Shown here: in pieces, positions 1 to 50,344 of the stretch
Layout: each line of letters starts with the position of its first letter
How positions within the stretch are numbered: position 1 is the first letter of the stretch
Assembly: GCF_018598185.1 (NCBI RefSeq)
Contig: NZ_JAHESC010000053.1
Span: 1 to 50,344 of the forward strand
Reading direction: 5' to 3'
From: Dawidia soli
GTDB taxonomy: Bacteria; Bacteroidota; Bacteroidia; Cytophagales; Cyclobacteriaceae
DNA: 50,344 nt
Translations under genes and position numbers: made by a program
Notes under the pieces: generated by a model
What the model was told of the DNA's origin: nothing
Databases searched by the model: none
The model's input: the letters and a program-made list of their open reading frames with translations, nothing else

Positions 1-1
1 C

Positions 2-910
2 GCTGAGTCCGTTCCACCGGCATCACGCTCCATCGCAGATACCAAAGAATCTGCTGTGCCCCTGGTGGAACCAGAACAGCAGCCGACCGTGGCAGCGTTG
101 AAGGAGGAATCGGTTGCCGCCGCGGAGTTGAAGACCGAGCCGGCCGACGACGGCGAGGCCGCTACACGCAAACGTAAAGCCCTGACCGTGCAACAAACCG
201 ATGAAAACGAGAGGAAGCAACGGGCCAATACCGATACCCCCGCACCCCTTTCGGGCCGTGTAGCCGGCATCGCTATTGCGCCGTCTGCTCCATCGGCAAA
301 AACCGTCACCGGCAAAGTAACGCTGTCGGACGACGGTACCGGTATACCGGGCGTGAACGTCATGGTACTCGGCTCCGAACAGGGAACCGTGACCGACGTC
401 AACGGCAACTATCAGATCCGCGTGGAAGATGAAAAGAATACCACGCTGGCCTTCTCGTTTATCGGCATGGAAAGCAAAGAAGTGCCGCTGGGCGATACCG
501 ACAAGGTAGACGTACAGTTAGACCAGGACGTGTCACAGCTGAGTGAAGTCGTCGTGACGGGATTTGGCACCGACAATGGCCCGGTAAAAGAAGATATCAC
601 CACCTTCCAGCTGGCAACACCCGCCGGCGGCCGCGGCGCATTCAAACAATACCTGGAAACAAATCTGCATTACCCCGAACAGGCACTGGCCAACGAAGTG
701 GAAGGCAAAGTGACGATCCAGTTCACGGTAGAATCGTCCGGCCGGCTTTCAGAATTTAAGGTGCTGAAAGGCATCGGCTACGGCTGCGACGAAGAGGTTA
801 TACGCCTCATCAAGAACGGCCCCAGGTGGCAACCCTCCAAACGGGCGGACGAAGCGGTAAAGGATAATGTAAAAGTGCGGCTGAAGTTCCGCCTGCCGAA
901 AAAGAAGTAG
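2..910 (+). CDS. Partial CarboxypepD_reg-like / TonB C-terminal domain fusion protein (5' end outside window)
   Basis: The frame is open from base 2, so the true start lies upstream of the window. Only about 302 codons are visible. The first ~90 residues are low-complexity, rich in Glu, Ala and Pro. Then comes a carboxypeptidase-regulatory-like beta-sandwich (from VTGKVTLSDDG to VDVQLDQ) ending in SEVVVTGFG, the same hinge motif seen at the N-terminus of SusC-type receptors. The last ~95 residues look like a TonB C-terminal domain (YPEQALANEVEGKVTIQF, GYGCDEEVIRLI, the W of PRWQP). Proteins of this build in Bacteroidota are usually inner-membrane anchored and sometimes paired with an ECF sigma factor. 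No membrane segment is visible in this part. Whether it energises a receptor or acts as an anti-sigma-like regulator cannot be told from the fragment. A GTG at 56 is in frame but is probably not the start. Confidence 0.8.
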   Translation, partial: AESVPPASRSIADTKESAVPLVEPEQQPTVAALKEESVAAAELKTEPADDGEAATRKRKALTVQQTDENERKQRANTDTPAPLSGRVAGIAIAPSAPSAKTVTGKVTLSDDGTGIPGVNVMVLGSEQGTVTDVNGNYQIRVEDEKNTTLAFSFIGMESKEVPLGDTDKVDVQLDQDVSQLSEVVVTGFGTDNGPVKEDITTFQLATPAGGRGAFKQYLETNLHYPEQALANEVEGKVTIQFTVESSGRLSEFKVLKGIGYGCDEEVIRLIKNGPRWQPSKRADEAVKDNVKVRLKFRLPKKK

Positions 911-913
911 ACG

Positions 914-2020
914 CTAGATAAAGCGCTTCTCTACAAGCTCCATGAACTCATGAAACTCTTCGCTGTCGCGATCCCACGTAGACGCGTGCTCTTCTTCAAT
1001 GTAGCGCATCGCCGACTGGATCGTATCGAGCTGATCGAGGCGATCGATGGCCTTGCTGAACAGTTCGAAGTCGCCGTGGAAAAGCACCTTCGTGAACATA
1101 AACTTCTGGTTGATCGTCAGGCTGTCTTTGATGCGTGAGATCTTGTGCAGGTTATGGCCCAGCGTGCTGCGGTTCTCGCGGCTGTGTTTTTCGTTGAGCG
1201 ATGCGGCCGCGCTTGCAGGGGCCGGCGGACGCAAGGTGTTATGTTGCTTGGGTTGGGGCGGCGCCTGCTGTTGCGACATGGGCGGCGTCGAAATGAGCGG
1301 CTGTGGCGGCGGCGGGGGTGGCGCGGGCCGGCGCACTTCCACCGGTGGGGGTGGCGAAACCGGCTTTACCGGCGGCGCGACGGGCGCCGTCGATACATAA
1401 AAGCTCGCCGGATCCAGCGGCACGACGGCCGAAAACTGCTCGATATAGTCTTCTACGTCCTCGGGCGTAAAATTCACCTCTTCCAGGATCTCGTCCAGCA
1501 CGGCAAAGGCCTCGTTGCCGGCCAGCTCGGTCATGTTGCGTTGCTCCATGCGCTGCAGCATGCGTTCCAGCGGGGCCTTGTTGACCTTCATGTATTTGAT
1601 CTCGTCGCGGAAAGAAGCTACCTCCAGCTTGTTGTTCTTACCGGTCAGGATCATGACGTAAAAATCATACGGGTCGAAGATGGCCATGAGGGCCTGGCCT
1701 GAGGCCTTCTTCAGCAGGGGCGCGAAATGCTGCCGGTCGATCGAGATATGTTGCGAGAGCGTGCCCATAAAATCCTCCAACGCCTCGCGCACGTCGGGAT
1801 GCTCGTAGTCGAAGTACGGGCTCTTCAACTTTTTGGATTCGTCCTTCCAGCTCCGCAAAAGCTCGCGGATCACAAACAGGTTGACCTGGTGTACGTTGCA
1901 CAACTTCAGGATTTCGGGTCCGGTGATCTTATCCTGGGATGCGAAGAATCCTTTCAGCACGGCATCGGCATACATATCTCCATAGAGGGCAATCGCTTCC
2001 AGACTGATCTTTTCGTCCAT
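914..2020 (-). CDS. Conserved-looking hypothetical protein with Pro-rich linker
   Basis: The product is 368 residues of unrecognised family. I chose the ATG at 2018-2020 because an AGGA-type ribosome site (aaaggaaactc) precedes it. The frame stays open further upstream, but only by running antisense through thymidine kinase. The N-terminal ~210 residues are mainly helical and acidic with no signal peptide. A Pro-rich stretch follows (about 215-290, with runs of up to seven prolines). A helical C-terminal module of ~75 residues ends the protein (from SLNEKHSREN to VEKRFI). The design suggests two folded domains joined by a flexible linker in the cytoplasm, perhaps a scaffold or adaptor. That is inference. 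It lies tail-to-tail with the TonB-like gene, 3 bp apart, and diverges from tdk across ~110 bp. Confidence 0.75.
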   Translation of the reverse strand: MDEKISLEAIALYGDMYADAVLKGFFASQDKITGPEILKLCNVHQVNLFVIRELLRSWKDESKKLKSPYFDYEHPDVREALEDFMGTLSQHISIDRQHFAPLLKKASGQALMAIFDPYDFYVMILTGKNNKLEVASFRDEIKYMKVNKAPLERMLQRMEQRNMTELAGNEAFAVLDEILEEVNFTPEDVEDYIEQFSAVVPLDPASFYVSTAPVAPPVKPVSPPPPVEVRRPAPPPPPPQPLISTPPMSQQQAPPQPKQHNTLRPPAPASAAASLNEKHSRENRSTLGHNLHKISRIKDSLTINQKFMFTKVLFHGDFELFSKAIDRLDQLDTIQSAMRYIEEEHASTWDRDSEEFHEFMELVEKRFI

Positions 2021-2131
2021 GAGTTTCCTTTGTGATTTTACAGCTTTCTCTGGCCTTAAAGTTAATGGATATTCAGTGAAACGACCACACACCGTGTAGG
2101 TCGTATGTACAAAGTCTCTTAATTTTAGCGC

Positions 2132-2725
2132 ATGTTTATCGAACCACAGCTGGGAAGACGCGGCGGATGGATAGAGGTCATTGCCGGCTGCATGTTCTCC
2201 GGCAAGACCGAAGAGCTGATCCGTCGCCTGAACCGCGCCATTATCGCCCGTCAGAAGGTAGAGATTTTTAAGCCCGTGATCGATAAGCGGTATCACGACC
2301 AGCACATCGTTTCGCATAACGAACGGACCATTCGCTCGACCCCCGTCGACTTTGCCAGTGACATTTTGCTGCTGGCCGGGCACTGCGACGTGGTGGGCAT
2401 CGACGAAGCACAATTTTTTGACCCCGCGATCGTCGATGTATGCAACGCCCTGGCCAACGCCGGCAAGCGGGTCATTGTGGCCGGATTGGACATGGACTTT
2501 GAAGGCAAACCCTTCGGGCCGATGCCGAACCTGCTGGCGGTGGCTGAATTTGTCACAAAAGTTCACGCCATCTGCGCACAAACCGGCGAGCTGGCGTCGT
2601 TTTCCTTTCGGTTGACCGGGCATGAGCATCAAGTCATGCTGGGGCAGCGCACCGAATACGAGGCACGAAGCCGGCAGGCATTTGTGCAAGGCATGAAAGA
2701 ACGAAAAAAAGATCCGGACCGATAG
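2132..2725 (+). CDS. tdk: Thymidine kinase (type II), cytoplasmic
   Basis: The product phosphorylates thymidine to dTMP with ATP in pyrimidine salvage. It is 197 residues, the normal size for the TK1-like family. The P-loop GCMFSGKT is at 19-26, the DEAQFF motif at 91-96 includes the presumed catalytic base Glu92, and the lasso region near the C-terminus is recognisable. The usual structural zinc site is largely lost. Of the two CxxC pairs typical of the family, only Cys148 remains; Thr151, Ser180 and Ala183 stand at the other three positions. I believe this loss is common in Bacteroidota homologs. The ATG at 2132 is the only start that keeps the full N-terminus. porZ starts 13 bp after the stop on the same strand, so the two may be co-transcribed. 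Confidence 0.95.
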   Translation: MFIEPQLGRRGGWIEVIAGCMFSGKTEELIRRLNRAIIARQKVEIFKPVIDKRYHDQHIVSHNERTIRSTPVDFASDILLLAGHCDVVGIDEAQFFDPAIVDVCNALANAGKRVIVAGLDMDFEGKPFGPMPNLLAVAEFVTKVHAICAQTGELASFSFRLTGHEHQVMLGQRTEYEARSRQAFVQGMKERKKDPDR

Positions 2726-2738
2726 AAATTTTCTGGGA

Positions 2739-4937
2739 ATGAAAGACTTCCGCCATCTCCTTTGCTGGGCCGCCGTTTTCCTGCCCACCCTCTGGGCCAC
2801 GGGACAAAACATTCCGCTGGGCACCTGGCGTATCCACGCCTCCTTCAACAACATCGCCCGTGTCACCGCCGACGACGCGCACGTATATGGCGCCTCCGCT
2901 AACGCGATCATGAAATTCGCACGCGAAGACAAAAGCCTTACCGTCATTTCCAAGCTCGACGGCCTCCACGGCGGCACCATCACGGCCATTCAGGCCGACG
3001 CCGGCACCAAACAGCTCATCGTTGCCTACGACGATGGCCTGATCGATATTCTTTGGAACAATACCCTCAAGACCCTCGACCCACTGCGCCAGTCCACCAT
3101 TACGGGGTCCCGGCGCATCAACCATATTTTAGTACAGGGCAGCCTGGCCTACCTCTCCACCGACTTTGGCGTGCTGGTGCTCGACCTGCCACGCGCCGAA
3201 GTAAAAGAGACGTGGCGCGACCTGGGCACCACCGGCGGTACGCTGCAGATCAACGCTGCCGCCATACGCGACGACAGCATTTTTCTCGCGACGGCAAACG
3301 GCGTATTGGCCGGCAGCACACGGTCCAACCTGCTGGACTTCCGCAACTGGCGACGCTTCGAAAACGGCGAGCTCAGCGCCGCTGCCCGCGCGGTCGCGAT
3401 CTATCAAGGTACCCTGTACGCCGCCGTCGATACGCAGGGATTATACCGGTATAACGCCGGCAGCTGGGTAAAAGAAAGTGCTTTTGCCGGCAGCACATTC
3501 CGGGCCCTGACCGCCACGCCTGACGCCCTGCTCGTCATTGAAAACGAGAAGATCTGGCGCTTTACCGTCGCGGAGGAACCGGCACAGATCACCGACGCCC
3601 TGATTCAACAACCTTTAACGATCATAGAAGATCGTGGTAAATATTGGATCGGCGACGGCCTCAACGGTTTGGTCTCCAACGACACCGGTACATTTCAACA
3701 ATACCTGGCCAACGGCCCCGCCGGACCGCCCGCATCGCGTCTTACGTACGCTGGCGGCGTGCTTTATGCCGTCTCGGGCGGTTATACCGCCTCGCGGCAG
3801 CCGCTGAACCATGCCGGGATCATCAACAAATTTGAGAACGGCACCTGGACCTCCACAACGGCCACGCTGCCCGACATTACCGACGTCGCGGTAGACGCCC
3901 ATACGTCCACCGTCTATGCAGCGTCGTTCCAGGGGGGATTGGAAATAAACCAGGGAGGCACCATCAAGGTGCTGACATCCGGCAACAGCCCGCTGAAAAG
4001 CGACGGCAGCGCCGTGAAGATCACCGCGCTGGCACCCGCCACCGAGGGCCTCTGGGTAGCAAACTACGGCACCAGTACCCCCTTACACCTGCTCAAGCCC
4101 GACAATACCTGGGAGTCCGTAACAGCACCCTTTACGGGCGCACGCTACCCGATCGACCTCGCCCTCGACCCCTTTGGTTATGTGTGGGCTGTATTAGATC
4201 CCGAAGTAGACGGCGGCATCCTGGTATACGACCTCGCCACCGGAGGTTCGGAATATATCACCGAGACCGCCGGCTCGGGCGCGTTGCCCAACCGCAACGT
4301 CTTTACCGCCGTGACCGACCGCGACGGTCTCGTCTGGACGGGAACGGCCACGGGTGTATCGTACTTCTTCGACCCGACGAATGACGCTTCACGACCTATA
4401 TTTGAGAACCGCTTCCTGCTGCGCGACGACCAGGTAACAAGCATCGCCATCGACGGCGGCAACCGCAAGTGGATGGGCACCGGCCGCGGCGTCTGGCTCT
4501 TCAACCCCACCGGCGAAGCCCTGGTTCATCACTTCACCACCGCCAACAGTCCGCTGCTCTCCGACAACATTGTCGACATCGAGATCAATGCCCAGACCGG
4601 CGAAGTATTTTTTGCCACCGACAAAGGCCTGGTCTCGTTCCGCGGCGATGCCACGGAAGGTACCGCAGTGTTTCAACAGGTCAAGATCTTTCCCAACCCC
4701 GTCACTCCGGCGTTTATGGGCACCGTGGCCATCAGCGGCCTGGCGACAGACGCCGTTGTCAAGATCACCGACATCAGCGGCAAGATGGTGTGGCAGACAC
4801 AGGCACAGGGCGGCACCGCCTCCTGGAACGTACAGGACTACCACGGCAAACGCGCCGCCACCGGCATATACCTTGTTTTTGCCTCTACACCCGACGGCAG
4901 TGAAAACGCCGTGGGCAAAATCGCCGTAGTCGACTAA
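2739..4937 (+). CDS. porZ: PorZ-like type IX secretion protein (beta-propeller with C-terminal sorting-like domain)
   Basis: The product is 732 residues. An N-terminal signal peptide (MKDFRHLLCWAAVFLPTLWA, then TGQ) is followed by IPLGTWRIHASFNNI, typical of the PorZ N-terminal propeller. Two-component-regulator-type propeller repeats fill about 25-640 (for example DGLHGGTITAIQ, DNIVDIEINAQTGEVFFATDKGL). The last ~85 residues match a T9SS C-terminal domain, from VKIFPNPV to VYDxG-like NVQDYHGKRAATGIYLV. In Porphyromonas gingivalis PorZ sits in the outer-membrane attachment complex with PorU, PorV and PorQ, which processes T9SS cargo and attaches it to A-LPS. That role is transferred from the family. 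The stop codon lies 1 bp before the recO ATG, so the pair is transcriptionally linked. No other T9SS gene is in the window. Confidence 0.85.
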   Translation: MKDFRHLLCWAAVFLPTLWATGQNIPLGTWRIHASFNNIARVTADDAHVYGASANAIMKFAREDKSLTVISKLDGLHGGTITAIQADAGTKQLIVAYDDGLIDILWNNTLKTLDPLRQSTITGSRRINHILVQGSLAYLSTDFGVLVLDLPRAEVKETWRDLGTTGGTLQINAAAIRDDSIFLATANGVLAGSTRSNLLDFRNWRRFENGELSAAARAVAIYQGTLYAAVDTQGLYRYNAGSWVKESAFAGSTFRALTATPDALLVIENEKIWRFTVAEEPAQITDALIQQPLTIIEDRGKYWIGDGLNGLVSNDTGTFQQYLANGPAGPPASRLTYAGGVLYAVSGGYTASRQPLNHAGIINKFENGTWTSTTATLPDITDVAVDAHTSTVYAASFQGGLEINQGGTIKVLTSGNSPLKSDGSAVKITALAPATEGLWVANYGTSTPLHLLKPDNTWESVTAPFTGARYPIDLALDPFGYVWAVLDPEVDGGILVYDLATGGSEYITETAGSGALPNRNVFTAVTDRDGLVWTGTATGVSYFFDPTNDASRPIFENRFLLRDDQVTSIAIDGGNRKWMGTGRGVWLFNPTGEALVHHFTTANSPLLSDNIVDIEINAQTGEVFFATDKGLVSFRGDATEGTAVFQQVKIFPNPVTPAFMGTVAISGLATDAVVKITDISGKMVWQTQAQGGTASWNVQDYHGKRAATGIYLVFASTPDGSENAVGKIAVVD

Positions 4938-4938
4938 C

Positions 4939-5607
4939 ATGCTGCACAAAACACACGGCGTCGTTTTTCGGTTTACCAAATACGGCGATACCTCCATCAT
5001 CGTCAACATTTTCACCGAGCTCTTTGGCATGCAGGCCTATATCGTCAACGGCGTGCGCAGCAAATCAGCCCGCAGCCGCATTGCACTATACCAGCCGATG
5101 ATGCTGCTGGACCTGGTCGTCTATCACAAAGAGAACGCCGGCATCAACCGCATCAAAGAGATCAAATGCCTTTATCCGTATCAATCTATACCCACGGACG
5201 TGCGCAAGTCGGCCATCGCCATGTTCCTGAACGAGATGATCAACAAGACCATCAAAGAAGAGAGCCACGCAGCAGACCTATGTCAATTCCTGATCCGCTC
5301 GCTGATCGCATTGGATAGTCAAACAGAGGGCGTCGAAAACTTTCACCTCCTCTTTCTCTTAAAACTAAGCCGCTACCTCGGCTTTGGCGCCCATAACAAA
5401 AATGAAGTAGTCGGCGGGCGTTTCGCTTCCGAAGAAATAGAAGCGCTCCTGGAAACACTGATCGATACAGAGTACAACGCCCCGCTACAGCTCACCAACA
5501 TCCAACGCCGTGAGCTGCTCGAGCTCATCCTGAAATTTTATACCGATCATATTGAAACGATCGGCGAAGTAAAATCTCTTCCTGTGTTACGGGATGTGCT
5601 AAACTAA
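4939..5607 (+). CDS. recO: DNA repair protein RecO
   Basis: The product has 222 residues, close to the usual 230-250. It begins with the OB-fold region (KTHGVVFRFTKYGDTSIIVNIFTELFG, then the YIVNGVRS motif), followed by the helical C-terminal region (FHLLFLLKLSRYLGFGAHN). RecO works with RecR and RecF to load RecA on SSB-coated single strands and can anneal complementary DNA. The zinc-finger cysteines found in some RecO proteins are absent, as in other members of the lineage I recall. The start follows porZ by 1 bp, implying translational coupling. It is followed by a convergent gap carrying a long palindrome. Confidence 0.93.
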   Translation: MLHKTHGVVFRFTKYGDTSIIVNIFTELFGMQAYIVNGVRSKSARSRIALYQPMMLLDLVVYHKENAGINRIKEIKCLYPYQSIPTDVRKSAIAMFLNEMINKTIKEESHAADLCQFLIRSLIALDSQTEGVENFHLLFLLKLSRYLGFGAHNKNEVVGGRFASEEIEALLETLIDTEYNAPLQLTNIQRRELLELILKFYTDHIETIGEVKSLPVLRDVLN

Positions 5608-5623
5608 CTATATACATTAGTAT

Positions 5624-5740
5624 CTGGCGATTTCTGAGCGAAGCGGTGACTGACGTCAGTGCATTAGTGCCGGTTCGACGGCAGTTACAAACTGCCTACC
5701 GTGTAGGCACAAGTCTCCGCTTCGCTCAGACTTGCGCCAG
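5624..5740. repeat. Long palindromic intergenic element, copy 1
   Basis: This element fills the gap between convergent recO and the lactonase gene. Its outer arms are CTGGCG at 5624-5629 and CGCCAG at 5735-5740. A perfect 13-bp inverted repeat (ctgagcgaagcgg, 5634-5646, against 5717-5729) lies within. Inside are a 12-bp palindrome (actgacgtcagt) and a 7-bp-stem hairpin with a 3-nt loop (ggcagtt aca aactgcc). Positions 5677-5714 match 27541-27578 at 37 of 38 bases. It could be an extragenic palindrome, a small non-autonomous mobile element, or a bidirectional transcription barrier. Confidence 0.8.
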
Positions 5741-5751
5741 GGCCTTTTTAC

Positions 5752-6636
5752 TTAATAAGCTTTGCCCTTTATGTCGTTGGTAAACGTCTCCATCCCCTTC
5801 CTGTCTTGTAAGGTAACATACACCTGCTTCCCATCCTTACCCCCAAACACGAGGTTACTGCACTTCTTCCCTTTCAACGCCACTTCGCGAATAACTTTCC
5901 CTTGCGGCGACAGTACCACCACGACGCCTTTGCCATAACGTGTGGCATACAGGTTGCCCTTCTTATCACACTTCATTCCGTCAAACCCAAAGTCGGGAAA
6001 CTCCGCAAAGAGTCGTTTATTGGAAATATTGCCTTGCTTGTCAACATCAAACGCCCATATCTTTTTTTGAACGCTTTCATTTACATAAAGCGTCTTTTCG
6101 TCGGGGCTCAGCTCGATGCCATTGGTGGTGCCCATCTTGTCGGTGAGCAGTACGGGCTTACCACCCTTGTCTATACGCCAGAGCTTACCGGTGCTTTCCT
6201 TCCAGTTGGGGTCGGAGGCGAAGAGCTGGTCGCGGCGGTTGATGCAAATGTCGTTGGGCTGGTTGAAGCCGTCGGTGTGTGCATAGACACGCACGGCTTT
6301 GGTTTTCATATCCACCTGCAACACGTTGTGGCCGCTGAAGTCGGCGAGGTACATGGTGCCGTCGCGGCCAAACTGGATGGCGTTGGCGGTGCTGCCCTCG
6401 GGCAATTTTACAAAGAGCGATACCTCGCCGGCAGGTGATACCTGGCCGATGGTGCCGTCTTGCTGAAAGTTTACCACATACAGCTGGCCGGCAGCGTCAA
6501 AGGCAGGACCTTCGATGTTTTCGGTAAAGAGATTCTCGGCGGTGAAATCGCGCGATTGAAACAGATCAGAGGATTGCTGTGCCTGGCATGTGCTAAACGC
6601 ACACAGTGCCAGCGTCAGCGCGTAGGTCGTTCGCAT
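5752..6636 (-). CDS. SMP-30/gluconolactonase/LRE-like secreted beta-propeller
   Basis: The product is 294 residues with a signal peptide (MRTTYALTLALCAFSTCQAQ), so it is exported, probably to the periplasm. The remainder is a six-bladed propeller with the SMP-30 family metal-ligand signature: Glu in NIEGPAFD, Asn in QPNDICIN, a second Asn in TTNGIELSPDEKTLYV, and Asp in FDGMKCD. Family members are calcium- or zinc-dependent lactonases (gluconolactonase, regucalcin) or related strictosidine-synthase-like hydrolases. The substrate cannot be deduced. The gene stands alone, convergent with recO, with no sugar-oxidation neighbour. Confidence 0.85.
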   Translation of the reverse strand: MRTTYALTLALCAFSTCQAQQSSDLFQSRDFTAENLFTENIEGPAFDAAGQLYVVNFQQDGTIGQVSPAGEVSLFVKLPEGSTANAIQFGRDGTMYLADFSGHNVLQVDMKTKAVRVYAHTDGFNQPNDICINRRDQLFASDPNWKESTGKLWRIDKGGKPVLLTDKMGTTNGIELSPDEKTLYVNESVQKKIWAFDVDKQGNISNKRLFAEFPDFGFDGMKCDKKGNLYATRYGKGVVVVLSPQGKVIREVALKGKKCSNLVFGGKDGKQVYVTLQDRKGMETFTNDIKGKAY

Positions 6637-6698
6637 GGGCAGTGGTTTCTTTAGTCTATGACAATTTTACACAATACGCGCCAATGTCACCTAACCGT

Positions 6699-7328
6699 TC
6701 ATAAATACTGTTCGATATCACCCAATCCCTGGCGGATGATCGTCATCGGGTCCGTGGTACAATCCACGACGGTGGAGGGTACGTTGCCACCGATGCCGCC
6801 GTCGATGACCACGTCCACCTGGTGCTTGAAGTCCTCGTATATCTCTTCCGGATCGGTGGTATACGCCTTGATGGTATCGTCGTCTTTGATGGACGTCGTG
6901 ATAAGCGGATTCTGAAGTTGTTCTACCAGCATGCGCGGAATGTTATGGTCCGGGATGCGGATGCCTACGGTCTTTTTGTTCACATCCAATATTTTGGGCA
7001 CGCGGCTGCTCGATTCCAGGATAAACGTATAGGGTCCGGGCAGCGCCCTTTTGAGGATCTTAAATACCGGGGTGTCAATGCGCTTGGCAAACTCAGAGAT
7101 ATGGCTGAGATCGTTGCAGATGAACGAAAGATCCAGCTTGTGCGGTTTAATATTCATGATCTGGCACAGCCGTTCGATCGATTTCCGGTTCATCAGGTCG
7201 CACCCGATGCCATAGATCGTGTCCGTGGGGTAGATAATGATGCCCCCCTGTTTTAATACCGCTACAACCTGTTCAATTTTACGGGGTTCGGGGTTTCGGG
7301 GGTGAATGCGTACTAATTCGGCTGCCAT
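6699..7328 (-). CDS. YciO/YrdC/Sua5 family protein, YciO-type
   Basis: The product has 209 residues forming a single YrdC-like domain, without the C-terminal Sua5 domain. [15 protein letters not shown] and [18 protein letters not shown] are typical, and [15 protein letters not shown] resembles E. coli YciO more than TsaC. TsaC/Sua5 proteins make L-threonylcarbamoyl-AMP from threonine, bicarbonate and ATP for the t6A37 tRNA modification. YciO proteins share the fold but their role in t6A is less secure. A near-consensus -7 box lies on the minus strand just upstream (TATCTTTC). The gene diverges from mltG, ~70 bp apart. Confidence 0.85.
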
Positions 7329-7377
7329 GCTGGAAAGATAACCATTCCCGCCCGGGCGCGGTTCCGGGGCATTTTAG

Positions 7378-7385
7378 TATTTTTG
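7378..7385 (+). promoter_or_regulatory. Candidate promoter -7 box for mltG
   Basis: TATTTTTG matches the Bacteroidota sigma-A -7 consensus TAnnTTTG and ends 15 bp before the chosen mltG ATG. It supports the ATG at 7401 over the in-frame TTG at 7383, which would fall inside the box. No clear -33 TTTG is visible at the expected spacing. Confidence 0.55.
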
Positions 7386-7400
7386 CATCTCATTAGTGTT

Positions 7401-8456
7401 ATGAAACCGAATAAACGTCTCGTTCTTTTTCTTGTAGTTTCCGTCCTGGGTATTTCGTTTGCGTATTACGCCTACCAGATCGTGTATACGCCGAACATCC
7501 TGGTGCAGATGGAAAACAAACTTCTTGTCGTCGACGAAAAAGATTCCTTTAAAGACCTCCAGGCAAAACTCCACAAAGGAAGATATGTTAACGACCTCAT
7601 TTCCTTCAGCTTCCTGGCCAAGCTGACCGGCTATGCCAACCAGATCAAAGCCGGCCGGTATGTACTGCGCAGCAACATGACCAACCTGGAGGCCCTGCGC
7701 GTATTGCGGGCGGGCAAGCAGGAGCCCGTGAAAATAACGTTTAACAACGTACGGCTGGTGAAAGACCTGGCCGAACGCATCACCCGCAACCTGGGCATGA
7801 CACCCGAAGAGTTCGAGGCGGCCGTCGTCAAGTTTACGATGAACAACCGCGATGGCTTTACAAAAGATAACGTACTGGCCATGTTCATCCCCAATACCTA
7901 CGAAGTGTACTATAACATTTCGCCCGACGGCCTGGTGAACCGCATGCACGAAGAGTACACCCGCTTCTGGACCCCCGAGCGCATCGAGAAAGCCAGGAAA
8001 GCCGGCCTCACGCCCATGGAGATCTCCATCCTGGCGTCTATCGTACAGGCCGAGTCCATCCGCAAGAGCGAAGCCCCCGTCATCGCCAGCCTGTACCTCA
8101 ACCGCCTGCGCAAAGGCATCGCCCTGCAAGCCGACCCCACCCTGGTGTTTGCCGTAGGCGACTTTTCGCTGAAGCGCGTCCTGAACGGCCACAAAGAAAT
8201 AGACTCGCCCTACAACACCTATAAATATCCCGGACTGCCGCCCGGCCCCATCAACATGCCCGAGATCCACTCCCTCGACGCCGTGTTGAATTATACCCCT
8301 ACCGATTATTATTATATGTGTGCGAAAGAAGATTTTTCGGGCGCCCATAATTTCACCAACAGCTACGAAGAGCACATGCGCAACGCCGCCCGGTACCAGA
8401 AGGCGTTGACCATCGAACAGAAAAAGGGCGAAGCTCTGAGAAGACAACAGCACTAA
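7401..8456 (+). CDS. mltG: Endolytic murein transglycosylase MltG
   Basis: The product is 351 residues, a bitopic inner-membrane protein with an N-terminal membrane segment (RLVLFLVVSVLGISFAYYAY) followed by periplasmic LysM-like and YceG catalytic domains. MltG cleaves nascent glycan strands and is thought to set glycan length by acting as a terminase. The catalytic region ASIVQAES, then SLYLNRLRKGIALQADPTLVFA and YNTYKYPGLPPGPI, is unmistakable. A thioesterase gene starts 2 bp after the stop and is probably in the same operon. The stretch 7329-7400 is the divergent promoter region shared with the YciO-type gene. Confidence 0.93.
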   Translation: MKPNKRLVLFLVVSVLGISFAYYAYQIVYTPNILVQMENKLLVVDEKDSFKDLQAKLHKGRYVNDLISFSFLAKLTGYANQIKAGRYVLRSNMTNLEALRVLRAGKQEPVKITFNNVRLVKDLAERITRNLGMTPEEFEAAVVKFTMNNRDGFTKDNVLAMFIPNTYEVYYNISPDGLVNRMHEEYTRFWTPERIEKARKAGLTPMEISILASIVQAESIRKSEAPVIASLYLNRLRKGIALQADPTLVFAVGDFSLKRVLNGHKEIDSPYNTYKYPGLPPGPINMPEIHSLDAVLNYTPTDYYYMCAKEDFSGAHNFTNSYEEHMRNAARYQKALTIEQKKGEALRRQQH

Positions 8457-8458
8457 GT

Positions 8459-8863
8459 ATGTATCGTTCCGAAACAACCGTGCGGGTACGCTACGGCGAG
8501 ACCGACCAGATGGGCTATGTGTATTATGGCTATTACGCCATGTACTACGAAGTAGCGCGGGTGGAAGCCATGCGTCAGCTGGGCATGAGCTACAAGGCGC
8601 TGGAAGAGATGGGCGTCATGCTGCCGGTATTGGAAAACCATGCCAAATACCTGGCACCGGGCCGTTACGACGAGCTGTTGCGCATCGTCACCACCATCCG
8701 CGAGAAGCCCGGCATCCGCATCCGGTTCGAATACGAGATCTTTAACGAGGCCGATAAACTGATCAACCAGGGCGAAACCCTCCTGGTTTTCGTCAACAGG
8801 GCCACGAGTCGCCCATGCCGCCCGCCGCAGGCCATGGAAGATCTGCTTGCCCCGTATTTTTAG
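8459..8863 (+). CDS. Hotdog-fold acyl-CoA thioesterase (YbgC/FadM-like)
   Basis: The product is 134 residues, a single 4HBT domain. The motif RYGETDQMGYVYYGYYAMYYE contains the catalytic Asp of the YbgC/4-hydroxybenzoyl-CoA thioesterase type and the conserved Tyr-Gly-Tyr that replaces HxN. Such enzymes hydrolyse short- or medium-chain acyl-CoA thioesters in the cytoplasm. The substrate is not predictable from sequence. It follows mltG with only 2 bp between stop and start, an arrangement consistent with translational coupling. Confidence 0.9.
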   Translation: MYRSETTVRVRYGETDQMGYVYYGYYAMYYEVARVEAMRQLGMSYKALEEMGVMLPVLENHAKYLAPGRYDELLRIVTTIREKPGIRIRFEYEIFNEADKLINQGETLLVFVNRATSRPCRPPQAMEDLLAPYF

Positions 8864-8866
8864 ACT

Positions 8867-8896
8867 TTTGTAATTAGCCGGCAGTCGTTAGCTTTA
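8867..8896 (+). promoter_or_regulatory. Candidate promoter for the YihY/BrkB gene
   Basis: A -33-like TTTG (8867-8870) and a near-consensus -7 box TAgcTTTa (8889-8896) are separated by 18 bp, close to the ~19 bp expected in Bacteroidota. The start codon is at 8939, which leaves a leader of about 35-40 nt. Confidence 0.45.
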
Positions 8897-8938
8897 GCAA
8901 CCGTAGCACATCGTATACGGCCAAACGTACAGCGCACG

Positions 8939-9940
8939 ATGAAGTATAAACACAAACGACTTATCCTCCAGTGGAATCCGGGCCGGCGTTTCATTACCCG
9001 GCTGCGGAAAGTACGTCTAAAGAAATACGAGAACGTTTCGTTGTATAAGATCATCAAGCTGTTCTTTCACAACCTGGCCGAAGATGAGATCATGGACCGT
9101 TCCAACGCCGTGGCCTATAACTTCATCCTGGCCATCTTCCCGGCCATCATCTTCCTCTTCACCCTGATCCCGTACCTCACACCGCTCTTTCCGGAAATCA
9201 CCACACACAGCATCCTGGAATTTATAGGCGAGATGTTGCCCACCAGCATGTACGACGTGATCTCCCCCACCGTACTGGACATCGTCAGCAACCAACGCGG
9301 CGGCCTGCTGTCGTTGGGTTTTGTATTTTCGATATATCTCTCGACCAACGGCACCATGGCCCTCATCCGCGCCTTCAACGCCTGCTACCGCACCATCGAG
9401 CGCCGCAGCGGCCTCAAAACCCGCCTCATCGCCACCGGCCTCACCTTCAACCTGGCATTCGTTGTATTCCTCGCCATCATCCTCCTCGTCGTAGGGCAGC
9501 TGGTGCTGGAATACTTCGAGCAATTTTCCTGGCTCCACCTCACCAGCTTTACGGTATTCCTGCTGTTTGCCTTGCGTTTTGTGGTCATCTTCATCGTCTT
9601 CTTCATCGCCATCTCGGCCCTCTATTATTTCGGCCCCGCGATCCACTACAACTGGCGCTTCTTCTCCATCGGCTCCTTCATCGCCACCCTCCTTACGCTG
9701 CTGGTGTGTTATGGCTTTTCCTACTACATCACCAACTTCGCCACCTACAACAAAGTCTACGGCTCGATCGGCGTGCTGATTGCCATCATGGTATGGGTGC
9801 AATTGGTTACGGTCGTGCTGCTGGTGGGATATGAGATCAACGCCACCCTCCACCATGCCATCCGTCAGCAGGCGCTTTGGAATGCGCGGAAGTTCCGCGA
9901 CAAGCTGAAGCAGGAGAAGCTCGGGAAGAGCTTTCGGTAA
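8939..9940 (+). CDS. YihY/virulence factor BrkB family inner-membrane protein
   Basis: The product has 333 residues with a basic N-terminus and about six membrane helices. Family hallmarks are DRSNAVAYNFILAIFPAIIFLF near residue 60, the STNGTMALIRAFNACY segment and the terminal helix pair containing YGSIGVLIAIMVWVQL. The family was once annotated as ribonuclease BN, an assignment since corrected. Its role remains uncertain, with transport or export most often suggested. It has its own likely promoter and is convergent with secDF across a ~290-bp gap. Confidence 0.88.
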   Translation: MKYKHKRLILQWNPGRRFITRLRKVRLKKYENVSLYKIIKLFFHNLAEDEIMDRSNAVAYNFILAIFPAIIFLFTLIPYLTPLFPEITTHSILEFIGEMLPTSMYDVISPTVLDIVSNQRGGLLSLGFVFSIYLSTNGTMALIRAFNACYRTIERRSGLKTRLIATGLTFNLAFVVFLAIILLVVGQLVLEYFEQFSWLHLTSFTVFLLFALRFVVIFIVFFIAISALYYFGPAIHYNWRFFSIGSFIATLLTLLVCYGFSYYITNFATYNKVYGSIGVLIAIMVWVQLVTVVLLVGYEINATLHHAIRQQALWNARKFRDKLKQEKLGKSFR

Positions 9941-9963
9941 TACAGAGAGCACGTTGCATTACT

Positions 9964-9991
9964 GGCGAGCGTCAGCGGGAGCGCGTCCCGC
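9964..9991. other. Hairpin in the yihY-secDF convergent gap
   Basis: A 6-bp perfect stem (gcggga at 9975-9980, tcccgc at 9986-9991) with a 5-nt loop follows CTGGCG at 9964. There is no T-run, so it is not a classical terminator. Its CTGGCG start recalls the palindromic elements at 5624 and 27460, but no further similarity is evident. Apart from this and the terminator at 10184, nothing else is seen between 9941 and 10234. Confidence 0.35.
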
Positions 9992-10183
9992 CCCGGATAA
10001 GGCGCGTTCGTGCCATTTTTAGACCACCGTCCCCGTATCCTTACAGCAGAGATATAGCAACGCTTATAGAGCTGCTTTAACTGTGCCGCAACTCTGCCGT
10101 AACACTGCCATATCAGTGCGACAGCCCCGGCTTTGGTGTGCCGTTGGCCCTGCAGAACCTTGTCGTTCCTGCGGCATTAAAAC

Positions 10184-10214
10184 AAAAAGGCCGCCTCTTC
10201 CAAGGCGGCCTTTT
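10184..10214 (-). terminator. Intrinsic terminator after secDF (bidirectional shape)
   Basis: An 8-bp GC-rich stem (ggccgcct 10189-10196, aggcggcc 10203-10210) with a 6-nt loop is flanked by A5 on the left and T4 on the right. Read on the minus strand it lies ~20 bp past the secDF stop and ends in a T-run. It could also stop transcripts arriving from yihY. Confidence 0.85.
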
Positions 10215-10234
10215 CTATATCACAAAGCGCTTGC

Positions 10235-13204
10235 TTACGCCGCAACCGGCTTCGGCTCCGCTTGTTTTTCTTCAGGAGAGAAGTCAACCAGTACCGGCGT
10301 GCCGATACACAGCGACGAATACGTACCGATCAATACACCGATCAACATCGCGAACGTAAAGCCTTTGATCGTCTCACCGCCGAAGAGGAAGAGGATCACC
10401 AGCACGAACAGCGTCGACATACCGGTAATGAGCGTACGGCTCAGCGTGTCGTTCAGGGCGTTGTTTACGACAATCGAAGTGCTCTCGGAGCTTTTCTTCA
10501 GCGAAAGGAACTCGCGCACGCGGTCAAATACAACCACGGAGTCGTTGATCGAGTAACCAATCACTGTCAGGATCGCCGCGACAAAAGCCTGGTCGATTTC
10601 CATGGTGAACGGCATGATAGGCTCCAGCAATACGAAGAGCGAAAGCACAACCAATACTGTGTGGAACAAGCTCACGACCGTACCCAGGGCGAATTGCCAC
10701 TTGCGGAAACGGATCAGGATGTAGAGGAACATGAGCACCACCGCCACGAGCAGCGACCATACAGCCGACACCTTGATGTCGTTAGCGATCGTCGGCCCTA
10801 CTTTGTAGAAGCTCAGCACTTCACTCTTGTTGTCGGTCAGTTTCGCCAAGCCCTTCTCCAGCTGTTGTTCAGCTTTTACAGTGGCCTCGTCAGAGTCGTC
10901 GTCCACCAGGTAGCTGGTCGTTATTTTGTATTTCGTCGAGCCGCCGAAAGTCTTTACTTCCGGAGCTTCTTCGAACGAAGCCTCCAGCGCGTTGCGCAGA
11001 TCCGGAGCGGAGATTGATTTCTCGAAACCTACAATGTAGGTACGGCCACCTTTGAAGTCTACACCGTAGTTAAAGCCTTTGACAGCGATCATTGCGATAC
11101 CAGCCACGACAATGGCTCCCGAGATGGTATAATAGATCTTACGGTTGCCGATAAAGTCGATGTTGATACTGCGGAACAGCGTCTTGGACCAGCTGCGCGA
11201 GAAGCTGATCTTCTTGCCACGACGGGTATAGTATTCGAAAATAACCCGGGTAAAGAACACCGACGTAAAGAACGAACACACGATACCGATGATCAGGTTC
11301 AGCGCAAAGCCGTAGATCAGACCGGAACCAAACGCCAGCAGCACAAGACCTTTGATGAAGGTCGTAACGTTCGAGTCGATGATGGCCGAGAAAGCACCTT
11401 TGTAACCCGCGCGGATCGAAGCCTCCAGGCTCTTACCGGCGTTCAGATCTTCTTTTACACGTTCGTTGATCAGCACGTTCGCATCCACCGCAATGGCGAG
11501 CGACAACAGGATACCGGCGATACCCGGCAGTGTGAGGGCAGCGTTCAACGACGCCAGGACACCCAACAGAAAGATCAGGTTCAGAATTACCGCGAGGTCG
11601 GCAACCCAGCCCGACGTGTTATAGACCACCATCATGAAGAAGATGATGATCAGGAAGCCTACGATGATCGAAAGGATACCATTGCGGATCGATTCGGCAC
11701 CCAGCGTGGGGCCGACCGATGATTCTTCTACGATCTTTGTCGGCGCCGGCAGAGAACCAGCCTTCAATACGTTGGCAAGGTCTTTCGCCTCGACGTCGGT
11801 AAAGTTCCCGGAGATCTGCGAGTTGCCGTTGGGGATCTCGCCGTTTACAGACGGAGCCGAATATACCGTGTTATCAAGGGTGATGGCGATTCTGCCTTTC
11901 GGCGATTTGCTGGCAGCTTCCGCTGTCCACTTGGCCCAGGTGCGTGTACCCTTGGCGTTCATTTTCATGCTTACCGCATGACGGGCGTACTCGTCCAGGT
12001 CACCGCGTGCATCGGTGATCACTTCACCTGTCAGGCGGGATTTGCCGTCGCGGCCGATGTCGAGGAAGAAAAGCTCAAGTGACTCATCGTTGCCGATCTT
12101 GTCAGGCTTGTTGGCCCAGAACACACCCACCGTGCGGGGCAGCAGGTTGCGGATGTCATGACGACGGAAGATGTCGTTGATCTTCGCCGTGTCTTTCAGC
12201 GCGTAGCGGAACGCGCCCGGAGGTGAGCTCAGGGCGAAGAGCGGTGATACGTTTGCCAGGTTCTGCAAAGAGTCCAGGCCACGTTGCGCGGCAGCCGAAT
12301 CAGCCGCCGTAGCGGTCTTGGTGCTATCGCCGAGCAGGGAAGAAAGGTCGTCACCGGAAGCGCTGGTCTCTGTGCCCGTCTTGTCGTCAGCGCCAACAGC
12401 CGTCTTGGCAGCCTTTTGTTCTTTTACCAGCACATCGTTGATGGCGAGCAGCTGTGTATTCAGGGTGTTGGGTTCGATCACATCCCAGAACTCGAGACGC
12501 GCCACACCTTGCAACAGCTTGCGTACACGCTGCGGGTTGTCGGCACCCGGAATTTCTACCTGGATGCGGCCCGTGCCCGGCAGACGCTGAATGTTGGGCT
12601 GTGACGTACCGAACTGGTCAAGGCGGTTGCTGAGGATCGTAAACGAACGATCGATGGCGCTTTCAATTTCGCTGTTGACAACGCTGATCACTTTGTCGTC
12701 ATCGTCGTTGGTAGCGATCTTATCACGGGTAGAAGAGTTTGCAAAAATAGAAGCCAGGCGCTTGTCAGGGTTGGCCTGACGATAGGCGCGGAAGAACAGT
12801 GTGCTGTAGCTTTCGCGGCTGGTCTTTTGTTGCTTGGAGGCTACACGCAGGGCGTTCACGAACGATGAGTCCTGGTTGTTGCCGCTCAGGCCTTTGATAA
12901 TGTCGGCGGGCGATACCTCCAGGGTAACGTGCATACCGCCCTGCAGGTCGAGACCGAGGCTAAGCTCAGAGTCTTTTACCTCCTTGTAGGTGAACTCCGC
13001 ACCCAGCAGGTTGTATACCGGCGTGGTCCACACCGAGTCCAGGTACGCCTGCTTTTTGTTGATGTCGATGTTGCCGCTCGCATCCGTGGCGGCGGCTACT
13101 GCCTTGCGTTGTACGTTGTAGGACACAAACGTAAACGACAGGTAGTAGAAACACAGTAGTGTGATCACTACCGCGAGAGAAATTACTAATCCTTTGTTTT
13201 GCAT
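10235..13204 (-). CDS. secDF: Fused protein-export membrane subunit SecDF
   Basis: The product has 989 residues, SecD joined to SecF in one chain as usual in Bacteroidota. It uses the proton-motive force to help complete Sec-dependent translocation on the periplasmic side. The order is TM1 (GLVISLAVVITLLCFYYLSF), a large periplasmic P1 region (to ~500), SecD membrane helices with AVDANVLINERVKEDL near 572, then SecF, with KGFNYGVDFKGGRTY near 705 and IGYSINDSVVVFDRVREFL near 882. The ATG at 13202-13204 starts with MQNKGLVIS. Longer in-frame extensions lack a ribosome site and add an implausible leader. Low-complexity Ser/Ala/Asp inserts occur around residues 265-300. A terminator follows immediately. 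Confidence 0.96.
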   Translation of the reverse strand: MQNKGLVISLAVVITLLCFYYLSFTFVSYNVQRKAVAAATDASGNIDINKKQAYLDSVWTTPVYNLLGAEFTYKEVKDSELSLGLDLQGGMHVTLEVSPADIIKGLSGNNQDSSFVNALRVASKQQKTSRESYSTLFFRAYRQANPDKRLASIFANSSTRDKIATNDDDDKVISVVNSEIESAIDRSFTILSNRLDQFGTSQPNIQRLPGTGRIQVEIPGADNPQRVRKLLQGVARLEFWDVIEPNTLNTQLLAINDVLVKEQKAAKTAVGADDKTGTETSASGDDLSSLLGDSTKTATAADSAAAQRGLDSLQNLANVSPLFALSSPPGAFRYALKDTAKINDIFRRHDIRNLLPRTVGVFWANKPDKIGNDESLELFFLDIGRDGKSRLTGEVITDARGDLDEYARHAVSMKMNAKGTRTWAKWTAEAASKSPKGRIAITLDNTVYSAPSVNGEIPNGNSQISGNFTDVEAKDLANVLKAGSLPAPTKIVEESSVGPTLGAESIRNGILSIIVGFLIIIFFMMVVYNTSGWVADLAVILNLIFLLGVLASLNAALTLPGIAGILLSLAIAVDANVLINERVKEDLNAGKSLEASIRAGYKGAFSAIIDSNVTTFIKGLVLLAFGSGLIYGFALNLIIGIVCSFFTSVFFTRVIFEYYTRRGKKISFSRSWSKTLFRSINIDFIGNRKIYYTISGAIVVAGIAMIAVKGFNYGVDFKGGRTYIVGFEKSISAPDLRNALEASFEEAPEVKTFGGSTKYKITTSYLVDDDSDEATVKAEQQLEKGLAKLTDNKSEVLSFYKVGPTIANDIKVSAVWSLLVAVVLMFLYILIRFRKWQFALGTVVSLFHTVLVVLSLFVLLEPIMPFTMEIDQAFVAAILTVIGYSINDSVVVFDRVREFLSLKKSSESTSIVVNNALNDTLSRTLITGMSTLFVLVILFLFGGETIKGFTFAMLIGVLIGTYSSLCIGTPVLVDFSPEEKQAEPKPVAA

Positions 13205-13300
13205 ATGGTTTGGTAAAAAGTAAAATACAGGTGATAAAGAATAGCGATGAGCCTGCCGGCATAAACCGGTCAGTTCAGGCAAGTACGGTACGCAGAAGCC

Positions 13301-13651
13301 TTACGGCGCGTTCGGAGAAATGATGGTCCTGAAAAGCGTTCTAAAAAACCGGCTGGGTGTCGGTGAAACGCGGCGGTCAGGCTCGGATGTCTCTACCGTC
13401 TCCACCAGTACGGTGAAAAGGCAGAAAACCTGTTGCTGGAAAACGACGTGGGAGGATGACGGCAAGGTGCTCGATGGCAGTGTGATGTACGTACCGTCTG
13501 GCGTGGACGGATCCTGCTGCTCGGTCTTTACTTCTTTCTTCGGATGATGGGCAGCCGTCTGAAAGTAAAAAAGCTGTGAAACGATGATCACCAGCGCCGT
13601 TAAAACGCCGGCTGCCAAGGTTCCAAATCGTATGTCAGCTTTTCCTGCCAT
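13301..13651 (-). CDS. Small membrane-anchored hypothetical protein ending in ISPNAP
   Basis: The product is 116 residues of unknown function. One N-terminal membrane segment (FGTLAAGVLTALVIIVSQLFYF, about 8-29) is followed by a Lys/Glu-rich linker, a Ser/Thr/Leu patch and a hydrophobic middle (VFCLFTVLVETVE). The C-terminus is FFRTLFRTIISPNAP. I have the impression that this tail recurs in Cytophagales proteins of similar size, but cannot verify it. The ATG at 13649-13651 is supported by a well-formed promoter just upstream (-33 TTG, 19-bp spacer, TACTTTTG). It sits between udk and secDF on the same strand, ~95 bp from secDF, and may be part of the secDF transcript. Confidence 0.65.
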   Translation of the reverse strand: MAGKADIRFGTLAAGVLTALVIIVSQLFYFQTAAHHPKKEVKTEQQDPSTPDGTYITLPSSTLPSSSHVVFQQQVFCLFTVLVETVETSEPDRRVSPTPSRFFRTLFRTIISPNAP

Positions 13652-13667
13652 GTCTCTACAAGGGGTA

Positions 13668-13697
13668 CAAAAGTAGGCATTTGCCGGCAATGTGCAA
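13668..13697 (-). promoter_or_regulatory. Candidate promoter for the 116-residue membrane protein
   Basis: On the minus strand TTG (13697-13695) is followed after exactly 19 bp by TACTTTTG (13675-13668), a full match to TAnnTTTG. The ATG is 16 bp further on. This is one of the two examples in the window with both boxes and expected spacing. Confidence 0.65.
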
Positions 13698-13777
13698 GAC
13701 ATCGTTTGAAGATGGCCAAATATCGCGTTTTTAAGCCTTCCTGTGGACAGAAAGGGGCTTTTTTGAGCCGTGACGCC

Positions 13778-14407
13778 CTACGATTCCTGCTGCGAAATGT
13801 GGTGCTTCAGGGCCAGCGTGAGCACGTCCAGTGCCCGTTCAAAATGATGGTTGTTGGGAATGACCAGGTCGGCCTTGTGTTGCAGCGGCTTGATGTACGC
13901 CTCGTAGATGGGCATGACGTGGTGTTGGTAGCGGTACAGTACATCGTCCAACGGGTAGCCCCGCTCCTCGCTGTCACGCCGGATGCGGCGGCTGAGCTTC
14001 AGGTGATCCTTGGCTTCAATAAAGAGCTTCAGATCCAGCTCCTGCTCGATCTCCGGAAAATATTGCACGAACAGTCCCTCGATGATCAACAGCGGCGCCG
14101 GCGTGAACTCCAGCATCACAGGCTTCGCCCCCGCATTGTTAAACGTATATTCTTGTTTCAACAGCGTCTCGCCACGCTTGAGCTTGAGCAGATCCTGGTG
14201 AAAGACCTCCCGGTCCAGGGCCTCGGGCAGGTCGAAGTTTTCAATGCCCTCGGCATCACGTACCTGCTGGTGAATGGGCTTGTAGTAATGGTCCTGGGAA
14301 ATGAGGCAGATCTCGTGGGGCTGAAACCGGCCGGCCAGTTGCTTGATGAAATGTGTTTTACCGGAGCCGCTGCCGCCGGTAATGCCGATGGTGTAAACAG
14401 GTTTCAT
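13778..14407 (-). CDS. udk: Uridine kinase
   Basis: The product is 209 residues, the expected length. It phosphorylates uridine and cytidine with ATP or GTP in pyrimidine salvage. The P-loop is GGSGSGKT at 11-18, ISQDHYYKP supplies the substrate-binding Asp, and NFDLPEALD and RRIRRDSEERGYPLDDV are family-typical. It ends a minus-strand run with rdgB (10 bp upstream) and the FKBP genes. Pairing of udk with rdgB fits nucleotide-pool maintenance. Confidence 0.93.
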   Translation of the reverse strand: MKPVYTIGITGGSGSGKTHFIKQLAGRFQPHEICLISQDHYYKPIHQQVRDAEGIENFDLPEALDREVFHQDLLKLKRGETLLKQEYTFNNAGAKPVMLEFTPAPLLIIEGLFVQYFPEIEQELDLKLFIEAKDHLKLSRRIRRDSEERGYPLDDVLYRYQHHVMPIYEAYIKPLQHKADLVIPNNHHFERALDVLTLALKHHISQQES

Positions 14408-14417
14408 GCTCCGTGCG

Positions 14418-15020
14418 TTAGCGGCCTTGGAGATAGTCGGCCAGCTTACGTACCGCGATCGCGCGGTGGCTCATGGCATTTTTCTCCTCCAGGCTCATCT
14501 CCGCAAAGGTACGACTGTGGCCCTCGGGAACAAACACCGGGTCGTAGCCAAAGCCCCCCGTGCCGCGTCGCGCGGCGATGATGGTGCCGGGTATGATGCC
14601 TTCAAAGTATACGGGCTTTTCGTCCAGACCCACCAGCGTAATGACCGAGCGGAAACGCGCCCGGCGGTTGGTATCGCCGTATAGATTTTTGAGCAGCAGG
14701 TCGATGTTGTCTGCGTCGCTGCGGTGTGCGCCTGCGTAACGCGCCGAATACACGCCCGGAGCGCCCTTTAAGGCTTCTACCTCCAGACCTGAGTCATCTG
14801 CAAAACACGGAATGTGGTAATGATCGAAAACGTAGGACGCTTTTTGTAAAGAGTTGCCCTCCATCGTATCACGGGTTTCGGGCAACTCTTCAAAGCATTT
14901 AATGTCGTTTAAACTTAACAGGTCAACGTGACCTCCTACAATCCGCCGGTTGTCGGACAAGGCCTGGCGGATCTCCTCGAGCTTGTGCTTATTGTTGGAG
15001 GCGAAACAAAGTCTGATCAT
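14418..15020 (-). CDS. rdgB: dITP/XTP pyrophosphatase (RdgB/HAM1)
   Basis: The product is 200 residues. It hydrolyses non-canonical purine nucleotides (dITP, XTP) to monophosphates and pyrophosphate, keeping deaminated bases out of DNA. Signatures are FASNNKHKLEEI at the N-terminus, ADDSGLEVEALKGAPGVYSARYAG near 75-95, GTGGFGYDPVFVPEG near 155 and MSHRAIAVRKL near the end. The start overlaps the stop of the upstream FKBP gene by 4 bp (15017-15020), an ATGA-type coupling. Confidence 0.96.
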   Translation of the reverse strand: MIRLCFASNNKHKLEEIRQALSDNRRIVGGHVDLLSLNDIKCFEELPETRDTMEGNSLQKASYVFDHYHIPCFADDSGLEVEALKGAPGVYSARYAGAHRSDADNIDLLLKNLYGDTNRRARFRSVITLVGLDEKPVYFEGIIPGTIIAARRGTGGFGYDPVFVPEGHSRTFAEMSLEEKNAMSHRAIAVRKLADYLQGR

Positions 15021-15958
15021 TGACCGACCGAGATCACTTCTACGTCCACAATGATGTTGGCATTCGCCGGAATAACGGTAGTACCGGCGTTGTTGGTGGC
15101 ACCCTGCACGCCAAAGCCCAATCCCGACGGAATGTAGAACGTCGCCTTCGAGCCCTCCCGCAACTTCTGCAGTCCCACCATCAGGCCCTGGATATAATCC
15201 ACGGGGCGGCTATCTGTTGAGTTTTCCACAGGCTTCAGCTCCAGCATGTCGGTCACCGCGCGGGTGTCGTCCGTCAGCAGTTTGTACTGCACCTTGAACG
15301 TTACCTTGCTGAACCAGCTCGGCTGCAACCCGGCGCCTTGTGTGGTGATGCGGTAAGCGATACCGGTCGTGTCATAGATCACGTCCGTATAGTCTTTTCC
15401 CTCCAGGTACGTGCGAATGGCCGTCGTGTCTGCCTTGAACTGGTTTTGCTCCGCGGTGCTGATCTCGGCACTGATCAACTCGAAGTCTTCGAACAACAAC
15501 GGCGTGTTCGCCGCAATGTCGCCCTTGCCTTGCGTACCGTAGGCCCATACAGAAGGTGTATAGATGTCGGCAATCGTGCCCACGGGCAGTTTCATGGCCA
15601 TGGTCTGCCAGGCCTGGATCAGCGTGCCCAGCTGGGTACTGGTTACTTGTCCCTGCTCATAGGGCGCTGCTCCGGGCGGAATGGAGAACACTTTATAGTC
15701 CGCCGTGATCTTCGTCGCGGTCGAGCGCGCCGGCAGCTTGGTGCCCAGCTTTTTAATGACAAAGCGGATCTTGGCATACTCGTCTTCCTGGTAACCAAAT
15801 ATGCCCTCGCTCAACATGTAGTTGTCGATCGTCTGGATATCCTTTTGCAGCTGAATGCTCGGATCTTCAATATCCGGCGTATCCAAACAGCTGGTCACGC
15901 CCAGCAGCGTCGCGGCTACAAAGGCAATTCCGAAAAATCTATGAACACTTCTCTTCAT
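15017..15958 (-). CDS. FKBP-type peptidyl-prolyl isomerase-like lipoprotein (tandem domains)
   Basis: The product is 313 residues with a lipoprotein signal ending at Cys24 (LLGVTSC). Two FKBP-like folds follow: an N-terminal one at about 80-165 with LPVGTIADIYTPSVWAYGTQG, and a C-terminal one at about 195-312 with KLREGSKATFYIPSGLGFG and PANANIIVDVEVISV. The second is closer to a functional FKBP, and the first is divergent. The protein should be membrane-anchored and assist folding of exported proteins. It follows a second gene of the same kind by 17 bp, suggesting duplication. Catalytic activity is not assured. Confidence 0.85.
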   Translation of the reverse strand: MKRSVHRFFGIAFVAATLLGVTSCLDTPDIEDPSIQLQKDIQTIDNYMLSEGIFGYQEDEYAKIRFVIKKLGTKLPARSTATKITADYKVFSIPPGAAPYEQGQVTSTQLGTLIQAWQTMAMKLPVGTIADIYTPSVWAYGTQGKGDIAANTPLLFEDFELISAEISTAEQNQFKADTTAIRTYLEGKDYTDVIYDTTGIAYRITTQGAGLQPSWFSKVTFKVQYKLLTDDTRAVTDMLELKPVENSTDSRPVDYIQGLMVGLQKLREGSKATFYIPSGLGFGVQGATNNAGTTVIPANANIIVDVEVISVGQ

Positions 15959-15975
15959 GATGGTATGGATGTTTT

Positions 15976-16878
15976 CTACTTACAGCCGTGTGACTCCTGG
16001 TCGTAGGTATCGCCTACACCCAGCAGTGCCACGTCAAAAATCAAAATGGCATCCGGCGGAATAGCGCCCGGATAACCTTGCGGACCGTAGGCCAGTGCAG
16101 AAGGAATATAGAACGTTGCCGAATCGCCAATGCCCAGCATCGGGATGCTGATCCTCCAGCCCGGAATTACCTGGCCCAGGGAGAAGGAGATCTTTTCATT
16201 CTTATCGAAGATCCGTTCGTCTTTCAGGAACTTGCCTTCGTATTTCACTTCCACGCAGCTGGCAGCGGTCGGCTTCTTACCGCCGGCAGTATTGTGGATC
16301 ACATAGCGAATGCCGCTTGTATCGGTCTTCACGTTGGCGATCTTTTTCTCGCCGATGTATTTGTCGATCGCGCTCTCGTCTTTAGCCTTCTGCTTGCCCT
16401 TGCGCTTCTCGAACAGCTTGCTCTGGAACTCGTTAAACTTCTGCATGTCGAGGATTTCGATCACCCGCAGGTTGCACGTGATGGTAAGCGTAGAGTCGAC
16501 CTCCGGCGTGAGCGGGCGGCCCAATACGTCTTTGAAGAATTCCTTTGCGGGACGGGTGATCGTGACGCTGTCGTTGTCCGACAACTGGCGGAACATTTGC
16601 ATCATGCCGATCTCGGTCTTCAGTGTCGTCGTGTCCTGGATGCGGATCACGCCCGGGAAACCGTTTTCGTAGGTATCGATCCAAACAGAATCTTTGGAAT
16701 CTTTCATGACGTATTCAAATACCAGCAGCTGGTCCTGCTTTGGCACGATGCCGTCACCGGCTTCTACTACCTGGTACTTAAAACCGTTGGGAGTTTCTTT
16801 CGTTTCAACGTTTTTGCATGCTGCTACGCAGAGTAACAGCAGTCCCAGCAGCACGTTCGCGAGTTTGGTCATCTTCAT
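15976..16878 (-). CDS. FKBP-type peptidyl-prolyl isomerase lipoprotein (tandem domains)
   Basis: The product has 300 residues with a lipobox at Cys21 (LLLLCVAAC). An N-terminal divergent FKBP-like domain covers about 32-145. A charged helical linker follows (KLFEKRKGKQKAKDES, 154-169). A well-formed C-terminal FKBP domain covers 185-290, with VEVKYEGKFLKDERIFDKN, PGWRISIPMLGIGDSATFYIPSALAYG and AILIFDVALLGV. The layout recalls Bacteroidota gliding-associated FKBP lipoproteins such as GldI, but a specific assignment is not justified. It lies 48 bp after the DHH gene and 17 bp before the paralog, in an apparent five-gene transcript. Confidence 0.88.
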   Translation of the reverse strand: MKMTKLANVLLGLLLLCVAACKNVETKETPNGFKYQVVEAGDGIVPKQDQLLVFEYVMKDSKDSVWIDTYENGFPGVIRIQDTTTLKTEIGMMQMFRQLSDNDSVTITRPAKEFFKDVLGRPLTPEVDSTLTITCNLRVIEILDMQKFNEFQSKLFEKRKGKQKAKDESAIDKYIGEKKIANVKTDTSGIRYVIHNTAGGKKPTAASCVEVKYEGKFLKDERIFDKNEKISFSLGQVIPGWRISIPMLGIGDSATFYIPSALAYGPQGYPGAIPPDAILIFDVALLGVGDTYDQESHGCK

Positions 16879-16926
16879 GATTAGACAAGAATTTAGAGTA
16901 TAAAGTTGGAATGTGGTAACACTTTT

Positions 16927-17946
16927 TTACGGTTCATCCGCCGTGAGCTCGTCTTTGTAGGCGGGCAGCAGGTCCAGAAATTTCTGCAACGTCTGGTCCA
17001 ATGTCAGATTGGTCTGACCGCCGGCGGCATTGCGGTGGCCTCCCCCTTCAAAATGCTTACGCGCCAGGTCATTCACGGAAAAACTTCCCAGCGACCGGAA
17101 CGACAGCTTGATATTATCCCGCCGGTCGGAGATCATGACCGAAAGGCGGATGCCCTTGATCGACAGCCCGTAATTCACCAGCCCCTCCGTGTCCCCGGTC
17201 TGCGAGCTGAATTTTTTCAGGTCTTCGGCCGACAGCGCCATATACGCCGTTCTGTATTCGGGCAGCACCTGCAGCTTTTCGCTCAGCACATAGCCCATCA
17301 GCCGGAGGCGCTCCAGCGAGTTGGTGTCGTAGATCTGCTTCGAGACCTTCGCCGGCTCGGCCCCCAGGCCCACCAGCTCGCCCGCGATCTGAAATACCTT
17401 GTGCGTGGTGTTGGGGTGGCGAAAGCCGCCTGTATCGGTCATAATGCCGGCGTACAGGCAGTTCGCAATAGAGGCATCGATCAGCGATTTGTCCCCCAGT
17501 TGCTCGATCAGCTGGTACACCAGCTCGGCGGTAGACGCCGCCGTTTCATCCCACTGCTCAAACTCGGCAAACTTTTCGGGCTCCAGGTGGTGGTCGATCA
17601 GCACCTTGCGGGCGGCTGCGACCTTTACCAGCTCGCCCAGCTCGTGAATGCGGTTCAGGCTCGAGAAATCCAGGCAGAAAATGATGTCGGCGCCCTCCAC
17701 AAACTGGCGGGCCTTCTGCGGCCGCTCTTTCTGGAAAACGAGCACCTCGCTGTTTCCCGGCATCCAGGCAATAAAGTCGGGGTAATCGCTGGGCGTGATC
17801 ACCTGCACGGCGTGGCCCTTTTTCTTCAGGTAGCCGGCTAACCCCAGCGACGAGCCCAGCGCATCGGCGTCGGGCTTGAAATGCGTTAGAATAACCACTT
17901 TCCGTGGCTGATCCATATAATCCTTAAAGGCCTGGATGTTTTGCAT
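16927..17946 (-). CDS. DHH/DHHA1 phosphoesterase, NrnA-like (nanoRNase / pAp phosphatase)
   Basis: The product is 339 residues. The DHH domain carries the metal ligands in THFKPDADALGSS (21-33), CLDF (Asp93), LIDHH (Asp118-His119-His120) and MTDTGG (Asp171). The DHHA1 domain ends with GGGHRNAAGG at 301-310. Family members degrade 2-5-mer RNA and often dephosphorylate 3'-phosphoadenosine 5'-phosphate. The ATG at 17944-17946 was chosen because the upstream extension (MRPAITLT) lacks a ribosome site. It heads the minus-strand run to udk and diverges from ndk. Confidence 0.92.
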   Translation of the reverse strand: MQNIQAFKDYMDQPRKVVILTHFKPDADALGSSLGLAGYLKKKGHAVQVITPSDYPDFIAWMPGNSEVLVFQKERPQKARQFVEGADIIFCLDFSSLNRIHELGELVKVAAARKVLIDHHLEPEKFAEFEQWDETAASTAELVYQLIEQLGDKSLIDASIANCLYAGIMTDTGGFRHPNTTHKVFQIAGELVGLGAEPAKVSKQIYDTNSLERLRLMGYVLSEKLQVLPEYRTAYMALSAEDLKKFSSQTGDTEGLVNYGLSIKGIRLSVMISDRRDNIKLSFRSLGSFSVNDLARKHFEGGGHRNAAGGQTNLTLDQTLQKFLDLLPAYKDELTADEP

Positions 17947-18013
17947 GGTCAGGGTTATAGCAGGGCGCAAAAATGAGTATTTTTTTTAACAGTGCACAGA
18001 CCACCTTTTTTTC

Positions 18014-18021
18014 TATTTTTG
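18014..18021 (+). promoter_or_regulatory. Candidate promoter -7 box for ndk
   Basis: TATTTTTG matches TAnnTTTG. It is 78 bp upstream of the ndk ATG, giving a leader of about 70 nt. The surrounding DNA is T-rich. No convincing -33 box is seen. Confidence 0.5.
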
Positions 18022-18099
18022 CGGCCGCTTGCCGGGCGCCGTTTAAAACATCATCTCCGGCCGCAACCATAAACCAAACGAAATAACAATAACGAAAAC

Positions 18100-18519
18100 A
18101 TGGCCACAAACAGAACTTTTACCATGCTGAAGCCCGATGCCGTCGGTGCTGGCAATACGGGAGCGATCATTAAACGGATCGAAGAAGCAGGCTTTAAGAT
18201 CATCGCGATGAAGAAAACACAACTTTCTGCAGCGTTGGCCGGCCAGTTCTATGCGATCCACAAAGAACGCCCCTTCTACAAAGACCTTTGCGCGTACATG
18301 TCGTCTGGCACCATCGTGCCCATGATCCTCGAGAAAGACAACGCCGTAGAAGACTTCCGCAAGCTGATCGGCGCCACCGATCCGAAGAAAGCAGCACCCG
18401 GCACCATCCGCGCCGACTTTGCCGAGTCCATCGAGGCGAACGCCATCCACGGCTCTGACAGCGACGAGAATGCCGCCATCGAAGGCAGCTTTTTCTTCTC
18501 GGCATTCGAGCAATTCTAA
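18100..18519 (+). CDS. ndk: Nucleoside diphosphate kinase
   Basis: The product is 139 residues, the standard size. It transfers the gamma-phosphate between nucleoside di- and triphosphates through a phosphohistidine. The active site [15 protein letters not shown] contains the catalytic His, and FTMLKPDAV at the N-terminus and [14 protein letters not shown] are typical. It stands as a single-gene unit with its own promoter and a strong terminator about 20 bp downstream. Confidence 0.97.
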
Positions 18520-18541
18520 TTCATAGAAATATTGCAACAAT

Positions 18542-18571
18542 AAAAAAGGCTCCTTTCGGGAGCCTTTTTTT
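18542..18571. terminator. Bidirectional intrinsic terminator between ndk and the permease gene
   Basis: A 6-bp stem (ggctcc 18548-18553, ggagcc 18559-18564) with a 5-nt loop is flanked by A6 and T7. The A and T runs extend the stem and provide a T-tail on either strand, so it can end both ndk (+) and the convergent permease transcript (-). Confidence 0.88.
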
Positions 18572-18593
18572 ATTGCTATTGCGTTACCGCCGC

Positions 18594-20105
18594 TTACTTT
18601 TTCTGTTGCAGCTTGCTATGGTGCTTGCTATACCCAAAGTATACCACCAGGCCGACCGCCATCCAGACAAACGCTACAGTCAGCGTCTGACGGTCCAGGG
18701 CGATGATCATGCCCAGGCAGATGAGGGCTCCCAGAATGGGTACCAGCGGGAAGTAAGGACTCGACAGCGGCGACTTGAACGGACGCTCGATGTTCGGCGA
18801 CTTAAACCGCAGGATCCATACGCCAATGCTCACCAGCACGAACGCAAACAGAGTACCAAAGCTGGTCAGGTCACCTGCTACGTGGCCCGGCACAAAGCCT
18901 GAGAACAAACCTACGAAGATGAACAGGATCCAGTTGGCTTTATACGGGGTCTTGAATTTCGGATGCAGATCGCTGAAGATCGAAGGGATCAACCCGTCTT
19001 TGCTCATGGTATAGAACACACGGCTCTGACCCATCAACATCACCAGGATAACCGACGAGAAACCTGCCAGGATGGCAACCGTCACCGCCGTAGCCAGCCA
19101 ATCATAGCCGTGCATATACGTACTGATCGCATACGCTACAGAAGCTTCACGGCCTTTCTCCGGATCGACAAAGTCCTGCCAGTTGGCAACACCCGTCAAT
19201 ACGTGGCCAAACAAAACGTACAGGATCGTACACACCAGCAAAGAGCCGAGGATCCCGATCGGCATGTCGCGCTTCGGGTTCTTGGCTTCCTGCGCCGCCG
19301 TAGACACCGCGTCGAAACCGATGAAGGCAAAGAATACAATGGCCGCACCGCCCAGTACACCACCCCAACCGTGTTTAAATACACCGGAGTAGTCGGCAAT
19401 GACTTTACCCGCCTGGTCTACCACCGGGGCCGTACCTTCGGGGATCAGGTAAGGAGTATGGTTTGCGGGATTGATGAATTGCCATCCGATGGCGATGAAC
19501 AGCAACACGATGGCTACTTTGATAAACACGATAACGGCATTGAACATAGCCGATTCCTGTGTACCCTTGATCAGCAGCATCGTCAGCGCCAGCAGGATGA
19601 CAAGCGCCGGCAAGTTGACCAACCCCTGATGCAGTACACCCAGCGAGTCGGTATAGCTTTCAAAAGGCGAGTGACACCATTCATACGGTATGCCCCCTCC
19701 CAGCAGCTTGTTGAGGTATTCACTCCAGGCGATACTAACCGTAGCGGCACCCAGTGCATATTCCATGATCAGCGCCCATCCAATGATCCACGCCGTAAGC
19801 TCGCCCATCGTTACATAACTATAGGCATACGCGCTGCCGGCAACCGGGATCATCGAGGCAAACTCCGCGTAGCACAAGCCTGCAAAGGCACAGCCTACCG
19901 CGGCAACAATAAAGGAAATGGTAACGGCGGGACCCGCAGCCTGACCGGCCGCTGCCGCGGTACGTACGAAAAGACCAGCGCCAATGATCGCGCCAATGCC
20001 CAAAGCAACGAGGTTTCCAGCGCCCAACGTTCGCTTCAATCCTTTCTCTCCCTCGTCAGCCTGTGCAAGCAGCTGCTCCAACGGCTTCTTAATAAACAAA
20101 CTCAT
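18594..20105 (-). CDS. APC-superfamily amino acid permease (CAT/YfnA-like)
   Basis: The product is 503 residues with about 12-14 membrane helices. The N-terminal signature ALGIGAIIGAGLFVRTAAAAG is the first APC helix and contains the GxG substrate-binding break. FIGFDAVSTAAQEAKNPKRDMPIGI is the conserved helix 6 and loop of the cationic amino acid transporter group, and MGQSRVFYTMSKDGLIP follows. Such proteins take up amino acids with protons or by exchange at the inner membrane. Specificity cannot be predicted here. The stretch 20106-20296 upstream of its start holds no obvious gene. Confidence 0.92.
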   Translation of the reverse strand: MSLFIKKPLEQLLAQADEGEKGLKRTLGAGNLVALGIGAIIGAGLFVRTAAAAGQAAGPAVTISFIVAAVGCAFAGLCYAEFASMIPVAGSAYAYSYVTMGELTAWIIGWALIMEYALGAATVSIAWSEYLNKLLGGGIPYEWCHSPFESYTDSLGVLHQGLVNLPALVILLALTMLLIKGTQESAMFNAVIVFIKVAIVLLFIAIGWQFINPANHTPYLIPEGTAPVVDQAGKVIADYSGVFKHGWGGVLGGAAIVFFAFIGFDAVSTAAQEAKNPKRDMPIGILGSLLVCTILYVLFGHVLTGVANWQDFVDPEKGREASVAYAISTYMHGYDWLATAVTVAILAGFSSVILVMLMGQSRVFYTMSKDGLIPSIFSDLHPKFKTPYKANWILFIFVGLFSGFVPGHVAGDLTSFGTLFAFVLVSIGVWILRFKSPNIERPFKSPLSSPYFPLVPILGALICLGMIIALDRQTLTVAFVWMAVGLVVYFGYSKHHSKLQQKK

Positions 20106-20296
20106 TATAATGTTATAGGTTTAAGGTTAGGGGATAATTGACTATGAGTTATCCGTAAAATACTTATCGGCCTTAAAAGTAATAATAATAATGAACTTGG
20201 CTAACGGGCAGTAGCATCGATTCGACAAATTTTATGATTGACGGTATGCGGGCCTGTATTAAATCTACAGGCCCGGTAGAGGTGTCTGCGCTACTG

Positions 20297-20989
20297 TTAA
20301 CGCGACGAAGAGGTAGAGTCCGCGGGCTTTTCGATCGTTTCTTCCGACGAAGGAACGTGCGTTTCGGGGTGTGTAGTATCGGATGTCGGCGGCACCGTAT
20401 CGCTGATGTGCTCGCCAAAAAAGCGCCGCTGAAACAGCAGGATAATAACGACGCCGACAAAAATGGAAGAATCGGCGATATTAAATACCGGACTAAAGAA
20501 TAAGAAATACTCGCCGCCCACAACGGGTACCCACCGGGGCCACGTCAGATCAAACAAGGGAAAGAACAGCATGTCGATCACCTGCCCGTGAAACCACGGT
20601 GTGGACGATTCGACCGGATGGTTATTAAACCACACACCGTAAAACGTACTGTCGATCACGTTACCAACGGCGCCACCCAGGATCAACGCCATACACCACA
20701 GAAAACCGGTGTGGGCATGGCGTTGCGCCATCTTCCACAAATAATAGCCGATACCGCCCATCGCCACGATGCGGAACACCGTCAGCGCCAGTTTGCCAAA
20801 CTCGTTGTTCCAGCGTATGCCAAATGCCATACCCGGGTTCAATAAGTAATGCAGCTTGAAGCCAAAGCGCTCGTTGCCTATGAGGGTGATCTCTTCGTGC
20901 AGATCCATGTAGTGATGCACCAACATTTTTGAAGCCTGGTCGATCAGGATGACAACGAGGGCGAGGATAAAGTATTTATATATTTTCAT
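20297..20989 (-). CDS. lspA: Lipoprotein signal peptidase (signal peptidase II) with acidic/Ser-rich tail
   Basis: The product is 230 residues. It is an inner-membrane aspartyl protease that cleaves prolipoprotein signal peptides before the lipid-modified Cys. The catalytic aspartates are Asp113 (GNVIDS) and Asp173 (NIADSS), with conserved VILIDQASK, NPGMAFG and GQVIDMLFFP. It is longer than the ~160 residues usual in Proteobacteria because of an insert of about 30 residues before the second Asp and a polar tail of about 38 residues rich in Ser, Thr, Pro and Glu. The ATG at 20987-20989 follows ileS by 22 bp, so the two are probably co-transcribed. The substrate lipoproteins could include the seven or so encoded nearby. 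Confidence 0.95.
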   Translation of the reverse strand: MKIYKYFILALVVILIDQASKMLVHHYMDLHEEITLIGNERFGFKLHYLLNPGMAFGIRWNNEFGKLALTVFRIVAMGGIGYYLWKMAQRHAHTGFLWCMALILGGAVGNVIDSTFYGVWFNNHPVESSTPWFHGQVIDMLFFPLFDLTWPRWVPVVGGEYFLFFSPVFNIADSSIFVGVVIILLFQRRFFGEHISDTVPPTSDTTHPETHVPSSEETIEKPADSTSSSR

Positions 20990-21011
20990 GGGCTGCAAGC
21001 CTTTTACCAGG

Positions 21012-24000
21012 TTATTTCTTTAAGCTGATTTTTACCGTAAGCGTAAAATCGTCCATGTCCACTTCAGTGGCCTCCGCCAAAGCTTCGCGGAAATCCAACG
21101 TCAGGGCCTGTGTTTCCGTGCTGATATACTCTTTAAAATCCGTCAATGCTGCCGTAACCGCGTCGTCGGGCTTACCGACCTCGATCGTAATCTTGTCGAG
21201 CACCTCCAGCCCCATGTCCTTGCGCAGGTTCTGCACGCGGTTTACAAAGTCGCGGGCAATACCCTCGCGGCGCAACGGCTCTGTCAACGTAATATCCAGG
21301 GCTACCGTCACACCGCCTTCCGTGGCGACCGACCAGCCCGGTATATCTTCCGAGGAGATCAATACATCTTCCAGCACCAGGTCAAAGCCACCTTTCGCCA
21401 GCGCGCCCTGCTTTTCGAGGGTACGGATGTCGTCTGCGGTAAGGGTACCGATCACCGCGGCAACCTCTTTCATCTTCGGACCGAATTGTTTACCCAGCTT
21501 CGGCAGATTAGGCTTCACCTTCTTCACCAGCACACCCGATGTATCGTCGATATACTCGATGCCCTTCACGTTCACCTCCGCCAGGATGATCTCCTCCACC
21601 GTCTTAATGCGTGTGGCAAACGCTGTATCGAGCACCGGCAGCAGAATACGCTGCAGCGGCGTACGCACCTTGATGCGGGCATTCTTGCGGATGGAGTGAA
21701 CCAGCGAGCAGATCTGCTGCGCATACGCCATCGACTTCTCCAGCTCGGCATCCGTGCGATTGGCCTCCGCCTGCACCAGGTCCGTCAGGTGAACAGACAG
21801 GTGGCGCAGCGGTGTACGCTTTGTGATAGCCGCCTCGCGGATGTTGTCCGTCAGGTTGCGGTATAACCATTCGCTAAAGAACGGTGCGATCGGCGACATC
21901 AGCTGCGCCGTTACCAGCAAACATTCATACAGCGTTTCGTAGGCCGCCTTCTTATCTTCGCTCATCTCGCCCTTCCAGAAACGCTTGCGGTTCAGGCGCA
22001 CGTACCAGTTGGACAGATGATCGTTTACAAACTCCTGGATCGCGCGTGCCGCGCGCGTAGGCTCGTATTCTTCGTATGCCTTCGTAACCTCGGTGATCAG
22101 CGACTGCAGCTTGGAGATGATCCAGCGATCCAGCGATGTGAGCTTATCGTACCGCACCACATTCTGTTCGTCTTTTACAAAACCGTCGATGTTGGCATAC
22201 AACGCAAAGAACGAGTATGTGTTTTGCAGCGTCCCGAAGAAACGGCGCTGTACCTCGGCAATGCCCTCAAAGTCGAACTTGAGGTTGTCCCACGGCGGAG
22301 CATTCTCGATCATATACCACCGCACAATGTCGGCGCCATATTTACTCAGCGTCTCGAACGGGTTCACCACGTTGCCCTTGCTCTTCGACATCTTGTTGCC
22401 GTTCTTGTCGAGCACCAGGCCGTTGGAGATAACGTTCCTAAACGCCACGCCGCCGTTGCCCGTCTTTTTATTCACCGCCTGTACTTCCGGGCTGCTCTCC
22501 TGGATCATCGCCGCAATAGCGTGCAGCGTAAAGAACCAGCCGCGCGTCTGGTCGACGCCCTCGGCGATAAAGTCTGCCGGGTAATTCTTTTCAAAGACCT
22601 CTTTGTTCTCAAAGGGGTAGTGCCACTGCGCATACGGCATGGCCCCCGAGTCGAACCACACGTCGATCAGGTCGGGCTCGCGGTACATCGGCTGGCCGCT
22701 CGCGCTCACCAGCACCACGTCGTCCACATACGGACGGTGCAGATCAAAGTCCGGCGACAACGCCGCCGCCATGTGCCCGGCCTTCACGGCCTTGGCTACC
22801 TCGCTATTCAGCTCTTCCAGCGAGCCGATACAGATCTCTTCTTTGCCGTCTTTGCTGCGCCAGATCGGCAGCGGCGTACCCCAGTAGCGCGAACGCGACA
22901 GGTTCCAGTCTACCAGGTTCTCCAGCCAGTTGCCAAAGCGGCCTGTGCCGGTCGACTCCGGTTTCCAGTTGATCGTTTTATTCAGCGCCACCATCTTATC
23001 TTTCAGCGCCGTGGTGCGGATAAACCACGAGTCCAGCGGATAATACAACACGGGCTTGTCCGTGCGCCAGCAGTGCGGATACGTGTGCTCGTATTTCTCA
23101 ACCTTGAAGGCCTTGTTCTCCTCTTTCAAAATGATGGAGATGATCACATCCGTATTTTTGTAATCCGGATTCGCCTCGTCCTCGTTGGTATAGTTCTTAA
23201 CGTAAAAATCAGAAGGCCCCAGCGGCTTGTGTGTCTTGATGCCGTAGCGCGCCACGCCGGCCTGCAGTTGCTGGCCGATCGCATCGATAAACTTACCCTT
23301 ACGGTCTACCGTCGGCATTTCGTTGCCCGCCTCGTCGCGGATCGTGATCGGCGGTATCCCGTTTTGCTTCGACACGCGAAAGTCGTCTGCCCCGAACGTA
23401 GGCGACGAGTGAACTACACCCGTACCGTCTTCCGTCGTAACAAAGTCGCCCGCGATCACCTTGAACGCCTTGTCGGCATCGTACAGCGGCTGCACGTATG
23501 GCAGCAGCTGCTCGTACGCCATGCCCACCAGGTCCTTGCCGGTAAACGCGCGTACGACTTTGTAGGGAATAGCCTTGTCGCCGGCCTTGTAGGTATCCAA
23601 CGCCAGGTCTTTGTTCTTTTCAGAGAAATATTTACCCAGCAGGTCTTTTGCCACCACAACGCTCACAGGCTTGTGCGTATAGGGGTTATAGGTATTCACC
23701 TGCACATAGTTGATCTTCTCGCCTACCACCAGGGCCGTGTTGGAGGGAAGCGTCCACGGGGTGGTCGTCCAGGCCAGGATATATACCTTGTCGCCAAAAG
23801 CATCGGGAAAGAGGAACTCCGACTTCGCGTCTCGCTTCACGGTGAACTGCGCCACGATGGAAGTATCCTTCACGTCTTTATAGCAGCCGGGCAGGTTCAG
23901 CTCGTGCGAGCTCAGGCCGGTGCCGGCCGCCGGCGAGTACGGCTGAATGGTATAACCTTTGTAAAGCAGCTTTTTGTTGTAGAACTGCTTGAGCAACCAC

Positions 24001-24485
24001 CACAGCGACTCGATGTATTCTTTCTCGTAGGTGATGTACGGATTTTCCAGGTCGACCCAGTAGCCCATTTTCAGGGTCAGGTCGTCCCACTGGTCTTTGT
24101 ACATCATCACCGTTTCACGGCACTTACGATTGTACTCTTCGATGGAGATCTTACGACCGATGTCGTCCTTGGTGATGCCCAGCTGCTTTTCCACCTGCAG
24201 CTCTACCGGCAGGCCGTGTGTGTCCCAGCCGCCTTTGCGTTTTACCTGGAAACCCTGAAGGGTTTTGTAACGGCAGAAAATATCTTTTACCGTGCGGGCC
24301 ATCACGTGGTGAATGCCGGGGGTGCCGTTTGCCGAGGGCGGGCCTTCATAGAAGGTAAACGACGGTGCCCCTTCACGATTGGTCACAGATTTCTCGAAAA
24401 TCCCTTCCTTTTTCCAAAATTCAAGGGTTTCCGCAGCAATCTGCGCAAAATTCAAATCTTTCAGGTCATTGTATCTGGCGGCCAT
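21012..24485 (-). CDS. ileS: Isoleucyl-tRNA synthetase with altered HIGH motif (GIHH)
   Basis: The product has 1157 residues, the length of the longer IleRS2 class. It charges tRNA-Ile. The N-terminal region FYEGPPSANGTP is followed by GIHH at residues 57-60, where other IleRS2 proteins have HxGH; the first and third signature residues are exchanged. The KMSKS loop is intact at 698-702. The CP1 editing domain includes GTGVVHSSPTFGADD, and the C-terminal anticodon-binding region is complete. The exchanged motif has been linked in the literature to extreme mupirocin resistance of IleRS2. I believe it is widespread in Bacteroidota. A perfect -7 box (TATCTTTG) lies ~52 bp upstream of the start. 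lspA follows. Confidence 0.97.
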   Translation of the reverse strand: MAARYNDLKDLNFAQIAAETLEFWKKEGIFEKSVTNREGAPSFTFYEGPPSANGTPGIHHVMARTVKDIFCRYKTLQGFQVKRKGGWDTHGLPVELQVEKQLGITKDDIGRKISIEEYNRKCRETVMMYKDQWDDLTLKMGYWVDLENPYITYEKEYIESLWWLLKQFYNKKLLYKGYTIQPYSPAAGTGLSSHELNLPGCYKDVKDTSIVAQFTVKRDAKSEFLFPDAFGDKVYILAWTTTPWTLPSNTALVVGEKINYVQVNTYNPYTHKPVSVVVAKDLLGKYFSEKNKDLALDTYKAGDKAIPYKVVRAFTGKDLVGMAYEQLLPYVQPLYDADKAFKVIAGDFVTTEDGTGVVHSSPTFGADDFRVSKQNGIPPITIRDEAGNEMPTVDRKGKFIDAIGQQLQAGVARYGIKTHKPLGPSDFYVKNYTNEDEANPDYKNTDVIISIILKEENKAFKVEKYEHTYPHCWRTDKPVLYYPLDSWFIRTTALKDKMVALNKTINWKPESTGTGRFGNWLENLVDWNLSRSRYWGTPLPIWRSKDGKEEICIGSLEELNSEVAKAVKAGHMAAALSPDFDLHRPYVDDVVLVSASGQPMYREPDLIDVWFDSGAMPYAQWHYPFENKEVFEKNYPADFIAEGVDQTRGWFFTLHAIAAMIQESSPEVQAVNKKTGNGGVAFRNVISNGLVLDKNGNKMSKSKGNVVNPFETLSKYGADIVRWYMIENAPPWDNLKFDFEGIAEVQRRFFGTLQNTYSFFALYANIDGFVKDEQNVVRYDKLTSLDRWIISKLQSLITEVTKAYEEYEPTRAARAIQEFVNDHLSNWYVRLNRKRFWKGEMSEDKKAAYETLYECLLVTAQLMSPIAPFFSEWLYRNLTDNIREAAITKRTPLRHLSVHLTDLVQAEANRTDAELEKSMAYAQQICSLVHSIRKNARIKVRTPLQRILLPVLDTAFATRIKTVEEIILAEVNVKGIEYIDDTSGVLVKKVKPNLPKLGKQFGPKMKEVAAVIGTLTADDIRTLEKQGALAKGGFDLVLEDVLISSEDIPGWSVATEGGVTVALDITLTEPLRREGIARDFVNRVQNLRKDMGLEVLDKITIEVGKPDDAVTAALTDFKEYISTETQALTLDFREALAEATEVDMDDFTLTVKISLKK

Positions 24486-24536
24486 TTCGAGGTACGATCT
24501 TACGCGTTAATGGGTACTACTTCGATTTTAAGACCG

Positions 24537-24544
24537 CAAAGATA
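24537..24544 (-). promoter_or_regulatory. Candidate promoter -7 box for ileS-lspA
   Basis: On the minus strand the octamer reads TATCTTTG, a full match to TAnnTTTG, and predicts a leader of about 45 nt for ileS. I see no T-box-like structure in the leader. Confidence 0.55.
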
Positions 24545-24634
24545 TTTGTTATTTACGATTTCCGTGACTCAGAACGGCACACCCCACCAAATTTCCTATG
24601 GTTCCGGGGCACCACCGCCAGCATCTTATTCCGC

Positions 24635-27097
24635 TTACTCGGCCGCCGAATGCCGGTTGTGGATCTGGATCTTGTCCAGGTCGATCTCCTCATCCTCCGA
24701 CTCGCCGTAAAAGCTGGAGTCGAAGTCGTCGATCGGCAGGTGCTCACCTTTTTTCTTCTTCGGTTTGTCAAACGTCAGGATCAGCGCCGGCAGCAGGATC
24801 AGGTTGGTGAACATCGAGATGATCAGCGTCACCGACGTCAGCAAGCCCAGTGCGATGGTACCGCCAAACGACGAGAACGTGAAGATGATAAAGCCCGCAA
24901 ACAGCACAATGGAAGTATACATAATGCTCTTACCGGTCTCGAGGATAGCATCTGTCACCGCCACGGGAATAAAGAAATTATTGGCCAGGATCTCCTGCCG
25001 GTACTTCGCCAGGAAACGAATGGAGTTGTCGACCGAAATACCAAACGTGATGCTGAAGATCAACGCCGTGCTGGCCTTTAGCGGAATATCGAAGTAGCCC
25101 ATCAGGCCCGCCGTGATCATCAATGCCAGCAGGTTGGGCACCAGCGAGATCACGATCATGCGCACGTTGGCAAACAGGATCGCCATCGACAGCGTGATGA
25201 GAATGAACGCCAGCAGCAGGCTCTCGCGCAGGTTGTCGACGAGGAACTTATTACCCTTGATAAAGATCTTGGTGGACCCGGTCACAGTCGCGACCACCGA
25301 GTCTTTTTCGGTCGAGACAAAGATCGAGCGCATCCGCGGTTCGATCACGTCGTGCACCAGCGAGTCCATGCGAATAGAACCCACGTCGGCAATCTGGCTG
25401 GACATCCGCACCTTGGTGAACGTCGAGTCTACAAACGACTTGAACAGCCCCTTGCTATCGCCGCCTCCTTGCCCGCCCGCGCTCGGATCGGTCTGGCCTT
25501 TCATATACCGTAGAATAAACGCGCCCTCGCTCTTCGACGGCAGCGCATACCGTGCTGGGTTGCCGTTATAGAACGCTTGCTTGGAAGCCTTGATCAGGCT
25601 CAGCACCGACACCGGCCGCGACACTTCGGGCAGCGAGTCGAGAAAATTTTCAAACTCCTCCAGCTTCTGCAGGTTCTTTACATCCAGCACCGGGCGGCGT
25701 CTCTTTGTCTTGAATTCAACGACGATCTCCAGCGGCATCACGCCGGTAAAGTTCGCCTCGAAGAAATGCAGGTCTTTCTTGATCTGGCTCTCCTCCGGAA
25801 TGTCATCCACCATGTACGACACCGAGCGCAGCTGCATCATGCCGTACGCCGAGAAGATCGCAAACGCCATCGACACCATATAGATCAGCGGCCGCCGGCG
25901 ATGTACGACTACATCAATACCCTTCAGGAAGCCACCCATCATACGGAAGTTCAGGTGGCGCAAATGTTTTTCCGACGGCGTCGGCAACCACGAGAACACA
26001 CTCGGGATCATCACCAGGCTGACCAGGAACAACACCATGATGTTGATACCCGCCACGATACCGAACTCGCGCAAAATGATAATATCCGTCGACAGCAGCG
26101 TGAGGAAGCCGATGGCGACCGTAAGATTCGTAAGGAACGTAGCCAGGCCCATCTTCTGCACCACCGTGGCGATCGCCTCGATCTTGTTGTTGGTCCTGGC
26201 AAACTCCAGGTGGTATTTATTTAAGAGATAGATCGCATTGGTGATGCCGATCGTCACGATCACCGGTGGAATAAGACCACTAAGCAAGGTGATCTTAAAG
26301 CCGAACAACGAAAGCGTACCCAGCGTCCACACCACCACAATGCCGATGATGATCATCGAGAACAGCACCGCGCGGAACGACCGGAAGAACAGGAACATGA
26401 TCAGGCCCGTCACGATGGCCGAAGCATACAGAAAAAATTGCATCTCACGTTTCACCTCGTTGGCCACGAGCGTGCGGATAAAGGGCAGACCGGCGTAATG
26501 CAGCTCGATGCCCGTGTTGTCGTGAAAGCGTTTGCCTGCCTCTTGCAAGGACTGCGCCAGCGCCTCGCGCCGGGAAGAGTTCATGACCTCCTTTTGCACC
26601 CACACCAGCATCATCGCCGCGCCGTTGTGCGTGTTGACGATGCGGTCCATATATACCTTCTGGTTGTAGGCTACCATCAGGGCAGTATCGAGCTCGGCCT
26701 GACTGGAAAGTTTTTCGGGGAATACCGGCGTCAGTGTGAACCGCTGCGCCGCGGTGTCTTTCACGATCATTTTCATGACCGGCAGGCTGAGCACCTCGTT
26801 CACACCGGCGATCTTTTTGATGTCGGCAGAAAGCGTGCGGAACGCCTCGAAGTTCTTCAGTTTATAGACGTTGCTGTCTTTTACCCCCACGGCGATCATG
26901 TTACCATCTTCACCAAACTGCTCCTTGAATTTGGTGAGGTAGATCATGTCGGGGTCCGAGAGCGGTACCGTGCGGGCAAAGTCATAACTCATTTGCACAC
27001 GCGAGGCGTAATATCCCATGACCACCGTCACCAGACCGATGAGCACGATCAAAGGCAACCTGTATTGAATGATAAACCGGGCAATCCTATTCCACAT
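24635..27097 (-). CDS. MMPL/RND-superfamily transporter
   Basis: The product has 820 residues. The layout is the RND one: TM1 (LPLIVLIGLVTVVMGYYA), a large periplasmic loop (~35-215), helices 2-6 (~220-370), a second periplasmic loop (~430-640) and helices 8-12 (~645-780). The helix-4-like segments PPVIVTIGITNAIYLLNKYH and SITFGISVDNSIRFLAKYR are the conserved proton-relay-region signatures of MMPL/HpnN/YdfJ-type exporters. The cytoplasmic tail is acidic (EDEEIDLDK). The absence of a membrane-fusion or outer-membrane partner nearby argues for a lipid or small-molecule exporter rather than a tripartite drug pump. Substrate unknown. Confidence 0.9.
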   Translation of the reverse strand: MWNRIARFIIQYRLPLIVLIGLVTVVMGYYASRVQMSYDFARTVPLSDPDMIYLTKFKEQFGEDGNMIAVGVKDSNVYKLKNFEAFRTLSADIKKIAGVNEVLSLPVMKMIVKDTAAQRFTLTPVFPEKLSSQAELDTALMVAYNQKVYMDRIVNTHNGAAMMLVWVQKEVMNSSRREALAQSLQEAGKRFHDNTGIELHYAGLPFIRTLVANEVKREMQFFLYASAIVTGLIMFLFFRSFRAVLFSMIIIGIVVVWTLGTLSLFGFKITLLSGLIPPVIVTIGITNAIYLLNKYHLEFARTNNKIEAIATVVQKMGLATFLTNLTVAIGFLTLLSTDIIILREFGIVAGINIMVLFLVSLVMIPSVFSWLPTPSEKHLRHLNFRMMGGFLKGIDVVVHRRRPLIYMVSMAFAIFSAYGMMQLRSVSYMVDDIPEESQIKKDLHFFEANFTGVMPLEIVVEFKTKRRRPVLDVKNLQKLEEFENFLDSLPEVSRPVSVLSLIKASKQAFYNGNPARYALPSKSEGAFILRYMKGQTDPSAGGQGGGDSKGLFKSFVDSTFTKVRMSSQIADVGSIRMDSLVHDVIEPRMRSIFVSTEKDSVVATVTGSTKIFIKGNKFLVDNLRESLLLAFILITLSMAILFANVRMIVISLVPNLLALMITAGLMGYFDIPLKASTALIFSITFGISVDNSIRFLAKYRQEILANNFFIPVAVTDAILETGKSIMYTSIVLFAGFIIFTFSSFGGTIALGLLTSVTLIISMFTNLILLPALILTFDKPKKKKGEHLPIDDFDSSFYGESEDEEIDLDKIQIHNRHSAAE

Positions 27098-27125
27098 AGC
27101 TGTTTATGTCAGTATTCCGAGGGGC

Positions 27126-27133
27126 CAAAGCTA
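27126..27133 (-). promoter_or_regulatory. Candidate promoter -7 box for the MMPL/RND gene
   Basis: On the minus strand the octamer reads TAGCTTTG, a full TAnnTTTG match 28 bp upstream of the ATG at 27097. Confidence 0.55.
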
Positions 27134-27237
27134 AGAATTTTGGCCGGAAGTCGGCGCACCCTCCATACACCCGTTCGCGCCGCCCATAACGTGCTATTTA
27201 CCAGGCCCCAGCCATACAACTGTGGGCATTTTTTTAC

Positions 27238-27245
27238 TATTTTTG
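27238..27245 (+). promoter_or_regulatory. Candidate promoter -7 box for the 33-residue gene
   Basis: TATTTTTG matches TAnnTTTG and ends 23 bp before the ATG at 27269. It supports the short gene as a real transcription unit. No -33 box is clear. Confidence 0.55.
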
Positions 27246-27268
27246 ACTACCAAATAACATTAATAGCT

Positions 27269-27370
27269 ATGGCAAAAGGACAAGATGCCCGGAAAGAAGA
27301 GAAGAAAAAACCGGCAAAGACCCTGAAAGAAAAACGTGCTGAAAAGCGCGAAAAGAAAGCAGGCAAGTAA
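27269..27370 (+). CDS. Very small Lys-rich protein (33 residues)
   Basis: A 33-residue product starts MAKGQDARKEEKKK and ends KREKKAGK. About two-thirds of its residues are charged and it has no aromatic residue, so it is probably a disordered or single-helix cytoplasmic protein that binds RNA, DNA or an acidic partner. It is bracketed by a full -7 promoter box 23 bp upstream and a perfect 14-bp-stem terminator starting 26 bp after the stop. That is the layout of a monocistronic small gene. I have the impression that similar tiny KGQ-start Lys/Glu proteins occur in other Bacteroidota. Function unknown. Confidence 0.7.
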   Translation: MAKGQDARKEEKKKPAKTLKEKRAEKREKKAGK

Positions 27371-27396
27371 TAATAGGCTTTTTCCAATCTTCAAAG

Positions 27397-27430
27397 GGCT
27401 TCAGCATTCCGGGAATGCTGAAGCCTTTTT
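27397..27430 (+). terminator. Intrinsic terminator of the 33-residue gene
   Basis: A perfect 14-bp inverted repeat (ggcttcagcattcc 27397-27410 against 27412-27425) with a single central G is followed by T5. It is one of the strongest hairpins in the window. Confidence 0.9.
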
Positions 27431-27459
27431 GTTTAAGGGATAGGGCTCGGCTGTATTTG

Positions 27460-27627
27460 CTGGCGCAAGAGTTAGCGCGCAGCGCGTCTCTTGTGCCTAT
27501 ACGGTAGCCAGTCTGTGACAGGCTGGCAGAAGGGCCGGCTGACGGCAGTTACAAACTGCCTACCGTATAGGCACAAGTTCCGCGCCTCTTCCGCCAGCTG
27601 GCGGATCGGCGCTCAAACTTGCGCCAG
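27460..27627. repeat. Long palindromic intergenic element, copy 2
   Basis: Outer arms of 19 bp (27460-27478 against 27609-27627, starting CTGGCGCAAG) pair with a few mismatches. Inside is a perfect 17-bp inverted repeat (cttgtgcctatacggta, 27490-27506 against 27561-27577). Two further hairpins lie between: gccagtctgt/acaggctggc (27507-27516, 27518-27527) and ggcagtt/aactgcc near 27544-27560. A perfect 14-bp palindrome (ccgccagctggcgg) is near 27591-27604. Positions 27541-27578 match the core of copy 1 at 37 of 38 bases. It lies between the small gene (+) and the dGTPase gene (-), downstream of both. Confidence 0.82.
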
Positions 27628-27657
27628 TGGGCGTTCGTGACTGGCGCAATCCTTCGA

Positions 27658-28983
27658 TTAGAAAGAAATGCCTTTGATCCTCCGATACAACGACAACGCA
27701 TGCCGATCCGTCAACCCCGACACAAAGTCGATGACGAGCCGCAGCATGTTATATACATTTTTCTCCGTGCGTATAGCCACCTCGATCTCCGCCGGGAATA
27801 GCTTCTGCAAATTCTCATACTTCCGCGACTTCCTCCCCTCCATCAAATACATCCCCGCCTTCGAAAACTCCTCCAGCAGCCCCGGCAGCACCTCGTGCCC
27901 GGCCGCCTCGATCTCCACTACCTTGCGTGCACGGTAGATCTTCTCGACCGACACCTTGATGATCTCCTCCAAAGCCTGGTACGACGGACATTTATCCACC
28001 AGCGCCGTATCAAAGCTACCGTGCAGGATCTCCTGCTCATGCTCCAGGAACAGCGTGGCACACTCACCCATCAGGTCGCCGATGGCCAGGGCGCGCAGGT
28101 AGCCAATCTTTTCCTGCTGGCCGTTGATCTCGTCAAGCTTGCCGAGCTTGGACTTATTTTTTGTCAGCACGTTTTCAAACAACGCGCGCGCTTCGTCATA
28201 CCCCACCAGCCCCAGGCTGCAGCCGTCTTCCAGGTCGATAATGCTGTAACAAATGTCGTCGGCAGCCTCTACCAGGAAGGCCAGTGGGTGGCGGTTCCAG
28301 CTGATGTCGCTGGTAGCGACCAGCCCCAGTTGCCCGGCCACCGCGTGAAAGATATCCTTCTCCGATTGGAAGAAGCCGAATTTCTTCTGGCTGCGTTTGC
28401 TCTTGTCGCGGCCCGGAAACAGCGCGGGACACGGATATTTGGTAAAAGCTCCCAGCGTGGCATAGGTCAGCTTGAGCCCGTATTGATTTTTGTTGAGAAT
28501 CCGAAAGCCCTGCGCGTTGCCTTCGAACTTCGTCAGGTCGCACCACTCGGCTTCCGTTACATGCACCTTAAACTGTTGGCCCTGCGCGTGACAAAGGAAA
28601 AAGTCGGAGATAGCATCTTCGCCGGCGTGGCCAAACGGCGGGTTGCCCAGGTCGTGGGCCAGTGACGCCGCCGCCACAATGCTGCCCAGGTCATACAGCG
28701 AAAACTCTTTGGCCAGCTCGGGGTGGCGCTTTAACAGGTCCTCGCCCACCCGCTTGCCCAGCGAGCGCCCTACGCTGGACACTTCCAGCGAGTGCGTCAG
28801 GCGCGTGTGAACAAAGTCATATTCCGGCAGCGGATGTACCTGGGTTTTGTCCTGCAGCCGCCGGAAGGGTTGTGAGAAAATGATCCGGTCGTAGTCCTGT
28901 TCAAAGGCACTGCGCGATTGTTCCGACGCCACCACCGGCGACTGCCCGGCTCGTTGCGGCGAAAAAAGCTGCTTCCACTCCAT
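27658..28983 (-). CDS. dgt: Deoxyguanosinetriphosphate triphosphohydrolase family protein (HD domain)
   Basis: The product is 441 residues. The order is RIIFSQPFRRLQDKTQV (family N-terminal motif), HTRLTHSLEVSSVGR (His ligand), AHDLGNPPFGHAGEDA (HD metal pair and the conserved GNPPFGH), FEGNAQGFRIL and EAADDICYSIIDLEDG (Asp ligand). Such enzymes remove triphosphate from dGTP or other dNTPs, regulating pools or defending against phage. The ATG at 28981-28983 (MEWKQLF) was chosen because it aligns with family starts. The in-frame upstream extension runs across the glyS terminator. The symbol follows the family and substrate range is untested. Confidence 0.92.
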   Translation of the reverse strand: MEWKQLFSPQRAGQSPVVASEQSRSAFEQDYDRIIFSQPFRRLQDKTQVHPLPEYDFVHTRLTHSLEVSSVGRSLGKRVGEDLLKRHPELAKEFSLYDLGSIVAAASLAHDLGNPPFGHAGEDAISDFFLCHAQGQQFKVHVTEAEWCDLTKFEGNAQGFRILNKNQYGLKLTYATLGAFTKYPCPALFPGRDKSKRSQKKFGFFQSEKDIFHAVAGQLGLVATSDISWNRHPLAFLVEAADDICYSIIDLEDGCSLGLVGYDEARALFENVLTKNKSKLGKLDEINGQQEKIGYLRALAIGDLMGECATLFLEHEQEILHGSFDTALVDKCPSYQALEEIIKVSVEKIYRARKVVEIEAAGHEVLPGLLEEFSKAGMYLMEGRKSRKYENLQKLFPAEIEVAIRTEKNVYNMLRLVIDFVSGLTDRHALSLYRRIKGISF

Positions 28984-29088
28984 AGGTGTAGGTAAATTTT
29001 GCTGCAAGATTAATTGTTTTCTGCCGTCAGCACAAAACCCAGCCGGTCTTTGACGTGCCCCGGCCAGGCACAGAAGCTGCCAGGACAC

Positions 29089-29116
29089 AAAAAAAGCGCC
29101 CGGGAGAGCCGGGCGC
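29089..29116 (-). terminator. Intrinsic terminator after glyS
   Basis: An 8-bp GC stem (gcgcccgg 29096-29103, ccgggcgc 29109-29116) with a 5-nt loop is preceded on the plus strand by A7, giving a U-run on the minus-strand transcript. It lies about 30 bp past the glyS stop. The rest of 28984-29145 shows no gene. Confidence 0.88.
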
Positions 29117-29145
29117 CGATTGATATTCATTTGTTCGTAAACGGA

Positions 29146-30684
29146 TCAGATCTTCCGCAGCAGGTTATTGATCGAGCAAGCGTCGATCAGCTTGGCCTTC
29201 ACGTCGGCGATCTTCACACGCTCTTGTTTCATCGAGTCGCGGTCGCGGATCGTAACGGTGTCGTCTTCCAGCGTCTGGTGATCGACCGTGACACAATACG
29301 GCGTACCGATCGCGTCTTGTCTTCTGTAGCGCTTGCCGATCGCATCCTTTTCTTCGTAGAAGCAACGCAGGTCGTATTTCAGGTCGTTCATGATCGCCTC
29401 GGCCTTTTCGGGCAGACCGTCCTTCTTCGTCAACGGCAGGATGGCCACCTTGTGCGGGGCCAGCGGCGCGGGTATGCGCAATACCACCCGTTCGCTACCG
29501 TCTTCCAGCTTCTCTTCCACATACGACTTGGAAAGTACCGACAGGAACATCCGGTCAAGACCCACCGAGGTCTCTACCACGTAGGGGATATAGCTTTGGT
29601 TATCTTCCGTGTCGAAGTATTGCAGCTTTTTGCCCGAGTATTTTTCGTGTGCCTTCAAATCAAAGTCCGTGCGGGAGTGTATACCCTCCAGCTCGCGAAA
29701 GCCCATCGGAAAGTTGAACTGAATGTCGCACGCCGCGTTGGCATAGTGTGCCAGGTTGAGGTGGTCGTGGTAGCGGTAGTTGTCGCTGCCCAGGCCCAGG
29801 GTCTGGTGCCACTTCATCCGCTTAGCCTTCCAGTACTCGTACCACTTCATTTCTTCGCCCGGCTTCACAAAGAATTGCATTTCCATTTGCTCGAACTCGC
29901 GCATACGGAAAATGAACTGGCGGGCAACGATCTCGTTGCGGAAGGCCTTACCGATCTGGGCAATACCAAAAGGTATCTTCATGCGGCCCGTCTTCTGTAC
30001 GTTCAGAAAGTTGACAAAAATACCTTGCGCCGTTTCGGGACGCAGGTAAATCTTGTTGGCGTCATCGGCCAGGGAGCCGATCTCGGTCGAGAACATCAGG
30101 TTGAACTGGCGCACATCCGTCCAGTTCCGGGTGCCCGAAATAGGATCGGTGATTTCCAGATCGTCGATCAGCTGCTTCATGGCAGCCATATCGCCGTTGC
30201 CCATCGCATCTTTCAAACGGGCGTTGATCTCGTCGATCTTTTTCTGATATTCTACCACGCGGGCGTTTGTCGTCACAAACATCGCCCGGTCAAAATTCTC
30301 GAAGCGCTTGGCGGCCTTTTCAACTTCCTTCTCGATCTTCTCTTCCAGCTTTTCGATCACCCCTTCGATCAATTGGTCGGCGCGGTAGCGCTTCTTCGAG
30401 TCGCGGTTGTCGATCATCGGGTCGTTAAAGGCATCGACGTGGCCGGAGGCCTTCCAGGTAGTAGGGTGCATGAAGATGGCAGCGTCAATGCCCACGATGT
30501 TATCGTGCAGCAACGTCATGAATTTCCACCAATATTCCTTGATATTATTCTTCAGCTCGGCACCGTTCTGACCATAGTCGTATACGGCGCTAAGCCCGTC
30601 ATAAATTTCACTGGATGGAAAAATAAACCCATACTCCTTGGCATGGGCAATCACGTTCTTGAAAAGGTTGTCTTCATTCGCCAT
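29146..30684 (-). CDS. glyS: Glycyl-tRNA synthetase, alpha2 (single-chain) type
   Basis: The product has 512 residues, a class II homodimeric GlyRS of the eukaryote/archaea/Gram-positive type rather than the alpha2-beta2 enzyme of E. coli. Signatures are YGFIFPSSEIYDGLSAVYDYGQNG at the N-terminus, RPETAQGIFVNFLNV, motif 2 (GKAFRNEI and REFEQMEMQFF) and motif 3 (VVETSVGLDRMFLSVL), followed by the anticodon-binding domain (PLAPHKVAILPLTKKDG). The ATG at 30682-30684 (MANEDN) was preferred to the one 3 codons upstream, because that one lies inside the perfect -7 box TATCTTTG. The short distance suggests a nearly leaderless mRNA. Confidence 0.97.
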   Translation of the reverse strand: MANEDNLFKNVIAHAKEYGFIFPSSEIYDGLSAVYDYGQNGAELKNNIKEYWWKFMTLLHDNIVGIDAAIFMHPTTWKASGHVDAFNDPMIDNRDSKKRYRADQLIEGVIEKLEEKIEKEVEKAAKRFENFDRAMFVTTNARVVEYQKKIDEINARLKDAMGNGDMAAMKQLIDDLEITDPISGTRNWTDVRQFNLMFSTEIGSLADDANKIYLRPETAQGIFVNFLNVQKTGRMKIPFGIAQIGKAFRNEIVARQFIFRMREFEQMEMQFFVKPGEEMKWYEYWKAKRMKWHQTLGLGSDNYRYHDHLNLAHYANAACDIQFNFPMGFRELEGIHSRTDFDLKAHEKYSGKKLQYFDTEDNQSYIPYVVETSVGLDRMFLSVLSKSYVEEKLEDGSERVVLRIPAPLAPHKVAILPLTKKDGLPEKAEAIMNDLKYDLRCFYEEKDAIGKRYRRQDAIGTPYCVTVDHQTLEDDTVTIRDRDSMKQERVKIADVKAKLIDACSINNLLRKI

Positions 30685-30690
30685 AGCGGG

Positions 30691-30698
30691 CAAAGATA
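30691..30698 (-). promoter_or_regulatory. Candidate promoter -7 box for glyS, very close to the start codon
   Basis: On the minus strand the octamer reads TATCTTTG, a full TAnnTTTG match ending 6 bp before the ATG at 30684. If used, transcription would begin at or within a few bases of the start codon. Confidence 0.5.
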
Positions 30699-30812
30699 AT
30701 ATTAGTCCACAGTCTGCGGCGCACAGGCCGTGGGAATTTGTTAAAAGCCCGGTCTGAAAAAGGAATCCTTCCGGTCGTTAGGAGCCGGTTTTCCCGAAAA
30801 AGCAAGATGATG

Positions 30813-32093
30813 TTAACGCTTCGGCAATTTTACGGTAAAGATCGACCCCTTGCCCGGCGCCGATTCCAGGTGGATCGAACCCGACAGCTTCACCAGGGCC
30901 TCCTTTACAATATACAACCCGAGACCCGAGCCCTTGGACTGCTCGTTGCCGCGATAGAACATGTCGTAAATCCGGCTGTGATATTCCGGTGCAATGCCCT
31001 GGCCGTTATCTTCCACGCGCAGGTAGAACACCTTGCCGTTCATCTGGTGTTGCAGCTTGATGAACCGCTCGGCTTTGGCCAGGTCGTGATACCGTATGGC
31101 GTTGGAGATCAGGTTGCCCATGATCACGCGCAGACGGTTCTTGTCCGACTCCACCACGGCGTCTTTGGGGATCTCCACCTGGAAGTGAATACGCTCCGCT
31201 TCCGGGGCGAACTTCAGGCTGTCCCAGATCTCGTGTGCCATCTCCGACAGGTTGACCTTCTCGCGCACAATCTCCAGCCGGTTGTTGCGGGAGTAGTCCG
31301 TAATATCGCGGATGAACTTGTCCAGTGAGTGCACACGGTCCTTCATCATGGACAGGTACCGTTTGACATCTTGTAGGTTTTCGGTGCGGTCGGCGATGTT
31401 GATCAACCCCAGCACCGAGCTGAGCGGCGCACGCAGGTCGTGTGACGTGCTGTATACAAAACGGTCCAGCTCGGAGTTGGTCTTGGTCAGCATCTCGTTG
31501 CTTTGCACCAGCTGGATGGCGTTGTAGTGATTCAGGCTGATGAGCAGGTAGACGCCCATGGTCGTGGCCGGCAATGCAACCGTGAAATTCACCACCACAT
31601 GAAAGAGCAGCATCTCTTCGGTGTACTCACGCTTCGGCATGATGCTGAAGTCGATGAAATATGCCAGCGCAAAAAGTATATAGGTGAAAACAGCAAACAG
31701 GATCGAGACGAGACGCTCTTTGTAGTTAAAGACCGCAAAGGCAGCGACGGCCACCACGATAAAAAACATAAACGCCCCGGTGTTGGGCGATTCGCTGGCG
31801 GCAAAAAGGTAGACTGTAATGTTGATCGTGGGCAGCATGAAGTAGTTGGCCAGCCCATGGTCGCCCTGGCGATGTATAAAAATGGAGAGCGCCAGGAAAA
31901 ATATCGCCGTCACAAACACGGGGATCGACACGTAGTTGCCGGACGAAAAGTCGAACAACATATACACCAGGCACAACAAGATCCCGATCAGCGCGAAGTG
32001 ACCCGACAGCATAACTTGCTTATACTCTCCCCACGACTCGATGTACCGGTCCTCCCCGATGATAATGTTCCGTACTCTCTTCTTCAGCGACAT
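30813..32093 (-). CDS. Membrane-bound sensor histidine kinase
   Basis: The product is 426 residues. About six membrane helices span 28-190 (for example ALIGILLCLVYMLF and LLFHVVVNFTVALPATTMGVYLLI). A short coiled helix leads into the HisKA domain with the phospho-acceptor His218 in STSHDLRAPLSS. The HATPase_c domain shows the N box (NLISNAIRYHD, 327-337), G1 (EDNGQGI) and G2 (GSGLGLYIVKEAL). There is no large periplasmic sensor or PAS domain, so the stimulus is probably sensed in the membrane. No response regulator is adjacent, making it an orphan kinase. The ATG at 32091-32093 is supported by a -7 box 26 bp upstream. Confidence 0.92.
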   Translation of the reverse strand: MSLKKRVRNIIIGEDRYIESWGEYKQVMLSGHFALIGILLCLVYMLFDFSSGNYVSIPVFVTAIFFLALSIFIHRQGDHGLANYFMLPTINITVYLFAASESPNTGAFMFFIVVAVAAFAVFNYKERLVSILFAVFTYILFALAYFIDFSIMPKREYTEEMLLFHVVVNFTVALPATTMGVYLLISLNHYNAIQLVQSNEMLTKTNSELDRFVYSTSHDLRAPLSSVLGLINIADRTENLQDVKRYLSMMKDRVHSLDKFIRDITDYSRNNRLEIVREKVNLSEMAHEIWDSLKFAPEAERIHFQVEIPKDAVVESDKNRLRVIMGNLISNAIRYHDLAKAERFIKLQHQMNGKVFYLRVEDNGQGIAPEYHSRIYDMFYRGNEQSKGSGLGLYIVKEALVKLSGSIHLESAPGKGSIFTVKLPKR

Positions 32094-32118
32094 ACCCACA
32101 GTAATATTTGCCTCTGGG

Positions 32119-32126
32119 CAAAAGTA
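32119..32126 (-). promoter_or_regulatory. Candidate promoter -7 box for the histidine kinase gene
   Basis: On the minus strand the octamer reads TACTTTTG, matching TAnnTTTG, 25 bp before the ATG at 32093. Confidence 0.5.
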
Positions 32127-32477
32127 GGCGGATCGCTCCGGGTAGATTTTAGCTTTCGTGGGTGGCTGGTAGCCATGCAAGTTTTTTTGTGGAAATTCAC
32201 AGTTTGGGAAAAATGCACCTCAACAAAGCGATCAAGGTAAAACGGACAACCTATAGTTATTCAGGGATAATGCGGGCAGTAATCCCGTCGATCGGCCGAT
32301 AACCCCGGGAGGGACCCTGCACACACGGTTACACACCAACCGTAATTTCTGCCGGCATATAGCTCGTTTCCTGGCACCAAAAGCACTATTTCAAAAAAAA
32401 TGCACAACCTATACGATGGTTGCGAAGTTTGCGTTGTCCCCTCTCGTTGAGACACACCCTTCACCCTCGGCAATTTC

Positions 32478-32485
32478 TACATTTG
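32478..32485 (+). promoter_or_regulatory. Candidate promoter -7 box for the M2 peptidase gene
   Basis: TACATTTG matches TAnnTTTG and lies 80 bp before the ATG at 32566, implying a leader of about 75 nt. Confidence 0.5.
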
Positions 32486-32565
32486 TGGACCCCGACGCCC
32501 CGGTCCCCTTGCCCAAGCCGTCACTTTTTATATACCTTCACCGATCACCAAACCCAATTACGTGT

Positions 32566-34353
32566 ATGAGACGGTATTTACCTCTGCTGGCCATCGTTTT
32601 ATGGGGTGCCTGTTCCAATCCGCAACAAGACGCCCAAAAGTTCATCGATCAGTATACCAAAACCTATGTGGACCGCTATACCGCGTCGTCCCAGGCCGCC
32701 TGGAAAACCAACATCGACATCAAAGAAGGCGATACGGTCAACGCCTACAACTCGCGCGTGGCCGACGAAGCCCTGGCCGCCTTTACCGGCAGCGTAGAGA
32801 ACATCGAACAGGCTCAAAAATTCCTGGCACAGAAAGACAAACTTTCCCCTTTGCAGGTACGTCAGCTGGAAATTATACTCTATAAGGCCGGCAGCGATCC
32901 GCAGACGGTAAGCGCCCTGGTAAAAGAAAAGATCCGCGCCTCGGTGGCCCAGACCGAAAAGCTCTTCGGCTTTGCGTATACCCTGGACGGTAAGCCCGTG
33001 TCGACGAACGACATCGACAACATCCTCAAGACGGAAAACAATGAGCAAAAACGACTGGCCGCCTGGAGCGCCAGCAAGGAAGTAGGCAAAGCACTAAAGC
33101 CCGGCCTGGTAAACCTGCGCCGGTTGCGCAACGAAACCGTGCAGGCCCTGAAGTATCCCGACTTCTTTTCCTACCAGGTATCGGACTATGGACTTACCAC
33201 CCCCGAAATGATGGAGCTCATGAAGCGCCTCAACCAGGAGCTGCGCCCGCTGTTCCGCGAGCTGCATACCTACGCCCGGTATACCCTGGCCAAAAAGTAT
33301 GGCGCCAAAGAAGTACCCGACTACCTGCCCGCGCACTGGCTGCCCAACCGCTGGGGCCAGGACTGGAGCGCCATGCTGGACGTCAAGGGCCTGAACGTAG
33401 ACAGCGTACTGGCCGCCAAAACACCACAGTGGATCGTGCAGGAAGGGGAAGCATTCTATAAGAGCCTGGGCTTTGAAGCACTACCGGCGTCGTTCTGGGA
33501 AAGGTCGAGCTTATACCCCTATCCGCCCGACTCTGTCGTCAAGAAAAACAACCACGCGTCTGCCTGGCATGTCGACCTGCAGAACGACCTCCGCAGCCTG
33601 ATGAGCATCGAGACCAACGCCGAGTGGTTCGAGACATCCAACCACGAACTGGGACACATTTATTACTACCAAAGCTATACAACACCCCAGGTGCCACCGC
33701 TGCTGCGCGAAGGGGCCAACCGCGCCTTTCACGAAGCGATCGGCAGCATGATGGGCATGGCCGCCATGCAGAAGCCGTACCTCATCGGCCGCGGACTGAT
33801 CGCCCCCGGCACAAAAACCGACTCCATTCAAATCTTATTAAAGGAAGCGCTCAACTTTGCCGTCTTCATACCGTTCGCCGCCGGCACCATGAGCGAGTTT
33901 GAAAAAGCGCTCTACGCCGACAACCTGTCCGAAAGCGAGTTCAACAAAAAGTGGTGGGAGCTGACCAAACAATACCAGGGCATCGTGCCGCCGTCCGACC
34001 GCGACGAAATATACTGCGACGCCGCCACCAAGACGCACATCAACGATGACGCCGCACAGTATTACGACTATGCGCTGTCATATGTCATCTTATTCCAGCT
34101 GCACCAGCACATCGCCGAAAAGATCCTGCACCAGGATGCCCGCGCCACCAACTACTTTGGCAACAAAGAGACCGGCGAGTTCCTGAAGAAGATCATGGCC
34201 CCCGGCGCCTCCAGAAACTGGCGCGACGTGCTCAAAGAAGCCACCGGCGAAGACATGAACGCAACCGCCATGGTACGCTACTTCGAGCCTCTCATGCAAT
34301 GGCTCAAAAAAGAAAACCAGGGCCGCAAATATACCCTACCCGAGCAGCTCTAG
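32566..34353 (+). CDS. M2 family (ACE-like) zinc metallopeptidase lipoprotein
   Basis: The product is 595 residues. The zinc motif HELGHIYYY puts ligands at His360 and His364 with catalytic Glu361, and FHEAIG gives the third ligand Glu390. The sequence LREGANRAFHEAIGSMMG between them is characteristic of angiotensin-converting enzyme homologs, which are dipeptidyl carboxypeptidases. A signal peptide with a relaxed lipobox at Cys16 (VLWGAC) predicts a membrane-anchored protein outside the inner membrane. The ATG at 32566 gives that signal. The frame is open 50 codons further, but that extension is low-quality and upstream of the promoter box. The likely job is trimming dipeptides from peptide C-termini for nutrition or turnover. 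Confidence 0.92.
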   Translation: MRRYLPLLAIVLWGACSNPQQDAQKFIDQYTKTYVDRYTASSQAAWKTNIDIKEGDTVNAYNSRVADEALAAFTGSVENIEQAQKFLAQKDKLSPLQVRQLEIILYKAGSDPQTVSALVKEKIRASVAQTEKLFGFAYTLDGKPVSTNDIDNILKTENNEQKRLAAWSASKEVGKALKPGLVNLRRLRNETVQALKYPDFFSYQVSDYGLTTPEMMELMKRLNQELRPLFRELHTYARYTLAKKYGAKEVPDYLPAHWLPNRWGQDWSAMLDVKGLNVDSVLAAKTPQWIVQEGEAFYKSLGFEALPASFWERSSLYPYPPDSVVKKNNHASAWHVDLQNDLRSLMSIETNAEWFETSNHELGHIYYYQSYTTPQVPPLLREGANRAFHEAIGSMMGMAAMQKPYLIGRGLIAPGTKTDSIQILLKEALNFAVFIPFAAGTMSEFEKALYADNLSESEFNKKWWELTKQYQGIVPPSDRDEIYCDAATKTHINDDAAQYYDYALSYVILFQLHQHIAEKILHQDARATNYFGNKETGEFLKKIMAPGASRNWRDVLKEATGEDMNATAMVRYFEPLMQWLKKENQGRKYTLPEQL

Positions 34354-34391
34354 GGGACCGTCATAGCGTCGCACGAACCTGAATGCTGGCG

Positions 34392-34425
34392 CCGGTCTTC
34401 GCCCCCGCCTCGGGGCGGAGACTGG
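34392..34425. other. Strong intergenic hairpin between convergent genes
   Basis: A 14-bp stem (34392-34405 against 34412-34425; 12 Watson-Crick pairs and 2 G-T wobbles) has a 6-nt loop. CTGGCG precedes it at 34386, and gctggcggat downstream is shared with copy 2 of the palindromic element. There is no T-run. It lies between the M2 peptidase (+) and the DUF2520 gene (-), downstream of both. Confidence 0.6.
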
Positions 34426-34473
34426 TATCCACCGGCTGGCGGATGGAGGTCTCCCGACCGCCGTGGAGCATGC

Positions 34474-35250
34474 CTAACTATGATACCGATCCACAATATG
34501 CTGGCTCACGAGCTTATACACCTCCGCCACTGAAGGATCAGATTGCAAAAAGAGCATATGGTTATCGAGTATCTCAAAATCCCCACGCTTAGCCGGCCCG
34601 GTCTGTGCATTCTCCGGTCCGATGCTTAAGCTTTTATTAATAGTCTCGGCAATGAGCGGCTTCAGCCAATCAAAGCTGAGACTATTATCTTTCATAATCT
34701 CCTGCGCCAGCAGCAACATGTGATTCGTAAAGTTCGACGCAAACACAGCCGCCACATGCAATGCTTTCCGGTCGTGCGACGTGATCTTCACCGCATCGCG
34801 CCCCAGCGCCCTGGCCATCTTCAGCAAGACCTTTTCCGTCTCCTTATTATCGCTTTCGATAAAGAGCGGTATCTCCTTAAAATCTACCTTCTTGGATTTG
34901 CTAAACGTCTGCAGCGGATAAAACACACCAATGTTCGGCGTGGCCGCATACCCCAACACGTTCAGCGGCCGGCTACCCGACGTATGCACCAGGATGGCAT
35001 CGGTCGGCAGGATGATCTCTTGCACAATGTCTTCAATGACATCGTCTGTCACCGCCAGGATAAAAATGCGCGAAGCGCTGGTGGAAAAGTCCAGCGACGC
35101 CTTCACCTCGCCCTCGTAGAGTTTCTCCACCAGGGCGGCGGCATGCGCGGGATTTCGGCTGTACACCTCGCGTACAGCAAAGTCCGTATTGTCCAGGGCC
35201 GGCGCCAAATGCCACGCCAGGTTGCCCGAACCGATGATCGATACCTGCAT
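34474..35250 (-). CDS. Rossmann-like NAD(P)-binding / DUF2520 domain protein
   Basis: The product is 258 residues. The N-terminal Rossmann fold begins MQVSIIGSGNLAWHLAPAL, with FILAVTDDVIEDIV and VHTSGSRPLNVL resembling the ProC/6-phosphogluconate dehydrogenase superfamily. The C-terminal helical DUF2520 domain (HDRKALHVAAVFASNFTNHMLLLAQEIM) corresponds to the dimerisation/substrate domain of those reductases. Substrate and reaction are unknown. The ATG at 35248-35250 was chosen because it begins directly with the nucleotide-binding strand, preceded by a purine-rich stretch (aaaagaaac). It diverges from the Rrf2 regulator. Confidence 0.88.
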   Translation of the reverse strand: MQVSIIGSGNLAWHLAPALDNTDFAVREVYSRNPAHAAALVEKLYEGEVKASLDFSTSASRIFILAVTDDVIEDIVQEIILPTDAILVHTSGSRPLNVLGYAATPNIGVFYPLQTFSKSKKVDFKEIPLFIESDNKETEKVLLKMARALGRDAVKITSHDRKALHVAAVFASNFTNHMLLLAQEIMKDNSLSFDWLKPLIAETINKSLSIGPENAQTGPAKRGDFEILDNHMLFLQSDPSVAEVYKLVSQHIVDRYHS

Positions 35251-35367
35251 ACTTGTTTCTTTTCGATTGTAAAAATGCCCTTTTTCCGGAAAAAACCGCA
35301 TCCCGCTGACGGAACAGCCAACAGACAATAAAAAAGACAAAAATATCCTTTATTCATCAACCCGTTG

Positions 35368-35375
35368 TATCTTTG
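35368..35375 (+). promoter_or_regulatory. Candidate promoter -7 box for the Rrf2-cbb3 cluster
   Basis: TATCTTTG matches TAnnTTTG, 33 bp before the Rrf2 ATG. It may drive the regulator and, by read-through, the genes downstream. The 46 bp between the Rrf2 stop and ccoN (35844-35889) are AT-rich (taaaggacaaaagagtctta) and could hold a second promoter or operator. I cannot define a convincing palindrome. Confidence 0.5.
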
Positions 35376-35408
35376 CCCCGTTCAACGTCATAACAACCAC
35401 TTAACGGC

Positions 35409-35843
35409 ATGTTCTCAAAGGCTTGTGAATACGGCATACGCGCGATGATCTACATCGCCCAACGATCGCGGCAAGGAGAGCGCGTCGGGTTGAAAGACAT
35501 TGCCCAGGGTATCGACTCGCCCGAGGCATTCATGGCCAAGATCATGCAGGCGCTTAGCCGGCAGGGCCTGGTACAATCCGTCAAAGGTCCGCATGGGGGC
35601 TTTTATATGGACACACAAGCCTCGAAAATAACATTGGCCCAGGTAGTGCGCGCCATTGATGGCGACCATCTCTTTACGGGTTGCGGCCTCGGCCTGACCG
35701 AATGCAACGAAAAGAAACCCTGCCCCATACACGATGAGTTCAAGCTCATCCGCAACAAGATCCGATCACTTTTAGAAACTACCCAGGTGGGCGAGTTCAA
35801 TGAGCTCCTGGAAAAGGGAGTTCTGCACCTGAAACGGATCTAA
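35409..35843 (+). CDS. Rrf2-family regulator with three cysteines (NsrR/IscR-like)
   Basis: The product is 144 residues, with a winged-helix N-terminus (FSKACEYGIRAMIYIA, SPEAFMAKIMQALSRQGLVQSVKGPHGGFYM). Three cysteines at 92, 99 and 105 in GCGLGLTECN and KKPCPIH match the Fe-S-binding pattern of IscR and NsrR. NsrR senses nitric oxide through its cluster and represses NO-detoxification genes. IscR senses cluster status. The downstream genes, especially a RIC protein and a truncated globin, favour an NsrR-like role. That is inference from context. The gene is the first of the same-strand series ending at 40948, with 46 bp to ccoN. Confidence 0.93.
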   Translation: MFSKACEYGIRAMIYIAQRSRQGERVGLKDIAQGIDSPEAFMAKIMQALSRQGLVQSVKGPHGGFYMDTQASKITLAQVVRAIDGDHLFTGCGLGLTECNEKKPCPIHDEFKLIRNKIRSLLETTQVGEFNELLEKGVLHLKRI

Positions 35844-35889
35844 AAAATTTACACTAATAAAGGACAAAAGAGTCTTAATATATACGGTT

Positions 35890-37671
35890 ATGAATCTTGT
35901 ACGATCGCTTCTCACCTGCTTCGTTTTGCCGATGGTCACCGCATGGCCACGGGCAGGCTATGCACAAACCGCGGCTGAACAAAATGCTCCCCTGCTGACA
36001 CAGCCCGGCATACTCATTACACTGGTGCTGATCCTGGTCCCGCTGTTGGCCGCGTTTATCTTTATGGTACTGCAGGTACGCCGCACGTTGCTTCGTCTGA
36101 AATGGCAGCAGCAACCCGCGGTGCAGACCGAAGCCATCGACTTCCCCCACCCGCAGCGTAACCCTGCCGTGCCGTACCAGCTCAGCGGCCGTGAACTGGC
36201 CGGCCAGTACGCGCCAGACGACAGCCGGGGCATCATTCAACACGCCAGCAACGATCACGCGATACCGTTTGTAGCCGAAAAGAAAAAAGCACAGGCCAGA
36301 CCGGCGATCGATCCCAAGCTCACACACCTCATCCTGTGGTACCTGGGCACCGCTACGTTCTGGCTCGTCCTCGGCACGACGGTAGGCGAATACCTCGGCA
36401 TCAAACTCGTATCGCCCGATGCCGACACCGTGCCGTGGCTCAGCTTCGGCCGCCTGCGGCCCGTACACACCAACGCGGTGTTCTGGGGCTGGTCTTCGCT
36501 CGCCATGCTCGGCCTGGCATATTACGTCGTGCCCAAAGTGAGCAATACCACGATCGCAAGCCTGCGCCAGGGCTGGCAGACGCTCATCCTCATCAACACG
36601 GCCGTCGTGCTCGGCAGCCTGTGTCTGATGAATGGCATCAACAACGCCGGTGGCGAATACCGCGAATATGTGTGGCCCGTCATGGCCCTCTTCGGCCTGG
36701 GCCTGATCATTACTCTTATCAATTTCCTGCGCACCGTCGCACGACGCACCACAACAGAGATATACATCTCCAACTGGTACATCCTGTCCGCCATCATCTT
36801 TACCCTCGTCATCAGCGTCATTGCATACTGGCCCACGTGGCAAAACGGCCTGGGTGAAACGATCGTACAAGGATATTATATGCACCAGGGCGTGGGCATG
36901 TGGTTCATGCTCTTCAACCTGGGACTGGTATATTACTTCCTGCCGCAGCAGCTGAACAAACCGATATACTCCTATAGCCTGGGCATCCTGGCATTCTGGG
37001 CGCAGATCCTGTTCTATACCCTCATCGGCACGCATCACTTTGTGTTCAGCTCGATACCCTGGTGGTTGCAAACCGTGGCCATCGTCGGCAGCATGGGCAT
37101 GCTGATACCGGTCATTGCCGGCACGACCAACTTCCTCATGACCCTAAAAGGTGGCTGGAACAAGATTGCCAGCAGCTATACGCTGCCGTTTTATGTAACA
37201 GGCATCATCTTTTACTTCACCGGCTCCTTTCAGGGAACCGCCGAGGCCTTCCGGTTCACCAACCTGCTGTGGCACTTTACCGACTTTACGGTAGCCCATT
37301 CGCACCTGACCATGTACGGCATCATTGCCTTTTTACTGTGGGCCAGCATCTATGCGCTGGTGCCACGCCTCACCGGCCACGAGCCGCCGCAGTGGCTGGT
37401 AGGCGCACACTTCTGGCTGGCATTCCTGGGACTGATGTTTTATACCATCCCGCTCATGATCGGTGGTACGCTGCGCGGCCTGATGTGGATGGAAGGTAAA
37501 CCCTTTATCGAAAGCGTCGTGCTCATGGCTCCGTATTGGTTGTGGCGCGCCATTGGCGGCTCGCTCATGTGGCTGTCACATATCCTCTTTGCCTATAATT
37601 TTTATCGCATGGTGGTTGGCGTACGCGCCGCCCGGCCCGCAGCAACCCCTATACGCGAAGTTCTGGCTTAA
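35890..37671 (+). CDS. ccoN: cbb3-type heme-copper oxidase catalytic subunit I with extra N-terminal segment
   Basis: The product has 593 residues, against ~475 for a plain CcoN. Residues 1-140 are an addition: a signal-like helix, a second membrane helix (ILITLVLILVPLLAAFIFMV) and a polar linker. The core has FGRLRPVHTNA (His193, low-spin heme b), YYMHQGVG (His332, CuB), FYTLIGTHHF (Tyr376 six residues before His382-His383, the spacing of the cross-linked Tyr in cbb3) and TDFTVAHSH (His470 and His472, hemes b3 and b). Position +4 from His332 is Gly, whereas NO reductases carry the FeB-binding Glu there. This points to oxygen reduction. The next gene, 12 bp on, encodes the cytochrome c partner. 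Confidence 0.88.
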   Translation: MNLVRSLLTCFVLPMVTAWPRAGYAQTAAEQNAPLLTQPGILITLVLILVPLLAAFIFMVLQVRRTLLRLKWQQQPAVQTEAIDFPHPQRNPAVPYQLSGRELAGQYAPDDSRGIIQHASNDHAIPFVAEKKKAQARPAIDPKLTHLILWYLGTATFWLVLGTTVGEYLGIKLVSPDADTVPWLSFGRLRPVHTNAVFWGWSSLAMLGLAYYVVPKVSNTTIASLRQGWQTLILINTAVVLGSLCLMNGINNAGGEYREYVWPVMALFGLGLIITLINFLRTVARRTTTEIYISNWYILSAIIFTLVISVIAYWPTWQNGLGETIVQGYYMHQGVGMWFMLFNLGLVYYFLPQQLNKPIYSYSLGILAFWAQILFYTLIGTHHFVFSSIPWWLQTVAIVGSMGMLIPVIAGTTNFLMTLKGGWNKIASSYTLPFYVTGIIFYFTGSFQGTAEAFRFTNLLWHFTDFTVAHSHLTMYGIIAFLLWASIYALVPRLTGHEPPQWLVGAHFWLAFLGLMFYTIPLMIGGTLRGLMWMEGKPFIESVVLMAPYWLWRAIGGSLMWLSHILFAYNFYRMVVGVRAARPAATPIREVLA

Positions 37672-37683
37672 TCTTTTATCGAT

Positions 37684-38712
37684 ATGAAACTCTTCCGCAA
37701 TCACACATACTTATATACCACAGCCTTTCTGTTCTTTACGGGCCTGTCCCTGGTCGTCGCAATCCTGCCGGCATTATATAACCAGGAGAACAACGCGCCG
37801 CTGCCGGGAACCGAGCCCTTAAGCGACGACGCGCTGGCCGGCAAGCATGTCTTTATTGCCAACGGCTGTGTGGCCTGTCACTCCCAACAGGTGCGCAACG
37901 TTGCCATGGACAACGTCTGGGGTTCACGTCCCAACGTTGCCGCCGATTACGCGCACAACACACGCATGCATTGGTGGATGAACACCGCCACTCTCATGGG
38001 CACCGAACGCACGGGTCCCGACCTGACCAACATCGGCACCCGCCTGCCCAGCCTCGAGTGGCACTTGTTACACCTCTACAACCCGCGCGCGGTCGTAGAA
38101 GAATCGGTGATGCCCGCATACCCGTGGATGTTTCAGATCAAGGAGGATATTGAAGAAGGTGACAAGGTGGTAAATGTACCTGCGGAGTTTATGCGCGACC
38201 AACACGGTACGGTCGTGGCCACGCGCGAAGCGCTGCAGCTGGTTGCCTACTTGCAATCGCTGCAACAGGCACCGCTGCCCGACGGCACGGCAGCGCCCGC
38301 CTTCCTGTATAGATCGCAAGCTCCCGCTGCTGCACCGGCCAATGTATCAGCCGATGCCGCCGCTACGGAAGCGATAGCAGACGGAGCCGCCCTCTATGCC
38401 GCGAACTGCCAGGCCTGCCACCAGGCCACAGGCGCGGGTCTCAAAGGTGCGTTCCCGCCGCTGAAGGGAAGCGCCATCGTGCAGGACGACGACCCGGAGG
38501 TATTGATCGACATCATCCTGCACGGCTATAATGCCCGCGAAGAATATGGAGAGATGCCCGCCATCGGCACCATCAATCACCTGAAGCCCGAAGAGATCGC
38601 GGCCATCATCCACCACGAGCGCACCAGCTGGGGCAACCAGGCGCGCGAAGTATCGGTGGCGGAAGTAAAAGATATCATCGCCATGCTGGAATCAAAAAAG
38701 AATAATCCATAA
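37684..38712 (+). CDS. CcoO-CcoP-like fusion, diheme cytochrome c subunit
   Basis: The product is 342 residues. An N-terminal membrane anchor (YTTAFLFFTGLSLVVAILPA) leads to a CcoO-like domain with CVACHSQQVR (Cys62, Cys65, His66), GTERTGPDLTNIG and Met143 in SVMPAYPWMF. An Ala/Pro linker (~200-230) joins a second cytochrome c domain of CcoP type with CQACH (Cys242, Cys245, His246) and Met291 in EYGEMPAIG. Standard cbb3 oxidases have CcoO (one heme) plus CcoP (two hemes). Here one chain holds both functions with two hemes in total. It should pass electrons from soluble or membrane cytochromes to the catalytic subunit encoded just upstream. Confidence 0.87.
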   Translation: MKLFRNHTYLYTTAFLFFTGLSLVVAILPALYNQENNAPLPGTEPLSDDALAGKHVFIANGCVACHSQQVRNVAMDNVWGSRPNVAADYAHNTRMHWWMNTATLMGTERTGPDLTNIGTRLPSLEWHLLHLYNPRAVVEESVMPAYPWMFQIKEDIEEGDKVVNVPAEFMRDQHGTVVATREALQLVAYLQSLQQAPLPDGTAAPAFLYRSQAPAAAPANVSADAAATEAIADGAALYAANCQACHQATGAGLKGAFPPLKGSAIVQDDDPEVLIDIILHGYNAREEYGEMPAIGTINHLKPEEIAAIIHHERTSWGNQAREVSVAEVKDIIAMLESKKNNP

Positions 38713-38716
38713 GAAC

Positions 38717-38983
38717 ATGAAGAAGATCATCATCACGCCGATCGCCGTCGCGCTGTACAGCGCCTCGTTCGCCTGCGACGTGTGTAAGAAACAACAACCC
38801 AAGGTGCTGCGCGGCATTACGCACGGCGCCGGGCCACAAAGCAACTGGGACTATGTCATCGTCGTCGCGATCGCGGCCGTAGTACTCGTCACGCTCTTTT
38901 ACTCCGTCAAGTGGCTGATCAAACCTGGCGAGCAACAAGCAGACCATATCAAGCATAGTATCTTAACACACGACACCGTATGA
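38717..38983 (+). CDS. Small membrane protein with a CxxC pair
   Basis: The product is 88 residues of unrecognised family. A signal-like N-terminus (MKKIIITPIAVALYSASFAC) ends at Cys20, which with Cys23 forms CDVC. A conserved-looking GITHGAGPQSNWDY and one membrane helix (VIVVAIAAVVLVTLFYSVKW, ~47-66) follow. Cys20 could be a lipidated or mature N-terminal residue, or the CxxC could bind copper or act in redox chemistry during oxidase assembly. No CcoS or CcoH similarity is evident. It starts 4 bp after the cytochrome gene and its last codons overlap the next start by 4 bp, so it belongs to this operon. Confidence 0.78.
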   Translation: MKKIIITPIAVALYSASFACDVCKKQQPKVLRGITHGAGPQSNWDYVIVVAIAAVVLVTLFYSVKWLIKPGEQQADHIKHSILTHDTV

Positions 38984-39387
38984 GCGAGAAAAGCAAAGTA
39001 CGTCTCTTCCTCGACGACGACACCGCTCCCCTGGGCGACTTTTACACGCCCATTCATTTTGAGCTAGACACGCGCCAGCTGGTAGACGGCGAGCATGTAC
39101 TCAGGATCGTGGGCCAGGACCCATCGGGTAAAGAAGGTATCCGCACAATACCCTTCACCGTCCGCAACGGTCCTGCCATTAGCATTGAAGGCCTCAAGGC
39201 ACATGACGTCGTAGACGGTGTGCTGCCGCTCATGATCAACGCCTACGGCAAAGGCGATCAGCACAAGTTCCTCATCGAGGGCAGTGAAACGCCCCGCAGC
39301 GCGCCCGCGTGGATCTGGGCCGCCATCGTACTCTTTGCCGGCTGGGCCGCGTATTATTTTATCACTTCGCTACAAGTCACCTTATAG
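38980..39387 (+). CDS. Beta-rich domain with C-terminal membrane anchor, oxidase-associated hypothetical
   Basis: The product is 135 residues. The first ~100 look like an Ig-like or cytochrome-associated beta-sandwich (FELDTRQLVDGEHVLRIVGQD, RTIPFTVRNGPAISIEGL), and a single membrane helix lies at ~109-130 (APAWIWAAIVLFAGWAAYYF). There is no signal peptide. The fold could therefore be cytoplasmic and tail-anchored, or exported by the helix acting as a reverse anchor. Family unknown to me. The position within the cbb3 operon, overlapping the previous gene by 4 bp, suggests an accessory or assembly subunit of the oxidase, in the place where FixH/CcoH-like genes often occur. Confidence 0.75.
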   Translation: MSEKSKVRLFLDDDTAPLGDFYTPIHFELDTRQLVDGEHVLRIVGQDPSGKEGIRTIPFTVRNGPAISIEGLKAHDVVDGVLPLMINAYGKGDQHKFLIEGSETPRSAPAWIWAAIVLFAGWAAYYFITSLQVTL

Positions 39388-39409
39388 CTGCTACCACAAT
39401 TGCAAAACC

Positions 39410-39814
39410 ATGAAGAAAGACATTGAGAATATAGACGACATAAAAGATCTCGTCGACGCCTTTTATGACAAAGTACGGGTAGACTCGTTGCTGGGGCCAG
39501 TCTTTCATGCACGTATACACGACTGGCAGCCACACCTCGAGATCATGTACCGCTTTTGGAATGCAGCGCTGTTTGGCGTGCGTGGGTATGTAGGAAATCC
39601 TTTTGCCAGGCACGCTGCACTTCCATTAGAGGCGGAACACTTCGAACAATGGATCAACTTATTCTACGCTACCGTTGACGACCGGTTCCAGGGCGTGATT
39701 GCCGACGAGGCCAAGCGCCGCGCCATGATCATGGCCCATACCTTTTACGGCCGCATCCACGCGGGCAAAGAGAAGACCCTGCACGACCTGCCGCCGATCC
39801 GCAAAGCACCGTGA
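39410..39814 (+). CDS. Group III truncated hemoglobin
   Basis: The product is 134 residues, a 2-on-2 globin of the group III type (cf. Campylobacter Ctb). DLVDAFYDKVRVDSLLGPVF is the N-terminal helix, FWNAALFG is the central motif, and RHAALPLEAEHFEQWINLF contains the presumed proximal His68. Group III proteins bind O2 and NO tightly and are linked to NO or peroxide stress and microaerobic respiration. The ATG at 39410 was chosen because it begins the family alignment. The frame is open upstream only by overlapping the preceding gene. Confidence 0.92.
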   Translation: MKKDIENIDDIKDLVDAFYDKVRVDSLLGPVFHARIHDWQPHLEIMYRFWNAALFGVRGYVGNPFARHAALPLEAEHFEQWINLFYATVDDRFQGVIADEAKRRAMIMAHTFYGRIHAGKEKTLHDLPPIRKAP

Positions 39815-39850
39815 GAAAGAAATAACATACGAATTTAAACCACCAGCCAC

Positions 39851-40585
39851 ATGGAAACGCTAACAACCCTCACCCTGGGTGAGATCGTCAAAAAACAATA
39901 CCGCGCCGCCGAAGTGTTTGAAAAATTCGGATTGGACTTTTGCTGCATGGGCAGCCAGACATTGGAAGAAGCCTGCCGCAACAGTCAACACGACCCCACC
40001 GAGGTGCTCGTCGCCCTGCAAGCCCTCGAAACCGACGGCGGCGACAGCGTAAACTTCGACGCCTGGCCCCTCGACTTACTCGCCGATTATATTTACCAAC
40101 GTCACCACCACTACGTGGAAGAGAAGACACCCATCATCCAGGGTTACCTCGACAAGATCTGCGCCGTGCACGGCAACCGTCACCCGGAGCTATATGAGAT
40201 CAACCGCATCTTCAAAGAAACGTCGGGTGCGCTGGCGGTACACATGAAGAAAGAAGAGCTCATGTTGTTCCCGTATATCAAACGCCTCGTAAAAGCGGGT
40301 GAAACCCACGAGCCCGTAACGTCATCGATCTTTGGCAGCGTCAGCACCCCCATCCATGCCATGGAAGCCGACCACCTGGACGAAGGCCAGCAACTTCAGA
40401 AGATGGCCGCCCTCAGCAACGACTACACCCCGCCGGCTGATGCCTGCTCTACCTACACCGTTACCTATAAAATGTTAAAAGATTATGAAAAGGATATGCA
40501 CCTGCACATCCACCTGGAAAACAACATTCTGTTCGCCAAGGCCGTTCAACTCGAAGAAGCGCTGAACGGGCCTCGCTCCGCCTGA
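39851..40585 (+). CDS. RIC/ScdA-type di-iron Fe-S cluster repair protein
   Basis: The product is 244 residues. The N-terminal ScdA_N domain carries LGEIVKKQYRAAEVFEKFGLDFCCMG with Cys31-Cys32. The hemerythrin-like domain follows with His/Glu iron ligands in YIYQRHHHYVEEKTP, HMKKEELMLFPYI, EADHLDEG and HLHIHLENNILF. RIC proteins (YtfE, ScdA, DnrN) repair clusters damaged by nitric oxide or peroxide and are classic targets of NsrR. Their presence here is the best contextual evidence that the cluster responds to NO. The ferredoxin gene starts 9 bp after the stop. Confidence 0.95.
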   Translation: METLTTLTLGEIVKKQYRAAEVFEKFGLDFCCMGSQTLEEACRNSQHDPTEVLVALQALETDGGDSVNFDAWPLDLLADYIYQRHHHYVEEKTPIIQGYLDKICAVHGNRHPELYEINRIFKETSGALAVHMKKEELMLFPYIKRLVKAGETHEPVTSSIFGSVSTPIHAMEADHLDEGQQLQKMAALSNDYTPPADACSTYTVTYKMLKDYEKDMHLHIHLENNILFAKAVQLEEALNGPRSA

Positions 40586-40594
40586 TCCATAACC

Positions 40595-40948
40595 ATGTCG
40601 ATACATCGAGCTAATATCACTGTAACGGTACTGTACGAAGGACGCGAACACGTCCTTCGTACCTATACCCACGAATACCGCAGCTTGATGGCGCTGATCT
40701 ACGATAAGCTCTACGTGGTAAACTTCGGCGATTGCAAGGGCATCGGCCGTTGCGGCACCTGCCACGTACGCCTGCCGGAAGATGCCGAAGAGACACTGCT
40801 GATACGCTCCGGCAACGAACCTAACACACTGGGTAAAATGACGGGCGTACTGCCTACCAGCCGGCTGTCATGCCACATGCCGATTGACGAACGCCTCCAC
40901 GCACTGCGGGTAGAGATCATGCAGGACGAGGAGCCCGGACTATATTGA
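40595..40948 (+). CDS. 2Fe-2S ferredoxin-like protein
   Basis: The product is 117 residues. The cluster ligands Cys47, Cys53 and Cys56 (DCKGIGRCGTCHV) and Cys93 (SRLSCHMP) fit a plant- or adrenodoxin-type fold with CX5CX2C spacing. It probably gives electrons to a neighbour, for example the di-iron repair protein or the globin. The reductase is not in the window. It is the last gene of the cluster and lies tail-to-tail with prmC, 8 bp between stops, with no visible terminator. Confidence 0.9.
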   Translation: MSIHRANITVTVLYEGREHVLRTYTHEYRSLMALIYDKLYVVNFGDCKGIGRCGTCHVRLPEDAEETLLIRSGNEPNTLGKMTGVLPTSRLSCHMPIDERLHALRVEIMQDEEPGLY

Positions 40949-40956
40949 TACTTCGC

Positions 40957-41814
40957 TCAGGGCTTCACCGCCATCACGATCCGGTCTTTGCCGGGTATGT
41001 CCCGCACCGTCTTCATATCGATAAAGCCGGCTATACCAAAAGCACGCTCGACATCGGTCGCATACTGCGCATTGATCTCCACGGCCAGGAGGCCCTTTGA
41101 TAATAAAGCCGGGAATGCCCGGGTAGCAATGGCGCGATAAAACAATAAGGGGTCGTCATCGGGTACGAACAGCGCCAGGTGTGGCTCATGGTCCAGCACG
41201 TTGGCTTGCATGGAGGCCTGCTCGCGTTCCGTGATATAGGGCGGGTTGCTGACAACGGCGCTCAGGTTTGTAAAGGGCAATGGTTCTGCCAGGATATCGT
41301 GCGGCAGGAACGATACCGGCGCCTGCAAGGCATTGGCGTTTTGCGCAGCGACCTGAAGCGCTGCCGGGCTGACGTCGGTAGCATAGGCTTTTACCGGGCG
41401 TAACGCTAACGCCAGGGTCGTGGCAATGCAGCCGCTCCCCGTACCGATGTCCAGGATGGAGCGTGCATCCGGTCCACCGGGCAGCGGGTGATGTAATACT
41501 GCCTGCACCAATTCTTCGGTCTCGGGACGTGGAATCAATACCGCTTTGTTCACCATAAACTTGCGCCCGAAAAAATACGCTTCTCCTAACACATATTGCA
41601 CCGGCTCGTGGCGGTTGATGCGCGTCGCGATTTCTTCCAACCGGTCTTCTTCGGCAGCGGTAAGGGATATTTCTTTGCCCATGAGCACGTGCGTGCGCGA
41701 GAGGTGGAACAAGTGTTCAAACACCTGGTAGGCAATGCCCTGGATCTCATCCGGGTCGTCGCGCAACGTGATGCGGCGCACGAAATCGTGAAGCATTGTT
41801 TTGGAATTCGTCAT
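40957..41814 (-). CDS. prmC: Release factor glutamine N5-methyltransferase PrmC
   Basis: The product is 285 residues. It methylates the Gln of the GGQ motif in RF1 and RF2 using S-adenosylmethionine. A helical N-terminal domain (~1-85) is followed by the methyltransferase: IPRPETEELVQAVL, DIGTGSGCIATTLAL (SAM-binding motif I) and SNPPYI (catalytic NPPY). It diverges from ribD with 28 bp between start codons, so the two promoters must overlap each other or the genes. Confidence 0.95.
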   Translation of the reverse strand: MTNSKTMLHDFVRRITLRDDPDEIQGIAYQVFEHLFHLSRTHVLMGKEISLTAAEEDRLEEIATRINRHEPVQYVLGEAYFFGRKFMVNKAVLIPRPETEELVQAVLHHPLPGGPDARSILDIGTGSGCIATTLALALRPVKAYATDVSPAALQVAAQNANALQAPVSFLPHDILAEPLPFTNLSAVVSNPPYITEREQASMQANVLDHEPHLALFVPDDDPLLFYRAIATRAFPALLSKGLLAVEINAQYATDVERAFGIAGFIDMKTVRDIPGKDRIVMAVKP

Positions 41815-41842
41815 GGGCTGGCAATCTTTGCAAGTATAATCA

Positions 41843-42889
41843 ATGGAAAAGCACGATCACTCGCACGATGAGTTTTTTATGCGCCGCGCGCTGGAGCTCG
41901 CCACACTGGGTCGCGGCCACGTAAGCCCCAACCCGCTGGTAGGGTGTGTGATCGTACGCGACAATCAGATCATCAGTGAAGGGTGGCATCATCGCTACGG
42001 CGGTCCGCATGCCGAAGTTGACGCCGTGCAAAACCTGACGGACAAAGGCCTGGTGGCCGGCAGCACAGTATACGTCAACCTGGAGCCCTGCTCGCATTTT
42101 GGCAAGACACCACCGTGTGCCGACATGCTCGTAGAACACCGTCCTGCCAGGGTCGTGGTCGCCAACCTCGACTCAAACCCACTGGTGGCCGGCAACGGCA
42201 TTAAGAAATTACGCGCAGCCGGCATCGAAGTCATCACCGGTATACTCGAAAAAGAAGGACGGCTGCTCAACCAACGCTTCTTTACTGCCATGGAAAAGGG
42301 CCGGCCGTATATCATACTCAAGTGGGCCCAGACCGCCGACGGATTTATCGCCCGGCAGAATCATGACTCCAAGTGGATCAGCAATGTATACGCGCGGCAA
42401 CTGGTGCACCGCTGGCGAACCGAAGAAGATGCCTTTATGGTAGGCGGCCGCACCGCCGCGCATGACAACCCGCAGTTGAACGTACGCGACTGGACCGGAC
42501 GCAATCCCGTACGCGTGGTCATAGACCGTTACCTGCGATTACCCGGTAATCTGCACCTGTTCGACGGCACACAACGTACCCTGTGTTACAACGTCCTGAA
42601 ACACGAAGAGCGTCCTAACATCACGTTCGTCCGGTTGGATGAGGACGATCTGCTCCTGAACCTGCTGCACGACCTGCACCGGCAAAAGATCCAGTCGGTA
42701 GTGGTGGAGGGCGGCACCACAACGCTTCAGCTATTTATAGAACGCGGACTGTGGGACGAGGCCCGGGTATTCACCTCTCCCCAGCATTTTGGCAAAGGGG
42801 TCAGCGCTCCCGTGTTACACGGTACACTCACCGAACAAATATGGGTCGCTACCGACCTGCTGCAGCGGTTCAGGCCACTACCGGTGTAG
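41843..42889 (+). CDS. ribD: Riboflavin biosynthesis deaminase/reductase RibD
   Basis: The product is 348 residues and bifunctional. The N-terminal cytidine-deaminase-like domain has the zinc site HAEVDAV and EPCSHFGKTPPC (His, Cys, Cys and catalytic Glu). The C-terminal reductase domain has YIILKWAQTADGFIA and VVVEGGTTTLQLFIERGLWDE. It deaminates and reduces the pyrimidine intermediate after GTP cyclohydrolase II. Its 3' end overlaps the stop of the convergent GATase-like gene by 20 bp. No other rib gene is nearby. Confidence 0.96.
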   Translation: MEKHDHSHDEFFMRRALELATLGRGHVSPNPLVGCVIVRDNQIISEGWHHRYGGPHAEVDAVQNLTDKGLVAGSTVYVNLEPCSHFGKTPPCADMLVEHRPARVVVANLDSNPLVAGNGIKKLRAAGIEVITGILEKEGRLLNQRFFTAMEKGRPYIILKWAQTADGFIARQNHDSKWISNVYARQLVHRWRTEEDAFMVGGRTAAHDNPQLNVRDWTGRNPVRVVIDRYLRLPGNLHLFDGTQRTLCYNVLKHEERPNITFVRLDEDDLLLNLLHDLHRQKIQSVVVEGGTTTLQLFIERGLWDEARVFTSPQHFGKGVSAPVLHGTLTEQIWVATDLLQRFRPLPV

Positions 42890-43580
42890 CGCAGTGTTCA
42901 AAGAAATTCATGATGAGCGGATTGGGGGCCTCCGGCGTAGACTCCAGCGGCGGTTGGAACAATGTGCCTTCAAAAAAACGATGGTCTTTCAGTTCCAAGC
43001 CCCGCACAGCACCATTTTCCGAAAATGCTGTGAACACAAAAGGATGCTGGTGCAGCCGGTCGGTATAGGCCGGGTTCACACCATAAGCGCAATTAAAATA
43101 ACCGGTGATCACCTCCCGTTGCAACACCCGGTATAACCAGGATTGTTTGTCCGTGATTCTGACCTCCTCTTGCTGCCCTTTCAGCGAGCAGCTCAGTTTA
43201 GCGATGACCAGCTGCTCCATGCCGGGATCGCTCTCTTCATGTGCCGCGTCTGTGATTCCGAGCACATTCCGCGCATACTCCACCACCATGTATTGAAAAC
43301 CACCACACGTGCCCAGCAAGGGAAAATTGCTTTCACGCGCCCAGCGAATGACGTCGTAGACGGCCTCGTCGTTTACATATGGCGACCCCGGGGTGATCCA
43401 CAGGCCGTTATAGTCCCGCAATAACTCCGCGGGGTCCGGAATGGCCGTGGTGGGGATCCAGCTGGTTTTTACAGGAAAGTGTAATTTTCCTTGGCAATGT
43501 TCGACACATGTATTCAACGCCAGATGGGTATGCTTTTTTTCGTTAAAGTCGCCGATCAGGGCAATATGGATGGGTTTCAT
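42870..43580 (-). CDS. GATase1-like protein related to the CTP synthase C-terminal domain, catalytic His-Glu missing
   Basis: The product is 236 residues with a class I glutamine amidotransferase fold. The nucleophile elbow LLGTCGGFQYMVVEYARNVLG places Cys92 as in CTP synthase. Where CTP synthase has the catalytic FHPE, this protein reads FQPP, so the His-Glu pair needed for glutaminase activity is not recognisable. It belongs to the stand-alone family annotated as CTP synthase C-terminal region-related (seleno)protein, in which Sec can replace the Cys. Here the codon is an ordinary Cys. Function unknown. It diverges from the methionine sulfoxide reductase gene across 26 bp. Confidence 0.83.
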   Translation of the reverse strand: MKPIHIALIGDFNEKKHTHLALNTCVEHCQGKLHFPVKTSWIPTTAIPDPAELLRDYNGLWITPGSPYVNDEAVYDVIRWARESNFPLLGTCGGFQYMVVEYARNVLGITDAAHEESDPGMEQLVIAKLSCSLKGQQEEVRITDKQSWLYRVLQREVITGYFNCAYGVNPAYTDRLHQHPFVFTAFSENGAVRGLELKDHRFFEGTLFQPPLESTPEAPNPLIMNFFEHCATPVVA

Positions 43581-43606
43581 GGGGGGAAATTAATAGTTTA
43601 GCGGGT

Positions 43607-44089
43607 ATGGCAGAAGAGCTTATCATTTCAACCTCTACCGACAAAGAAGAACGGTATAAAACACTGGTTCCCCAAATTGAAGCGCTGGTCACGGGCGAGC
43701 CCGACCTGATCGCCAACCTTTCCAACATCACCGCGGCCCTGCGGCAGTCGATGGAATTCTTTTGGGTAGGCTTTTACCTCGTCAAACAAAATCAATTGGT
43801 GCTAGGCCCCTTCCAGGGACCGATCGCCTGCACCCGCATCGACTTTGGCAAGGGCGTATGCGGCACCTCCTGGAAAGAACAAAAAACCATTCTCGTTCCC
43901 GACGTCGATGCCTTTCCGGGGCACATCGCGTGCAGCTCGGCATCACGATCGGAAATCGTATTACCGGCCTTTCAGAATAACGAAGTAGCGCTGGTGCTGG
44001 ATGTCGACAGCGACAAGCTCGGCGACTTCGATGCCATCGACCAGCAGTACCTGGAAAAGATCATGCGCATCATCGAAGGCATCTTATAA
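43607..44089 (+). CDS. msrC: Free methionine-(R)-sulfoxide reductase (GAF domain)
   Basis: The product is 160 residues, one GAF domain. The fRMsr signature is complete: GPFQGPIACTRI (Cys75), GKGVCGTSW (Cys85) and PDVDAFPGHIACSSASRSEIV (Cys109). Cys109 is the expected catalytic residue, and the others resolve the disulfide. It reduces free L-methionine-(R)-sulfoxide using thioredoxin. The MutS-like gene follows after 12 bp. Confidence 0.94.
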   Translation: MAEELIISTSTDKEERYKTLVPQIEALVTGEPDLIANLSNITAALRQSMEFFWVGFYLVKQNQLVLGPFQGPIACTRIDFGKGVCGTSWKEQKTILVPDVDAFPGHIACSSASRSEIVLPAFQNNEVALVLDVDSDKLGDFDAIDQQYLEKIMRIIEGIL

Positions 44090-44101
44090 ATCGCTGCCCG
44101 C

Positions 44102-45889
44102 ATGACCTCTGCCGACCTCGATACCTTTTATGCCCGGCGACACGCTGCATTTGCCGCTGCGCTGGCAACGCTTCGCAAGAAGATTAACAACGTCTCAAAC
44201 ATACGCCTGGCCACCGCCGTGTTGTTTCTGATCGTGCTGTATATCGGCCTGGCAAAAGAAGATCTATACCTCTACGGTGCCCTGGCGTTGTTGGCCGCGT
44301 TCATCGCGCTCGTTAAATATCACGCGCAACTGTTCGACCAGCGTGTCCACCTGGAAAACCTGGTACGCCTGAACGAAGGCGAACGCAAGTCACTCGCCGG
44401 CGATCATTCGGCATTTCCGTCAGGTATCGAGTTCACAGACCCGCACCATCCCTATACCCACGACCTGGACGTCTTTGGCGAAGGCTCGTTATTCCAGGCC
44501 GTCAATCGGTGTAACACTCTGAGTGGTAAGAAAAAATTTGCCTACCGGCTGGCCCATCCGTTATCCTCGGCACGAGACATCGAGGCCTATCAGCAGGCGG
44601 TACAGGCCCTTGCGGGGGCGACCGACTTTCGCCAGCACTTTCAGGCGGCCGGCATGAGCGCCGACGAAAAGGCCGGCGACCGGGAGCAGCTGGAAGCCTG
44701 GCTAAAGCAACCGGCGTTCTTATATGGCAAAGTCGTTTATCGCTACGGCCTCGTCATCATGCCCGTCGTCACGGTACTGCTGGTGATCGCCTCGTTCTTT
44801 CTGGCACAGGCTAAGCCGTGGGCAATTTTGTTTGCGTTATCGCAATGGGCCTTCCTGGGCTTTCACATCCGAAAGATCAATGCTTTTCATGACTATATAA
44901 GCCGCAAGAAAAACATCCTCCGCAAATACGCGCGATTGTTACATGAGATGCAGCGCGAGCGCTTCGACGCTCCCTTACTGCAACAGCTCACACGCCAGGC
45001 ACACGAAGCCGATATACATGTACGCACACTCGCGGCGCGTGTCAGCGCGCTCGACGCACGGCTCAACGCCATGACCAGCCTCGTCATGAACAGCTTGTTC
45101 CTGTACGACCTGCGGTGTGTCTATAATCTGGAGCAATGGAAAGCGCAGCACGCCGACCAGCTCATTCCCTGGCTGGAGGCCATTCGCGAGATGGAAGTGC
45201 TCTGCAGCCTCGGCACCTTTGCCTTTAATCACCCGGCATTCCGTTATGCTACAATCCAGGAAAAACTGGCCATAGAAGTGATGGCCCTCGGGCACCCGTT
45301 GATCAGTGCCCACGAGCGCGTAGACAACGACCTCGCGGTGGGAGCAAAACAATCTGTGTTGGTGATTACGGGGGCAAACATGGCGGGCAAGAGCACATTC
45401 CTGCGCACGATCGGCATCAACCTGGTCCTGGCGCTGAACGGCGCCCCGGTGTGTGCCGCGGAATTTCGCTGTCCCGTCATCGGCCTGCGCACCGGCATGC
45501 GTACGGCCGACTCGTTAAAGGACCATCAGTCCTATTTTTATGCCGAGCTGAACCGGCTCAAGACGATTATGGATGAATTGCGGCAGGATCGCCCGCTGTT
45601 GATTCTGCTGGACGAGATCTTAAAAGGCACAAACTCGACAGACAAACAAGCAGGCTCTATCGCCCTGGTAAAACAACTACTGCCCCATCCCTGCCTGGCG
45701 CTGATCGCTACACACGACCTGGCGCTGGGCGAGCTTGAGCAGGAGTATCCTGAGCAGGTGAAAAGCTATTGCTTTGAAGCTACTATCGAGAATGACCAGC
45801 TTTCGTTCGATTATAAACTCAAGCCGGGACTGGCGCAGAAAATGAACGCCACATTCTTAATGAAGAAAATGGGGATTATCCCCAACTGA
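44102..45889 (+). CDS. Membrane-anchored MutS-like ATPase
   Basis: The product is 595 residues. Two hydrophobic helix pairs, 37-71 (ATAVLFLIVLYIGL and LALLAAFIALV) and 215-255 (LVIMPVVTVLLVIASFF and AILFALSQWAFLGF), flank a MutS domain III-like region (DLDVFGEGSLFQAVNRCNTLSGKK). The C-terminal ATPase has Walker A GANMAGKST near 423, LKDHQSYFYAELNRL, Walker B LLILLDEILKGTNSTDK and the IATHDLALGELE switch. It lacks the mismatch-binding N-terminal domain (no FxE) and the Smr nuclease of MutS2. A DNA role at the membrane is possible but unproven. Confidence 0.88.
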   Translation: MTSADLDTFYARRHAAFAAALATLRKKINNVSNIRLATAVLFLIVLYIGLAKEDLYLYGALALLAAFIALVKYHAQLFDQRVHLENLVRLNEGERKSLAGDHSAFPSGIEFTDPHHPYTHDLDVFGEGSLFQAVNRCNTLSGKKKFAYRLAHPLSSARDIEAYQQAVQALAGATDFRQHFQAAGMSADEKAGDREQLEAWLKQPAFLYGKVVYRYGLVIMPVVTVLLVIASFFLAQAKPWAILFALSQWAFLGFHIRKINAFHDYISRKKNILRKYARLLHEMQRERFDAPLLQQLTRQAHEADIHVRTLAARVSALDARLNAMTSLVMNSLFLYDLRCVYNLEQWKAQHADQLIPWLEAIREMEVLCSLGTFAFNHPAFRYATIQEKLAIEVMALGHPLISAHERVDNDLAVGAKQSVLVITGANMAGKSTFLRTIGINLVLALNGAPVCAAEFRCPVIGLRTGMRTADSLKDHQSYFYAELNRLKTIMDELRQDRPLLILLDEILKGTNSTDKQAGSIALVKQLLPHPCLALIATHDLALGELEQEYPEQVKSYCFEATIENDQLSFDYKLKPGLAQKMNATFLMKKMGIIPN

Positions 45890-45893
45890 CCGG

Positions 45894-46337
45894 TTAGATC
45901 TTTTTAACCTGAACGGCGTTCAGGCCCTTTGCACTGTTCTCCGTTTCGAACGACACCATATCACCTTCTTTAATAGGCGTTGTCAGTGAGTTGGCGTGTA
46001 CGAAGATGCTTTCCTGCGTCATCAGGTCTTTAATAAACCCGTACCCTTTTGACGTGTTGAAATACGAAACGCGTCCTTTACGGGCAGCGGGTGCCTCCTG
46101 CCCACCGATATTTCGGGAACCGATGACAATGTCGTTTTCGTTAATGACGGTTTTCTTCCGGGTCGGATCAGGCGGTTCTGATGTGATGTTGCCATTTTCA
46201 TCCACATACGCCATCATGTCGTCCAACGATTGACCGCTTTTTGCATTTGCCTTGCGGTCGGCCTTTCGTTGTTCCTTCTCTTTTTTCTTTTGTTCTTTCT
46301 TTTTTTCGTTTTCTCTTTTACTGAATGTTTCTGCCAT
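45894..46337 (-). CDS. Cold-shock-domain protein with Lys-rich N-terminal tail
   Basis: The product is 147 residues. The first ~35 are a Lys/Glu-rich basic tail (EKKKEQKKKEKEQRK), then an acidic linker. The C-terminal ~65 residues form a cold-shock domain with RNP1 SKGYGFIKD and RNP2 ESIFVHANSL. It should bind single-stranded RNA or DNA as a chaperone. The tail adds nonspecific nucleic-acid affinity. Its stop is 4 bp from the convergent MutS-like gene. Confidence 0.92.
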   Translation of the reverse strand: MAETFSKRENEKKKEQKKKEKEQRKADRKANAKSGQSLDDMMAYVDENGNITSEPPDPTRKKTVINENDIVIGSRNIGGQEAPAARKGRVSYFNTSKGYGFIKDLMTQESIFVHANSLTTPIKEGDMVSFETENSAKGLNAVQVKKI

Positions 46338-46628
46338 AGGCTGCTTTTAGGGTTAAATACCTCTGTACTCCATAGCCAACAACGTTTATCGGCGGAAAGT
46401 TGCGCGAGCGAAAAAGACAGTCCACCGCGTCAAAACGTTCCTGTTGACTTGAGCCTGGGAAGCTTTGTAAAGATACGATTTCCTGGAACGGAATACATCA
46501 TAACAACGACAATAGTCGTGTTACGACTACTTTAATTTTAGCCGTTCCGAAACAGTTACCTGGAAATATGGGAATAATCGTTTGAACTGCTGCCCCACGC
46601 GGTCTGCAGACCGCCCGGCCGCGACGTA
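46338..46628. other. Intergenic region upstream of the cold-shock gene
   Basis: No gene is evident in these 291 bp. A near-consensus minus-strand -7 box (TATCTTTA, 46475-46468) would give a leader of about 125 nt for the cold-shock gene, a length typical of cold-responsive mRNAs. A short inverted repeat (gtcgtg ttacgac, near 46514-46526) is present. I cannot assign structure with confidence. Confidence 0.35.
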
Positions 46629-47573
46629 TCAGTTCGCAAAACGCAGTACCATGCCATAGGACTCGACACCGTCTACCACCACTTCGGGTGTGCCGCTGCC
46701 GTCCAGGGCTGCACGTTTGATCTGATGTGTTTTTGAACCTGTATCAGGGTCCGTGAAGGTTTCCGACCAATAGATCAGGCTGTTGCCACGGTCTACCGCG
46801 ATTGCGTCGGGGCGGGTAATGCCGTCTTCGCGATCGTACAGCACGGCCGTGCCGCCATTGATGGTGCCCTGGATAATTTTTTGCAATCCCTCGTCGGCCC
46901 AGAACAAAGAGCCCGACGGCTGATCGTAGTACAGCGCCGACGGATTCTGAAGGCTGAGGACGCTGCTGCCAAAGAGGACACCCCGTGTGCCGGTGCCGTC
47001 CGTGCGCGCCGCCCAGATGGAAGCCTGGTCGCCCAGGTCTGAGAAATACAACAATTGGTTGCGGGTGTCGATCACGAGGCCGTAGCAGTAGTCGATGTAC
47101 TGGCGGTAGCTGTACATCGAGCCCGAAGCGTCGCCCCCGGCGATCGGACCGCTTTTTAACTGACCGGTACCCGAGTTGGCCCAATACAGCACGCTGTTTT
47201 GTAAGTCGATGGCAATGGCCGTCGGCATATTGACGCTGTCCTCCTCGTCGTAGAGTACGGTGGGACTACCCGAACCGTCAACATTCAGACGCAAAACGCG
47301 GTTGTTGGTCTCTTCTACGGTGTAGATGTGGCCGTTGGTAAAATCGATCGTCAGACCGGCCAGCGTGTCGAGGCCGTCGCCGGCATCATACAGGGTGGTG
47401 TAGGTCCCAATGTTGTTCAGGTCTACCACGCCCACCTGCCGGCCCGAGTAATCGGTAAAGTACAGGTGTGTAGCCTTGGGAAATGTCGGGTCCGTATTGG
47501 TGTCCGCGCACGACGCCAGCAATATGACCAGCGCCAGAACAGCAGCAGAAGAAAACGATCGGGTAAAGCTCAT
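46629..47573 (-). CDS. YWTD/NHL-type beta-propeller lipoprotein
   Basis: The product is 314 residues. A lipobox at Cys22 (VILLASC) predicts lipid anchoring. Repeats of the LDL-receptor YWTD type follow, each ~43 residues: VLYWANSGTGQL, LLYFSDLGDQASIWAARTDGTG, SLFWADEGLQKIIQG, LIYWSETFTD. Six blades make a propeller, usually a protein- or glycan-binding surface. The ATG at 47571-47573 was preferred over a TTG three codons upstream. It lies 37 bp downstream of the cysteine desulfurase gene on the same strand. No functional link between them is evident. Confidence 0.85.
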   Translation of the reverse strand: MSFTRSFSSAAVLALVILLASCADTNTDPTFPKATHLYFTDYSGRQVGVVDLNNIGTYTTLYDAGDGLDTLAGLTIDFTNGHIYTVEETNNRVLRLNVDGSGSPTVLYDEEDSVNMPTAIAIDLQNSVLYWANSGTGQLKSGPIAGGDASGSMYSYRQYIDYCYGLVIDTRNQLLYFSDLGDQASIWAARTDGTGTRGVLFGSSVLSLQNPSALYYDQPSGSLFWADEGLQKIIQGTINGGTAVLYDREDGITRPDAIAVDRGNSLIYWSETFTDPDTGSKTHQIKRAALDGSGTPEVVVDGVESYGMVLRFAN

Positions 47574-47610
47574 GAAGTTCAACTAGGGAATATTCGGGTT
47601 ATGGGTGTGG

Positions 47611-48750
47611 TTACGCCGGTACTTTTACCAGCTCGGCCAGCTTCTTAACGGCAACGTCTACATCCTCCTGCGTGTTGTATTTGCCGAAGGAAAAACGTAT
47701 CGCACCGCGTTTGGAGTCGGGATACAATGCACCGAGCACGTGCGAGCCTGTCGTGGCCCCGCTCGAGCAGGCACTGCCGCCCGACGCCGAGATGCCCTGC
47801 AGGTCGAGGTTGAACAACATCATGTCGTTCTCTTCCGACTCGGGCAGGCTGACGTTCAGCACGGTGTACAGGCTGCGGTTCAGGTTGTCGGAGTCACCGT
47901 GGAAGGTCACACCCGGGATCTGTTCCTTCAGCTGTCCGATCATGCTGATCTTTAATTGCTCGATGTGTTTTTTATGGTCATCCATATCGCGGTAAGCGAT
48001 TTCCAATGCTTTCGCCAGGCCCACAATGCCGTACACGTTCTCGGTACCGCCGCGCATGTTGCGCTCCTGGGCACCGCCGTGCATGAACGGCTGGATCTTT
48101 TTGTCCTTTCGGATAAACATAAAGCCCACACCCTTGGGCCCGTGGAATTTGTGCGCCGCCGCCGCGATACCGTGCACCTTCAGCGCGCCGAGGTTGTGGC
48201 GGTAGTGGCCTACGGTCTGCACCGTGTCGGAGTGGAAGTACGCGCCGTACTGGTCGCACAACTGCCCTACCCGGTCGATGTCCAGCAGGTTGCCCACCTC
48301 GTTGTTGGCGTGCATCAGCGACACCAGCGCCCGCGGGTTTTCTTGTAGCAGGGCCTCCAGGTGGCTCATGTCCACATGGCCCTTGTCGTCCAGGGTCACC
48401 ATGCGCAAGGTGATCTTGCGCTGCGCGGCCAGGATCTGCAACGTGTGCTCCACCGCGTGGTGCTCGATGGGCGACGATATAATGGTCTGCACGCCGTAGG
48501 TCTGCAGGCCGCTGGCCAGGATCGAATTGTCCGCTTCCGTACCGCCCGAAGTAAAGATGATCTCACCGGGCGTACAGTTTAATAGTTCGGCAATTTTTTT
48601 CCGGGCGGATTCAATGGCTGCCCGCACCTTGCGTCCGTGGGCATGGGTCGATGACGGATTTCCGAAATCTTCCAGCATAAAAGGCTTCATAGCCTCAAAA
48701 ACCGCCGGATCGAGCGGGGTGGTGGCAGCATTGTCCAGGTAAATGCGCAT
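47611..48750 (-). CDS. Cysteine desulfurase (NifS/IscS family)
   Basis: The product is 379 residues, a PLP-dependent class V aminotransferase fold. It starts MRIYLDNAATTPLDP; the PLP-binding Lys201 lies in AAAHKFHGPKG and the catalytic Cys328 in SASGGSACSSGA. It converts cysteine to alanine and passes persulfide sulfur to Fe-S clusters or tRNA thiolation. The short Cys loop matches the IscS/NifS group rather than SufS. No iscU or iscA gene adjoins it. A perfect -7 box (TACCTTTG) is 29 bp upstream. It is a plausible functional partner, at a distance of ~7 kb, of the cluster-repair gene in the 39-40 kb operon. Confidence 0.95.
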   Translation of the reverse strand: MRIYLDNAATTPLDPAVFEAMKPFMLEDFGNPSSTHAHGRKVRAAIESARKKIAELLNCTPGEIIFTSGGTEADNSILASGLQTYGVQTIISSPIEHHAVEHTLQILAAQRKITLRMVTLDDKGHVDMSHLEALLQENPRALVSLMHANNEVGNLLDIDRVGQLCDQYGAYFHSDTVQTVGHYRHNLGALKVHGIAAAAHKFHGPKGVGFMFIRKDKKIQPFMHGGAQERNMRGGTENVYGIVGLAKALEIAYRDMDDHKKHIEQLKISMIGQLKEQIPGVTFHGDSDNLNRSLYTVLNVSLPESEENDMMLFNLDLQGISASGGSACSSGATTGSHVLGALYPDSKRGAIRFSFGKYNTQEDVDVAVKKLAELVKVPA

Positions 48751-48778
48751 GGGTAGCTAAATGTTAATGAGTCGACCC

Positions 48779-48786
48779 CAAAGGTA
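48779..48786 (-). promoter_or_regulatory. Candidate promoter -7 box for the cysteine desulfurase gene
   Basis: On the minus strand the octamer reads TACCTTTG, a full TAnnTTTG match 28 bp before the ATG at 48750. Confidence 0.55.
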
Positions 48787-48816
48787 AGGCGCATTGGGGA
48801 AATGCCGTAGTATTTT

Positions 48817-50199
48817 TTAGCTGATGATTTCCTTTATGTCGGAAATGATCTTACGCGCCAGATTGTCAGCTTTCGCCTCCAGGTCCGATTCGGCATAAAT
48901 GCGGATAATGGGCTCCGTATTCGATTTCCGCAGGTGCACCCATTCCTTGTCGAACTCAATCTTCACTCCGTCTACCGTATTAATAGGCTGATTTTTGTAC
49001 TTCTTCTGTACTTCTTCCAACACCTTGTCTACGTCAATGCCCGGGGTCAGCTCGATCTTATTCTTAGAGATTATATAAGACGGGTACTTTGCCCGCAGGC
49101 GTGATACCGTCGTATCAGACTTGGCCAGGTGCGTCAGGAACAGGGCAATGCCCACCAGCGCATCGCGGCCGTAGTGCAGGTCGGGGTAGATCACACCGCC
49201 GTTACCCTCGCCACCGATCACCGCGTGCACGTCTTTCATCATCGTCACCACGTTCACTTCGCCCACTGCGGCGGCCGAGTATTGGCCGCCTGCCTTCTCT
49301 GTTACATCGCGCAGTGCACGCGTAGAGGACAGGTTAGACACCGTATTGCCTTTTTTCATGCTCAATACATAGTCTGCCACCGCTACCAGCGTGTACTCTT
49401 CGCCAAACGGTGTACCGTCTTCACCCACCAGGGCCAGGCGGTCAACGTCGGGGTCGACTACAATGCCCAGGTCATACTTGCCCTTTTTGATCTCGCGGAT
49501 GATGTCCGTCAGGTGCTCGGGCAGCGGCTCGGGGTTGTGCGGAAAGTGACCCGTCGGCTCGCAGTGCAGTTCTTTTACCGTCACGCCCATCGCCTTGAGC
49601 AACATGGGCACCGAGGTACCGCCGGTAGAGCACACGGCATCCACCACCACGCGATACCCTTTGTTGGCTACCGCCTCGGCGTCTACCAACGGCAAGGCCA
49701 GGATGGCATCGATATGTTTTTTTAGATATTCTTCTTTCCTGACATAGCTGCCGAGCTTGGTCACGGCGGCGAAGTCGAAACCTTCGGCTTCGGCGATCTT
49801 CAGCACTTCCTCGCCGTCCTGGGCCGAGATAAACTCGCCTTTTTCATTGAGCAGCTTCAGCGCGTTCCACTGTACAGGATTGTGGCTGGCGGTAAGGATG
49901 ATGCCGCCGGCAGCGTTCTCCCACGGCACCGCCATTTCGACGGTGGGTGTGGTAGACAATCCCAGGTCCACCACGTCTATACCTAACCCTTGCAGCGTAG
50001 CCGTTACCAGCGAGCTCACCATCTCGCCCGAGGGGCGCGCATCGCGGCCGATCACGACCTTGGGCGTGGCTGTCTTTTTTTTCTTCAGTACGGTGCCATA
50101 GGCAGCCGCGAACTTTACAACATCTACCGGTGTCAGGTTGTCACCGGTCTTGCCACCGATGGTACCCCGGATACCCGAAATTGATTTTATTAGCGTCAC
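48817..50199 (-). CDS. glmM: Phosphoglucosamine mutase / phosphomannomutase family (GlmM-type)
   Basis: The product is 460 residues. It interconverts hexose 6- and 1-phosphates; GlmM makes glucosamine-1-phosphate for UDP-GlcNAc. The order is SISGIRGTIGG at the N-terminus, the phosphoserine loop TASHNP (Ser105), the metal-binding DPDVDRLAL near 240, the sugar-binding GGEGNGG near 325 and the phosphate-binding RKSNTEPIIRIYAE near the C-terminus. I chose a GTG start at 50197-50199. The longer frame would begin with an unrelated hydrophobic leader, and a perfect -7 promoter box (TATTTTTG) lies 28 bp before the GTG, inside that extension. The exact substrate (GlcN, Man or Glc) is not certain. Confidence 0.93.
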   Translation of the reverse strand: MTLIKSISGIRGTIGGKTGDNLTPVDVVKFAAAYGTVLKKKKTATPKVVIGRDARPSGEMVSSLVTATLQGLGIDVVDLGLSTTPTVEMAVPWENAAGGIILTASHNPVQWNALKLLNEKGEFISAQDGEEVLKIAEAEGFDFAAVTKLGSYVRKEEYLKKHIDAILALPLVDAEAVANKGYRVVVDAVCSTGGTSVPMLLKAMGVTVKELHCEPTGHFPHNPEPLPEHLTDIIREIKKGKYDLGIVVDPDVDRLALVGEDGTPFGEEYTLVAVADYVLSMKKGNTVSNLSSTRALRDVTEKAGGQYSAAAVGEVNVVTMMKDVHAVIGGEGNGGVIYPDLHYGRDALVGIALFLTHLAKSDTTVSRLRAKYPSYIISKNKIELTPGIDVDKVLEEVQKKYKNQPINTVDGVKIEFDKEWVHLRKSNTEPIIRIYAESDLEAKADNLARKIISDIKEIIS

Positions 50200-50226
50200 G
50201 TGTTCGATTGGTTTTAAAGCGGACGG

Positions 50227-50234
50227 CAAAAATA
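50227..50234 (-). promoter_or_regulatory. Candidate promoter -7 box for glmM, fixing a GTG start
   Basis: On the minus strand the octamer reads TATTTTTG, matching TAnnTTTG. Transcription would begin near 50220, so only the GTG at 50199 is available as a start. Nothing further is seen from 50278 to the window end. Confidence 0.55.
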
Positions 50235-50344
50235 GTAGAAAATCGGCGGTATAAAGCATCATTTTAAGCAAGGGCATTGCATCAACCAGACCCCGCGTGT
50301 TACCTTCTCTGCCAGCCGTACTATATTTTGTGACTGTTGGGGGA

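Follow-up and report, generated by a model that had tools for sequence, protein, structure and literature searches.

Why would a bacterium keep a heme-copper oxidase in one compact gene set with an Rrf2-type regulator, a globin, an iron-sulfur cluster repair protein and a ferredoxin? Such a set is found in Dawidia soli on contig NZ_JAHESC010000053.1, and all coordinates refer to the forward strand of the window, by which we mean the whole stretch of 50,344 nt that was analysed. The original prediction had described eight same-strand genes, and eight plus-strand open reading frames were found where it had placed them (Table 1), separated, in order from rrf2 to the ferredoxin gene, by 46, 12, 4, -4, 22, 36 and 9 bp; of the two gaps that it had named, the one of 46 bp was exact and the one of 37 bp measured 36 bp. 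Scans for sigma-70 promoters and for terminators gave results no better than shuffles. Among the matches listed in a search of titles and abstract openings of the open-licence PMC literature, there was no description of the eight-gene set. Judged by its sequence, the enzyme represents a separate lineage within the cbb3 oxidase family, carried in a compact Bacteroidota gene set that is conserved in many relatives.

Table 1. Genes and candidate regulatory sites of the operon, in window coordinates
Feature	Position	Strand	Basis
Operator-like palindrome TAAAAAAGACAAAAATATCCTTTATT, 15/18 consensus positions, upstream of rrf2	35329..35354	+	consensus match
TAnnTTTG element TATCTTTG, 13 bp after first palindrome	35368..35375	+	pattern match
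Rrf2-family regulator (rrf2), C92-x6-C99-x5-C105-x2-H108	35409..35843	+	ORF, Pfam/NCBIfam profile match
Second, weaker operator-like palindrome AATAAAGGACAAAAGAGTCTTAATAT, 13/18, between rrf2 and coxN	35856..35881	+	consensus match
CcoN-like catalytic subunit (coxN), variant clade	35890..37671	+	ORF, COX1 profile, tree
CcoO-like membrane cytochrome c with fused second cytochrome c domain (coxO)	37684..38712	+	FixO profile
smallA, 88 aa, one TM segment	38717..38983	+	ORF, conserved in relatives
orphB, 135 aa, beta-rich part and C-terminal TM helix	38980..39387	+	ORF, model
Truncated globin, group III type	39410..39814	+	bacterial globin profile, PDB relative
RIC (ScdA/YtfE-type) di-iron Fe-S repair protein	39851..40585	+	equivalog profile
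2Fe-2S ferredoxin, adrenodoxin/putidaredoxin-like	40595..40948	+	C-x5-C-x2-C...C, PDB chain matches

The catalytic subunit forms a variant clade

The CcoN-like protein has a COX1 domain (277 bits in the profile search) and does not reach the NCBIfam ccoN equivalog cut-off (245 versus 583 bits). With canonical CcoNOP enzymes the variant shares C-family sequence, a CcoO-type cytochrome c, the six histidines and the Tyr251-type tyrosine. The Tyr-II tyrosine and metal-ligand histidines of C-type oxidases are present throughout the variant clade: the cross-link tyrosine Tyr251, His207, His257 and His258 in 93 of 94 CcoN-like rows (the other has a gap), His345 and His347 in all 94, and His60 in 92, with two gaps. 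Tyr237 and Tyr317 are retained as well. What the clade does not have is the cbb3 combination of Glu323 with Ser240/His243, which we take to be the conserved glutamate and K-path positions. Glutamine replaces Glu323 in 94/94 rows, and glycine replaces Ser240 and alanine His243 in 93/94 each, with one gap each; the loss of these three residues might hamper O2 reduction. The protein also carries an N-terminal extension, foreign to canonical CcoN, that contains an additional hydrophobic segment.

In an earlier tree with an aa3 outgroup, the variant clade had support of 58/85, was recovered in 52% of 200 bootstrap trees and lay among long branches. In place of this weak support, a second tree, with aa3 dropped and the number of rows reduced, separated the variant clade from canonical cbb3 at 100/97. 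Meeting long branches were flagged in both trees, and in the second one the branch that would order the variant clade, the proteobacterial group and canonical cbb3 had support of 13/0, which makes any deep placement tentative. The idea that this is an ordinary cbb3 oxidase with NO genes adjacent by chance has the COX1 and FixO domains in its favour but is hardly probable at all in the face of synteny across families, a separate clade, 47 columns diagnostic against canonical cbb3 (five of which are gaps) and two small proteins adjoining the oxidase genes. Ordinary cbb3 identity is rejected by the diagnostic residue columns and the tree, and of the "unusual cbb3 oxidase" in the original prediction, the C-family membership and the unusual character survive, but not a plain cbb3 assignment, with Glu323, Ser240 and His243 replaced.

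Glutamine at position 323 is also found in CcoN-like proteins of Proteobacteria. Seven of 392 matching records were examined (Azoarcus KH32C, Paraburkholderia, C. metallidurans, two Sinorhizobium and Paracoccus plasmids), and six of the seven combine Gln323 with glycine, not histidine, at position 243. They differ from the variant in retaining Ser240, and at the three annotated loci the neighbours are SCO, a separate cytochrome c, MsrAB and a P-type ATPase, unlike in the window. In an AU test, joining these proteins and the variant in a single clade was not rejected (p 0.58), nor was it demonstrated. A figure legend in PMC5492636, citing Muntyan 2015, sets an "unknown group" of heme-copper enzymes apart from the Glu-bearing cbb3 oxidases of that tree, and the variant clade might correspond to it.

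A more distant relative of the CcoN-like protein is the NorB chain 4xyd_A (E 6.6e-12). The motifs of NO reductases are described as H-X-Arom-X-E and H-H-X-Arom-Arom-X17-E (PMC3084760), and both were present in 6/6 qNOR proteins used as a control. The second occurs in 0/94 variant rows; the first occurs somewhere in 5/94, and canonical CcoN has it too (13 of 30 rows), which makes it a weak criterion alone. The window protein has neither, and membership in NorB (cNOR/qNOR) is therefore rejected. Kinship to cNOR/qNOR thus amounts to distant sequence similarity and a shared NO context, whereas the NOR motifs are absent and the tyrosine is retained.

The CcoO-like subunit and two small membrane proteins

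Unlike in canonical cbb3 operons, there is no CcoP subunit gene among the eight genes. Instead, a second, CcoP-like cytochrome c domain is fused to the FixO domain of the CcoO-like protein, which has two CxxCH motifs, as do 90 of its 93 homologues. A further difference from canonical cbb3 lies in the NO-linked locus and in two new small proteins, neither of which has a Pfam or NCBIfam match above cut-off. The smallA protein has a hydrophobic N-terminal stretch, a conserved CxxC and His36. The structure model of orphB has a mean pLDDT of 60 and no PDB match at E < 0.001, the best being fibronectin-III-like at 0.049, and its modelled fold could at most be called beta-sandwich-like.

Related loci were picked through one orphan gene as marker; when 59 genomes were searched independently for ccoN, the variant type was found in three, and all three carry the orphan marker. 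The two orphans had been proposed as dedicated accessory subunits; their association with the oxidase holds up, and a subunit role may be what it reflects. The order coxN-coxO-smallA-orphB is identical at 15/15 loci of related genomes, an arrangement that is not due to chance, and this supports the conserved synteny across Bacteroidota that had been set beforehand as a check on the prediction. The genome scan found 355 relatives of orphB, and among the best 80 of these, which were inspected, most of the 80 named loci have the same block order. Cultured strains of Parachryseolinea silvisoli, Segetibacter koreensis and Pontibacter are among the carriers.

The regulator and its candidate operator

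The regulator has an Rrf2 domain (105 bits, Pfam), and its Cys-Cys-Cys-His pattern is kept in 75/75 Rrf2 proteins found at related loci. On these features it is a member of the Rrf2 superfamily with conserved cluster-type cysteines, and it probably carries an Fe-S cluster. Its nearest solved chains include the Rrf2 regulators 6y45/6hsd, IscR, CymR and NsrR. It resembles NsrR, IscR and RsrR in its Rrf2 domain and cysteine motif, but differs in the spacing C-x6-C-x5-C-x2-H and falls below the equivalog cut-offs of both NsrR (47.4 versus 182 bits) and IscR (68.6 versus 207.55 bits). To our knowledge, its candidate operator is not known from other systems.

A 26-bp palindrome, AATAAAAGA-N8-TCTTTTATT, is the candidate operator. 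It is present in both regions that had been named for binding by a three-Cys Rrf2 protein, 35251-35408 and 35844-35889, in keeping with that proposal. With at least 14/18 positions it occurs in 61 of 161 upstream regions versus 0-6 in 20 shuffles, for an AT-rich pattern whose consensus was derived from the sequences on which it was tested, and other spacers also match often (spacer 6 in 46/161). TAnnTTTG, presumably the Bacteroidota-type -7 promoter element, as in the copy at 35368..35375, lies 10-16 bp downstream of 32 of the 61 strong sites. The palindrome accompanies Rrf2, being found at 43/65 loci with the regulator versus 4/26 without. Upstream of coxN alone, the counts with and without Rrf2 are 42/67 and 7/26 at a threshold of at least 13/18, 22/67 and 4/26 at 14, and 7/67 and 4/26 at 15; the link before coxN fades with strictness, which indicates that strong sites lie mostly upstream of rrf2. 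A search of the 7.48-Mb genome with the lineage pattern, allowing up to three mismatches, gave the site at 35329-35354 as its single match, by a pattern that misses weaker sites such as the second palindrome of the window. The absence of an Rrf2 gene at 26 of 91 distinct loci counts against reading the operon as Rrf2-repressed.

Nitric oxide, sulfide or oxygen?

The three distal gene products point to known families. The globin exceeds the Bac_globin cut-off (33.7 versus 21 bits), its nearest solved relative is 2ig3, "Group III truncated haemoglobin" (E 1.7e-13), and by these matches it is a group III truncated globin. RIC passes the TIGR03652 equivalog cut-off (228.7 versus 204.7 bits); the putative ferredoxin scores 16.9, below the Fer2 cut-off of 21 in Pfam, and has the four-cysteine motif and matches to adrenodoxin/putidaredoxin chains. 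Across related loci, globin, RIC and ferredoxin occur often but not always. Within 6 kb of coxN, NO-linked genes are found at 68/91 distinct loci versus 1/20 canonical cbb3 loci, where RIC, globin or Rrf2 is found in 0/20 and Hmp in one. In one relative, qNOR, NirK, Hmp, Rrf2, RIC, globin and the variant oxidase all lie within about 16 kb, and genomes with the orphan marker show an enrichment of qNOR, NosZ and Hmp. Against the NO reading, none of the tested NO-linked genes is present at 23 of 78 named loci, and ten of these 23 carry SQR-like, rhodanese or YgaP-TM genes, four of them with cydA too. This sub-group, with sulfide-linked or cytochrome bd genes in place of NO genes, fits tolerance of several poisons and suggests a broader role in withstanding poisons. 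The link between oxidase and NO that had been proposed is partly supported by enrichment over canonical cbb3, and qualified by the optional neighbours and the sulfide/bd sub-group.

Could the enzyme be a low-oxygen or sulfide-associated oxidase, with the NO neighbours secondary and an Rrf2 protein that senses O2, iron or redox state? Rrf2 proteins do sense iron and redox state as well, microaerobic niches hold both NO and sulfide, so that shared ecology might bring the genes together, and neither an NO-linked gene nor Rrf2 lies within 6 kb at the ten loci that carry SQR-like, rhodanese or YgaP-TM genes. We nevertheless regard this as quite improbable: canonical cbb3, likewise a low-O2 enzyme, has almost no such neighbours, and the palindrome goes along with the presence of Rrf2.

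It is rather unlikely, but deserves more weight, that the enzyme is chiefly an NO reductase, derived from cbb3 separately from cNOR/qNOR, that would turn NO into N2O at a tyrosine-bearing heme b3-CuB site, with cytoplasmic proton uptake weakened or lost. The NO-linked neighbourhood and the clade-wide replacement of Ser240, His243 and Glu323 are consistent with it. The cbb3 oxidase of P. stutzeri turns NO into N2O (PMC8780969), and for SAR11 a cbb3 with dual function has been proposed (PMC12816887). At the thresholds used, the D. soli genome has NosZ, whereas NirK, qNOR and any further COX1-family protein are missing. Arguing the other way are the missing NOR motifs, the retained Tyr251, the sulfide/bd sub-group and the distribution of denitrification genes. 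Of 22 genomes with the orphan marker, six also have qNOR; four of 12 NirK genomes have no qNOR, and the marker is in none of those four, so the enzyme is rejected as a substitute where NirK genomes have no NOR. A search for NirS gave no match anywhere, controls included, and is uninformative. A new kind of NO reductase, in which a C-family enzyme would have taken NO as substrate in place of O2, separately from the cNOR/qNOR line and with its His-Tyr site kept, seems unlikely. Such an enzyme would have lost Glu323 together with some of its proton path, and would come with an Rrf2 switch of its own and two dedicated subunits.

A proposed inducible respiratory-protection operon

The reading that we favour, with a probability of roughly 55%, is an inducible respiratory-protection operon, Rrf2-repressed and NO-inducible, that would join a poison-tolerant terminal oxidase to NO defence. 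The Cys-rich, probably Fe-S, Rrf2 protein would repress its own promoter and perhaps that of the oxidase by binding the 26-bp palindrome, which, judging by the anatomy of the site, sits at the expected upstream promoter element. By analogy with NsrR, attack of NO on the cluster would lift repression. The cell would then produce a cytochrome-c-fed C-family heme-copper enzyme, altered in its proximal and proton-path region to an effect that we infer, together with smallA and orphB as possible subunits. Most likely the enzyme would sustain O2 respiration while NO or similar poisons block the two other heme-copper oxidases of this genome, and globin, RIC and ferredoxin, going by their known families, would handle NO and repair clusters. 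Taken as a whole, the original prediction is partly supported: it keeps its conserved synteny, its Cys-rich Rrf2 protein and its NO neighbours, and loses the fixed presence of globin, RIC and ferredoxin.

The canonical cbb3 oxidases tested so far are strongly inhibited by NO (PMC9266656). A precedent for a poison-induced special subunit is CcoN4 of P. aeruginosa, which is induced by cyanide under the control of the adjacent MpaR and, as described in PMC10790758, shares with our locus a special CcoN, an adjacent regulator and a palindrome. It differs in that the regulator is of GntR type, the poison is cyanide, and CcoN4 is an orphan subunit, not a whole separate-clade enzyme.

Implications for genome surveys and NO biology

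Genome surveys commonly take a CcoN match as a gene for high-affinity O2 respiration, and conclude from a missing NorB that the organism cannot respire NO; a widespread cbb3-like clade in NO loci unsettles both habits. If the enzyme is a terminal oxidase that works in the presence of NO, NO tolerance of heme-copper oxidases becomes testable at three named residues. The candidate operator, for its part, opens a way into how Bacteroidota regulate genes in response to NO. If the enzyme is an unrecognised NO reductase, it would be an added source of N2O, concealed in Bacteroidota genomes that list it as a "cbb3 oxidase", and many bacteria scored as having no NO reductase would produce N2O.

Conservation of the gene set

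The eight genes at 35409-40948 on the + strand are separated by successive gaps of 46, 12, 4, -4, 22, 36 and 9 bp, confirming the compact same-strand layout with gaps of -4 to 46 bp noted in the original prediction, and they lie on contig C71 of the 7.48 Mb Dawidia soli genome. Family scans identified Rrf2, COX1, FixO with an additional cytochrome c domain, truncated globin, RIC (228.7 bits against a cut-off of 204.7) and ferredoxin, the last scoring under its Pfam cut-off and resembling adrenodoxin and putidaredoxin. The best solved relative of the globin is the group III truncated haemoglobin 2ig3 (E 1.7e-13). Neither smallA, an 88-aa membrane protein, nor the 135-aa orphan orphB matched a family above its cut-off.

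How widely is this arrangement conserved? Related loci were found with orphB as marker, so its presence in them is given; it occurs in 15/146 genomes, D. soli included. With one weak match (G042, E 8e-4) excluded and two genomes carrying two copies, this gave 15 loci beyond the window. The order coxN-coxO-smallA-orphB, coxN and coxO encoding the CcoN-like catalytic subunit and CcoO-like diheme cytochrome c, is kept in all 15, so the conserved synteny across Bacteroidota that had been named beforehand as a check is borne out for this core; globin follows in 13, with an Rrf2 gene in 14 and RIC in 6. A scan of species genomes gave 355 orphB relatives out of 409 pattern matches, and the best 80 of the 355 are from Bacteroidota, including Chitinophaga, Flavobacterium, Pontibacter, Dyadobacter, Emticicia, Pedobacter and Segetibacter. 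Over the full length of the 80 loci, coxN (79), coxO (77) and smallA (76) family ORFs are near-constant and those of Rrf2 (54), globin (46), ferredoxin (30) and RIC (29) are variable, which argues that the oxidase and orphans form the core and the other genes are optional. When 59 genomes were searched independently for ccoN, the matches were canonical copies, two contig-end fragments and three low-scoring sequences (G000, G091, G139), all three in genomes carrying the orphB marker.

Several loci show individual features. Genomes G040, G144 and G306 have two marker copies each. In Parachryseolinea silvisoli (G002, L021:6120-6850) RIC matches in two overlapping pieces and may be frameshifted, and automatically chosen globin translations at L031:7206-7598 and L034:8004-8465 contain a stop, perhaps through gene decay or a wrong start. 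A 146-aa membrane protein without a Pfam or NCBIfam match recurs across many of the NO-type loci, at L083:10800-11237 and 16 others.

The Rrf2 regulator and its candidate operator

The motif C-x6-C-x5-C-x2-H is present in 75/75 Rrf2 proteins of related loci, gathered by similarity to the window Rrf2 and with two loci counted twice. The palindrome AATAAAAGA-N8-TCTTTTATT is common to many upstream regions: with at least 14/18 positions matched it occurs in 61/161 of them, compared with 0-6 in 20 dinucleotide shuffles. Other spacers match too because the upstream regions are AT-rich, spacer 8 giving the most matches (61) and spacer 6 being the runner-up (46). By locus, the palindrome is found in 43/65 with Rrf2 and 4/26 without, loci with Rrf2 contributing two upstream regions. 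In coxN upstream regions alone, duplicates included, the counts with and without Rrf2 are 42/67 and 7/26 at 13 or more positions, 22/67 and 4/26 at 14, and 7/67 and 4/26 at 15, making the case for a candidate operator weaker at the oxidase promoter than at the rrf2 promoter. The sequence TAnnTTTG starts 10-16 bp past 32/61 strong sites and overlaps 7/61; the distance in the window is 13 bp. Across the whole D. soli genome the lineage pattern matches solely at the stronger site. The arrangement fits a local repressor that would sit over the upstream promoter element.

Palindrome sites in the window
Feature	Position	Source
Palindrome site	35329-35354	Pattern search
Weaker palindrome site	35856-35881	Upstream-region consensus

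The CcoN-like enzyme

By profile comparison the closest solved relatives of the coxN product are cbb3 CcoN chains (E 1e-79 to 5e-66), followed by NorB (6.6e-12), and judged by sequence the enzyme belongs to the C-family. An alignment of 94 CcoN-like rows, including two short ones, retains every one of the six histidines and Tyr251, gaps apart, along with Tyr237 and Tyr317 (P. stutzeri numbering). Glu323 is replaced by Gln in 94/94, and Ser240 by Gly and His243 by Ala in 93/94 each (one gap), whereas Glu323, Ser240 and His243 are present in 30/30 cbb3 rows from related genomes and in 3/3 solved chains. Altogether 47 columns, 5 of them gaps, separate the two sets. Glu323 forms a hydrogen bond to the heme b3 proximal histidine, and Gln at this position would alter the strength of O2 or NO binding. 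Two CxxCH motifs occur in 90/93 coxO rows, and the operon has no CcoP gene. The coxN N-terminal extension has a further hydrophobic segment, apparently doubled in longer relatives: in coxN products of about 700 aa or more (L075, L076, L077) it resembles a tandem pair of hydrophobic segment and charged loop, present as a single copy in the window protein.

Could the enzyme instead be an independent NO reductase? The NOR motif H-H-X-Arom-Arom-X17-E occurs in 0/94 CcoN-like rows and in 6/6 qNOR controls, and a looser first motif in 5/94; we consider this reading less likely than a tolerant oxidase. P. stutzeri cbb3 reduces NO to N2O (PMC8780969), and a bifunctional cbb3 is suggested for SAR11 (PMC12816887). 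NO strongly inhibits the canonical cbb3 enzymes of V. cholerae and R. sphaeroides (PMC9266656). For a tolerant oxidase, CcoN4, cyanide-induced with its own regulator, shows that a C-family oxidase can be tied to a respiratory poison (PMC10790758).

The CcoN-like clade has support of 100/97 in a 45-row tree and 58/85 in an earlier 76-row tree with an aa3 outgroup, both carrying a long-branch warning; the node placing it relative to canonical cbb3 and a proteobacterial group has support of 13/0 (45-row tree), and a single clade with proteobacterial CcoN-like proteins is neither supported nor rejected (AU p 0.58). Like ours, proteobacterial plasmid CcoN-like proteins have Gln323, with Gly243, in 6/7; unlike ours, they keep Ser240. 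This set (L184, L185, L186, L187, L189, L190) comes from Azoarcus, Paraburkholderia, Cupriavidus, Sinorhizobium and Paracoccus, and the three annotated loci have SCO, MsrAB or P-type ATPase genes as neighbours. The clade may overlap the 'unknown group' of heme-copper enzymes named in a figure legend of PMC5492636. A truncated heme-copper-oxidase-like membrane protein of 422 aa is encoded at L106:4649-5914 (PF00115 E 1e-5, under the cut-off) and six other loci, usually adjoining DUF1858/DUF2249 and Fe-S assembly (PF01883) genes; a truncated COX1-like gene lies near 3/20 canonical cbb3 control loci.

Genomic context and proposed role

Identical queries, applied within 6 kb of the oxidase gene, detected NO-linked genes (RIC, globin, Hmp, hemerythrin, DUF2249) near coxN in 15/15 related and 55/78 named loci, and near canonical cbb3 in 1/20, an Hmp. 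Two duplicates removed, the comparison is 68/91 against 1/20 (Fisher 6e-9, a value not to be taken literally, since the loci are related and the queries, drawn from the coxN set, somewhat favour it). Carrier genomes are also enriched for NO and N2O genes. In an order survey with the marker in 22/291 genomes (one weak match dropped), frequencies in marker genomes and overall, kinship ignored, were 6/22 and 22/291 for qNOR (p 0.003), 9/22 and 54/291 for NosZ (p 0.0095), 3/22 and 12/291 for NirK (p 0.053), and 7/22 and 29/291 for Hmp (p 0.003). Since 19/22 carriers lack NirK at the threshold used, the oxidase is not simply a denitrification part. One genome (G242) has qNOR, NirK, Hmp, two cupin-like genes, Rrf2, RIC, globin and the oxidase within about 16 kb. 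D. soli itself encodes NosZ, a further pair of heme-copper oxidases and two more ScdA_N-bearing proteins; NirK, qNOR and Hmp were not found there at the thresholds used. Its nos cluster (C27:105000-124500, L192) contains NosZ, a cytochrome c, a RIC-type gene and a membrane ORF of 394 aa that matches no Pfam or NCBIfam family, and ScdA_N is matched again at C27:126504-126659.

NO-linked genes are absent within 6 kb at 23 of the named loci, and 10 of these have an SQR-like, rhodanese or YgaP-TM gene (L078, L087, L090, L091, L092, L093, L104, L114, L116, L148), four of them, from Flavobacterium, also with cydAB. None of these 10 has Rrf2 within 6 kb, although 4 others of the 23 do, and a YgaP-TM gene lies near 1/20 canonical cbb3 controls. 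Such neighbours, at loci that lack both Rrf2 and NO-linked genes, suggest a sulfide link.

Among the matches listed by full-text searches of open-licence literature, none describes this gene set. The original prediction's NO-stress theme is upheld in part by the NO context and the Rrf2-palindrome link; its mechanism is divided between tolerant oxidase and independent NO reductase. Gene order, conservation, active-site changes, the palindrome with its Rrf2 link and the NO context are direct observations. An NO-tolerant terminal oxidase is the most likely reading. In this model NO would lift repression by Rrf2, smallA and orphB may serve as subunits or in assembly, globin and ferredoxin would handle NO and electrons, and the enzyme would sustain O2 respiration during NO exposure.
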